Below are positions 1-35,956 of a DNA stretch of 35,956 nt, in pieces. Made by a program: the position numbers and the translations under genes. The DNA comes from Gemmatimonadota bacterium (GTDB taxonomy: Bacteria; Gemmatimonadota; Gemmatimonadetes; Gemmatimonadales; GWC2-71-9). The notes under the pieces were generated by a model. The model was given only the letters and a program-made list of their open reading frames with translations. It made no database searches and was not told the DNA's origin. The number at the start of each line of letters is the position of its first letter. Within the stretch, counting starts at the first letter, position 1. The stretch lies in contig JAEUJI010000152.1 in assembly GCA_016794805.1 (NCBI GenBank), positions 1 through 35,956 of the forward strand, given 5' to 3'.

Positions 1-144
1 CGCGAGCGGACCCGCTGCCCGATGCGCATCGCCGGCGCCAGCGCCACCGGGGCCTGGGGGGAGCCATCAAATCCCACGCGGAGGTAAGTGAACAGGGCCT
101 GAGGGTGGGGGTCCGGACCGGGGGTGTCAAGGAGGGGAGGGGGA
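1..144. other. Left-edge segment, no confident gene
   Basis: The minus strand is open across this stretch, with G/C-ending codons that could be the start of a gene running off the left edge. No start codon with a ribosome binding site is visible. One minus-strand reading gives a peptide containing FTYLRVGFDG, which I do not recognise. The plus-strand frames show nothing convincing. It lies immediately downstream of the selD-orf70 pair and may hold their 3' untranslated region. Confidence 0.25.
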
Positions 145-357
145 TCAGACGACCTGAAACGCCTCCAGCTCGTCCAGCACAAAGACGACTTCATCGCCGG
201 TCATCGGCAGCCGGCCGATGAAGGCGTCCCGGGAACGCTCGGTTGCCAGGCGCACCGCGATCACGATGTACTCCGTGCCCCGGCGGGACACCACGACGCG
301 CCGCCCGTCCCGCACCGCGCGCTCCAGCTGGTCCAGCCGTTCCGGCGACCAGCGCAT
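145..357 (-). CDS. Small conserved-looking hypothetical protein (70 aa) coupled to selD
   Basis: This short gene begins MRWSPERLDQ and ends ELEAFQVV. Its ATG shares bases with the selD TGA (ATGA overlap), so it is very probably translated by reinitiation after selD. The product is small and soluble, with no signal peptide or membrane segment. An amphipathic N-terminus is followed by beta-rich VVVSRRGTEYIVIAV, then a segment with PMTGDEVVFVLDEL. Because it is too short for many gene callers, it could be missed. I do not recognise the family. Coupling suggests a link to selenophosphate metabolism or simple co-expression, and that is inference only. Confidence 0.6.
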   Translation of the reverse strand: MRWSPERLDQLERAVRDGRRVVVSRRGTEYIVIAVRLATERSRDAFIGRLPMTGDEVVFVLDELEAFQVV

Positions 358-1427
358 CAGGGCACGCCCCTCCGGACCCGCACCGCGCCGGCTTCGGCGG
401 TGAGCGTCCCGATTTCGCTGGAGGCCAGGGTGCCTTCGGCGGCGAGCGCCGCGCGGAGGGCCGCCAGCCGGGCGGGTGCCACCGCCAGCAGCAGCCCGCC
501 GGAGGTCTGGGCGTCGGCCAGGAGCAGGCGATCCTCCTGCGGTATCCCGTCCTCCCACGCCACACCCGCCGCCGCCTGGAGGTTCCGCTGCGAGCCGCCG
601 GGCACCACGCCGCGGGCCGCGAACTCCCGCACCCGGGGCAGCAGGGGAATCCGGTCCAGCCACAACTCCGCGCCGACTCCGCTCCCGGCCACCACGTTCG
701 CGAGATGGCCCAGCAGGCCGAAGCCGGTCACGTCGGTGGCCGCGGCGACGCCGTGGGCCAGCGCGGCGCGCATGGCGCCGGCGTTGAGCGTGGTCATGGT
801 CAGGATGGCCTCCGCCATCTCGTGTTCCTGGATCAGCTCCCGCTTGAGCGCGGTGCTCAGGATGCCGGTGCCGAGCGGCTTGGTGAGGACCAGCCGGTCG
901 CCCGGACGGCCGCGGGTATTGGTGAGCAGCCGGTCGGGATGCGCCTCCCCCAGCGCCACCAGCCCGACGTGAGGCTCGAGCGCGTCGATCGAGTGGCCCC
1001 CCACGATGGGGCACCCGGCCTCCAGGGCGACCTCCCCCAGGCCCTCCAGCACTTCGCCCAGCAGCTCCAGCGGGAGCTGCTCCCGGGGCCAGCCCACCAG
1101 GCTCAGGGCGCAGAGCGGTGTCGCGCCCATCGCGTAGAGGTCACTCAGCGCGTTGGCGGCGGCGATCCGCCCCCAGGTGCGTGCGTCGTCCACGATGGGC
1201 GTGAAGAAGTCCACCGTGGCCACCAGGGCGCGGCTCTCGCTCAGGCGATAGACCGCGGCATCATCCCGGGTGGCCGCGTCCACGAGGATGTTGGGATCCC
1301 CGATCGCGGGCAGACGGCGCAGCACCTGCGCCAACTCGGCAGAGCCGAGCTTGCAGGCTCAACCCGCGCCGTGGGAGAGCGTCGTGAGGCGGATGCGGGG
1401 CTTCTGATCCATCGGGGTGCCGGTCAT
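357..1427 (-). CDS. selD: Selenide, water dikinase SelD, selenocysteine-containing
   Basis: SelD makes selenophosphate from selenide and ATP, the selenium donor for selenocysteine and selenouridine. The frame reads MTGTPMDQKPRIRLTTLSHG, then AG-UGA-ACK. The UGA (1359-1361) sits exactly where SelD proteins carry the catalytic Cys or Sec in the SHGAG(C/U)xCK motif, so it is read as selenocysteine at residue 23, with the conserved Lys at 26. The frame continues without a break through typical SelD sequence (VATVDFFTPIVDD, CPIVGGHSID, TDVTGFGLLGHL, QTSGGLLLAV). The ATG at 1427 has a strong GGAGG just upstream. Total length is 356 residues, normal for the family. A gene caller treating UGA as stop would give a truncated gene starting near the TTG at 1334. 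The start faces the NicO-like gene 12 bp away. Confidence 0.93.
1335..1349 (-). promoter_or_regulatory. Candidate bacterial SECIS hairpin in selD
   Basis: On the selD strand, nine bases after the UGA, CTCGGC-TCT-GCCGAG forms a perfect six-base-pair stem with a three-base loop, about 16-18 nt after the UGA. Flanking CCTGC and GCAGG can extend it with internal mismatches. Bacterial SECIS elements lie inside the coding region just downstream of UGA with the apical loop at about this distance, where SelB binds. The position is right. The loop sequence was not checked against a model. Confidence 0.6.
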
Positions 1428-1439
1428 ATTCCCTCCTCC

Positions 1440-2183
1440 ATGCTGTCCACCTTCGTTCCCATCGTCACCGCCCTCATGCTCGGCTTCCTCCACGCGCTGG
1501 AGGTCGACCACATGATTGCGGTCACCACGTTCGTCGCGGGGAAGCCCTCCGCGGCGCACGCGGCGCGCTTCGGATTCCGCTGGGGGCTGGGGCACTCGGC
1601 GGCGGTGATCGTGCTCGGCGCGGTGCTGCTGGTGACCGGGCTGCGCTGGCCGGCCCGGTATGACGCGATCGGTGAGGGCATCGTCGGGGTGATGCTCTTC
1701 CTGCTGGGGCTCTGGGCCTTCGTCTCGAGCCGGAAGTTACACCTGCACCCCCCGGCGGAACACGGGGACCACGCCCACCTGCACGTGCATCCGGCGGCCC
1801 CGTCCCACGGTCACCCGCACGATGCCGAGCACCCGGCCGCCGCCCGGCATCATCATGACGACGAGTCCCACCACGCGCATGGGCATCATCACCGCGGGCA
1901 CGGGATCACCGCGGTGGGGCTCATGCACGGCCTGGCCGGGACCGGCGCGGTGGTGGCGCTGCTGCCTGTCACCCTGATCCACCGGGTGGATCTCGGCCTG
2001 CTGTACCTCGCCGCGTTCGGCGCCGGGGTGACGGCGGGCATGACGATCTACGCGGTGGTGGCGGCCTATGCGATGCGCCGGGCCGCGGCACGCTCGGTAC
2101 CGCTGGGCCGGCGGATCATGCAGGGGGTGGGGGTATCGGGGATGGTCGTGGGGGCCTGGTGGGTATGGCGGGCAGTGGGGTAG
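1440..2183 (+). CDS. NicO/UreH-type nickel/cobalt (or related metal) transporter with His-rich loop
   Basis: A 247-residue membrane protein. The first helix carries HALEVDH (His18, Asp23, His24), matching the HX4DH signature of the NiCoT/HupN/UreH transporters. A long cytoplasmic or periplasmic loop at roughly residues 100-160 is packed with histidines (HLHVHP, HGHPHD, HHHDDESHHAHGHHHRGHG) and is a plausible metal-binding buffer. Two or three further helices follow (GLMHGLAGTGAVVALLPV, LLYLAAFGAGVTAGMTIYAVV, and a C-terminal helix). The start ATG lies 12 bp from the divergent selD ATG and has no clear Shine-Dalgarno, so the mRNA may be leaderless or the start may lie slightly downstream (ATG 1476). 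The substrate is inferred from the family. The pairing with selD could also hint at selenium-linked metal use. Confidence 0.8.
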   Translation: MLSTFVPIVTALMLGFLHALEVDHMIAVTTFVAGKPSAAHAARFGFRWGLGHSAAVIVLGAVLLVTGLRWPARYDAIGEGIVGVMLFLLGLWAFVSSRKLHLHPPAEHGDHAHLHVHPAAPSHGHPHDAEHPAAARHHHDDESHHAHGHHHRGHGITAVGLMHGLAGTGAVVALLPVTLIHRVDLGLLYLAAFGAGVTAGMTIYAVVAAYAMRRAAARSVPLGRRIMQGVGVSGMVVGAWWVWRAVG

Positions 2184-2238
2184 GGGTGCCAGGCAGAAGC
2201 AGCAGGCCTGCGGACTAGGACCCGGGCGGCCGCGCCGC

Positions 2239-2595
2239 TTACCCCAGCACGAGCCCCAGCAGCACCCCCGCCACCAGGATCCGGAGCACCCCGCCGATCA
2301 TCGGCTTGACCGCGACCGCCCGGAGCGACTGCCCCCGGATCCGGGCCGGCACCTCCATCAGCAGCCCCACGATCAGGAACAGCAGCACCGCTCCGCCGCT
2401 GCCGAGACTCCCGAACCAGAGTCCGGCGAAGAGCGTCAGCAGCCCGGCCTCCACCAGCAGCGCAGGCCAGGGCGCCCCGGCCGCAGGGACGGCCGCCGGC
2501 TCCCCGCCCGATCCCAGCCGGCGCCCCGCCTGGTTCCACGCCAGGAAGAACACCCCGACCGCGACGAACCCGAGCACCACCCGGCCGAAGGCCAT
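2239..2595 (-). CDS. Small integral membrane protein, unknown function
   Basis: A 118-residue hydrophobic protein. It has an N-terminal helix (VVLGFVAVGVFFLAW), a Gly/Pro/Ala linker, a long central hydrophobic stretch (LLVEAGLLTLFAGLWFG and GGAVLLFLIVGLLMEV), and a C-terminal helix (MIGGVLRILVAGVLLGLVLG), about four membrane segments. It follows the amidohydrolase with only 3 bp between genes on the same strand, so the two are likely co-transcribed. No family was recognised. Confidence 0.6.
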   Translation of the reverse strand: MAFGRVVLGFVAVGVFFLAWNQAGRRLGSGGEPAAVPAAGAPWPALLVEAGLLTLFAGLWFGSLGSGGAVLLFLIVGLLMEVPARIRGQSLRAVAVKPMIGGVLRILVAGVLLGLVLG

Positions 2596-2598
2596 CGG

Positions 2599-3969
2599 CT
2601 AGAGGCCGGCCTTGAGCGAGTCGGCGTTGTAGAGCTGGCCGCGGACCATGACCCGCTGCACCGTCCGGGTGTTGCGGATGTCGGTGAGGGGGTTGGATCC
2701 CAGGATCATGAGGTCGGCCACCTTGCCCGGCTGGATCACGCCCAGGGAATCGGCCCCGAGCAGCTGCGCGGCATTGCGGGTGGCGGTCTCGATGGCGTCC
2801 TGCGGCGTGAGGCCGGCCGCGACCAGCAGCTCCAGTTCGGTGTGCAGGCTCCACCCCGGGACCAGCATCTGGTTGATGGCGTCGGTGCCGGCCACGATGC
2901 GCCCGCCGGCGGCGCGGAACTCCCGCAGGAAGAGGTCCTGGTTGGCCCGCGAGGCGCGGAACGCGGGGTAGTCGTTCGCCGTCCACCCCGCCCGGGCAAT
3001 CATCTCCGGCAGGTTCCAGCGCTGCAGCTGGTCATCGGGGATGGTGCGCAGGTCGGGGTGGCTGAGGATGGCGGGATCGTCGAGGCGGCTGAAGGTCTCG
3101 TGCAGCACCAGGGTCGGGATGAGGACGACCTTCCGCTCCGCGAGGGTCTGGGCCACCCGCGCCAGCGCAGCGCTGTCCAGCGTGGCCCAGCTCTTCTCGA
3201 AGTAGGTCCACCCCCGGAAGAAGCCCGCCCGGTGCTCGGCGTAGAACTTGTCCGGCTTGGGGCTGGCGGCTTCGGGGACGCCGCTCAGGTGCTCGATCGC
3301 CGCGACGCCCAGCTGGCTGGCGGTGAGCGCATCGGTGAGGCCGAGGTGCGCGGTGACCTTGATGCTGAAGGTGTTGGCCTCGTCGATCAGCGGCCGGAAC
3401 AGCGCGGGGGTGACGTGAATGTAGGTCTTGATGTAGTCCACGTCGGCCACCGCGCGGGAGTCCACCGCGCGGCGGGCGGAGTCGGGGGTGGCCACCTCGG
3501 TGGCCGACGGATAGGTGGCGGGCGGGCCGTCAATCATGGCACCGGCGCTGTATACCCGGGGCGCGACCAGGCCGCCGAGGTTCGCCTCCTCCCGCAACGC
3601 CAGGATCGAGTCCTGCTCGCCGTGGACATCGCGCACCGTGGTGACGCCCGCGATCACATAGCGGCTCAGCGCCCAGCGCTCGATGTGGGCATGGCCGTCC
3701 ACCAGGCCGGGCAGGATCCAGGACCCGGTCACGTCCACTTCCTCCGCGGTGGAGGGGATCTCGAACCCCTCGCGCGGGGCGACCGTCTCGATCCGCCCCT
3801 GGTGGACCACGATGACCGCGTCGCGGAGCACCGGGTCGCCGGCGCCGCTGATGACGTTGCCGCCGACGAGGGCGATCCGGTCCTTGGGCTTCGGGGTGCA
3901 CGCCTGGAGCAGTGCCAGGGCCGCGAGCAGCACCCGAGCCGTCGAGCCGCCGAGCCGCCGAGCCGTCAT
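2599..3969 (-). CDS. Exported lipoprotein amidohydrolase (imidazolonepropionase-like)
   Basis: A 456-residue metal-dependent amidohydrolase of the COG1228 type. The N-terminus is a lipoprotein signal with hydrophobic VLLAALALLQAC and Cys24 as the probable lipidation site. A metal-binding HAHIE follows (His93, His95), then a likely bridging Lys in DYIKTYIHV, downstream His in VTAHLGL and AIEHLSG, and Asp in VAGTDAIN. The C-terminal ATRNAAQLLGADSLG and GVIQPGKVADLMIL are typical of the family. The substrate is unknown; family members hydrolyse cyclic amides or peptides. The ATG has GGAGG eight bases upstream. The first ten or so codons are made of an octamer tandem repeat (3938-3969), an odd origin for an N-terminus. 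Confidence 0.88.
   Translation of the reverse strand: MTARRLGGSTARVLLAALALLQACTPKPKDRIALVGGNVISGAGDPVLRDAVIVVHQGRIETVAPREGFEIPSTAEEVDVTGSWILPGLVDGHAHIERWALSRYVIAGVTTVRDVHGEQDSILALREEANLGGLVAPRVYSAGAMIDGPPATYPSATEVATPDSARRAVDSRAVADVDYIKTYIHVTPALFRPLIDEANTFSIKVTAHLGLTDALTASQLGVAAIEHLSGVPEAASPKPDKFYAEHRAGFFRGWTYFEKSWATLDSAALARVAQTLAERKVVLIPTLVLHETFSRLDDPAILSHPDLRTIPDDQLQRWNLPEMIARAGWTANDYPAFRASRANQDLFLREFRAAGGRIVAGTDAINQMLVPGWSLHTELELLVAAGLTPQDAIETATRNAAQLLGADSLGVIQPGKVADLMILGSNPLTDIRNTRTVQRVMVRGQLYNADSLKAGL
3938..3969. repeat. Octamer tandem repeat (GCCGCCGA-like, 4 units)
   Basis: Four consecutive 8-base units are present: GCCGTCGA, GCCGCCGA, GCCGCCGA, GCCGTCAT. They encode the first residues of the amidohydrolase and include its start codon on the minus strand. 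The same GCCGCCGA unit occurs three times in tandem at 17209-17232 inside another gene, so this is a dispersed simple repeat in this genome. Confidence 0.75.
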
Positions 3970-4086
3970 CCGGATCCTCCGACGTGTGATGAAGCGTGAA
4001 TGCCCGAAACGTGGCCCCGCCGCAGGGGGGACGCAAGTTGAGCCGGGGGCTTCCCCCCGCGCCCCCGCCGGGGCTACCCTGCGACC

Positions 4087-5550
4087 ATGGCGATCCTTCG
4101 CTGGCTGTCCCGGGCGCCCGCCACGCCCCTGATCCTGCTCAGCAACCGCGAGCCGTATGTCCACCAGCGCGGCCCGGGTGGCGAGGTGCTCGTGTCCCGG
4201 CCCGCCGGCGGCCTGACCAGCGCGCTGCAGCCGGTCATGGCGGCCGCCGGAGGCACCTGGATCGCGTGGGGCCACGGCAGCGCCGATTTCGACGTCACCG
4301 ACATCGGCGACACCATCGGCCTGCCGCCGGAAGCCCCCAGCTATCGCCTCCGCCGCATGCGGCTCAGCGCGGAGGAGGTCGTGGGCTACTACCTCGAGAC
4401 CGCCAACCGCGCCCTCTGGCCCCTGTGCCACGCGCAGTTGCCCCGCTTCGTGTATGACGCGGCCAGCTGGCTCGCCTACCGGCGGGTGAACGAGCGGTTC
4501 GCCGCCGCCGCGATCGCGGAGGCGAAGGGCCGGCCCGCCACCTGCTGGGTGCAGGACTACCACCTGGCGCTGGTGCCGGGCGTCCTGCGCCGGGTGCGGC
4601 ACCTGTTCGTGCACCAGTTCTGGCACATCCCCTGGCCGGCGCCGGACATCCTCCGGGTGCTGCCGAACGCGCGCGCCCTGGTGCGCGGACTCCTGGGCAA
4701 CCATCTCCTCGGGTTCCAGACCGGGCTCGACGTGCGCAACTTCCTCGACAGCGCCCGCCGGATGTTCCGGGACGCGGTGGTGGAGCCCGCCCGGGGCCTG
4801 GTCCGCTACCGCGGCCGCCGCACCCACGTGCGCGAGTTCCCCATCTCCATCGACGTCGCCACCTTCGCCGCCCAGGCCCGAGCCCCAGAGACCGAAGCCC
4901 ACGCCCGTGAGCTCCGCCGCCGCATGGTGCCGGCCGGCGGCCAGCTGCTGCTCGGCGTGGACCGGGTGGACTACACCAAGGGCATCCCGCGCCGCTTCGC
5001 CGCCTTCGCCCGGCTGCTGGCAGAGCACCCCGAGCTGCACGGCCGGGTGACGCTGCTGCAAGTCGGCGTCCCCACCCGCACCGACGTCCCGGAGTACTCC
5101 GCCTTCGAGCAGGAGGTCGCGGACATCGCGGCGGAGGTCAATGCCCGCTTTGGGCGGGACGGCTGGCTCCCGGTGGAGCTGGTGCGGGAGAGCCTCGACC
5201 AGGCCACCCTGACGGCGTACTATCGCGCCGCCGACGTCTGCATCGTCTCGCCGCTGCAGGACGGGATGAACCTGGTGGCCAAGGAGTATGTCGCCTGCCA
5301 GCAGGGCCGGATGGGGATCCTGGTGCTGTCCCGGTTTGCCGGCGCGGCGCGGCAGCTCAAGGAGGCATTGCTCATCAATCCCTACGACGTCGGCGCCACC
5401 GCCGAGGCGCTGTACCGCGCCCTGACCCTGCCCGCGGAGGAGCGGGAGCGGCGCAGCATGGCGCTGCACCACCGGGTGGAGCGTCACACCATCCATGACT
5501 GGATGGGCGATATCTTTGCGGAGGTGGATCGCCTCCGGCCGCGCACGTGA
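4087..5550 (+). CDS. otsA: Trehalose-6-phosphate synthase (GT20)
   Basis: Makes trehalose-6-phosphate from a nucleotide-activated glucose and glucose-6-phosphate, the first step of the OtsAB pathway in the cytoplasm. The 487-residue protein has the GT20 landmarks in order: SNREPY with RPAGGL near the N-terminus, WVQDYHLALVPGVLR, FWHIPWPAPD, LGVDRVDYTKGIPRR for phosphate and sugar-nucleotide binding, and SPLQDGMNLVAKEYVACQ near the C-terminus. Length is normal. It is the first gene of a tightly overlapping operon with otsB and a GH15 enzyme; its promoter must lie in the 117 bp separating it from the divergent amidohydrolase. The Shine-Dalgarno is weak. Confidence 0.96.
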   Translation: MAILRWLSRAPATPLILLSNREPYVHQRGPGGEVLVSRPAGGLTSALQPVMAAAGGTWIAWGHGSADFDVTDIGDTIGLPPEAPSYRLRRMRLSAEEVVGYYLETANRALWPLCHAQLPRFVYDAASWLAYRRVNERFAAAAIAEAKGRPATCWVQDYHLALVPGVLRRVRHLFVHQFWHIPWPAPDILRVLPNARALVRGLLGNHLLGFQTGLDVRNFLDSARRMFRDAVVEPARGLVRYRGRRTHVREFPISIDVATFAAQARAPETEAHARELRRRMVPAGGQLLLGVDRVDYTKGIPRRFAAFARLLAEHPELHGRVTLLQVGVPTRTDVPEYSAFEQEVADIAAEVNARFGRDGWLPVELVRESLDQATLTAYYRAADVCIVSPLQDGMNLVAKEYVACQQGRMGILVLSRFAGAARQLKEALLINPYDVGATAEALYRALTLPAEERERRSMALHHRVERHTIHDWMGDIFAEVDRLRPRT

Positions 5551-6383
5551 GCCATCCCCTCGGGCGGGGGCCGGCGGCGCGGCGGGCGTTCCAGGCCCTG
5601 GTCCGGGCCGAGCGGCCGCTGCTCTTCTTTGACCTCGACGGCACGCTGGCGCCGCTGGGGGAGAATCCCGAGCGCGCGCGCGTTCCCGCCGCCACCCGGC
5701 GCACGATCGCCGCGCTCCGGCGGACCGGAGCCGAGGTGGTCCTGGTCTCGGGCCGTTCGGCCCGGGCCGTGGCCCGCATCAGCGGCACGCCGGTGGACGC
5801 CATTCTCGGCGATCACGGCGCGCGGCTCCTCGAAGGCGGCCGGCTCCAGCCCTGGCTCCCCGCCGACCGGGTCCGGTTGCAGCGGGCGGCACGGGCGGTG
5901 AAACGATTCCTCGCCGGCCGGCGCGGGATCTGGCTGGAGCGCAAGGACCGGTCCCTGGCCATCCACCTCCGGCTGCCGGGGGGGCATGGTCACCGGACGG
6001 TGGGAGAGGTCGCCGCGCTCCTCCGCCGGATGGGGCTCCGGGTGCTGCATGGCAACCGGGTGCTGGACGCCCAGCTCCCGGGGGTGAACAAGGGCGCCGC
6101 GGTGCGCCGATGGCTCCGGCGCGGAAGGAAGGATGCCGTGCTCTACGCCGGCGACGACACCACCGACCAGGACGCCTTCCGCGCGCTCACGCCGGGAGCG
6201 GTGACCATCGCCATCGGTCGCCGGGTGCCCGGGGCCGCCTTCGCTACCCGGAACCCCGCCACCTTCGCCGCCTGGCTCAGCCGCCTCGCCCGGGCGCGCG
6301 CCGCCGCCGTACGGGCGGGCCTTGTGCCCGCCCGTGCCGGCTTGGGCGCGCGCCGGGCCCCCCGGCGAGGGGCTGAAGGATGA
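5547..6383 (+). CDS. otsB: Trehalose-6-phosphate phosphatase (HAD superfamily)
   Basis: Dephosphorylates trehalose-6-phosphate to trehalose. The 278-residue protein has HAD motif I FFDLDGTLAPL (nucleophile Asp29, acid/base Asp31), motif II VLVSGRS, the Lys region VNKGAAVRRWLR, and motif IV YAGDDTTDQDAF. The start is GTG in a GTGA overlap with the otsA stop, so translation is coupled. The C-terminal ~30 residues after the HAD fold are Arg/Ala-rich and probably disordered. The stop overlaps the next start (ATGA). Confidence 0.95.
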   Translation: MSHPLGRGPAARRAFQALVRAERPLLFFDLDGTLAPLGENPERARVPAATRRTIAALRRTGAEVVLVSGRSARAVARISGTPVDAILGDHGARLLEGGRLQPWLPADRVRLQRAARAVKRFLAGRRGIWLERKDRSLAIHLRLPGGHGHRTVGEVAALLRRMGLRVLHGNRVLDAQLPGVNKGAAVRRWLRRGRKDAVLYAGDDTTDQDAFRALTPGAVTIAIGRRVPGAAFATRNPATFAAWLSRLARARAAAVRAGLVPARAGLGARRAPRRGAEG

Positions 6384-8164
6384 CCGACCAACCCACCATC
6401 TCCGACTACGGCCTCATCGGCGACATGCAGAGCGCCGCGCTGGTGGGCCGGCATGGGGGGATCGACTGGTGCTGCCTGCCCCGGTTCGACAGCGGCAGCG
6501 TCTTCGCCGCGCTGCTCGACCCCCAGCGCGGCGGGACCTGGCTGATCCAGCCCGCCGAGCCGTACGCCGCCGTCCAGCGCTACCTCACCGGCACCAACAT
6601 CCTGGAGACCACCTTTCGCACCGCGACCGCCGAGGCGGTCCTGACCGACTTCATGCCGGTCACCGCCGAGGGGCGCCCCGCGGGGAATCACCGGGAGATC
6701 CACCGCCGGGTGCACGGGCTCCGGGGGGAGATGCCGATGCGGGTGCGCTTCATGCCCCGGTTCGAGTACGGGGCGCGCAGCACCCGCCTCGAGGCGATCG
6801 GCGAAGGACTCTTTGCCAGCGATCGTACCGAGCAGGTCCTGACCCTGGCCAGCGCCCGGCCGTTCGAGTGGCGCATCGAGCAGGGGGCGGCGGAGACCGG
6901 CTTCACCCTTCCGGCCGGCGACACCCGCTGGCTGGTGCTGCGTCACGATGACGACGACGTCCACCCGGTGGACCGCTACGAGAGCCAGCGGAAGCTCGAG
7001 GAAACCACCGCCTTCTGGCTGCGCTGGAGCTCGAAGGTCCGGTATGCCGGCCCCTGGCGCGACGCGGTGGAGCGGTCGGCGCTCACCCTCAAGCTGCTCA
7101 CCGACTGCGAGACCGGCGCGGTCATCGCCGCCCCGACGACCTCCCTGCCCGAGACCCTCGGAGGCATCCGGAATTGGGACTATCGCTTCGTCTGGCTGCG
7201 CGACGCGGTGTTCACCCTCACCGCGCTGCAGAGTGTGGGGCACGGCGCCGAGGCCGACGCCTTCATGCGCTTCCTCCGCCGGGTCTGCCGGAACGAGGGG
7301 GGCGGCCACCTGCAGATCATGTACACGGTGAACGGGCGGCGGGACCTGGAGGAGCGGCAACTGGAACACCTGAGCGGCTACCGCGGCAGCCGCCCGGTGC
7401 GGGTGGGGAATGGGGCGGTGGACCAGCTGCAGCTCGATGTCTACGGTGAGGTGCTCGCCGCCGCGGACGCCTGGCGCCGGGAGCACCCGATGAGCGAGGG
7501 GGTCTGGCGCACCCTGCGGCCGCTGGTGGACTGGGTGAGCCATCACTGGGACCGCCCCGACTCCAGCATCTGGGAGGTCCGCGGCGAGACCCGGCACTAC
7601 GTCTTCAGCAAGGTGATGAACTGGGTGGCGCTCGATCGCGGCATCCGGATCGCCACCGACCTCTCACTGCCGGCGGACCTCCCCGCCTGGACCGCGGCCC
7701 GCGACGCCGTCCGGGCCGAGATCCTCGAGCGCGGCTGGAACCCGGCCCGCGGGGCGTTCATCCAGGCCTACGACCATCCCGACACGCTCGATGCGGCGGC
7801 GCTGACCATCCCCATGATGGGCTTCCTGCCCTGGGACGACCCGCGCGTGATCTCCACCGTGCGGGCCATCCAGCGCGACCTCACCACCCCCGACGGCGAA
7901 CTGGTCTTCCGCTACCTCACCCCCGACGGCCTCGACGGCGAGGAGGGGGCGTTCTCCATCTGCACCTTCTGGCTGGCGGAGGCCCTCTGCCGGATCGGGG
8001 ACCGGCCGCAGGCCGAGCGGATCTTCCACCGCATGCTCGGCTACGCCAACCATCTCGGCCTCTACTCCGAGGAGATCGATCCCCTGTCCGGCGAATTTCT
8101 CGGCAACTTCCCCCAGGCATTCACCCACATCGGCCTGATCCAGTGCGCGGTGGCGCTGGGATGA
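6380..8164 (+). CDS. GH15 family glucoamylase/trehalase-like hydrolase
   Basis: A 594-residue cytoplasmic (no signal peptide) glycoside hydrolase of family 15. The N-terminus has ISDYGLIGDMQSAALVGRHG and GIDWCCLPRFDSGSVFAALL, a beta-sandwich follows, and the (alpha/alpha)6 barrel carries IRNWDYRFVWLRDAVFTL, GAFSICTFWLAEAL and EEIDPLSGEFLGNFPQAFTH, all classic for bacterial GH15 enzymes. Known members of this subgroup are glucoamylases or alpha,alpha-trehalases. Placement in an ATGA-overlapping operon behind otsA and otsB favours trehalose or a closely related glucoside as substrate, so the same transcript may encode both synthesis and breakdown. That assignment is inference. Confidence 0.92.
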   Translation: MTDQPTISDYGLIGDMQSAALVGRHGGIDWCCLPRFDSGSVFAALLDPQRGGTWLIQPAEPYAAVQRYLTGTNILETTFRTATAEAVLTDFMPVTAEGRPAGNHREIHRRVHGLRGEMPMRVRFMPRFEYGARSTRLEAIGEGLFASDRTEQVLTLASARPFEWRIEQGAAETGFTLPAGDTRWLVLRHDDDDVHPVDRYESQRKLEETTAFWLRWSSKVRYAGPWRDAVERSALTLKLLTDCETGAVIAAPTTSLPETLGGIRNWDYRFVWLRDAVFTLTALQSVGHGAEADAFMRFLRRVCRNEGGGHLQIMYTVNGRRDLEERQLEHLSGYRGSRPVRVGNGAVDQLQLDVYGEVLAAADAWRREHPMSEGVWRTLRPLVDWVSHHWDRPDSSIWEVRGETRHYVFSKVMNWVALDRGIRIATDLSLPADLPAWTAARDAVRAEILERGWNPARGAFIQAYDHPDTLDAAALTIPMMGFLPWDDPRVISTVRAIQRDLTTPDGELVFRYLTPDGLDGEEGAFSICTFWLAEALCRIGDRPQAERIFHRMLGYANHLGLYSEEIDPLSGEFLGNFPQAFTHIGLIQCAVALG

Positions 8165-8170
8165 CCGGCG

Positions 8171-8611
8171 CTACTTGAGGAAGATCCCCAGCCCGAAGTA
8201 GCAGGGCTCTTCCTTGCAGGCCGCCATCTCGACATTGATGGTGTACCGTCCCGCCTTTTCCGGCTGCAGGCTCAGCACCGGGGTATCATCGTCCTTCCGG
8301 TCCTTGTCCACCGTGTTGCCGTCGGCATCCTTGATCACCAGGTCAACGTTGCTGCAGTCGTTGTCGCAGGCGCCGGTGATGATGTAGCTCTTCCCCTTGT
8401 CGAAGTAGAACGTCCAGCTGTCGGTCCCGCCCTTGTTGAGACGCCCCATCAGGTAGTTCTGCAGGTACCAGTCGTCGTCGTTCTTGGAGATGGTCTTCCA
8501 GTGCTCCTGCAGCTGGTCCCAGACCTGGACTGCGTAGCTCTGCGCAGTCAGGCGCTCCGGCGCGAGGCCGAGCAGCAACAGGCAGGTGGGGACCAGCAGG
8601 CGTCTGGACAT
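8171..8611 (-). CDS. Small secreted protein, PPC-like beta-sandwich
   Basis: A 146-residue exported protein with a signal peptide (LLVPTCLLLLGLAPERLTAQ). The mature part starts SYAVQVWDQL and contains an all-beta region with TDSWTFYFDKGKSYIITGAC, NVDLVIKDADGNTV and AGRYTINVEMAAC, resembling bacterial pre-peptidase C-terminal-like domains. Four mature cysteines (GACDNDCS and AACKEEPC) could form disulfides. The ATG is preceded by AAGGAAG at good spacing. It lies 33 bp after another exported-protein gene on the same strand and converges on the GH15 gene with a 6-bp gap. Function unknown. Confidence 0.75.
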   Translation of the reverse strand: MSRRLLVPTCLLLLGLAPERLTAQSYAVQVWDQLQEHWKTISKNDDDWYLQNYLMGRLNKGGTDSWTFYFDKGKSYIITGACDNDCSNVDLVIKDADGNTVDKDRKDDDTPVLSLQPEKAGRYTINVEMAACKEEPCYFGLGIFLK

Positions 8612-8644
8612 GGGGGGTCTTCCTTTCAGGTGCCCGGGTGAGGG

Positions 8645-9139
8645 TCAGTACTCGATGGTGCCGTCGAGGGTGGAGAGGTCGCCGTCGGCCAGGGCGGCGG
8701 TCAGCGGCAGCGCCGTAAACGTAATCGTTCCCAGCGCCAGGTCGGCGACACCCTTCGCCGGATCACACGGGGATCCGACCATGCCGCCCGCATCACACAG
8801 GGTGAAGCCGTCCGGCGCGTTCAGGTCGGTGCCCCAGGAGTGCTCCAGGTTCGGGATGCTGGCGTCGGACTTGAGGATGTTGAGGGAGATCGAATGCTGG
8901 ATGCTGCCCACCGACCCGGTGATCACCACCAGCACCGCCGGACCCTGGCTCACCGCCGAGTTGGTGTCCACGATGATCGTGATGCCGGTAAGCGCGCCGT
9001 TGCCGTTGCTGGGCGTCGCGCTGCTCACGGTCAGGGCGCTGTTCCCGCCCCCGCCGCCCCCGCCGTTGTTCGGGCCGGAGGAACTGGAACAGGCGACGAC
9101 GGTAGCCAGCAGGACGAGGAGCGGGATGGGGCGACGCAT
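8645..9139 (-). CDS. Putative lipoprotein, unknown function
   Basis: A 164-residue protein with a lipoprotein signal (IPLLVLLATVVAC, Cys17), then a Ser/Asn/Gly linker including a run of seven glycines. The mature domain is beta-rich (LTVSSATPSNG, LTGITIIVDTNSAV, AVLVVITGSVGSIQHSISL) with two cysteines near CDAGGMVGSPC. The glycine run is encoded by a C/G-rich simple tract on the DNA and could vary in length. It is likely co-transcribed with the next gene (8171-8611) and divergent from the SARP regulator. No family was recognised. Confidence 0.7.
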   Translation of the reverse strand: MRRPIPLLVLLATVVACSSSSGPNNGGGGGGGNSALTVSSATPSNGNGALTGITIIVDTNSAVSQGPAVLVVITGSVGSIQHSISLNILKSDASIPNLEHSWGTDLNAPDGFTLCDAGGMVGSPCDPAKGVADLALGTITFTALPLTAALADGDLSTLDGTIEY

Positions 9140-9306
9140 GAGCGAGTCTCCGGGAGGGGATGGCTCGGGACCCCGGTCCGGATGACCGGGGCAACTCCCT
9201 GCGCCATCGGGGGATAGGCCAGCGCCACGATTTGTGGGGTGCCGACCTGCGCGGTACCTTGCACCTGCGGGCTCACCCCCCTCTCACCCAGGTCTCACCG
9301 CCCAGG

Positions 9307-12120
9307 ATGCACCAGCTCCAGACCTTCGGCGCCCTCGATCTCAGGGGTCCGGATGGCCGTGCGGTTGACGCCCTGCTCCAGCAGCCGCGACGCATGGCGC
9401 TCCTGGCATTCCTGGCCGCCCACCGGCCCGGGGTGCTGGTTCGTCGCGATCGGCTGCTGCTCCTGTTCTGGCCCGACCTGGAGGACGGACGGGGGCGTGC
9501 GGCGCTGTCGCAGGCGCTGCACGTCATCCGGCGGGCGCTGGGGGCGGAGGCGCTGGTGGCCCGGGGCACGGAAGAGGTGGGGCTCGATCCGGCGCACCTC
9601 GCGGCAGACGTGACCCGCTTCCTTGAAGCGGCCGCGGCGCAGGACTGGACCGGCATGGAGCTGGCGTACACCGGGGATTTCCTCCCGGGATTCCATCTCG
9701 GGGACGCCCCCGAATTCGGCCAGTGGCTGGACGAGACCCGGACCGCCCTCCGACGAGAGGCTTGTCAGGCGGCATCCCGGCTGGCTGAGGCGGCGGCCGC
9801 CGGCGGAGATCCGGCTGCCGCGGTTGCATGGAGCCGCCGGGCGCTGGGCCACGACCCCCTCGACGAGGCGCTGGTCCGCGACCTGCTCGCCCGTCTGGGT
9901 GCCCTCGGGGACCGCACCGGCGCCGCCCGGGCCTACGAGGAGTTCGCCGGCCGGCTGAGCCGGGAGCTGGAACTCGAGCCCTCACCTGAGACCCGCCAGC
10001 TCCGGGATGCGATTCTTGACGCCGACCTGCCGCCGGCGTTCCTGCCCGGCGTATCCGGCCACCGGGCCGCGCCACCCCAGGCGGCTCCCGCGGCTGCGCC
10101 GCCGGCGCCTCCCGTCCGTCGCCGGCGCTGGTTGCCGCCCCTGCTGCTGGCCGGCTGCGCCGCGCTCGGCATCCTGTTCTGGCGGCCGTGGGTCCGCCCC
10201 GCCGTCGCCGGCCCCGAACGGGTGCTGGTGCTTCCCTTCGCCATCCTCGGCGACAGCTCCCTTGCCTACCTGCACGAGGGGATGGTGGACCTGCTGGGGA
10301 GCCGGCTCGAGGCCTTCGGCGTCCTCCATGTCGTGGATCCCGCCCAGCTGCTGACCCACCTCGCGGCGGAGGACTCGAGCGGCGCGGTGCCCACGCCGAA
10401 ACCGGCGCTGGCACGGGCCCTGGCGGAGCGGTTCCAGGCCCAGATGTACCTGACGGGGACGGTGGTGCGGCTGGGCAGCGGGATCGAAATCTCGGTGGCG
10501 CTGCACGACCGGGACGGCGAGCGTCGCGCCACCGTGACCCGGAGCGCGGCGAGCGAGTCGGACCTGGGCGGCGCGGTGAACGCCATCGCCCGGGAACTGC
10601 TCGGCCGCCGCTGGTCCCGCCCCGCCGAGCGGCTGCTCCGGGTGGCGGCGCTGGAGACCGAGTCCCCGGAGGCGCTCCGCGCCTACCTGGCGGGGGAGCG
10701 CGCCTTCCGGCAGGGCAACTACGGGGAGGCACGCGCCCAGTTCGCCCTGGCCACCGAAGTGGACACGCTCTTCGCGCTGGCCTGGTATCGCTGGAGCGTG
10801 GCGGGAGGCTGGCTGGGGGACAGCGTGGCCTATGACCGTGGTGCCGAACGCGCCGTGGCGCTGGCGGGCCGCCTCGGTGATCGCGATGCCCGGCTGATGC
10901 GGGCGCACCTGGCCTACGTCCGCGGGGAGGTGGACCGGGCGGAAGGGTACTATCGCGACATCGTGGCGCAGTACCCCGACGACGCCGAGGCCTGGTACAA
11001 CCTCGGCGAATTGCTGTTTCACTGGAACCCGCGCCGCGGCCGCGGGATGGATGAGTCGGTGGAGCCGTTCGCCCGCGCCACCGCCATCATGGGGCCACAG
11101 GCCGAATCGGCCAGCCACCTGGTCCTGCTGCGGCTGCTCGGCGGCGAGCGCGCGACCCTGCTGCCGGCCATGGATTCGCTGGTCGCGCTCACGCCCGCGA
11201 ACTCGCCGCGCCGCGTCACCTATACCGTGCTGCGCGCCATCGCGTCGGGGGAGCGGGAGGACATGGCGGACGCGCTCGAAGGCATCGCCAGCCACGACGC
11301 CGCCGAATCAATCATTGCCGCCTGGGCGGTGAGCAACTACACCGACCGGTTCACCCTGCTGGACTCGCTGCTCGACCCGCTGACGGGACCCGCAGGGCAG
11401 CGGCCCACGCGCGCCGGCGCGCTCGGGCTCCTGGCGCACGCCGCCGTGGGGCGGGGAGACTGGCCCCTGGCGCGGCGGCGCCTGGACCAGCTCTCTGCGC
11501 TGGACCACGCCACCGCCCTCGAGACCCGCGCCTGGCTGCTCGGCCAGCCGTGGGTCACCGCCTCGCGGGAAGAGCGACTCGCCGCGCGCGCCGCGCTGGG
11601 GGCGGCACGGGAGGAACCGTACCCGCCCGGCGTGATCCACTTTGCCCCGGTGGCGCAGCAGCAGCGGCTGTTGCGCACATTCCTCGGTGGGCTGCTGGCG
11701 CTCCGGGTGGGAGACACGTCGGCGGTAGAGGCGGCGGTCGCGGTACTCGAGGCGGCGCCGGAGGCGCACGGCGGGCCGGGACTGGCGCTCAGCCTCGGGG
11801 TGGAGCTGGCGCTGGCGCGGGGACAGCCGGAGACCGCGCTGGCGGAGCTGGAGCGACTGGATCGGAACCGGGTGCGACTCCCGCCTGACATGCCGCAGCA
11901 CGGTGTGGTCCGGCTCCGGCTGCTCCGGGGAGAGGCGCTGGCCCGCGCGGGACGCTATGCCGAATCGGTGGGCTGGTTCGAATCGTGCCGGGCGATCTTC
12001 ACCTACGACTTTGCCTGGCGGGGGGCGGCGCTGCGGGGGCTGGCAAACGCCGCCTGGGCGGCGGGGGACAGCGCGCCGGCCGAGGGGGCCGCGCAGCGCG
12101 CCAAGCGACTGGGGTACTGA
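9307..12120 (+). CDS. SARP/BTAD transcriptional regulator with membrane segment and TPR C-terminus
   Basis: A 937-residue multidomain regulator. Residues 1-~95 are the SARP-type DNA-binding region (LQTFGALDLRG, RRMALLAFLAAHRPG, LLFWPDLEDGRGRAALSQAL). Residues ~95-245 are the all-alpha BTAD domain (GDFLPGFHL, ALGHDPLDEALVRDLLARLG). A Pro/Ala linker and RRRRWLPPLLLAGCAALGIL near residues 270-295 form a single membrane helix after a basic stop. Then comes a TolB/adenylate-cyclase-associated-like domain (PERVLVLPFAILGDSSLAYL) and many TPR-like helices to the C-terminus. The topology suggests cytoplasmic DNA binding with a periplasmic sensor. ATG 9307 is chosen because FGxLxL normally begins within the first ten residues. 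The target genes are unknown. Confidence 0.9.
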   Translation: MHQLQTFGALDLRGPDGRAVDALLQQPRRMALLAFLAAHRPGVLVRRDRLLLLFWPDLEDGRGRAALSQALHVIRRALGAEALVARGTEEVGLDPAHLAADVTRFLEAAAAQDWTGMELAYTGDFLPGFHLGDAPEFGQWLDETRTALRREACQAASRLAEAAAAGGDPAAAVAWSRRALGHDPLDEALVRDLLARLGALGDRTGAARAYEEFAGRLSRELELEPSPETRQLRDAILDADLPPAFLPGVSGHRAAPPQAAPAAAPPAPPVRRRRWLPPLLLAGCAALGILFWRPWVRPAVAGPERVLVLPFAILGDSSLAYLHEGMVDLLGSRLEAFGVLHVVDPAQLLTHLAAEDSSGAVPTPKPALARALAERFQAQMYLTGTVVRLGSGIEISVALHDRDGERRATVTRSAASESDLGGAVNAIARELLGRRWSRPAERLLRVAALETESPEALRAYLAGERAFRQGNYGEARAQFALATEVDTLFALAWYRWSVAGGWLGDSVAYDRGAERAVALAGRLGDRDARLMRAHLAYVRGEVDRAEGYYRDIVAQYPDDAEAWYNLGELLFHWNPRRGRGMDESVEPFARATAIMGPQAESASHLVLLRLLGGERATLLPAMDSLVALTPANSPRRVTYTVLRAIASGEREDMADALEGIASHDAAESIIAAWAVSNYTDRFTLLDSLLDPLTGPAGQRPTRAGALGLLAHAAVGRGDWPLARRRLDQLSALDHATALETRAWLLGQPWVTASREERLAARAALGAAREEPYPPGVIHFAPVAQQQRLLRTFLGGLLALRVGDTSAVEAAVAVLEAAPEAHGGPGLALSLGVELALARGQPETALAELERLDRNRVRLPPDMPQHGVVRLRLLRGEALARAGRYAESVGWFESCRAIFTYDFAWRGAALRGLANAAWAAGDSAPAEGAAQRAKRLGY

Positions 12121-12133
12121 GGCGTCCGGGGCG

Positions 12134-13111
12134 CTACTCCGCCTCCGCGTCCCGTTCGGCCATCCGGTCGTTCAGCTGGTCCACGTCCTCCTTGAGCTGG
12201 TCCACCTCGGTCAGGAACTCCGCCGGGGTGACGGTCGGAATCCAGCGCGCCGGGAGCGGCTTGAGCTGGCTGGCCGAATTGGCCCCGGCAAACTCCGGCT
12301 GGTCCCCGCTGTTCGCGAGGGTCACCACGCCGGTGAGTGCGCCGACCACCGTGAGGCTCCAGAGCCACTGCGCCGTCCGAGAGAGGGTTGACACCCGTGC
12401 CAGGTGGGCGGCCAGCCCCCAGACGGTGAGTGCCAGCCCGATTCCGGCGATCAGCGTGCCCCACGCGATCCCTTCCGGTACCAGGAAGGAGAGCCACTCC
12501 TCCACCGCGCTGGCCACGATGTATCCCGACAGGACCACGCAGGGGATCGTGAGGTGCTCGGGAAAGCGGAACCGCTGCTGGGTGATCCGGTTGACCAGGG
12601 CCCATCCCCCGGCCCAGACCATGACCATCAGCAGCGCGATCAGCGCCTCGCCCGCCAGCTCGGAGAACCGGGTCCGGTCGGTCTTGCCGAGCCAGGAGTT
12701 CAGCGTCAGCAGCACCCCGGTTCCGAGGATAACGGCGGCCATCAGGAGGGGGCGGGCTATCGGCCCGTCCGCCTCGCCGACGGCGCCATCGCGGAGCGCC
12801 GGTTCGAGCGTCGCGGCGGGGTCCAGGAAGCGGAGCGTGGTCCGGCCCAGCCGGACTTCCACGCCTGAGCGCACCGGCAGCTGGCGGGTCCGCTGTCCGG
12901 AGGCCGGGTCTCGCAGCAGGTTCACGCTTCCCTGGTCCACCAGTACCAGGCCGCCGTGCCCATCCCACTCCAGCCGCGCGTGGAGCGGATCCACGTAGCG
13001 ATCATCGAGGATGACATCGTTGCCGTAGCCCCGGCCAATCGTCGCCGGGAAGGCGACGAGCCGCACCCGATGCCGGACGGTGCCGCGGCGGTCAAGGATC
13101 TCGACGATCAC
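12134..13111 (-). CDS. FHA-domain polytopic membrane protein
   Basis: A 325-residue protein. Residues ~1-105 form a forkhead-associated phosphothreonine-binding domain (ATIGRGYGNDVILDD, the DPLHARLEW variant of the SxxH strand, VRLGRTTLRFLDP). About five membrane helices follow between residues 120 and 270 (for example LLMAAVILGTGVLLTL, ALIALLMVMVWAGGWALV, GTLIAGIGLALTVWGLA). The C-terminus is a short acidic coiled coil (LTEVDQLKEDVDQLNDRM). Its ATG overlaps the TGA of the upstream protease gene (ATGA), so it is the last gene of a coupled three-gene operon. The FHA domain implies a Ser/Thr kinase elsewhere; none is present here. Confidence 0.88.
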   Translation of the reverse strand: MIVEILDRRGTVRHRVRLVAFPATIGRGYGNDVILDDRYVDPLHARLEWDGHGGLVLVDQGSVNLLRDPASGQRTRQLPVRSGVEVRLGRTTLRFLDPAATLEPALRDGAVGEADGPIARPLLMAAVILGTGVLLTLNSWLGKTDRTRFSELAGEALIALLMVMVWAGGWALVNRITQQRFRFPEHLTIPCVVLSGYIVASAVEEWLSFLVPEGIAWGTLIAGIGLALTVWGLAAHLARVSTLSRTAQWLWSLTVVGALTGVVTLANSGDQPEFAGANSASQLKPLPARWIPTVTPAEFLTEVDQLKEDVDQLNDRMAERDAEAE

Positions 13112-14397
13112 TCCGGCGCCCTCCCCAGACTCGCCAGGAACCGCTCCACCACCCGGCGCGCATTCTCGAAGGTCACGCCGGAGAGGGTGAGGGTCGTGAT
13201 GAGGCCGCTGGAGGGGTCACCCAGGGTGGCGGCCTTGAAGAAGACATCGTACAGGCCGTCCAGCTTCCGGTAACGCCGGGTGCAGAATACCGTAGTGAGC
13301 GCCAGGCCGGGCTGGCGGACATTCCCCGTGGTGCAGCGCTGCGGGGTGACCACTTCGCGGCCCTGGAACTCGAAGCCGTCTCCCGAGAACTGGCTGGTGA
13401 GGAGGCTGTAGAACCGGAACCGGTTGAGGTCGCGGGTGGAGAGGACGGTGTGCTGCAGCGTGAGCACCCCGGACCACTGCTCCCCGGAGATGAACACGTA
13501 GTCGTCGGTGGAGCACTGATGCTCGATGGTCTCGTAGGGACGGGTGCGGCTGTGTGAGGCGTCCCCCCAGCACTTGAAGAACGGCGCCGGTTCGGTGGGC
13601 ACCTGGTAGCCGCCCAGGGTGACCGTCCGGGTGCTGTCGGCAAACAGCCGCGCCAGGTAGGTGTCCTGGTAACTCAGCAGCTGCTGCGCCACGGTCCGGA
13701 GCAGGCTGTCGGGGCGGACGTAGCCGGGCCGCGTGGCCTCGCCGACGAGGGCGATCACCCGGTCCACCGGCACCAGGAAGCTCACCTGCTCCCCGGCGGT
13801 GGAGACGTTCACCCCCACCACCACGCCCTCCGCGCTGACGGTCGGGCCCCCGCTCATCCCCGGGTTGATGGACCCGGTGAAGTGAATCTTGGGGTAGAGG
13901 GTGTGTTCCAGCAGGCCGTTGTAGGTCCCCTCGACGATCGAAAGCCCGAGGTCATGCGGGTGGCCCATGGAGTAGAGCCGGGTGCCGCGGTCGGGGGAGG
14001 CCGGGGCGAGCGCGAACCAGGGATCGCCCGCGGGCTCGGCCTGGAGCACCGCGAGGTCATGCACTACGTCGATCGCCAGGACCTCCACCGTCCGGCTCCG
14101 CTCGCCGCCGTCCACCAGTTCGGCCCGGTAGCGCTCCGGCCGGTTGATCAGCTCGGAGACCACGTGGTAGTTGGTCACCACGTGCCCGGAGCCGGAGACA
14201 AAGAACCCGGAGCCGATCGCCGACTTGGCTCCCGAGCGCTTCTCGATGCTCTGGATCTTGACCACCCGGGCCGCGAAGCGGCGGTAGACCAGCGCCGCAT
14301 CCGGGCTCCCGGCCTGGGCCGGGAGCCCGGTCACGAGGGCCACTCCCAAAACCGCGAGCGCCCCGGGGATCCGGAGCGCTCGGTGGACCAGGCTCAC
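13108..14397 (-). CDS. HtrA-like exported trypsin-fold serine protease
   Basis: A 429-residue protein with a signal peptide (IPGALAVLGVALVTGLPAQA). The trypsin-like domain has the complete triad: His78 in VTNYHVV, Asp114 in VHDLAVLQ and Ser182 in NPGMSGGP. No PDZ domain is obvious; instead a ~200-residue beta-rich C-terminal region follows, with cysteines in FFKCWGD, EHQCSTDD and QRCTTG. The start is GTG, overlapping the histone-like gene's TGA (GTGA), which places the signal peptide correctly. It probably acts in the periplasm or outside the cell. Coupling to an FHA membrane protein and a DNA-binding-type protein is unusual. Confidence 0.9.
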   Translation of the reverse strand: MSLVHRALRIPGALAVLGVALVTGLPAQAGSPDAALVYRRFAARVVKIQSIEKRSGAKSAIGSGFFVSGSGHVVTNYHVVSELINRPERYRAELVDGGERSRTVEVLAIDVVHDLAVLQAEPAGDPWFALAPASPDRGTRLYSMGHPHDLGLSIVEGTYNGLLEHTLYPKIHFTGSINPGMSGGPTVSAEGVVVGVNVSTAGEQVSFLVPVDRVIALVGEATRPGYVRPDSLLRTVAQQLLSYQDTYLARLFADSTRTVTLGGYQVPTEPAPFFKCWGDASHSRTRPYETIEHQCSTDDYVFISGEQWSGVLTLQHTVLSTRDLNRFRFYSLLTSQFSGDGFEFQGREVVTPQRCTTGNVRQPGLALTTVFCTRRYRKLDGLYDVFFKAATLGDPSSGLITTLTLSGVTFENARRVVERFLASLGRAPE

Positions 14398-14774
14398 TTC
14401 TTCTTCTTTTTCTTGCCGCTCTTCTTGGCCGGCCGCTTCGCCTTCTTCCGGGCCACCTTCTTGGCCGCCTTCTTCTTGGCGACCTTCCGGGCGGGCCGCT
14501 TCTTGGCCACCTTCTTTGCGGCCTTCTTCTTGGCTGGCTTCTTCTTGGCGGCCTTCTTCTTGGCCACCTTCTTCGCCGGCTTCTTCTTCGCCGCAGCCTT
14601 CTTCGCGGCCGGCTTCTTCATGGCGGGCTTCTTCGCCGCCATTGGCATCGCTGCGGGCGCGGCCGCCGGGGCTGGAGCGGCCGGCGGGGTGGTGACCGGC
14701 TCCATCGGCACGGGCGCGGGATCCATCCAGCCCGAATCCGTCCAGCTCATCTCCATATCGTCCAGCTCGGCCAT
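14394..14774 (-). CDS. Histone H1-tail-like Lys/Ala-rich protein
   Basis: A 126-residue protein with an acidic/Met-rich N-terminus (MAELDDMEMSWTDSGWMD), a Pro/Ala linker, and about 80 residues of AAKK/PAKK/VAKK repeats ending in a run of six lysines. This resembles the C-terminal tails of bacterial histone H1-like proteins (Hc1/AlgP type), which bind DNA non-specifically. ATG 14774 has GAGGAAG upstream; a TTG at 14831 would add 19 residues and is less likely. It is the first gene of the coupled operon with the HtrA-like and FHA proteins. The tail's low complexity means length variation between strains is likely. Confidence 0.8.
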   Translation of the reverse strand: MAELDDMEMSWTDSGWMDPAPVPMEPVTTPPAAPAPAAAPAAMPMAAKKPAMKKPAAKKAAAKKKPAKKVAKKKAAKKKPAKKKAAKKVAKKRPARKVAKKKAAKKVARKKAKRPAKKSGKKKKKK

Positions 14775-14823
14775 GGGTGCTTCCTCCACAGTCTGCCGCG
14801 GCGCGAGACCCGCCGCCGGTGAC

Positions 14824-14842
14824 GCGGGCAATCACTGCCCGC
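14824..14842. promoter_or_regulatory. Perfect inverted repeat (7-bp arms)
   Basis: GCGGGCA-atcac-TGCCCGC lies 50 bp upstream of the histone-like gene in the divergent region shared with the carbonic anhydrase gene. It could be an operator or a 5'-UTR hairpin. Confidence 0.45.
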
Positions 14843-14863
14843 AACGGTCCATCGCTGGTAAGA

Positions 14864-14886
14864 TGCACTTCTTCCGAATGAGTGCA
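14864..14886. promoter_or_regulatory. Inverted repeat TGCACT-N11-AGTGCA
   Basis: Perfect six-base arms separated by 11 bp sit in the 252-bp divergent region between the histone-like gene and the carbonic anhydrase gene. The arm and spacing pattern fits a dimeric regulator site. The shortness of the arms makes chance possible. Confidence 0.35.
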
Positions 14887-15026
14887 AGACGGGGCGCCAC
14901 GCGGACCGCGCCAGGACAGTGGGCGCCTGCCCCGGGCCGCGTGCGGCCCCCCTGGCGGCCCCGTGACCTTCGGCCACCACGCTGGGGCCAGCATCATAAC
15001 ACGATATGCGACAAGGGCTTACGCCT

Positions 15027-15683
15027 ATGCTTGAACTCCAGGATCTGCTGCGGAATAATCGGGATTGGGCCGCGCGAAAGCTGGCTGCCGATCCCCAGTT
15101 CTTCTCCCGGCTGCAGCACCAGCAGGCCCCCAAGTGGCTGTGGATCGGCTGTTCCGACAGCCGCGTCCCCGCCAACGAGATCGTCGGCCTCGACCCGGGC
15201 GAGATGTTCGTGCACCGGAACGTGGCCAACGTCGTGGTGCACACCGATCTCAACTGCCTCTCGGTGCTGCAGTACGCGGTCGAGGTGCTGAAGGTGCAGC
15301 ATGTCATCGTCTGCGGCCACTACGGGTGCGGCGGGGTGCGCGCGGCCTGGGAGCGGCGCCAGTTCGGGCTGATCGACAACTGGCTGCGCAATGTCCAGGA
15401 TGTCGCCGAGCACCACCACGATCACCTCGGCGGCCTCACCGGCGGCACCCGGGCCGAGGACCGGCTCTGCGAACTCAACGTCCTGGAGCAGGCCCGGAAC
15501 GTCTGCCGCACCACGGTGCTGCAGGACGCCTGGCGCACCCATGGCGCCGTCACGGTCCACGGCTGGATCTACTCGCTGCAGGACGGGCTGATCCGGGAAA
15601 CCGGTTTCCGCGCTTCCCGACGCGAGGATGTTGACCGGGGATACCACGAGGCACTCGAGAGCATCCGCACCAAGCAGTCCTGA
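15027..15683 (+). CDS. can: Beta-class carbonic anhydrase
   Basis: Interconverts CO2 and bicarbonate in the cytoplasm. The 218-residue protein follows E. coli Can closely: zinc ligands Cys42 (CSDSR, with the Asp44/Arg46 dyad), His98 and Cys101 (GHYGCGG). Other shared segments are FVHRNVANVVVHTDLNCLS, IDNWLRN, LCELNVLEQ and VHGWIYSLQDGL. The ATG at 15027 gives the family's usual MLELQDLLRNNRDWA start; an upstream ATG at 15006 would add seven residues. The next gene starts immediately after the stop, so a shared transcript is likely. Confidence 0.96.
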   Translation: MLELQDLLRNNRDWAARKLAADPQFFSRLQHQQAPKWLWIGCSDSRVPANEIVGLDPGEMFVHRNVANVVVHTDLNCLSVLQYAVEVLKVQHVIVCGHYGCGGVRAAWERRQFGLIDNWLRNVQDVAEHHHDHLGGLTGGTRAEDRLCELNVLEQARNVCRTTVLQDAWRTHGAVTVHGWIYSLQDGLIRETGFRASRREDVDRGYHEALESIRTKQS

Positions 15684-18350
<2,667 letters not shown>

Positions 18351-18356
18351 GGCGCC

Positions 18357-20411
18357 ATGCTCCTCCTGCTCGCCGCCCTGGCGCTGTTCCCGGCCCCCGC
18401 CGATTCGCTGTACGACTACCGCACCGAGCGCGGGTTCATCACCCTGCCGGACGGCGCCCGCCTGGCCGCCACCTGGTGGCGCCCGGTGCCGAAGCATGCC
18501 GGTGAGCGATTCCCCGCGCTGCTCGAGTTCCTGCCGTACCGCAAGGACGACAGCTTCTACGCCCGCGACTTCCCGCTGTATGACTACTTCGCCCGGCGCG
18601 GGCTGCTGCTGGTCAAGGTGGATATCCGGGGCACCGGCGGGTCGGCGGGGCGGGTGCCGGAGCGGGAGTACTCGGAGCAGGAACTGGACGACGCCGTGGC
18701 GCTGATCGCGGCGCTCGCGCGGGACTCGTCGTCCAACGGCAGCGTGGGGATGTGGGGCATCTCCTGGGGCGGATTCAACGCCATCCAGGTGGCCCTGCGG
18801 CAGCCGCCCGCGCTCAAGGCGATCCTGGCGCTCCACGCCTCCGATGACCTGTTCCACGACGACGTGCACTACATCGACGGGGCCCTGCACCTCGACCCCT
18901 ACATCCTGCAGATCGACCACGAGAACGCGCTCCCCCGCACTCCCGCGTACCCCCTCGACAGCGCCTATTTCCGCGACCGCTTCGAGGCCTACCCGTGGGT
19001 GCTCACCTACCTGAAGCAGCCGGTGGATGGCCCCTTCTGGCGGAAGAACGGGCTCCGCTACCGCCCCGACGATCTCTCCATTCCCGCGTACTTCATCGGC
19101 GGCCTGCTGGATGGCTACCGCGACACCCCGATCCGCGCCCTCGAGTACCTGAAGGGCACGGTGAAGGTGGAGATCGGGCCGTGGGTGCATGACTGGCCCG
19201 ACGACGGCACCCCCGGCCCCAACTACGAGTGGCGCGCGCGCGCCGTGGCCTGGTGGAACCACTGGTTGCGGGGCGCCCCCAGCCCGATCGTGGACGAACC
19301 ACGGCTGCTGGTCTTCGAGCGCGAGGGTGCCCCGCCGGACCGGAACCTGGAGCAGGCGCCCGGGCGCTGGCGCTTCGAGGACTGGCCGGTCCACGGCGCC
19401 CGGCGGGACACGCTCTTCCTGGCGCCGGAATTCCGGCTGGCCCGCCGGCTCATTTCCGCGGATGACGCGCCGCCGCACTCCTGTGCCGAGCCGGCGAGGC
19501 CGGCCGCGCCGGTCCGGCTGGCGTACCGCCCGGGCTTCGGGGTGATGGCGGGCGACTGGTGGGGCGAGCCAACCGGGGACATGCGCCGGGACGACGCCGG
19601 CAGCCTGGTGTTCGATTCGCCGGTGCTGGATTCGTCGCTCACGCTGATCGGGCTGCCCGCCGTTCGGATCACCACCATCGCGGGGGCGCCGCTCGCCAAC
19701 TGGACCGCCCGGCTCGAGGACGTCGCCCCCAACGGCGAGGTGGCGCTGGTGGCCGGTGGGGTGCTGAACGCCACCCAGCACCTTTCCCGCACCACGCCGG
19801 AGCGGCTGGTCCCCGGACGGCGCTACACGCTGGACTGGGACCTGCACTTCACCACCTGGACCTACCGGCCGGGCCACCGGATCCGGCTGGCGCTCGCCAA
19901 CGCCCAGTTCCCGATGCTCTGGCCGACGCCTTACCCGATGGAATCCGCCGTGGAGCTGGCGGGCTCGCACCTGGTGCTGCCGGTGGTGCCGGGCCGAAGC
20001 GCCTACCCACCTCCCGTCCTCCCCGCGCCGGAACCGCGGCGCTACCGGAGTGACGTCACCGACCGCGACGCACCCCCGTCCGTCGAACGCACCAGCTACG
20101 AGCCGCGCACCGGCGTCACCAGCTTCGAGTGGTCCAGTTACGCCAACTGGGACATCGGCCGGGTGAGGTTCGACTACACCGAGCGCGAGCTCTACACCAC
20201 CACCGACCGCGATCCCGCCCGTTCCACCTTCCTGGGAGAGGCGAGCCACCGGATCCGGCCTCCCGGGCGCGACTTTACGCTCCAGACCCGGATCGACATC
20301 CGCTCCGACTCGACCGCCTTCCACGTGACCGTCACCCGGACCCTCACCAGTGCCGGCAAGCGGGTACGGCAGAAGGTCTGGACCGAGGCGGTGCCGCGGG
20401 AGTTCCACTAG
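18357..20411 (+). CDS. CocE/NonD-family hydrolase (S15-like)
   Basis: A 684-residue exported hydrolase with a short signal peptide (LLLLAALALFPAPA). The alpha/beta-hydrolase domain has YRTERGFITLPDGARLA, FPALLEFLPYRKDD, DIRGTGGSAG and nucleophile Ser136 in GISWGGF. The later Asp in GGLLDGYRDTP and His in GPWVHDWPD fit the remaining triad. The C-terminal jelly-roll (PLANWTARLEDVAPNG, YRPGHRIRLALANAQFP) is the XPP_C-type domain of CocE/NonD and X-Pro dipeptidyl-peptidases. It hydrolyses an ester or acyl-peptide bond; the substrate is unknown. TGAGG just before the ATG is a good binding site, and the gene begins 6 bp after the previous stop. Confidence 0.92.
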   Translation: MLLLLAALALFPAPADSLYDYRTERGFITLPDGARLAATWWRPVPKHAGERFPALLEFLPYRKDDSFYARDFPLYDYFARRGLLLVKVDIRGTGGSAGRVPEREYSEQELDDAVALIAALARDSSSNGSVGMWGISWGGFNAIQVALRQPPALKAILALHASDDLFHDDVHYIDGALHLDPYILQIDHENALPRTPAYPLDSAYFRDRFEAYPWVLTYLKQPVDGPFWRKNGLRYRPDDLSIPAYFIGGLLDGYRDTPIRALEYLKGTVKVEIGPWVHDWPDDGTPGPNYEWRARAVAWWNHWLRGAPSPIVDEPRLLVFEREGAPPDRNLEQAPGRWRFEDWPVHGARRDTLFLAPEFRLARRLISADDAPPHSCAEPARPAAPVRLAYRPGFGVMAGDWWGEPTGDMRRDDAGSLVFDSPVLDSSLTLIGLPAVRITTIAGAPLANWTARLEDVAPNGEVALVAGGVLNATQHLSRTTPERLVPGRRYTLDWDLHFTTWTYRPGHRIRLALANAQFPMLWPTPYPMESAVELAGSHLVLPVVPGRSAYPPPVLPAPEPRRYRSDVTDRDAPPSVERTSYEPRTGVTSFEWSSYANWDIGRVRFDYTERELYTTTDRDPARSTFLGEASHRIRPPGRDFTLQTRIDIRSDSTAFHVTVTRTLTSAGKRVRQKVWTEAVPREFH

Positions 20412-20460
20412 CGGGCCGTCCCCCCCCGCACTCCGCCCCAACCTCTCGCGTCCTCCCCCC

Positions 20461-20480
20461 CGGGCCTGAAATCCGGCCCG
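20461..20480. terminator. Hairpin after the CocE-like gene
   Basis: CGGGCC-tgaaatcc-GGCCCG, a perfect six-base-pair stem with an eight-base loop, is followed by AT-rich sequence (ggcaattaacttaaagtatt) but no clean T run. It lies 50 bp after the CocE-like stop and is a plausible terminator for the carbonic anhydrase-glycosidase-hydrolase operon. Confidence 0.45.
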
Positions 20481-20482
20481 AG

Positions 20483-20543
20483 GCAATTAACTTAAAGTAT
20501 TGCCAGTATGGCATTTAGCCGGCATGCGCCGGTGGTCTATAGC
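20483..20543 (+). promoter_or_regulatory. AT-rich promoter region with two small inverted repeats
   Basis: This is the most AT-rich tract of the first 32 kb. It contains TGCCA-gta-TGGCA (20501-20513), CCGGC-atgc-GCCGG (20519-20532) and TATAGC (20538-20543), about 40 bp before the BIG2/TolB gene start. TTGCCA at 20500 is too far from TATAGC for a normal sigma-70 pair, so exact -35/-10 boxes are not assigned. Confidence 0.4.
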
Positions 20544-20581
20544 TTGCTCAATAGCGGGGGTCTCCCAAAGGCTCCCGGACC

Positions 20582-22885
20582 ATGACGACCAAGACCCTCA
20601 AGCTGCTCCTGCTCACTGCCCTGGCTGCGGCCTTTCCCGCCGCGCTCGCGGCCCAGACGGTGACTGAACTCTACGTCTCCCCCGACACCCTGCGGCTCGA
20701 GGCCGGCCAGCGGCAAGGCCTCTCGGTGCAGGCGTTCGACGATGCCGGCAACGCCGTCCTCGCCATCCGGTTCCGCTCCAGCGACACCCTGATTGCGAAG
20801 GTGGCCGAGAACGGCACCGTGAGCGCGTTGACGCGGGGGCGGGCGCGGGTGGTCATCGAGTCCGGCAGCAAGAGCCGCACGGTGACGATCCTGGTGAACG
20901 GGCCGGCCCCGGCCCCGGAGCTGGCCACGGCGCGCGCCGCCGCAACCGTGCCGAAGCCGCGTGCCCCGGCGCCTAGCCCGACGCCGGCCGCTGCCCCTGT
21001 CGCGGAACCCGCCGCGCCTCCCGCGCCGGCCATCATCCAGCTCACCGCGGAGCCCGCCTCGCTCGAGCTGCTCCCGTCGGAGCCGGGCCGGATTGCGCTG
21101 CGCGCGCTGCGGGCCGATGGATCGGTGGGCGCGCCGGAGCAGGTGGTCTGGCGCTCCACGCGGCTGTCGGTCGTCGGGATCAGCGACAGCGGCGGTGGCA
21201 TCATCGCCCGCGCCTCGGGGCAGGCCCAGGTCGAAGCCACGGTGCCGGGCGGGCCGACGGCCTCGGTGCCCGTGACCGTGACGCTCTCCACCATCGGCGC
21301 CGATCGGGGCCGGCTGGTGCTCTCCCCCGACGACAGCGATACGATCTCGATCATCGTGCCGAGCCAGGGGGGGCGGCGCCTGCGCCCGCAGGACCTGGTC
21401 TGGAGCACCACCGACGATGCCGTGCTCGAGGTGCGCCCCGATGGCTTCGTGCGGGCCCGCGCCGGCGGCCGGGCGGAGGTCGTGGTCCGCGGCTTCCTGC
21501 AGGAGGTGCGGGTCCCGGTGATCGTGCACCAGCGGGTGGCCCGGTTCCTGGTGGCGCCCCGCCTGGCCGACACGGTGCGGCTGCCGGTGGAGACGACCCG
21601 CGAGTTCAGCCTGATCCCGCAGACCGTGGACAGCCTCCCGATCGAGGGCGTGCCGATCACTTGGGCGGTGGGTGACACCGCGCTGGCGGCGTTCGATCCG
21701 GCCAGTGGCGTGCTCACCGCGAAGCGCGCCGGCGTGACCACGCTGAGCTTTTCCTCCCGCGGCTTCCTCCCCAAGAGCTGGATCATCGACATCCTGCCGG
21801 GCGCCATCGCGCTGGAGCGGAAGCTCCTGGCGCTGCCCGCCGGGGAGCGCGTCCAGTTCACGCCGCAGTACGTGGACCAGGCCGGCCGGCCGGCCGGGCC
21901 CGCGCGCAACGTGGCGTGGGTGACCAGCAACGCCGGCATCGTGAAGGTGGGAGCAGATGGCGCCGTCGAGGGCGTCTCCCCCGGCCGCGCCACGATCACC
22001 GCCCGGGCGGGGAATGGCCCGCCGGCATCGCTGACGGTCTTCGTCCCCGGCGACCTGCTCGTCACCTCCACCCGCGCCGGCCGCTTCGGGACTTACGCCC
22101 TGCTGACGCGCGCGCCGGACCATTTCCTGCCGCTCGTCGCCGACACCTTCGCCAATCACCTCGACGCGAGCTACTCGCCGGACCGCACCCGGATCGCCTA
22201 CGCCTCCGACCGGCTGGGCGCGGGGAGCTACGACATCTACGTGGCCGACGCCGACGGCCGGAACCCCGCGCGGCTGACCACCGAGACCGGCCATGACCTG
22301 CATCCGGCCTGGACCCCCGATGGTTCGGCGCTGGTCTTCGTCTCGGCCCGGAGCGGAGTGCGCCAGCTCTACAGCATGGGCGCGGACGGCAGCAACGTCC
22401 GGCTCCTCACCGCGCTCGCCGGCGGCGCCGACGAGCCGGTGGTCTCCCCGGACGGCAGGAGCATCGCCTTCACCGGCTACGCCGCCGGGCGGGAGGATGC
22501 CCCGGACATCTTCGTGATGCCGATCGAGGGTGGCACCCCCACCGCGGTCACCGCCACCCGAGACCGGCGCGAGAGTCACCCGTTCTACCTCCCCGGCGGC
22601 GAGCTGGGCTGGGTGCTGCACCGGAAGGACAAGCGGGAACCGGAGCAGGTGCTGCGGCAGGGGCCGGCCGGCGGCCCCCTGGTGACCCTCGTCTCGACCG
22701 AACTCAGCGTGGTGGACGTCGCGGTGGCGCGGGACGGCTCCCGCCTGGCCTGGGTGGGCAGCCGCGCGCCGGAACGGAACGGCGGCTCCCCCGAGTTTAC
22801 ATTCCAGTGGCGCCCGCTCCCGGGCGGCGCAGACACCAGCGTGCGGCTCCTCCCCGGGGAACGGATCACGAGTCCCGCTTTTTGA
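20582..22885 (+). CDS. Exported BIG2 Ig-like and TolB-type propeller protein
   Basis: A 767-residue exported protein (signal peptide LLLLTALAAAFPAALAAQ). Bacterial Ig-like repeats (VSPDTLRLEAGQRQGLSVQ, FDPASGVLTAKRAGVTTLSF, VKVGADGAVEGVSPGRATI) occupy most of residues 25-490, with a Pro/Ala linker near 112-150. Residues from ~495 form TolB/PD40 propeller blades (YSPDRTRIAYASDRLG, PAWTPDGSALVFVSA, PVVSPDGRSIAFTG). This is a cell-surface or periplasmic binding scaffold with no enzyme motif. The last codons overlap the TTG start of the dehydrogenase gene. Confidence 0.85.
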   Translation: MTTKTLKLLLLTALAAAFPAALAAQTVTELYVSPDTLRLEAGQRQGLSVQAFDDAGNAVLAIRFRSSDTLIAKVAENGTVSALTRGRARVVIESGSKSRTVTILVNGPAPAPELATARAAATVPKPRAPAPSPTPAAAPVAEPAAPPAPAIIQLTAEPASLELLPSEPGRIALRALRADGSVGAPEQVVWRSTRLSVVGISDSGGGIIARASGQAQVEATVPGGPTASVPVTVTLSTIGADRGRLVLSPDDSDTISIIVPSQGGRRLRPQDLVWSTTDDAVLEVRPDGFVRARAGGRAEVVVRGFLQEVRVPVIVHQRVARFLVAPRLADTVRLPVETTREFSLIPQTVDSLPIEGVPITWAVGDTALAAFDPASGVLTAKRAGVTTLSFSSRGFLPKSWIIDILPGAIALERKLLALPAGERVQFTPQYVDQAGRPAGPARNVAWVTSNAGIVKVGADGAVEGVSPGRATITARAGNGPPASLTVFVPGDLLVTSTRAGRFGTYALLTRAPDHFLPLVADTFANHLDASYSPDRTRIAYASDRLGAGSYDIYVADADGRNPARLTTETGHDLHPAWTPDGSALVFVSARSGVRQLYSMGADGSNVRLLTALAGGADEPVVSPDGRSIAFTGYAAGREDAPDIFVMPIEGGTPTAVTATRDRRESHPFYLPGGELGWVLHRKDKREPEQVLRQGPAGGPLVTLVSTELSVVDVAVARDGSRLAWVGSRAPERNGGSPEFTFQWRPLPGGADTSVRLLPGERITSPAF

Positions 22886-23919
22886 TCGCCCTGACCCTCA
22901 CCGCCACCGGCGGGCTTGATCAGTTGAAACTGCAGGAGGTTCCGGCGCCCGAGATCGGGGCGCCGGACCAGGTGCGTGTGCGGCTGCACGCCGCCGCGCT
23001 CAACCGGCTGGATCTCTGGGTGGCCGACGGCCTTCCCGGCATCACCTACCGCTTTCCCCACGTCATGGGCGCCGACGGCGCGGGGGTCGTCGAGTCGCTG
23101 GGCGGCGCCGTCCGCGGCTTCGCCGCGGGGGACCGGGTGCTGCTCAATCCCGGCGTCTCCTGCGGCGCCTGCGACTGGTGTCAGGCGGGGGACCAGCCCC
23201 TCTGCCCCGGGTTCGGGGTGCTGGGCGAGCACCGCGCGGGGACCCTGGCCGAGTATGTCGTGGTGCCGGCCCGGAACCTCGCGCGGGTGCCCGACGGAAT
23301 GAGCTGGGCAGAGGCCGCGGCGTTCCCGCTGGCCACGCTCACCGCCTGGCGGATGCTCATCACGAGGGCGCAGCTTCGGCCGGGGGAGACGGTGCTGATC
23401 TGGGGCATCGGCGGCGGCGTGGCGCTGGCGGCGCTGCAGGTGGCCAGGGAGGCGGGGGCGCGGGTCATCGTGACCAGCTCCTCCGATGCCAAGCTCGCCG
23501 CGGCTCGCGCGCTGGGCGCCGACCACGGCCTCAATCACGCGCAGGTGGACGTGCCCCGGGAGGTGAAGGCGCTCACCGGGCGCCGCGGGGCGGATGTGGT
23601 GGTGGACAGCGTGGGGCCGGAGACCTGGGAGCGCTCGCTCCGTGCGCTGGCCCGGAAGGGGCGGCTGGTGACCTGCGGCGGCACCACCGGGCCGATGGTG
23701 ACCACCGACGTCCGGAAGCTGTTCTGGTATCAGTGGACCATCATGGGTTCCACCATGGGCACCGACGCGGAGTTCCGCGCCGTCGTGGAGCTGGCGGGCC
23801 GGGGCCGGCTCCGGCCCCCGATCGACAGCGTGGTCCCGCTGGCCCGCGCGCGTGAGGCGTTCACGCGGCTGGCGGCCGGCGCCCAGACGGGCAAGATCGT
23901 GATCGAGGTGTCACCATGA
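22882..23919 (+). CDS. Zinc-binding MDR-family dehydrogenase
   Basis: A 345-residue medium-chain dehydrogenase/reductase. The GroES-like domain has MGADGAGVVESLG and a structural-zinc loop with four spaced cysteines (CGACDWCQAGDQPLC). The Rossmann domain has VLIWGIGGGVALAALQVA and DVVVDSVGPETW. The usual catalytic-zinc Cys/His set is not evident (NRLDLW replaces it), so it may be a quinone or enoyl reductase rather than a classic alcohol dehydrogenase. The start is TTG in a TTGA overlap with the previous stop, which gives the standard N-terminus (IALTLTATGGLDQLKLQEVP). The MscS-like gene follows with an ATGA overlap. Confidence 0.87.
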   Translation: MIALTLTATGGLDQLKLQEVPAPEIGAPDQVRVRLHAAALNRLDLWVADGLPGITYRFPHVMGADGAGVVESLGGAVRGFAAGDRVLLNPGVSCGACDWCQAGDQPLCPGFGVLGEHRAGTLAEYVVVPARNLARVPDGMSWAEAAAFPLATLTAWRMLITRAQLRPGETVLIWGIGGGVALAALQVAREAGARVIVTSSSDAKLAAARALGADHGLNHAQVDVPREVKALTGRRGADVVVDSVGPETWERSLRALARKGRLVTCGGTTGPMVTTDVRKLFWYQWTIMGSTMGTDAEFRAVVELAGRGRLRPPIDSVVPLARAREAFTRLAAGAQTGKIVIEVSP

Positions 23920-24635
23920 GTGAACTGTGGGATCGGCTGCTGATCGGCTGGGGCGAGCTGGCGGAGGTGCTGCCCTCGCTGCTCGCCGCGGCGCTCATCA
24001 TGCTGGCCGGCTATTTCGTCGCCCGGCAGCTGCAGCGCTGGACCGACCGCACCCTCGAACGGCTGCACTTCAAGCGCCTCGCCGACGCCGGCGGCTTCAC
24101 CGAGGCGGCCGGCCGGGTCCGGATGGACCCGGTGCGCGCCATCGGCAAGCTGATCTTCTGGCTGACGATGCTGGTCGTGGTGCTGCTGGCGAGCTCCGCC
24201 CTCGGCCTCGAGAACGTGCGCGAGATGTTCGGCCGGATGCTCGGCTTCCTCCCCACGCTCATCTCGGCCACGGTGGTCATCATCCTCGGCATGATCGTGG
24301 GCGAGTTCGTGCGGGCGCTGATCGTGGCGTCGGCCGGCGCGGTGGAAGGGGTGCCCACCGTGGCCAAGCTCACCAAGGGCGCCATGGTGATGATCGCCTT
24401 CTTCATGGCGCTGCAGCTGGTCGGTGTGAGCGAGGAGCTGGTCACCTCGGCCTTCACCCTGGTGGTGGGCTCCATCGCGCTCGCCGCGGGCCTGGCCTTC
24501 GGGCTCGGCAACCGGGACCTGGCCGGCGAGATCACCCGCCGCTGGTACGAGGAGGGACGCCGCCGCAACCGCCGCAAGACCGATCCGCCGGACACCCCCG
24601 CCCCCGAGGAAGAGGGAGGGGGCGGCGCTACTTGA
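23916..24635 (+). CDS. MscS-like / CmpX-type membrane channel protein
   Basis: A 239-residue integral membrane protein with about five helices. LLAAALIMLAGYFVARQLQ is followed by RWTDRTLERL, then IFWLTMLVVVLLASSALGL, TLISATVVIILGMIVGEFV, MVMIAFFMALQLVGV and SIALAAGLAFGLGNRDLAGE. The last helix and its GLGNRDLAGE end are typical of the conserved TM-helix repeat in CmpX/MscS relatives. There is no large cytoplasmic vestibule domain, and the tail is basic then acidic. It is coupled to the dehydrogenase (ATGA, with GAGGTG upstream). The stop overlaps the end of the convergent propeller gene by 8 bp. Confidence 0.83.
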   Translation: MSELWDRLLIGWGELAEVLPSLLAAALIMLAGYFVARQLQRWTDRTLERLHFKRLADAGGFTEAAGRVRMDPVRAIGKLIFWLTMLVVVLLASSALGLENVREMFGRMLGFLPTLISATVVIILGMIVGEFVRALIVASAGAVEGVPTVAKLTKGAMVMIAFFMALQLVGVSEELVTSAFTLVVGSIALAAGLAFGLGNRDLAGEITRRWYEEGRRRNRRKTDPPDTPAPEEEGGGGAT

Positions 24636-25737
24636 CGGTGTACCGCCCCACCCGCTGCCCGTCGGCGTCCCGCAGGATCACGTACACCCGGCCCTCCGCC
24701 CCGAAGCCGGCCAGCGTGCTCGACTTGGGCAGCTGCACCGTCCGGACCTGCTTCCCGCTCCGGTCCACCACATCCCACACCGGCACCGAGTCGCCGTAGG
24801 GCCGCGCCTGCTGCAGCCACACGAAGCCGGCGGGATCGGTCTGCCCCGCGATGAAGGGCGGTTTCTCATCGGCGAACGGGTAGCTCAGCTCGATCCCCGC
24901 CGGCGCGCCCATCTGGGCCATCTGCGCCCGCAGTCGCTCGAGGAAGGCATCCTTCTCCTCCTGGGTGACGGGCACCGGCGTGAAGCTGCGTGACGGGCCG
25001 CGGGTCCACTCCCCCGAGGGCGAGCGCCAGTCCACCGCGTTGTTCGAGGCGCGCGCCGCCCAGAGCGACCCGTCCGGCAGCACGCCGAAGAGGTCGCGGC
25101 CGGAGAAGATCGTGGAGACGATCTTCATCTGTTCCCCGAACTGCCCCCGGCCCCACACCGGGAGCTTGAGCCGCGCTACCGTGTCGGCGATCGTGTCGGT
25201 GAAGCTCACCCGCAGTACGTTGAGGCTGTCGAAGCCGATCTCCTGGCCCGGCTCGAGCCCTCCCAGCACCGAGCGGATGTCTTCCTTATACCCGTGGCCG
25301 GCGTGGTCGTAGTAGAGCGGCTGGTTGTAGCCCCCCACCCCGCGTCCCGGCACCACACCCACGTAGGATCCGGCGGCGCTCCACATCGTGGTCCGCTCGG
25401 CCGCAAAGTCCACCAGTCCGATCGTATCCCCCGCGAAGCGCAGCACGTAGCCCGGGAGCTTGTGCTTGCCGGGCGCCGGGTCGGTGGGGAGGATGGTGTC
25501 GGCGTGCTCGCCGAGGGGAGTGAACTCCCCGGAGAAATCCGCCAGCAGCAGGGTCTTGTCCTTGAGTTCCGCCAGCGCCACCCGGCCATCGGAGAGCTCC
25601 ACCACGTTGCTCACCTGCTGGAAGGTGCGGGGCAGGGTGGACTCGGGCTGGTCGAGGACCACGATCGGGACGGGTGGCTCAGCGCACCCCGCCAGCAGCA
25701 GCGAGAGCGCGAACGGACGGAAGCGCCGGACCATCAT
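24628..25737 (-). CDS. Exported six-bladed beta-propeller lipoprotein (paralog 1)
   Basis: A 369-residue lipoprotein (PFALSLLLAGC, Cys18; ATG 25734 is an almost equal alternative start). The mature protein is a WD/NHL-like propeller with VVELSDGRVALAELKDKTLL, RFAGDTIGLVDFAAERTTM, FGVLPDGSLWAARASNNAVD and TDPAGFVWLQQARPYGD. It shares the DGSLWxARxxxNxVDWR signature with the next gene, so the two are paralogs. No catalytic motif is visible; a binding or scaffolding role in the envelope is inferred. It is second in a two-gene operon with a 29-bp gap. Confidence 0.8.
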   Translation of the reverse strand: MMVRRFRPFALSLLLAGCAEPPVPIVVLDQPESTLPRTFQQVSNVVELSDGRVALAELKDKTLLLADFSGEFTPLGEHADTILPTDPAPGKHKLPGYVLRFAGDTIGLVDFAAERTTMWSAAGSYVGVVPGRGVGGYNQPLYYDHAGHGYKEDIRSVLGGLEPGQEIGFDSLNVLRVSFTDTIADTVARLKLPVWGRGQFGEQMKIVSTIFSGRDLFGVLPDGSLWAARASNNAVDWRSPSGEWTRGPSRSFTPVPVTQEEKDAFLERLRAQMAQMGAPAGIELSYPFADEKPPFIAGQTDPAGFVWLQQARPYGDSVPVWDVVDRSGKQVRTVQLPKSSTLAGFGAEGRVYVILRDADGQRVGRYTVK

Positions 25738-25766
25738 CGGGTGAACTCCAGGGGAGGGGCGGAAGC

Positions 25767-26855
25767 CTAGTCGAGGCCGACGGGTGGCGGCGGGGGGAGG
25801 CGGAAGCGGAGCAGCCGCACCCCCGCCTCGAACGGTTCGGCCACGAGGGCGTCCGTGGCGCTGAGTGCGATGATGTGTCCCAGGCCGGCGTGGCTCACTT
25901 CGCGGCGCAGCATGCCACCCTGATCCACCACCTGGTACGTCCGGAGGGTATCTCCCACCGCCCGGCTCTTCACCAGCCAGAGCATGCCGGCGGCATCCGG
26001 GATGGCGCCCTCGAACGGCGGTTTGATCGCCGCGAACGGCACCTGGGCAACGGAGGGGCGGAGCCCCGCATCGAACCGGCTGAGGAAGAGGTCCCGGTCA
26101 TTCTCGGTCACCGGCAGCACCCGGTCGGGGAGCTGGGGTCCGGCACGAATCGCCCCGAGGGTGTCGCGCCAGTCCACCCGATTCTCCGCCACTCGCGCCA
26201 CCCACAGGCTCCCGTCAGGCAGGATGCCCCACCGGTCCTGTCCCGAGAGGAGCCGCCGCTCCATCCGCCGCCGCCCCTGGCTGATCACTTCCGCCAGGTC
26301 GAGGGGCGCGAGCCGGGCCACGGTGTCGGTGGCGCTCCGGAGATCGGTGCGCAGCACTACGGCGGAATCCAGGTTTCCCCGCCCGTCCCGCCCCGGCGCC
26401 GGCCAGATTTCGAAGTACCAGCGGCCGCCGGCGTCACGCGCGCGGGGGAGTGCGCCGCGGTAGGCGTCCACGGCGGGGAGTGCGCCGCCGAGCCTGCCGT
26501 CCAGCGACCAGGCGGTCTGCCGCCGCCGCTGCCAGTCGGCGATGTAGATCGAGTCGCCGGCGCGGAAGAGGTGGAACGGCTGCTCCAGCTCCCGGCCGCG
26601 CGGGCCGCCGAGCGGGGTGATGCGGTGGGTCCCGAAGTCCGCCACCCCGACGGTGCGATCCTGCGGCGAGACCAGCGCCCACCGGTCGCCGCCGAGCCAG
26701 GCGGCGGCCGCCACCTCCCCCTCATACGGCGCGACGATCGTGTCCGCCGCCGGCGGGAGCAGCGCTGTGGGAGGCGCGGTCTCCGGCCCGGAGCAGGCGA
26801 CGATGGCGGCCAGCAGCAGCGGCGGCGGGGCAAGCCGATGGAGGGGACGGGGCAT
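25767..26855 (-). CDS. Exported beta-propeller lipoprotein (paralog 2)
   Basis: A 362-residue lipoprotein (LAPPPLLLAAIVAC, Cys21). Propeller blades include RAGDSIYIADWQRRRQTAW, WGILPDGSLWVARVAENRVD and AAGMLWLVKSRAVGDTLRTY. It is close to the neighbouring 24628-25737 gene in blade order and motifs, including the VTENDRDLFLSRF helix that matches VTQEEKDAFLERL there. It is divergent from the related 26996-28147 gene across 140 bp. Function unknown. Confidence 0.8.
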   Translation of the reverse strand: MPRPLHRLAPPPLLLAAIVACSGPETAPPTALLPPAADTIVAPYEGEVAAAAWLGGDRWALVSPQDRTVGVADFGTHRITPLGGPRGRELEQPFHLFRAGDSIYIADWQRRRQTAWSLDGRLGGALPAVDAYRGALPRARDAGGRWYFEIWPAPGRDGRGNLDSAVVLRTDLRSATDTVARLAPLDLAEVISQGRRRMERRLLSGQDRWGILPDGSLWVARVAENRVDWRDTLGAIRAGPQLPDRVLPVTENDRDLFLSRFDAGLRPSVAQVPFAAIKPPFEGAIPDAAGMLWLVKSRAVGDTLRTYQVVDQGGMLRREVSHAGLGHIIALSATDALVAEPFEAGVRLLRFRLPPPPPVGLD

Positions 26856-26995
26856 GGGGCGGGAAATGTAATGCGCGGCGGTCGGGCCGGGATGGTACGG
26901 GGAGCTGCGACCCCGGTCAGGGGCCGGGCATCTTCCCGGGCATTCGGACGCTGCCCAGGTTCCCGGCGTTTCTCCCCAGGTGGAGGTTTCTCCGC

Positions 26996-28147
26996 GTGCG
27001 CTTCCTCGTCTGTCTGAGTCTCGTGATGCCGCTGGCGCTCTCCGCCCAGCAGCCGCCCAGCCGGGTTCTGGCCAAGCCGGACGCCGAGTTCGCGGAATCG
27101 TTCGACCAGGTCCTCGCGGTGAGCGAGCTTCCGTCAGGCAAGGTCCTCGTCACCGACCTCGGCCCCAAGGCGGTACTCCTCGCCGACTTCGCCAGCGGCA
27201 CCCAGACGAATGTGGGCCGGAACGGCCAGGGCCCCGGCGAATACCAGTTCCCGGGCGAGTTGCTGCCCTATCGCGGGGACTCGGTGCTGCTGGTGGACCG
27301 GGTCAGCCGCCGCTTCCTGCTCATCTCCCCCGACGGCAAGCTGGGTCGCACCATTCCATTCCCCGACGGCATCGGGGGCCTGCCCGAGCCGCGCGGCGCC
27401 GACCGGCAGGGCCGGCTCTACTTCCAGGCCAGCCCCTTCCGCGGCAGCCCGGGGAGCGGCATGGAGATCAGCGAGAACCTGCCGGACACCGTCCCCGTCA
27501 TCCGCTTCGATCCAGCCACGAAGAAGGTGGACACCATCACCCGGGTGAAGATCCCCGCGGTCAAGGTCCAGACCTCCGGCACCCAGAACAGCCGAATGGT
27601 GATGATGCGCTCCCAGCCCTTCGCCGCGGCGGACGACTGGGTGGTGACGCCGGAGGGGCGGGTGGCGGTGGCCCGCACCGGCGACTACCGGGTGGAGTGG
27701 TACGGCGGCGCGGCGCCGGTGCGTGGCGCGCCGGTGCGCTACGACCGGCTCAAGATCGCGGATGCCGACAAGAAGGTGTTCATGGCTGCCATGCGGAACA
27801 CCCGCAATCGCATCACGGTGACCGACGGTGGCTCCGGGCCGAGCGGCGGCGGCACGCCCCCGCGTCCTCCCGAGCCCGCCGCCGGCGATTTCGACTGGCC
27901 GGAGTATTTCCCCCCGTTCCCGGCCCGGTCGCTCCGGCTCGCCCCCGAGGGCCAGCTCTGGCTGCCCCGCTCCACCTCGGCCCGGGACTCGACGCCGGTG
28001 TACGACCTCTTCGATGCGAGCGGCAGGCACACCGGCCGCGTCACCCTGCCGCTGGGGCGCCGCCTTGTGGGCCTCGGGAAGGGCGTGCTCTACGCCACCC
28101 GCACTGACGAGGACGGCCTGCAGTGGCTGGAGCGGTACCGGCGGTAG
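26996..28147 (+). CDS. Secreted six-bladed beta-propeller protein (paralog 3)
   Basis: A 383-residue exported protein (signal peptide LVCLSLVMPLALSAQ). The propeller has VSELPSGKVLVTDLGPKAVL, GRNGQGPGEYQFPGELLPY, GDSVLLVDRVSRRFLLISP and LAPEGQLWLPRSTSARDS. GRNGQGPGE is the same motif that marks the B propellers downstream. VEWYGG and KKVFMAAM match the VDWR and DLFLSRF segments of the two minus-strand paralogs. The start is GTG with TGGAGG nine bases upstream. It converges on the first HTH gene with a 23-bp gap. Function unknown. Confidence 0.82.
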   Translation: MRFLVCLSLVMPLALSAQQPPSRVLAKPDAEFAESFDQVLAVSELPSGKVLVTDLGPKAVLLADFASGTQTNVGRNGQGPGEYQFPGELLPYRGDSVLLVDRVSRRFLLISPDGKLGRTIPFPDGIGGLPEPRGADRQGRLYFQASPFRGSPGSGMEISENLPDTVPVIRFDPATKKVDTITRVKIPAVKVQTSGTQNSRMVMMRSQPFAAADDWVVTPEGRVAVARTGDYRVEWYGGAAPVRGAPVRYDRLKIADADKKVFMAAMRNTRNRITVTDGGSGPSGGGTPPRPPEPAAGDFDWPEYFPPFPARSLRLAPEGQLWLPRSTSARDSTPVYDLFDASGRHTGRVTLPLGRRLVGLGKGVLYATRTDEDGLQWLERYRR

Positions 28148-28170
28148 CGGGCGTTCCCGCCGTGCCCGTC

Positions 28171-28935
28171 TCACCCTGACCCGACCGCCGCCCGGCCCGG
28201 ACCTCCGCGCCGGGCTTCTCCCGCCAGCACCTCCGGCATGCGGCGGGAGGGTTGCCGCCCCAGGCAGCCACTCCGCCGCAGAGCCGACTCCAGCAGCCAT
28301 TCCCACCCAGCGCGTCGGCTGACCTCCGTCCAGCGGAGGTCGGTCGCGAGGCGGAGCCAGCGCCGGAGGGTTCGCGGGTCCAGCCCCGCGAGATAGGCTT
28401 GCGCCTCGAGGGTGAGGCCGTGCCCCACCCCTGCCACGATCCGGGCCAGCTCCGCCAGACCCCGCCAGTCCCGCACTTCCAATGGCCCCAGCGCCCGCAG
28501 CCGGCGCGATAGGGTCCGGCCGGCGCGTGCGCCGCGGCCCGCGTGGAGACAGTCGAGCAGAAGGCCTCCGGCCGGGGAGAGCCCCAGCCGCAGTTCCACC
28601 CAGCGGGCGATGCTGGTGTCCGAAGGTACCGGGCGGTGGCGGACCGCTGCGATCACCCGCTGTTCAGGGGTGAGGTGGGCGAGGTCTCCGGGATAGAGGA
28701 AGGCCCAGGTGCCGGGCACCGGCTCGAATTCGGTCAGGGTACGGACGGGGATCCGGCGATCGGGGAGCCGGAACACCAGGGGCGCCCAGGGGGAGATCGC
28801 GTGGGCGCTGAGGGCGCGGGCCAGCGCCGGGATGCCGTCGGTCAGGTCGGCGGACAGCAGGGTCCCCAGCCCCAGGCAGAAGGGGCCGGCCGGCGTGAAG
28901 GCGGCGAACGGTGGTTCCAGGGCGAGCAGGGTCAC
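28171..28935 (-). CDS. HTH-type regulator of cassette 1 (receiver-like N-terminus)
   Basis: A 254-residue soluble protein. Residues ~1-125 form an alpha/beta domain with no clear phosphoacceptor Asp (degenerate receiver-like, tentative). The C-terminal third has SRRLRALGPLEVRDW, then LDPRTLRRWLRLATDL and RRAGWEWLLESALRRSG, resembling an AraC-type helix-turn-helix unit. The same segments appear in the 31888-32670 protein (NRRLAAFGPLRCREW, DPRTFRGW, GWEWKLEAMLRRFG), so they are paralogs. The GTG at 28935 is inferred from GGAGGA upstream; an in-frame upstream extension is possible. It is divergent from propeller A, so it probably controls that cassette. Confidence 0.7.
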   Translation of the reverse strand: MTLLALEPPFAAFTPAGPFCLGLGTLLSADLTDGIPALARALSAHAISPWAPLVFRLPDRRIPVRTLTEFEPVPGTWAFLYPGDLAHLTPEQRVIAAVRHRPVPSDTSIARWVELRLGLSPAGGLLLDCLHAGRGARAGRTLSRRLRALGPLEVRDWRGLAELARIVAGVGHGLTLEAQAYLAGLDPRTLRRWLRLATDLRWTEVSRRAGWEWLLESALRRSGCLGRQPSRRMPEVLAGEARRGGPGRAAVGSG

Positions 28936-28949
28936 ATGGCATCGGTCCT

Positions 28950-28970
28950 CCTCCCGCGCGGGGCGGGAGG
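28950..28970 (-). promoter_or_regulatory. Hairpin overlapping the HTH1 ribosome binding site
   Basis: CCTCCCG-N7-CGGGAGG is a perfect seven-base inverted repeat. In the HTH1 transcript its 3' arm includes GGAGG, the start of the gene's Shine-Dalgarno sequence, so the stem could mask translation initiation. It lies between the shared 12-mer and the GTG start. Confidence 0.4.
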
Positions 28971-28972
28971 GC

Positions 28973-28984
28973 GTGCAGGGGGTT
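28973..28984 (-). promoter_or_regulatory. Shared 12-mer upstream of HTH1
   Basis: AACCCCCTGCAC (minus strand) lies 37 bp upstream of the HTH1 start. The identical 12-mer lies 18 bp upstream of the HTH2 start (32689-32700). The equivalent placement in both divergent regions makes it a candidate operator or promoter part. Confidence 0.4.
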
Positions 28985-29053
28985 GAGAGAGTAGCTCCGC
29001 CGCAGCCCCGGCGCACCGGTGCCGGTCAGCCCCCTCCAGGACACGAACCGGCC

Positions 29054-30079
29054 ATGAGTGGCGCGATCCTGTCTGGAGTGCGGTGCCCTCCAGCCGTAGC
29101 GTGCGGGGTGCAGACCCGACCTCAGCGTCGTCCTCGCCGCCATCGTGCCGCCGCCACCGTCCTTCTGGTGGTATCGGTTGCGTTGGCCACCCGCCCCCTG
29201 GCCGCGCAGCGCTGCGGGCCGGAGGCGCTCCGCCTGGAGCAGCTGGCGGTACAGCCGCTGCCGCCGCACTTCGGCATTGATGGGGCGCTTTCGCTGGCGG
29301 ACGGGGGCTACGCCCTATGGTCGGCGGAGAGCGCCCTCCTCTTTATGTACCCGGATGGACTCCGGGAGCGGCGCGTCCTGCCGCCGCTGCTCCATCCCGT
29401 CGGCCTCGCCGCCGACCCGGATGGTTACCGCTTCCTCGATCGCGCCACCGGGGTCGAGTACCGGCTCGGGGCCGACAGCGTCCCGGAGCGGATCGGCGCC
29501 GTGCCGCTCGCGCCGGGAGAGGAACTCGACGCCGCCCGCTGGCGCGACGGCGGCTGGACCATCGGCCTCCGCGACACCCGCGCCCGGCGGTTCCTGGTGC
29601 GGCGGGTGGACGGGGCCGGGGTCACCACGCTGTTCGCCTCCGCCGCGGCAGACTCAGTCCTTCTCATCCCCCGCTATCACCTGAGCGAGACCGGGTCCGC
29701 CTTGCTGCTCACCCGGCTCACGGCGCCGTTCGAGGTGCTGCGGCTGACGGCTGCGACGGGAACGGTGGATACCCTCGCGGTCCCGTTCGGCGACGCGGCG
29801 CTCCGCCTGGCGCTGCCGGACACGGTGGCGCAGTGGCGTGCCCTCCCCGCCGTGGCCCTCGATTGCGGCTGGGTCCTCACCCTGAGCGACCTCCAGAGCG
29901 ACCGGCGGCTGCTGCTGCGGTACGACGCCGCGGGCGGGCTCGCCAAGGTAACGCCGCTCGATGCCCCCTTCGGGGTCATGGCCGGCCGGCCGGCGGAGGG
30001 CACGCTGCTCGCGGCCCGGCGGGCCGGGGAGCTGGAGCTGGTCTGGTATCAGTGGCGCTGGGTCCGGCAGGACCAATGA
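29054..30079 (+). CDS. Cassette 1 propeller A, exported
   Basis: An exported protein of 341 residues from ATG 29054; the hydrophobic signal is ATVLLVVSVALATRPLAAQ. Downstream GTG starts (29078, 29108) would give a more normal signal length, so the start is uncertain. The mature part is propeller-like (YALWSAESALLFMYPDG, HPVGLAADPDGYRFLDRATG, CGWVLTLSDLQSDRRLLLRY) and ends WYQWRWVRQDQ. WSAES, the SDxxSDRR blade and the W(Y/E)xWxWV end recur in the 33015-33938 protein. No enzyme motif is visible. It is the first gene of a three-gene plus-strand unit with the Cys-rich protein 29 bp downstream. Confidence 0.72.
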   Translation: MSGAILSGVRCPPAVACGVQTRPQRRPRRHRAAATVLLVVSVALATRPLAAQRCGPEALRLEQLAVQPLPPHFGIDGALSLADGGYALWSAESALLFMYPDGLRERRVLPPLLHPVGLAADPDGYRFLDRATGVEYRLGADSVPERIGAVPLAPGEELDAARWRDGGWTIGLRDTRARRFLVRRVDGAGVTTLFASAAADSVLLIPRYHLSETGSALLLTRLTAPFEVLRLTAATGTVDTLAVPFGDAALRLALPDTVAQWRALPAVALDCGWVLTLSDLQSDRRLLLRYDAAGGLAKVTPLDAPFGVMAGRPAEGTLLAARRAGELELVWYQWRWVRQDQ

Positions 30080-30108
30080 CATCCCGCACGAGGAAAGGAT
30101 TCGATCCG

Positions 30109-30567
30109 ATGAAACAGATGACACGCACCGGCGCGGCCCTGGCCGCCCTGCTGCTCACGCTTGCCGTCATGCCCGCGCGGGCGCAGGTCACCGCCTCCCT
30201 GGCGGCCGTGACCGGCATGGCCGGCGCCACCACGCTGGAGAAGACGCCCGGCTGCTGGGGCTGCGCCTATCCCTCGACCGGCGGGGTGTGCGTCGGGGGC
30301 TTCGTGCCCGGCTACTGGAACTGCACCCAGGTCTTCGGAAACTCCTGTTCCGTGAGCAGCCCCGGCTGCGGCGCGGGCGCCAGCCTGCCGCTCGATCCTG
30401 ACGGCGCCACGCAGTATGTCTCCCGCGGGCGGGTGCTCGGGATTGAGGCCGGGCTGACGATCGAGTCGCCTGAATTCCGGAACTGTGAGGGCGCCATCGT
30501 TGCGCGGCGTCAGGCGCCTGACCAGATTGCAGCCGTCCGGGACCGGACGGCGACCCTGACGCTCTGA
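30109..30567 (+). CDS. Cassette 1 small secreted Cys-rich protein
   Basis: A 152-residue exported protein (signal peptide GAALAALLLTLAVMPARAQ). The mature part holds seven cysteines at 49, 52, 61, 72, 80, 87 and 126: GCWGCAYPSTGGVC, VGGFVPGYWNC, NSCSVSSPGC, FRNCEGAI. The same CWxC, CVxGFxxGxxNC and late single Cys occur in the 33955-34398 protein with the same order and nearly the same spacing (3, 9, 11, 8, 7, 39 against 3, 13, 11, 7, 8, 44). Disulfides or a metal site are possible; the odd number leaves one cysteine free for a partner. The ATG follows GAGGAAAGG at slightly long spacing. Family not recognised. Confidence 0.8.
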   Translation: MKQMTRTGAALAALLLTLAVMPARAQVTASLAAVTGMAGATTLEKTPGCWGCAYPSTGGVCVGGFVPGYWNCTQVFGNSCSVSSPGCGAGASLPLDPDGATQYVSRGRVLGIEAGLTIESPEFRNCEGAIVARRQAPDQIAAVRDRTATLTL

Positions 30568-30589
30568 ACCCCGTCCCGGACTGGTTGCC

Positions 30590-31774
30590 ATGCGTGCCAT
30601 GACATCTGCCGGCCTGGTGCTGCTGCTTGCGGCGGCGCCGGCCGCGCTCCCACCCGGGTTGCCGTCCCGGGCGGACCTCGCTCCCGATCCCGCCTTCGTG
30701 CTGCCCGACAGCCTCCTGGCCCAGCTGACGCTGGTCACCGACCTGGCGCTCGACCCGGACGGCTCCCTGTACCTGGTGGACCGGAACCTCCCGGCCGTGC
30801 TGCACCTGGAGCGGAGCGGGGCGCTGCGCCGCATCATCGGCCGCCGGGGCGGCGGGCCGGGGGAGTTCAGCTACATCTACCAGGTGGGCGTCACCCGCGA
30901 CTCGCTCTGGGCGGTGGATCCCGGCCTGCGCCGGATCACCATCTTTCCGACCAGCGGCCGGGGGCAGCTGACCATCCCCTTCGGCTCCTCGCGGAACGAT
31001 GCCGCCAGCGCGGTGCGCGAGCCGGTCCGGCGCGGCATCCCCGCCGTGATGCTCGCCGATGGCGGCTTCCTGGTGGAAGACGCCCTCGGCATGGAATCCA
31101 CCGGCGGCGTGCCCACCAGCATCGCGGTGCTCCGCACCGACCGGGACTTCGTCCTCCGGGACACGGTGACCGTGCTGCCTTTCGACCACAGCCCGCTCCG
31201 GTTCGTCTATCGCAATGGCGAGTCACACTTCATGCAGCCGTTCAGCGACGACCCGACCATCGGCTACGCCTCGGACGGGTCGCTGATCGTCCGGGTCAAC
31301 CGTACTGCGGCGCGCGGAGCGGTGGAGAGCTACTTCACCGTCACCGCCTGGCGCGGCAACGGGGACCCGCTCTGGCAGCGGGAGGTGGCCTACCGGCCAG
31401 CCCGGATCACCCGCGCCATGGTGGACAGCGTGGCGGAGCTGCTGGGCGGAATCCAGGACCCGCAGATGCCGGCGCGCCCGGTGACGCCGGATTCGATCCG
31501 GGCCCGGCTGTACCGCCCGCCGATGCTGCCGCCGGTGGAGCAGGTGGTGGTGGGGCGGGACCAGAGCGTCTGGCTCAAGGTGCGGTTCGGCGATTCGCCG
31601 GTGGGGCGCGCCGAGTGGCTGCTGCTCTCGCCCCGCGGGTTCCCGCTCCGGCGGGTGAGCACCGACGCGCGGTTCCGGCTGCTGGAGGCGGAGCGGACGA
31701 TGCTCTGGGGGGTGGAGGGGGATCCGGAGGAGATTCCGCGGGTGGTGCGGTACCGGACGCCGCTGAGCAGTTAG
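30590..31774 (+). CDS. Cassette 1 propeller B, exported six-bladed type
   Basis: A 394-residue exported protein (signal peptide SAGLVLLLAAAPAALPPG). Blades include LALDPDGSLYLVDRNLPAVL, RRIIGRRGGGPGEFSYIYQV, RDSLWAVDPGLRRITIF and VVVGRDQSVWLKVRFGD. GRRGGGPGE and DSLWAxDxxLRRIxxF are shared with the cassette 2 protein at 34395-35639, and GRxGxGPGE also with 26996-28147. It starts 22 bp after the Cys-rich gene. Propellers of this type bind ligands or partners in the envelope; the exact role is unknown. Confidence 0.78.
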   Translation: MRAMTSAGLVLLLAAAPAALPPGLPSRADLAPDPAFVLPDSLLAQLTLVTDLALDPDGSLYLVDRNLPAVLHLERSGALRRIIGRRGGGPGEFSYIYQVGVTRDSLWAVDPGLRRITIFPTSGRGQLTIPFGSSRNDAASAVREPVRRGIPAVMLADGGFLVEDALGMESTGGVPTSIAVLRTDRDFVLRDTVTVLPFDHSPLRFVYRNGESHFMQPFSDDPTIGYASDGSLIVRVNRTAARGAVESYFTVTAWRGNGDPLWQREVAYRPARITRAMVDSVAELLGGIQDPQMPARPVTPDSIRARLYRPPMLPPVEQVVVGRDQSVWLKVRFGDSPVGRAEWLLLSPRGFPLRRVSTDARFRLLEAERTMLWGVEGDPEEIPRVVRYRTPLSS

Positions 31775-31801
31775 GCGGGTTAGTCGGGTGAAGGCAGGGC
31801 G

Positions 31802-31831
31802 ACCCCCGTGCCACCAGAGTGGCTCGGGGGT
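31802..31831. terminator. Strong hairpin between convergent cassette genes
   Basis: ACCCCCG-t-GCCAC-caga-GTGGC-t-CGGGGGT makes a 7 + 5 base-pair stem with one T-T mismatch and a four-base loop. It lies 28 bp after propeller B and 57 bp beyond the end of the convergent HTH2 gene, so it can serve both strands. No T tract follows it on the plus strand. Confidence 0.55.
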
Positions 31832-31887
31832 TGCTAGCTAATGCAGGCGTGGTAGGTGCAAATCGGCCGGGCGCGGCTGGGCCCGGC

Positions 31888-32670
<783 letters not shown>

Positions 32671-33014
32671 GGGGGTCCAGGTGGTACGGTGCAGGGGGTT
32701 TTGGCAAGTTAGCGATCCACGGCTCGCGGCGCCATCCGCTCCGCCGAGAGGGCCAGGGTCACCGGAGCGGTTGCGGGGCCTGCCGCGAGGCACTCGCAGG
32801 CAGGCCGACTTCCGGCGTTCGCTAGGGCACGGAGTTGGCATCCCGGAAACCGCGTAGAAATGCGCAGCCTGTGCATTGCGCATCAGCTCACGCGCAGCAA
32901 CTTAGGGCATTAAGGTGTCAATGAGTGGGCCACGAGATCGGGAGCCAGTATCGCTTGCGAAGGGTCGAGCGCGGGCACTGGTTCGAGGCAGCAGCCGACT
33001 TCTGGAGGTCTGAC
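32671..33014. promoter_or_regulatory. Divergent control region between HTH2 and propeller A' genes
   Basis: 344 bp without a confident gene. It contains the shared 12-mer AACCCCCTGCAC (minus, 32689-32700); two TGCGCA palindromes 16 bp apart (32861-32866 and 32877-32882), the first overlapping AATGC-N9-GCATT; and a 30-codon upstream reading frame starting ATGAGTGG at 32921 and ending TGA at 33011-33013, one base before the A' start. GC content falls visibly near 32850. No certain -35/-10 pair is assigned. Confidence 0.5.
32689..32700 (-). promoter_or_regulatory. Shared 12-mer upstream of HTH2
   Basis: AACCCCCTGCAC on the minus strand, identical to 28973-28984 upstream of HTH1, 18 bp before the HTH2 start. 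It is a candidate operator or promoter part of the cassette. Confidence 0.4.
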
Positions 33015-33938
33015 TTGCAGACGGTGTGGAGGCTTGGTTTCTGGCTCGTTGCAGGCCAGCTCGTCTTGGTACCCCATGAGATGCTGGCAACCTCGCAGGC
33101 TAGCCTTCAACTTACAGAGCAGAAGACCCTCTCGCTACCGTGGCGGCCTGCAGGCGCAGCGGTGCTCGAAGGCGTGCTCTTCGTTTGGTCTGCAGAGAGT
33201 CCAGTGGCCTACATTCTTGATGGGGACAGGCTCGACTCGATCGCCAGTCCTTTCCTGCGGCGCCCGCTCGGGGTACGGCCGGTTCACAACGGACGGGCGA
33301 TTGAGATACTTGCCAACGGCGGGGCCTCCAGCGTCACGGTTTCGCGTAGTGGATCTGTTCTCCGCGAGGTACCAACAACAGGCCTTGAGCCACTGTTGCA
33401 GTTCCAGTCAGTGCATGGGACTTCATCCGGATGGGCGGTGCTGGGTCAGGACTCATCTGGGATTGGCAGGCTTTTCCTAGTCCTCCCGGGTGGTCGGGCC
33501 CGCGAAGTTATGAGGAACGAGTTTCAAGGGAAACCGCCGGGGAGGGGGCTGGCCGTCGTCGACGGCCGCCTCCTGGTGCTCGGATGGCCTTCCGCCTTCG
33601 AAGCCGTGTGGGAAACCTACGAGGCGGGGTCACCCCCACTCCAGCTTATCCCGGAGGCTGTGCTTCGAGAGGTTGGCAATCCCGAGCACGACGACGGCCT
33701 ATGGATTCCGCTTGGCGTGGTGCCCCTCGATGTGGGATTCGTGATCACCTTCGCGGACATGAGAAGTGATCGCCGCATCGTCGCGGTCTACGGACCTCAC
33801 CTTGCCTTTCTGCGGGCTTCCCTCATGCGAGGTCAGTTCGCCTTCGTCGCTGGCGATCCCCCGCGCCGTCAGTTATGGGCTGTCCGCGTTCTGGAATCGG
33901 CTGAAATCACAATGTATGAATGGTCATGGGTACCCTGA
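33015..33938 (+). CDS. Cassette 2 propeller A', exported
   Basis: A 307-residue exported protein. The start is TTG 33015, chosen because GGAGG (33004-33008) lies six bases upstream and because it gives a normal signal peptide (MQTVWRLGFWLVAGQLVLV); an in-frame GTG at 32925 would add 30 unlikely residues. The mature part parallels cassette 1 A: VLFVWSAESPVAYILDGD, GFVITFADMRSDRRIVAVY, and the end ITMYEWSWVP. Codon use is less GC-biased than upstream genes. The Cys-rich gene follows 16 bp downstream. Function unknown. Confidence 0.75.
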   Translation: MQTVWRLGFWLVAGQLVLVPHEMLATSQASLQLTEQKTLSLPWRPAGAAVLEGVLFVWSAESPVAYILDGDRLDSIASPFLRRPLGVRPVHNGRAIEILANGGASSVTVSRSGSVLREVPTTGLEPLLQFQSVHGTSSGWAVLGQDSSGIGRLFLVLPGGRAREVMRNEFQGKPPGRGLAVVDGRLLVLGWPSAFEAVWETYEAGSPPLQLIPEAVLREVGNPEHDDGLWIPLGVVPLDVGFVITFADMRSDRRIVAVYGPHLAFLRASLMRGQFAFVAGDPPRRQLWAVRVLESAEITMYEWSWVP

Positions 33939-33954
33939 CGACAAGGAGTCTACC

Positions 33955-34398
33955 ATGAAGCGAATGAGCATCGCTCTACTCGTCCTGTGCTTTGTGAGCG
34001 CGGCGAGGCTTGCCGCCCAAGCCTCACCCCAAGGCCCTGGGAACGGCGGGTTCCCATGCTGGCGTTGCATGTGGGACAACTGGAACTGGCCACCGCAGGA
34101 GTGGTGCGTCTCAGGGTTCGGGTCGGGCGCTCAAAATTGCGTGAGCGGCACCGGCTGGTGCGCGGAGATCAACCCTGATGCTTGCATCTGGACTGGGGCG
34201 CTGAGGACGGACAGCCATCAACTCCTAGCCGACGGCTCGCTTTGGAGCGCGTCGACAACTTGGCGCCTGGATAAAGTGGAGCGGCCCGGTGGTGGCAGGA
34301 CGGAGGTACGCGCTTGCTCGGGGGTCGTACTTGCCGCATTCTACTCCAGTACCGAGGCGGAGCTCCTGCGGCGCGGGCTGCGAGCTGTTCGCTTGTGA
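33955..34398 (+). CDS. Cassette 2 small secreted Cys-rich protein
   Basis: A 147-residue exported protein (signal peptide IALLVLCFVSAARLAAQ). Mature cysteines at 35, 38, 51, 62, 69, 77 and 121 match the cassette 1 protein: PCWRCMWDNWNW, EWCVSGFGSGAQNC, GTGWCAEINPDAC, VRACSGVVLA. It is rich in Trp near the N-terminus. AAGGAG lies seven bases before the ATG, a strong site suggesting high expression. The stop overlaps the GTG of the next gene. The family was not recognised; structural, binding or signalling roles are all open. Confidence 0.8.
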   Translation: MKRMSIALLVLCFVSAARLAAQASPQGPGNGGFPCWRCMWDNWNWPPQEWCVSGFGSGAQNCVSGTGWCAEINPDACIWTGALRTDSHQLLADGSLWSASTTWRLDKVERPGGGRTEVRACSGVVLAAFYSSTEAELLRRGLRAVRL

Positions 34399-35639
34399 CG
34401 CTGCTCCACAAGTGCTTGGCGTCTTGGACCTTGGCGTTCAGTATCCCTCACGTGGTGTTGGTAACGTGGAAGGGTCGTCACGGCTTGCGAACGCTCCAAG
34501 CTACCGCAACGATCTGCGCAGGCCTCATTTTCGCGGCACCAGGCGCGGCGCAGAACAACTTGGTTGCAGAACGTCAATTGCGGCTGCTTCGCAGGCTGGT
34601 GACCGAAGTCGAAGGCGTCCAAGCGACCCGAGTCGCGTTGGCTGAGGACGGTCGCGTTCTCGTTGCGGACCCATCTGCCCCGACGGTGTGGGTATACCCT
34701 TCGGGTCCCGGGGAACCCGTCCGAATAGGCAGGCGGGGGCAGGGCCCAGGGGAACTTGGCTACCCGGGTGCAATTGGCCTCGTCGGCGACAGTTTATGGG
34801 CCGCCGACTTGGCTCTTCGACGAATTTCCGTCTTCCGACTGGACGGATCACTCGTACGGGATGAACCTCTGGGCGCGGTTTCCATCGGCCCAAGGCGATT
34901 GCCGCCCGTGCCGCGTGCGCTCCTTCCTGATGGGCGAATTGTGGCTGTTGTAGAGCCCGCCCTTGGACCCCCCGGAGAATCAGGCGCTCGCGCTGTGGTG
35001 CTGATCCTCTCGCCTAGAGGCGATGTGGTGGCGAATCCTGTGTCGCTATCGCGGGAGCACAGTCTGCTCATCGTCAAGGGCTCTGTCGTACAGGCGGATG
35101 TGCGGATTCCCCAGCCGTTCGACGACTCGGCCCTTTGGGGACTTTCCCGTGGGTCGCAGGGATTGATCGTTGTGGACCGGCAATGGCCGGGTGGTAATCC
35201 AGGGGAAGTCAGGGTCATGCGTGTCAGCTTTGGCGGAGACACCCTCGCCAGTGCGGTTCTACGGTACGAGCCGCTCCCCTTGGGCGGCGACGTGCGGGAT
35301 AGCATGGCGGCGGCCTTGGCCCTTGGCCCCGAGCGGTTCTTTAACGGGCGCGATGACGCTGCGGCGCGGATTCGACCACTCATCTACGTCCCGTCATTCA
35401 GGCCCGCAGTCGTGGGCCTGGTTGTTGGAGCAGATGGGACCGTTCTGCTCCGAGCGGCAGGCGAGAGCCCTCAAGCTGCTCGTTGGGACATTCTGGGCCC
35501 GGATCTCAAACGCGAAGGCTTCGTATGGCTCCGGCCCGACGATGTGGTCGTGCATGCTTCTGGGAGCCAGATCTGGGTCTTCGAGCCTGGGGAGGAACTG
35601 AACTCACTGTGTGCATATCAGCTGACACCTCGAATGTGA
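34395..35639 (+). CDS. Cassette 2 propeller B', exported six-bladed type
   Basis: A protein of 414 residues from a GTG in a GTGA overlap with the Cys-rich gene; a later start near 34458 would place the signal (TICAGLIFAAPGAAQ) closer to the N-terminus and is possible. Blades include ALAEDGRVLVADPSAPTVWV, IGRRGQGPGELGYPGAIGLV, GDSLWAADLALRRISVFRL and VGLVVGADGTVLLRAAGESP. The GRRGxGPGE and DSLWAxDxxLRRIxxF motifs match cassette 1 B. GC is lower than in cassette 1. It is the last gene of the window. Confidence 0.76.
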   Translation: MTLLHKCLASWTLAFSIPHVVLVTWKGRHGLRTLQATATICAGLIFAAPGAAQNNLVAERQLRLLRRLVTEVEGVQATRVALAEDGRVLVADPSAPTVWVYPSGPGEPVRIGRRGQGPGELGYPGAIGLVGDSLWAADLALRRISVFRLDGSLVRDEPLGAVSIGPRRLPPVPRALLPDGRIVAVVEPALGPPGESGARAVVLILSPRGDVVANPVSLSREHSLLIVKGSVVQADVRIPQPFDDSALWGLSRGSQGLIVVDRQWPGGNPGEVRVMRVSFGGDTLASAVLRYEPLPLGGDVRDSMAAALALGPERFFNGRDDAAARIRPLIYVPSFRPAVVGLVVGADGTVLLRAAGESPQAARWDILGPDLKREGFVWLRPDDVVVHASGSQIWVFEPGEELNSLCAYQLTPRM

Positions 35640-35956
35640 CAACGGCAATCTCCGGCGCTCCGCTACAATGATAGAGAGCGCATGAGCGAATTCGCTTGCA
35701 GGTTGGGCGGCTCGGCCAGGAAAGCTTGACCGTGGCCGAACGGACTCCCGCGCGCGGCCTTTGGGTTCTGAAGCCCGACCTTCACTCGTGATGCGATTCT
35801 CTGGACACACAATCTCCCGCCCGGCGCGCGAACTCCGGGGGGGATTCTCCCGACGCGGTTCCCGAGCAGCCCCCCCCGCTACCCCCCACCCGCCCATGCC
35901 CCCAGATTAGAGGGTGCCCGGCTCCCCCATCCGGGCCTGCCCCCTGCGACCGATGC
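35640..35956. other. Right-edge intergenic stretch
   Basis: 317 bp with no supported gene. It contains a 12-bp palindrome AGCGAATTCGCT (35685-35696), a TACAAT (35664-35669) without a well-spaced -35, and from about 35820 a G/C-homopolymer-rich tract with a run of eight C. The open minus-strand frame here (35604-35897) overlaps propeller B' and looks non-coding. Confidence 0.5.

What the first reader, a model, noticed from the sequence alone, without database searches (positions are those of the whole stretch)
28171..35639. Tandemly repeated four-gene cassette: HTH regulator / propeller A / Cys-rich secreted protein / propeller B
Seen in sequence: the order minus-HTH, plus-A, plus-Cys-rich, plus-B occurs twice back to back (28171-31774 and 31888-35639). 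Every member matches its counterpart by motif: HTH (GPLxxRxW, DPRTxRxW, GWEWxLExxLRR), A (WSAES, SDRR, W-x-W-V end), Cys-rich (CWxC, CVxGFxxGxxNC), B (GRRGxGPGE, DSLWAxD). All three structural products carry export signals. Inference: a regulated, exported multi-protein system in which two propellers act with a small disulfide-type protein, for example as a surface complex, receptor-ligand set or carrier. I know of no described system with this make-up.
Basis: partly seen in the sequence, partly recalled or inferred. Interest (0 to 1): 0.85.

Follow-up and report, generated by a model that had tools for sequence, protein, structure and literature searches.

The report
Exported propeller–cysteine-rich protein operon

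Summary
The order H(-), A(+), C(+), B(+) occurs twice at the stated coordinates and every quoted motif is present. H, A and B are significantly similar between copies (E = 2e-12, 6e-11, 4e-17); C is weak pairwise (E = 0.06) but clear once relatives are added. The copies share only 24-39% identity and are not nearest relatives: two diverged cassettes side by side, not a recent duplication.

Among 395 Gemmatimonadota genomes, A occurs in 30. Of 39 A genes examined, 35 are followed by C and 34 of those by B. A, C and B distances correlate strongly (A-B r = 0.96). Diverged C homologues in loci without intact A also sit beside a B-type propeller in 11 of 12 fetched. H is not part of the module: its homologues elsewhere lie beside unrelated genes.

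A models as a propeller with no Pfam match; B is an NHL-type propeller; C (signal peptide, six N-terminal cysteines, conserved C-terminal tail) matches nothing in Pfam, NCBIfam or PDB. Best explanation: an exported complex in which the propellers hold the disulfide-rich subunit C. The module is shown; the complex is inferred; its biological role is open.

The parts
29054..30079 (+). A1: exported six-bladed propeller, family A, no Pfam match
30109..30567 (+). C1: exported small Cys-rich protein, family C
30590..31774 (+). B1: exported NHL-type propeller (weak DUF5128 match, E=0.0018)
32925..33938 (+). A2: second family A propeller; true start may be near 33017
33955..34398 (+). C2: second family C Cys-rich protein
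34452..35639 (+). B2: second NHL-type propeller (ORF open from 34314; GTG near 34452 likely start)
28171..29016 (-). H1: AraC-like regulator, divergent from A1; local neighbour, not a conserved member
31888..32883 (-). H2: AraC-like regulator, divergent from A2; local neighbour, not a conserved member; likely start 32670
24628..28147 (.). Three more B-type propellers (24628-25737 -, 25767-26855 -, 26996-28147 +), related to B but with no C beside them; neighbours, not part of the module

Best explanation
A-C-B is a conserved three-gene operon of Gemmatimonadota whose products appear to leave the cytoplasm through signal peptides. SHOWN: the gene order, the C-B adjacency, co-inheritance of A, C and B, the propeller nature of A and B, and the cysteine-rich architecture of C. 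INFERRED: the three products form a periplasmic or cell-surface complex. C folds through disulfides in its N-terminal part and is held by propeller B (the most constant partner), perhaps through its conserved C-terminal tail; propeller A binds the same small protein or caps the complex. Such a complex would serve recognition, adhesion or carriage of an extracellular ligand. Regulators, the CarboxypepD_reg/Plug proteins and the MauE/MauD set are lineage-specific additions.
For: A in 30 of 395 genomes and 14 of 138 genera; A-C-B order in 31 of 39 A genes by profile, 34 of 39 after reading the gaps, with near-constant spacing. Diverged C homologues in loci without intact A are beside B in 11 of 12. 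Cys-rich exported neighbour upstream of B in 38 of 54 B genes of A-C-B loci against 2 of 57 other B genes. Distances correlate: A-B 0.96, A-C 0.88, C-B 0.90, none of 2000 permutations as high. A is a propeller by model and Foldseek; B matches NHL domains at E=3e-16. C has six conserved N-terminal Cys and a conserved tail with a seventh.
Against: No interaction evidence; C could not be modelled (pLDDT 45) and complexes could not be predicted. Correlated distances follow from co-inheritance alone and weaken for distant pairs (0.67, 0.42, 0.40). L070 has A-B without C, L042 and L050 have A alone, and L119 has C followed by a CarboxypepD_reg protein without B. Export is judged by eye.
Confidence: 0.5

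Rival explanations
1. C is a secreted effector or peptide (for example a bacteriocin-like or signalling protein, or precursor) and the propellers are its handling, export-side or self-protection proteins.
For: C is small, exported, Cys-rich, diverse and multi-copy (up to 8 C matches in one genome). Small Cys-rich precursors next to MauE/MauD homologues have been proposed as RiPP precursors in Streptomyces (PMC7794033), and five A-C-B loci have MauE nearby.
Against: C is long for a peptide precursor (about 120 mature residues) with a tail conserved to the last residue rather than a conserved leader and variable core; no modification enzyme or peptidase-transporter recurs in the flanks; the host genome has no MauE; no NVEALA or PADLOC match.
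Confidence: 0.2
2. C-B is a mau-like periplasmic redox enzyme: small disulfide-rich subunit plus propeller subunit, as in methylamine dehydrogenase light and heavy chains.
For: Analogous layout (small Cys-rich exported subunit beside a propeller). Five A-C-B loci stand next to a set with a DsbD_2-like protein, MauE, a MauD-like thioredoxin and, in four, a Tat-exported Cys-rich protein; that set also occurs alone.
Against: No Pfam match of C or B to methylamine dehydrogenase chains; no Trp conserved across C, so no basis for a Trp-derived cofactor; the host genome lacks MauE; the mau-like set is present in only a few genomes.
Confidence: 0.12
3. No joint function: propeller paralogues that expanded in Gemmatimonadota happen to be neighbours of small secreted proteins.
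For: B-type propellers are abundant in some genomes (1-63 matches), and five lie within 11 kb in this window.
Against: Strict order and spacing across 14 genera, and Cys-rich neighbours are nearly absent at other B genes of the same genomes (2 of 57).
Confidence: 0.07

Closest known systems
NHL / DUF5128-type six-bladed propellers
   Same: B matches NHL domains of known structure (E=3e-16), and some B members reach the DUF5128 family (L056 B, 1.7e-7, above cut-off); A models as a propeller.
   Different: A has no Pfam match; the fixed order with family C is not part of any family description that I found.
Methylamine dehydrogenase (mau) light and heavy chains with MauE/MauD
   Same: Small disulfide-rich exported subunit next to a propeller; MauE and MauD-like genes beside five of the A-C-B loci.
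   Different: No sequence match of C or B to the enzyme chains, no conserved Trp in C, no MauE in the host genome.
NVEALA proteins of Bacteroidota (found next to propeller lipoproteins, from memory, not tested)
   Same: Small exported proteins with cysteines; said from memory to neighbour six-bladed propellers.
   Different: No NVEALA match for any of 27 C proteins at E up to 0.1 nor in the host genome; C lacks the NVEALA motif and is longer.
LRP6 propellers with the Cys-rich ligand Dkk1
   Same: Fold precedent: LRP6 entries, among them LRP6-Dkk1, are among the structural matches of A.
   Different: Generic fold match among 680 at E <= 0.001; no homology between C and Dkk1; animal receptors.

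Membership tests
NHL-type six-bladed propeller (B) | Sequence match to NHL domains of known structure | tested here: met
   Profile of B1, B2 and X1: E=3e-16 to NHL of Thin, 4e-15 to TRIM71
Six-bladed propeller fold (A) | Predicted all-beta propeller with structural matches to propellers | tested here: met
   pLDDT 72, pTM 0.70; PDB matches are propellers, TM 0.5-0.6; confidence moderate
Pfam/NCBIfam family for A or C | Score above a curated cut-off | tested here: not met
   No family for 22 A members or 27 C members
Methylamine dehydrogenase | Light or heavy chain sequence family | tested here: not met
   No such Pfam match for C or B
Methylamine dehydrogenase | Two conserved Trp in the small subunit (TTQ) | tested here: not met
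   No Trp among conserved C columns
NVEALA | PF14055 match | tested here: not met
   Not among Pfam matches of 27 C proteins; none in the host genome, control positive in Bacteroides ihuae
Anti-phage defence system | PADLOC model match | tested here: not met
   0 families for all eight proteins
RiPP cluster | Recurrent modification enzyme next to the precursor | tested here: not met
   No such family recurs in the flanks; MauE/MauD only in five loci
AraC family (H) | Pfam/PDB match of the DNA-binding part | tested here: inconclusive
   No match; AraC-like by inspection only
Exported A-C-B complex | Physical interaction of A, C and B | not testable with these tools
   No complex prediction available; monomer model of C too poor

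The most novel reading that the evidence does not exclude
A-C-B is a new kind of bacterial exported machine in which a family of small disulfide-rich proteins, diversified in several copies per genome, is specifically held by dedicated propeller partners, as a lineage-specific extracellular recognition or signalling system of Gemmatimonadota.
Probability: 0.25. Interest if true: 0.75.

Novelty: new variant of a known kind. Interest (0 to 1): 0.5.

Why it matters
Gemmatimonadota are widespread in soil, sediment and sponges but have few cultured members and few understood extracellular systems. A strictly ordered operon of two propellers around a small cysteine-rich protein, with two families (A and C) absent from Pfam and NCBIfam and with up to six A matches per genome in sponge-associated Palauibacter, is a well-defined target: the gene order tells which propeller belongs to which Cys-rich protein, so the pairing can be tested directly by co-expression or complex prediction.

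Tried and rejected
Recent tandem duplication: rejected (24-39% identity, not sisters, no DNA repeats, different G+C). Four-gene system with H: rejected as a general unit. H and the Palauibacter regulator f0 as one family: not detectable. A and B as detectable paralogues by profile: not supported (probability 1.7%), although both are propellers. Every B-type propeller having a Cys-rich partner: rejected (2 of 57). MauE/MauD as a required part: rejected (no MauE in the host genome). NVEALA, methylamine dehydrogenase and defence-system membership: not met. C structure: the model failed (pLDDT 45) and was not used for a fold search. No match of A1 or the whole region in plasmids. Literature: no paper for NVEALA or for '6-bladed beta-propeller' with 'Gemmatimonad'. 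Rfam and tRNA scans: nothing. The promoter and terminator scan found no more than shuffles. Whether the families occur outside Gemmatimonadota could not be tested well.

Full report
CHECK OF THE OBSERVATION. Between copies, H aligns only over its 87-residue DNA-binding part (39%, E=2e-12), A over 268 residues (27%, E=6e-11) and B over 305 (30%, E=4e-17); C is weak (24%, E=0.06). With relatives added, C1 and C2 fall into one profile family. The similarity is real, but the copies are deeply diverged: no DNA repeat joins them, copy 2 is markedly less G+C-rich, and in A and B trees of 26 loci the two copies are not sisters and have no relative closer than about 31% identity. This is two separate cassettes side by side, not a fresh duplication.

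WHERE ELSE. A profile of A searched through 395 Gemmatimonadota genomes hits 30 genomes in 14 of 138 genera, with up to six matches in one genome. Named matches include Candidatus Palauibacter, a sponge-associated genus, and a Gemmatimonadaceae MAG. Neighbourhoods were fetched for most of these. The order A-C-B is visible in nearly all. Scored strictly, 31 of 39 A genes (the two in the window included) have C and B downstream on the same strand, the C domain mostly 105-190 nt and the B domain about 600-870 nt after the A domain. Four more (L041, L043, L048, L049) carry a Cys-rich exported ORF after A that the profile missed; three of these then have B, and L049 ends at a contig end. Exceptions are L070 (A-B without C), L057 (truncated A behind C-B), L042 and L050 (A alone). 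Some loci are near-identical copies from related genomes, so the number of independent loci is nearer 25.

C-B IS THE MOST CONSTANT PAIR. A search for C in the same genomes gives strong matches beside A and B, and weaker ones elsewhere. Twelve loci without intact A were fetched: eleven have a B-type propeller beside C (ten of them downstream, one upstream), and in the twelfth (L184) the contig ends. One further C, in L119, is followed by a CarboxypepD_reg protein and no B. Conversely, B-type propellers are common (1 to 63 matches per genome in eight genomes) and mostly have no Cys-rich exported neighbour: 2 of 57 tested, against 38 of 54 B genes in A-C-B loci, by the same script. Pairwise distances of A, C and B correlate (A-B 0.96, A-C 0.88, C-B 0.90; none of 2000 permutations reached these; 0.67, 0.42 and 0.40 among distant pairs only), as expected for co-inheritance. 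This does not by itself prove contact.

THE PROTEINS. B is an NHL-type propeller: its profile matches Thin and TRIM NHL domains at E=3e-16 and below 1e-13. A has no Pfam match in any of 22 members, but its model is all-beta with propeller topology (pLDDT 72, pTM 0.70), the best structural matches are propellers, and its profile weakly matches the PknD propeller (E=1.8e-5). C has a signal peptide, six well-conserved N-terminal cysteines (CxxC...C...G...C...C...C), a variable middle, and a conserved tail R-x-C-x-G-x-[IV]-V-x-R-x-Y running to the C-terminus. It matches nothing in Pfam, NCBIfam or the PDB, and its model is not usable. Export signals were judged by eye; no predictor was at hand.

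WHAT DOES NOT BELONG. H looks AraC-like by inspection, but its seven homologues in six other genomes lie beside unrelated genes: one beside PqqD, a transglutaminase-like protein and an asparagine synthase (a lasso-peptide-type set), another beside ABC-transporter genes. Palauibacter loci carry a different AraC-like family, f0, before A or behind B, which hhalign does not relate to H. Regulation is therefore local and replaceable. Other optional partners are CarboxypepD_reg/Plug proteins downstream of B in many Palauibacter loci and a mau-like set (DsbD_2-like protein, Tat-exported Cys-rich protein, second B-type propeller, MauE, MauD-like thioredoxin) beside five A-C-B loci, the fifth without the Tat protein and DsbD_2-like gene, which also exists on its own. 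The host genome has no MauE.

HOW IT MOST LIKELY WORKS. The economical reading is that C is a disulfide-stabilised small subunit held by propeller B, with A as a second propeller in the same exported complex. Precedents for a propeller binding a small disulfide-rich protein exist (methylamine dehydrogenase heavy and light chains, established knowledge; LRP6 with Dkk1, which appears among the fold matches of A). Shown: gene order, adjacency, co-inheritance, folds of A and B, cysteine pattern of C. Inferred: the complex, its place outside the cytoplasm, and a recognition, adhesion or carrier role. Rivals are a secreted effector or peptide handled by propellers, and a mau-like enzyme; the second is weakened by the lack of any family match or conserved Trp.

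NOVELTY AND SCORE. No described system with this make-up was found in the family libraries or in the limited paper searches. The component folds are known, the arrangement is not, and the function is unknown; I call it a new variant of the general kind 'propeller plus small exported Cys-rich partner'. Interest 0.5: a clean, testable, recurrent operon, but one of many conserved operons of unknown function, in MAG-rich data, without interaction evidence.

Noticed in passing
L037:678-4097; L039:1103-4475; L062:2-2835; L064:1-2697; L073:11203-12451; also alone in L175, L177 and L178: A mau-like set: DsbD_2-like membrane protein, Tat-exported protein with 12-13 cysteines and an invariant NCWC motif, a B-type propeller, MauE and a MauD-like thioredoxin. 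It resembles methylamine dehydrogenase maturation genes without the enzyme chains.
   Followed up: partly
L058:8081-10521, L065:8018-9427, L053:8356-9672 and about 12 other loci: CarboxypepD_reg proteins, some with a TonB Plug domain but without a receptor barrel, lie downstream of B in most Palauibacter A-C-B loci and may be a further partner.
   Followed up: partly
L067:7416-8456, L053:4520-5560, L065:9636-10619 and others: A regulator family (f0) beside A-C-B loci in Palauibacter, with an N-terminal part resembling a receiver domain and a C-terminal AraC-like part; no Pfam, NCBIfam or PDB match.
   Followed up: partly
L120:6183-9832: An H homologue stands divergent from PqqD, transglutaminase-like and asparagine synthase genes, a lasso-peptide-type biosynthesis set.
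   Followed up: partly
L127, L129, L130, L131, L133 (about 5800-6500 in each): A second type of exported Cys-rich protein (about 160-180 aa, pattern C-[GW]-W-C ... CxxCGG.S.CH ... C) stands next to B-type propellers without A in the genus g77.
   Followed up: partly
window 24628-35639: All five B-type propellers found in this genome lie within this 11-kb stretch, while G195 of another genus has 63 matches.
   Followed up: partly
window 32235-32275: A run of GGTGTC repeats inside H2 encodes a (Asp-Thr)n stretch, a possible length-variable site.
   Followed up: no
L191:4648-5451: The start of an A gene runs in frame into a C protein, followed by B and a CarboxypepD_reg protein: apparently a deletion that removed most of A, or an assembly error.
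   Followed up: no
L006:7168-7536: A remnant of A (C-terminal part only) in G095 with no C or B beside it; that genome has a second A at a contig start (L050), also without C or B.
   Followed up: partly
window 4087-8164: Ordinary trehalose/glucan genes: glycosyltransferase 20 (OtsA-like), trehalose-phosphatase, glycoside hydrolase 15.
   Followed up: no
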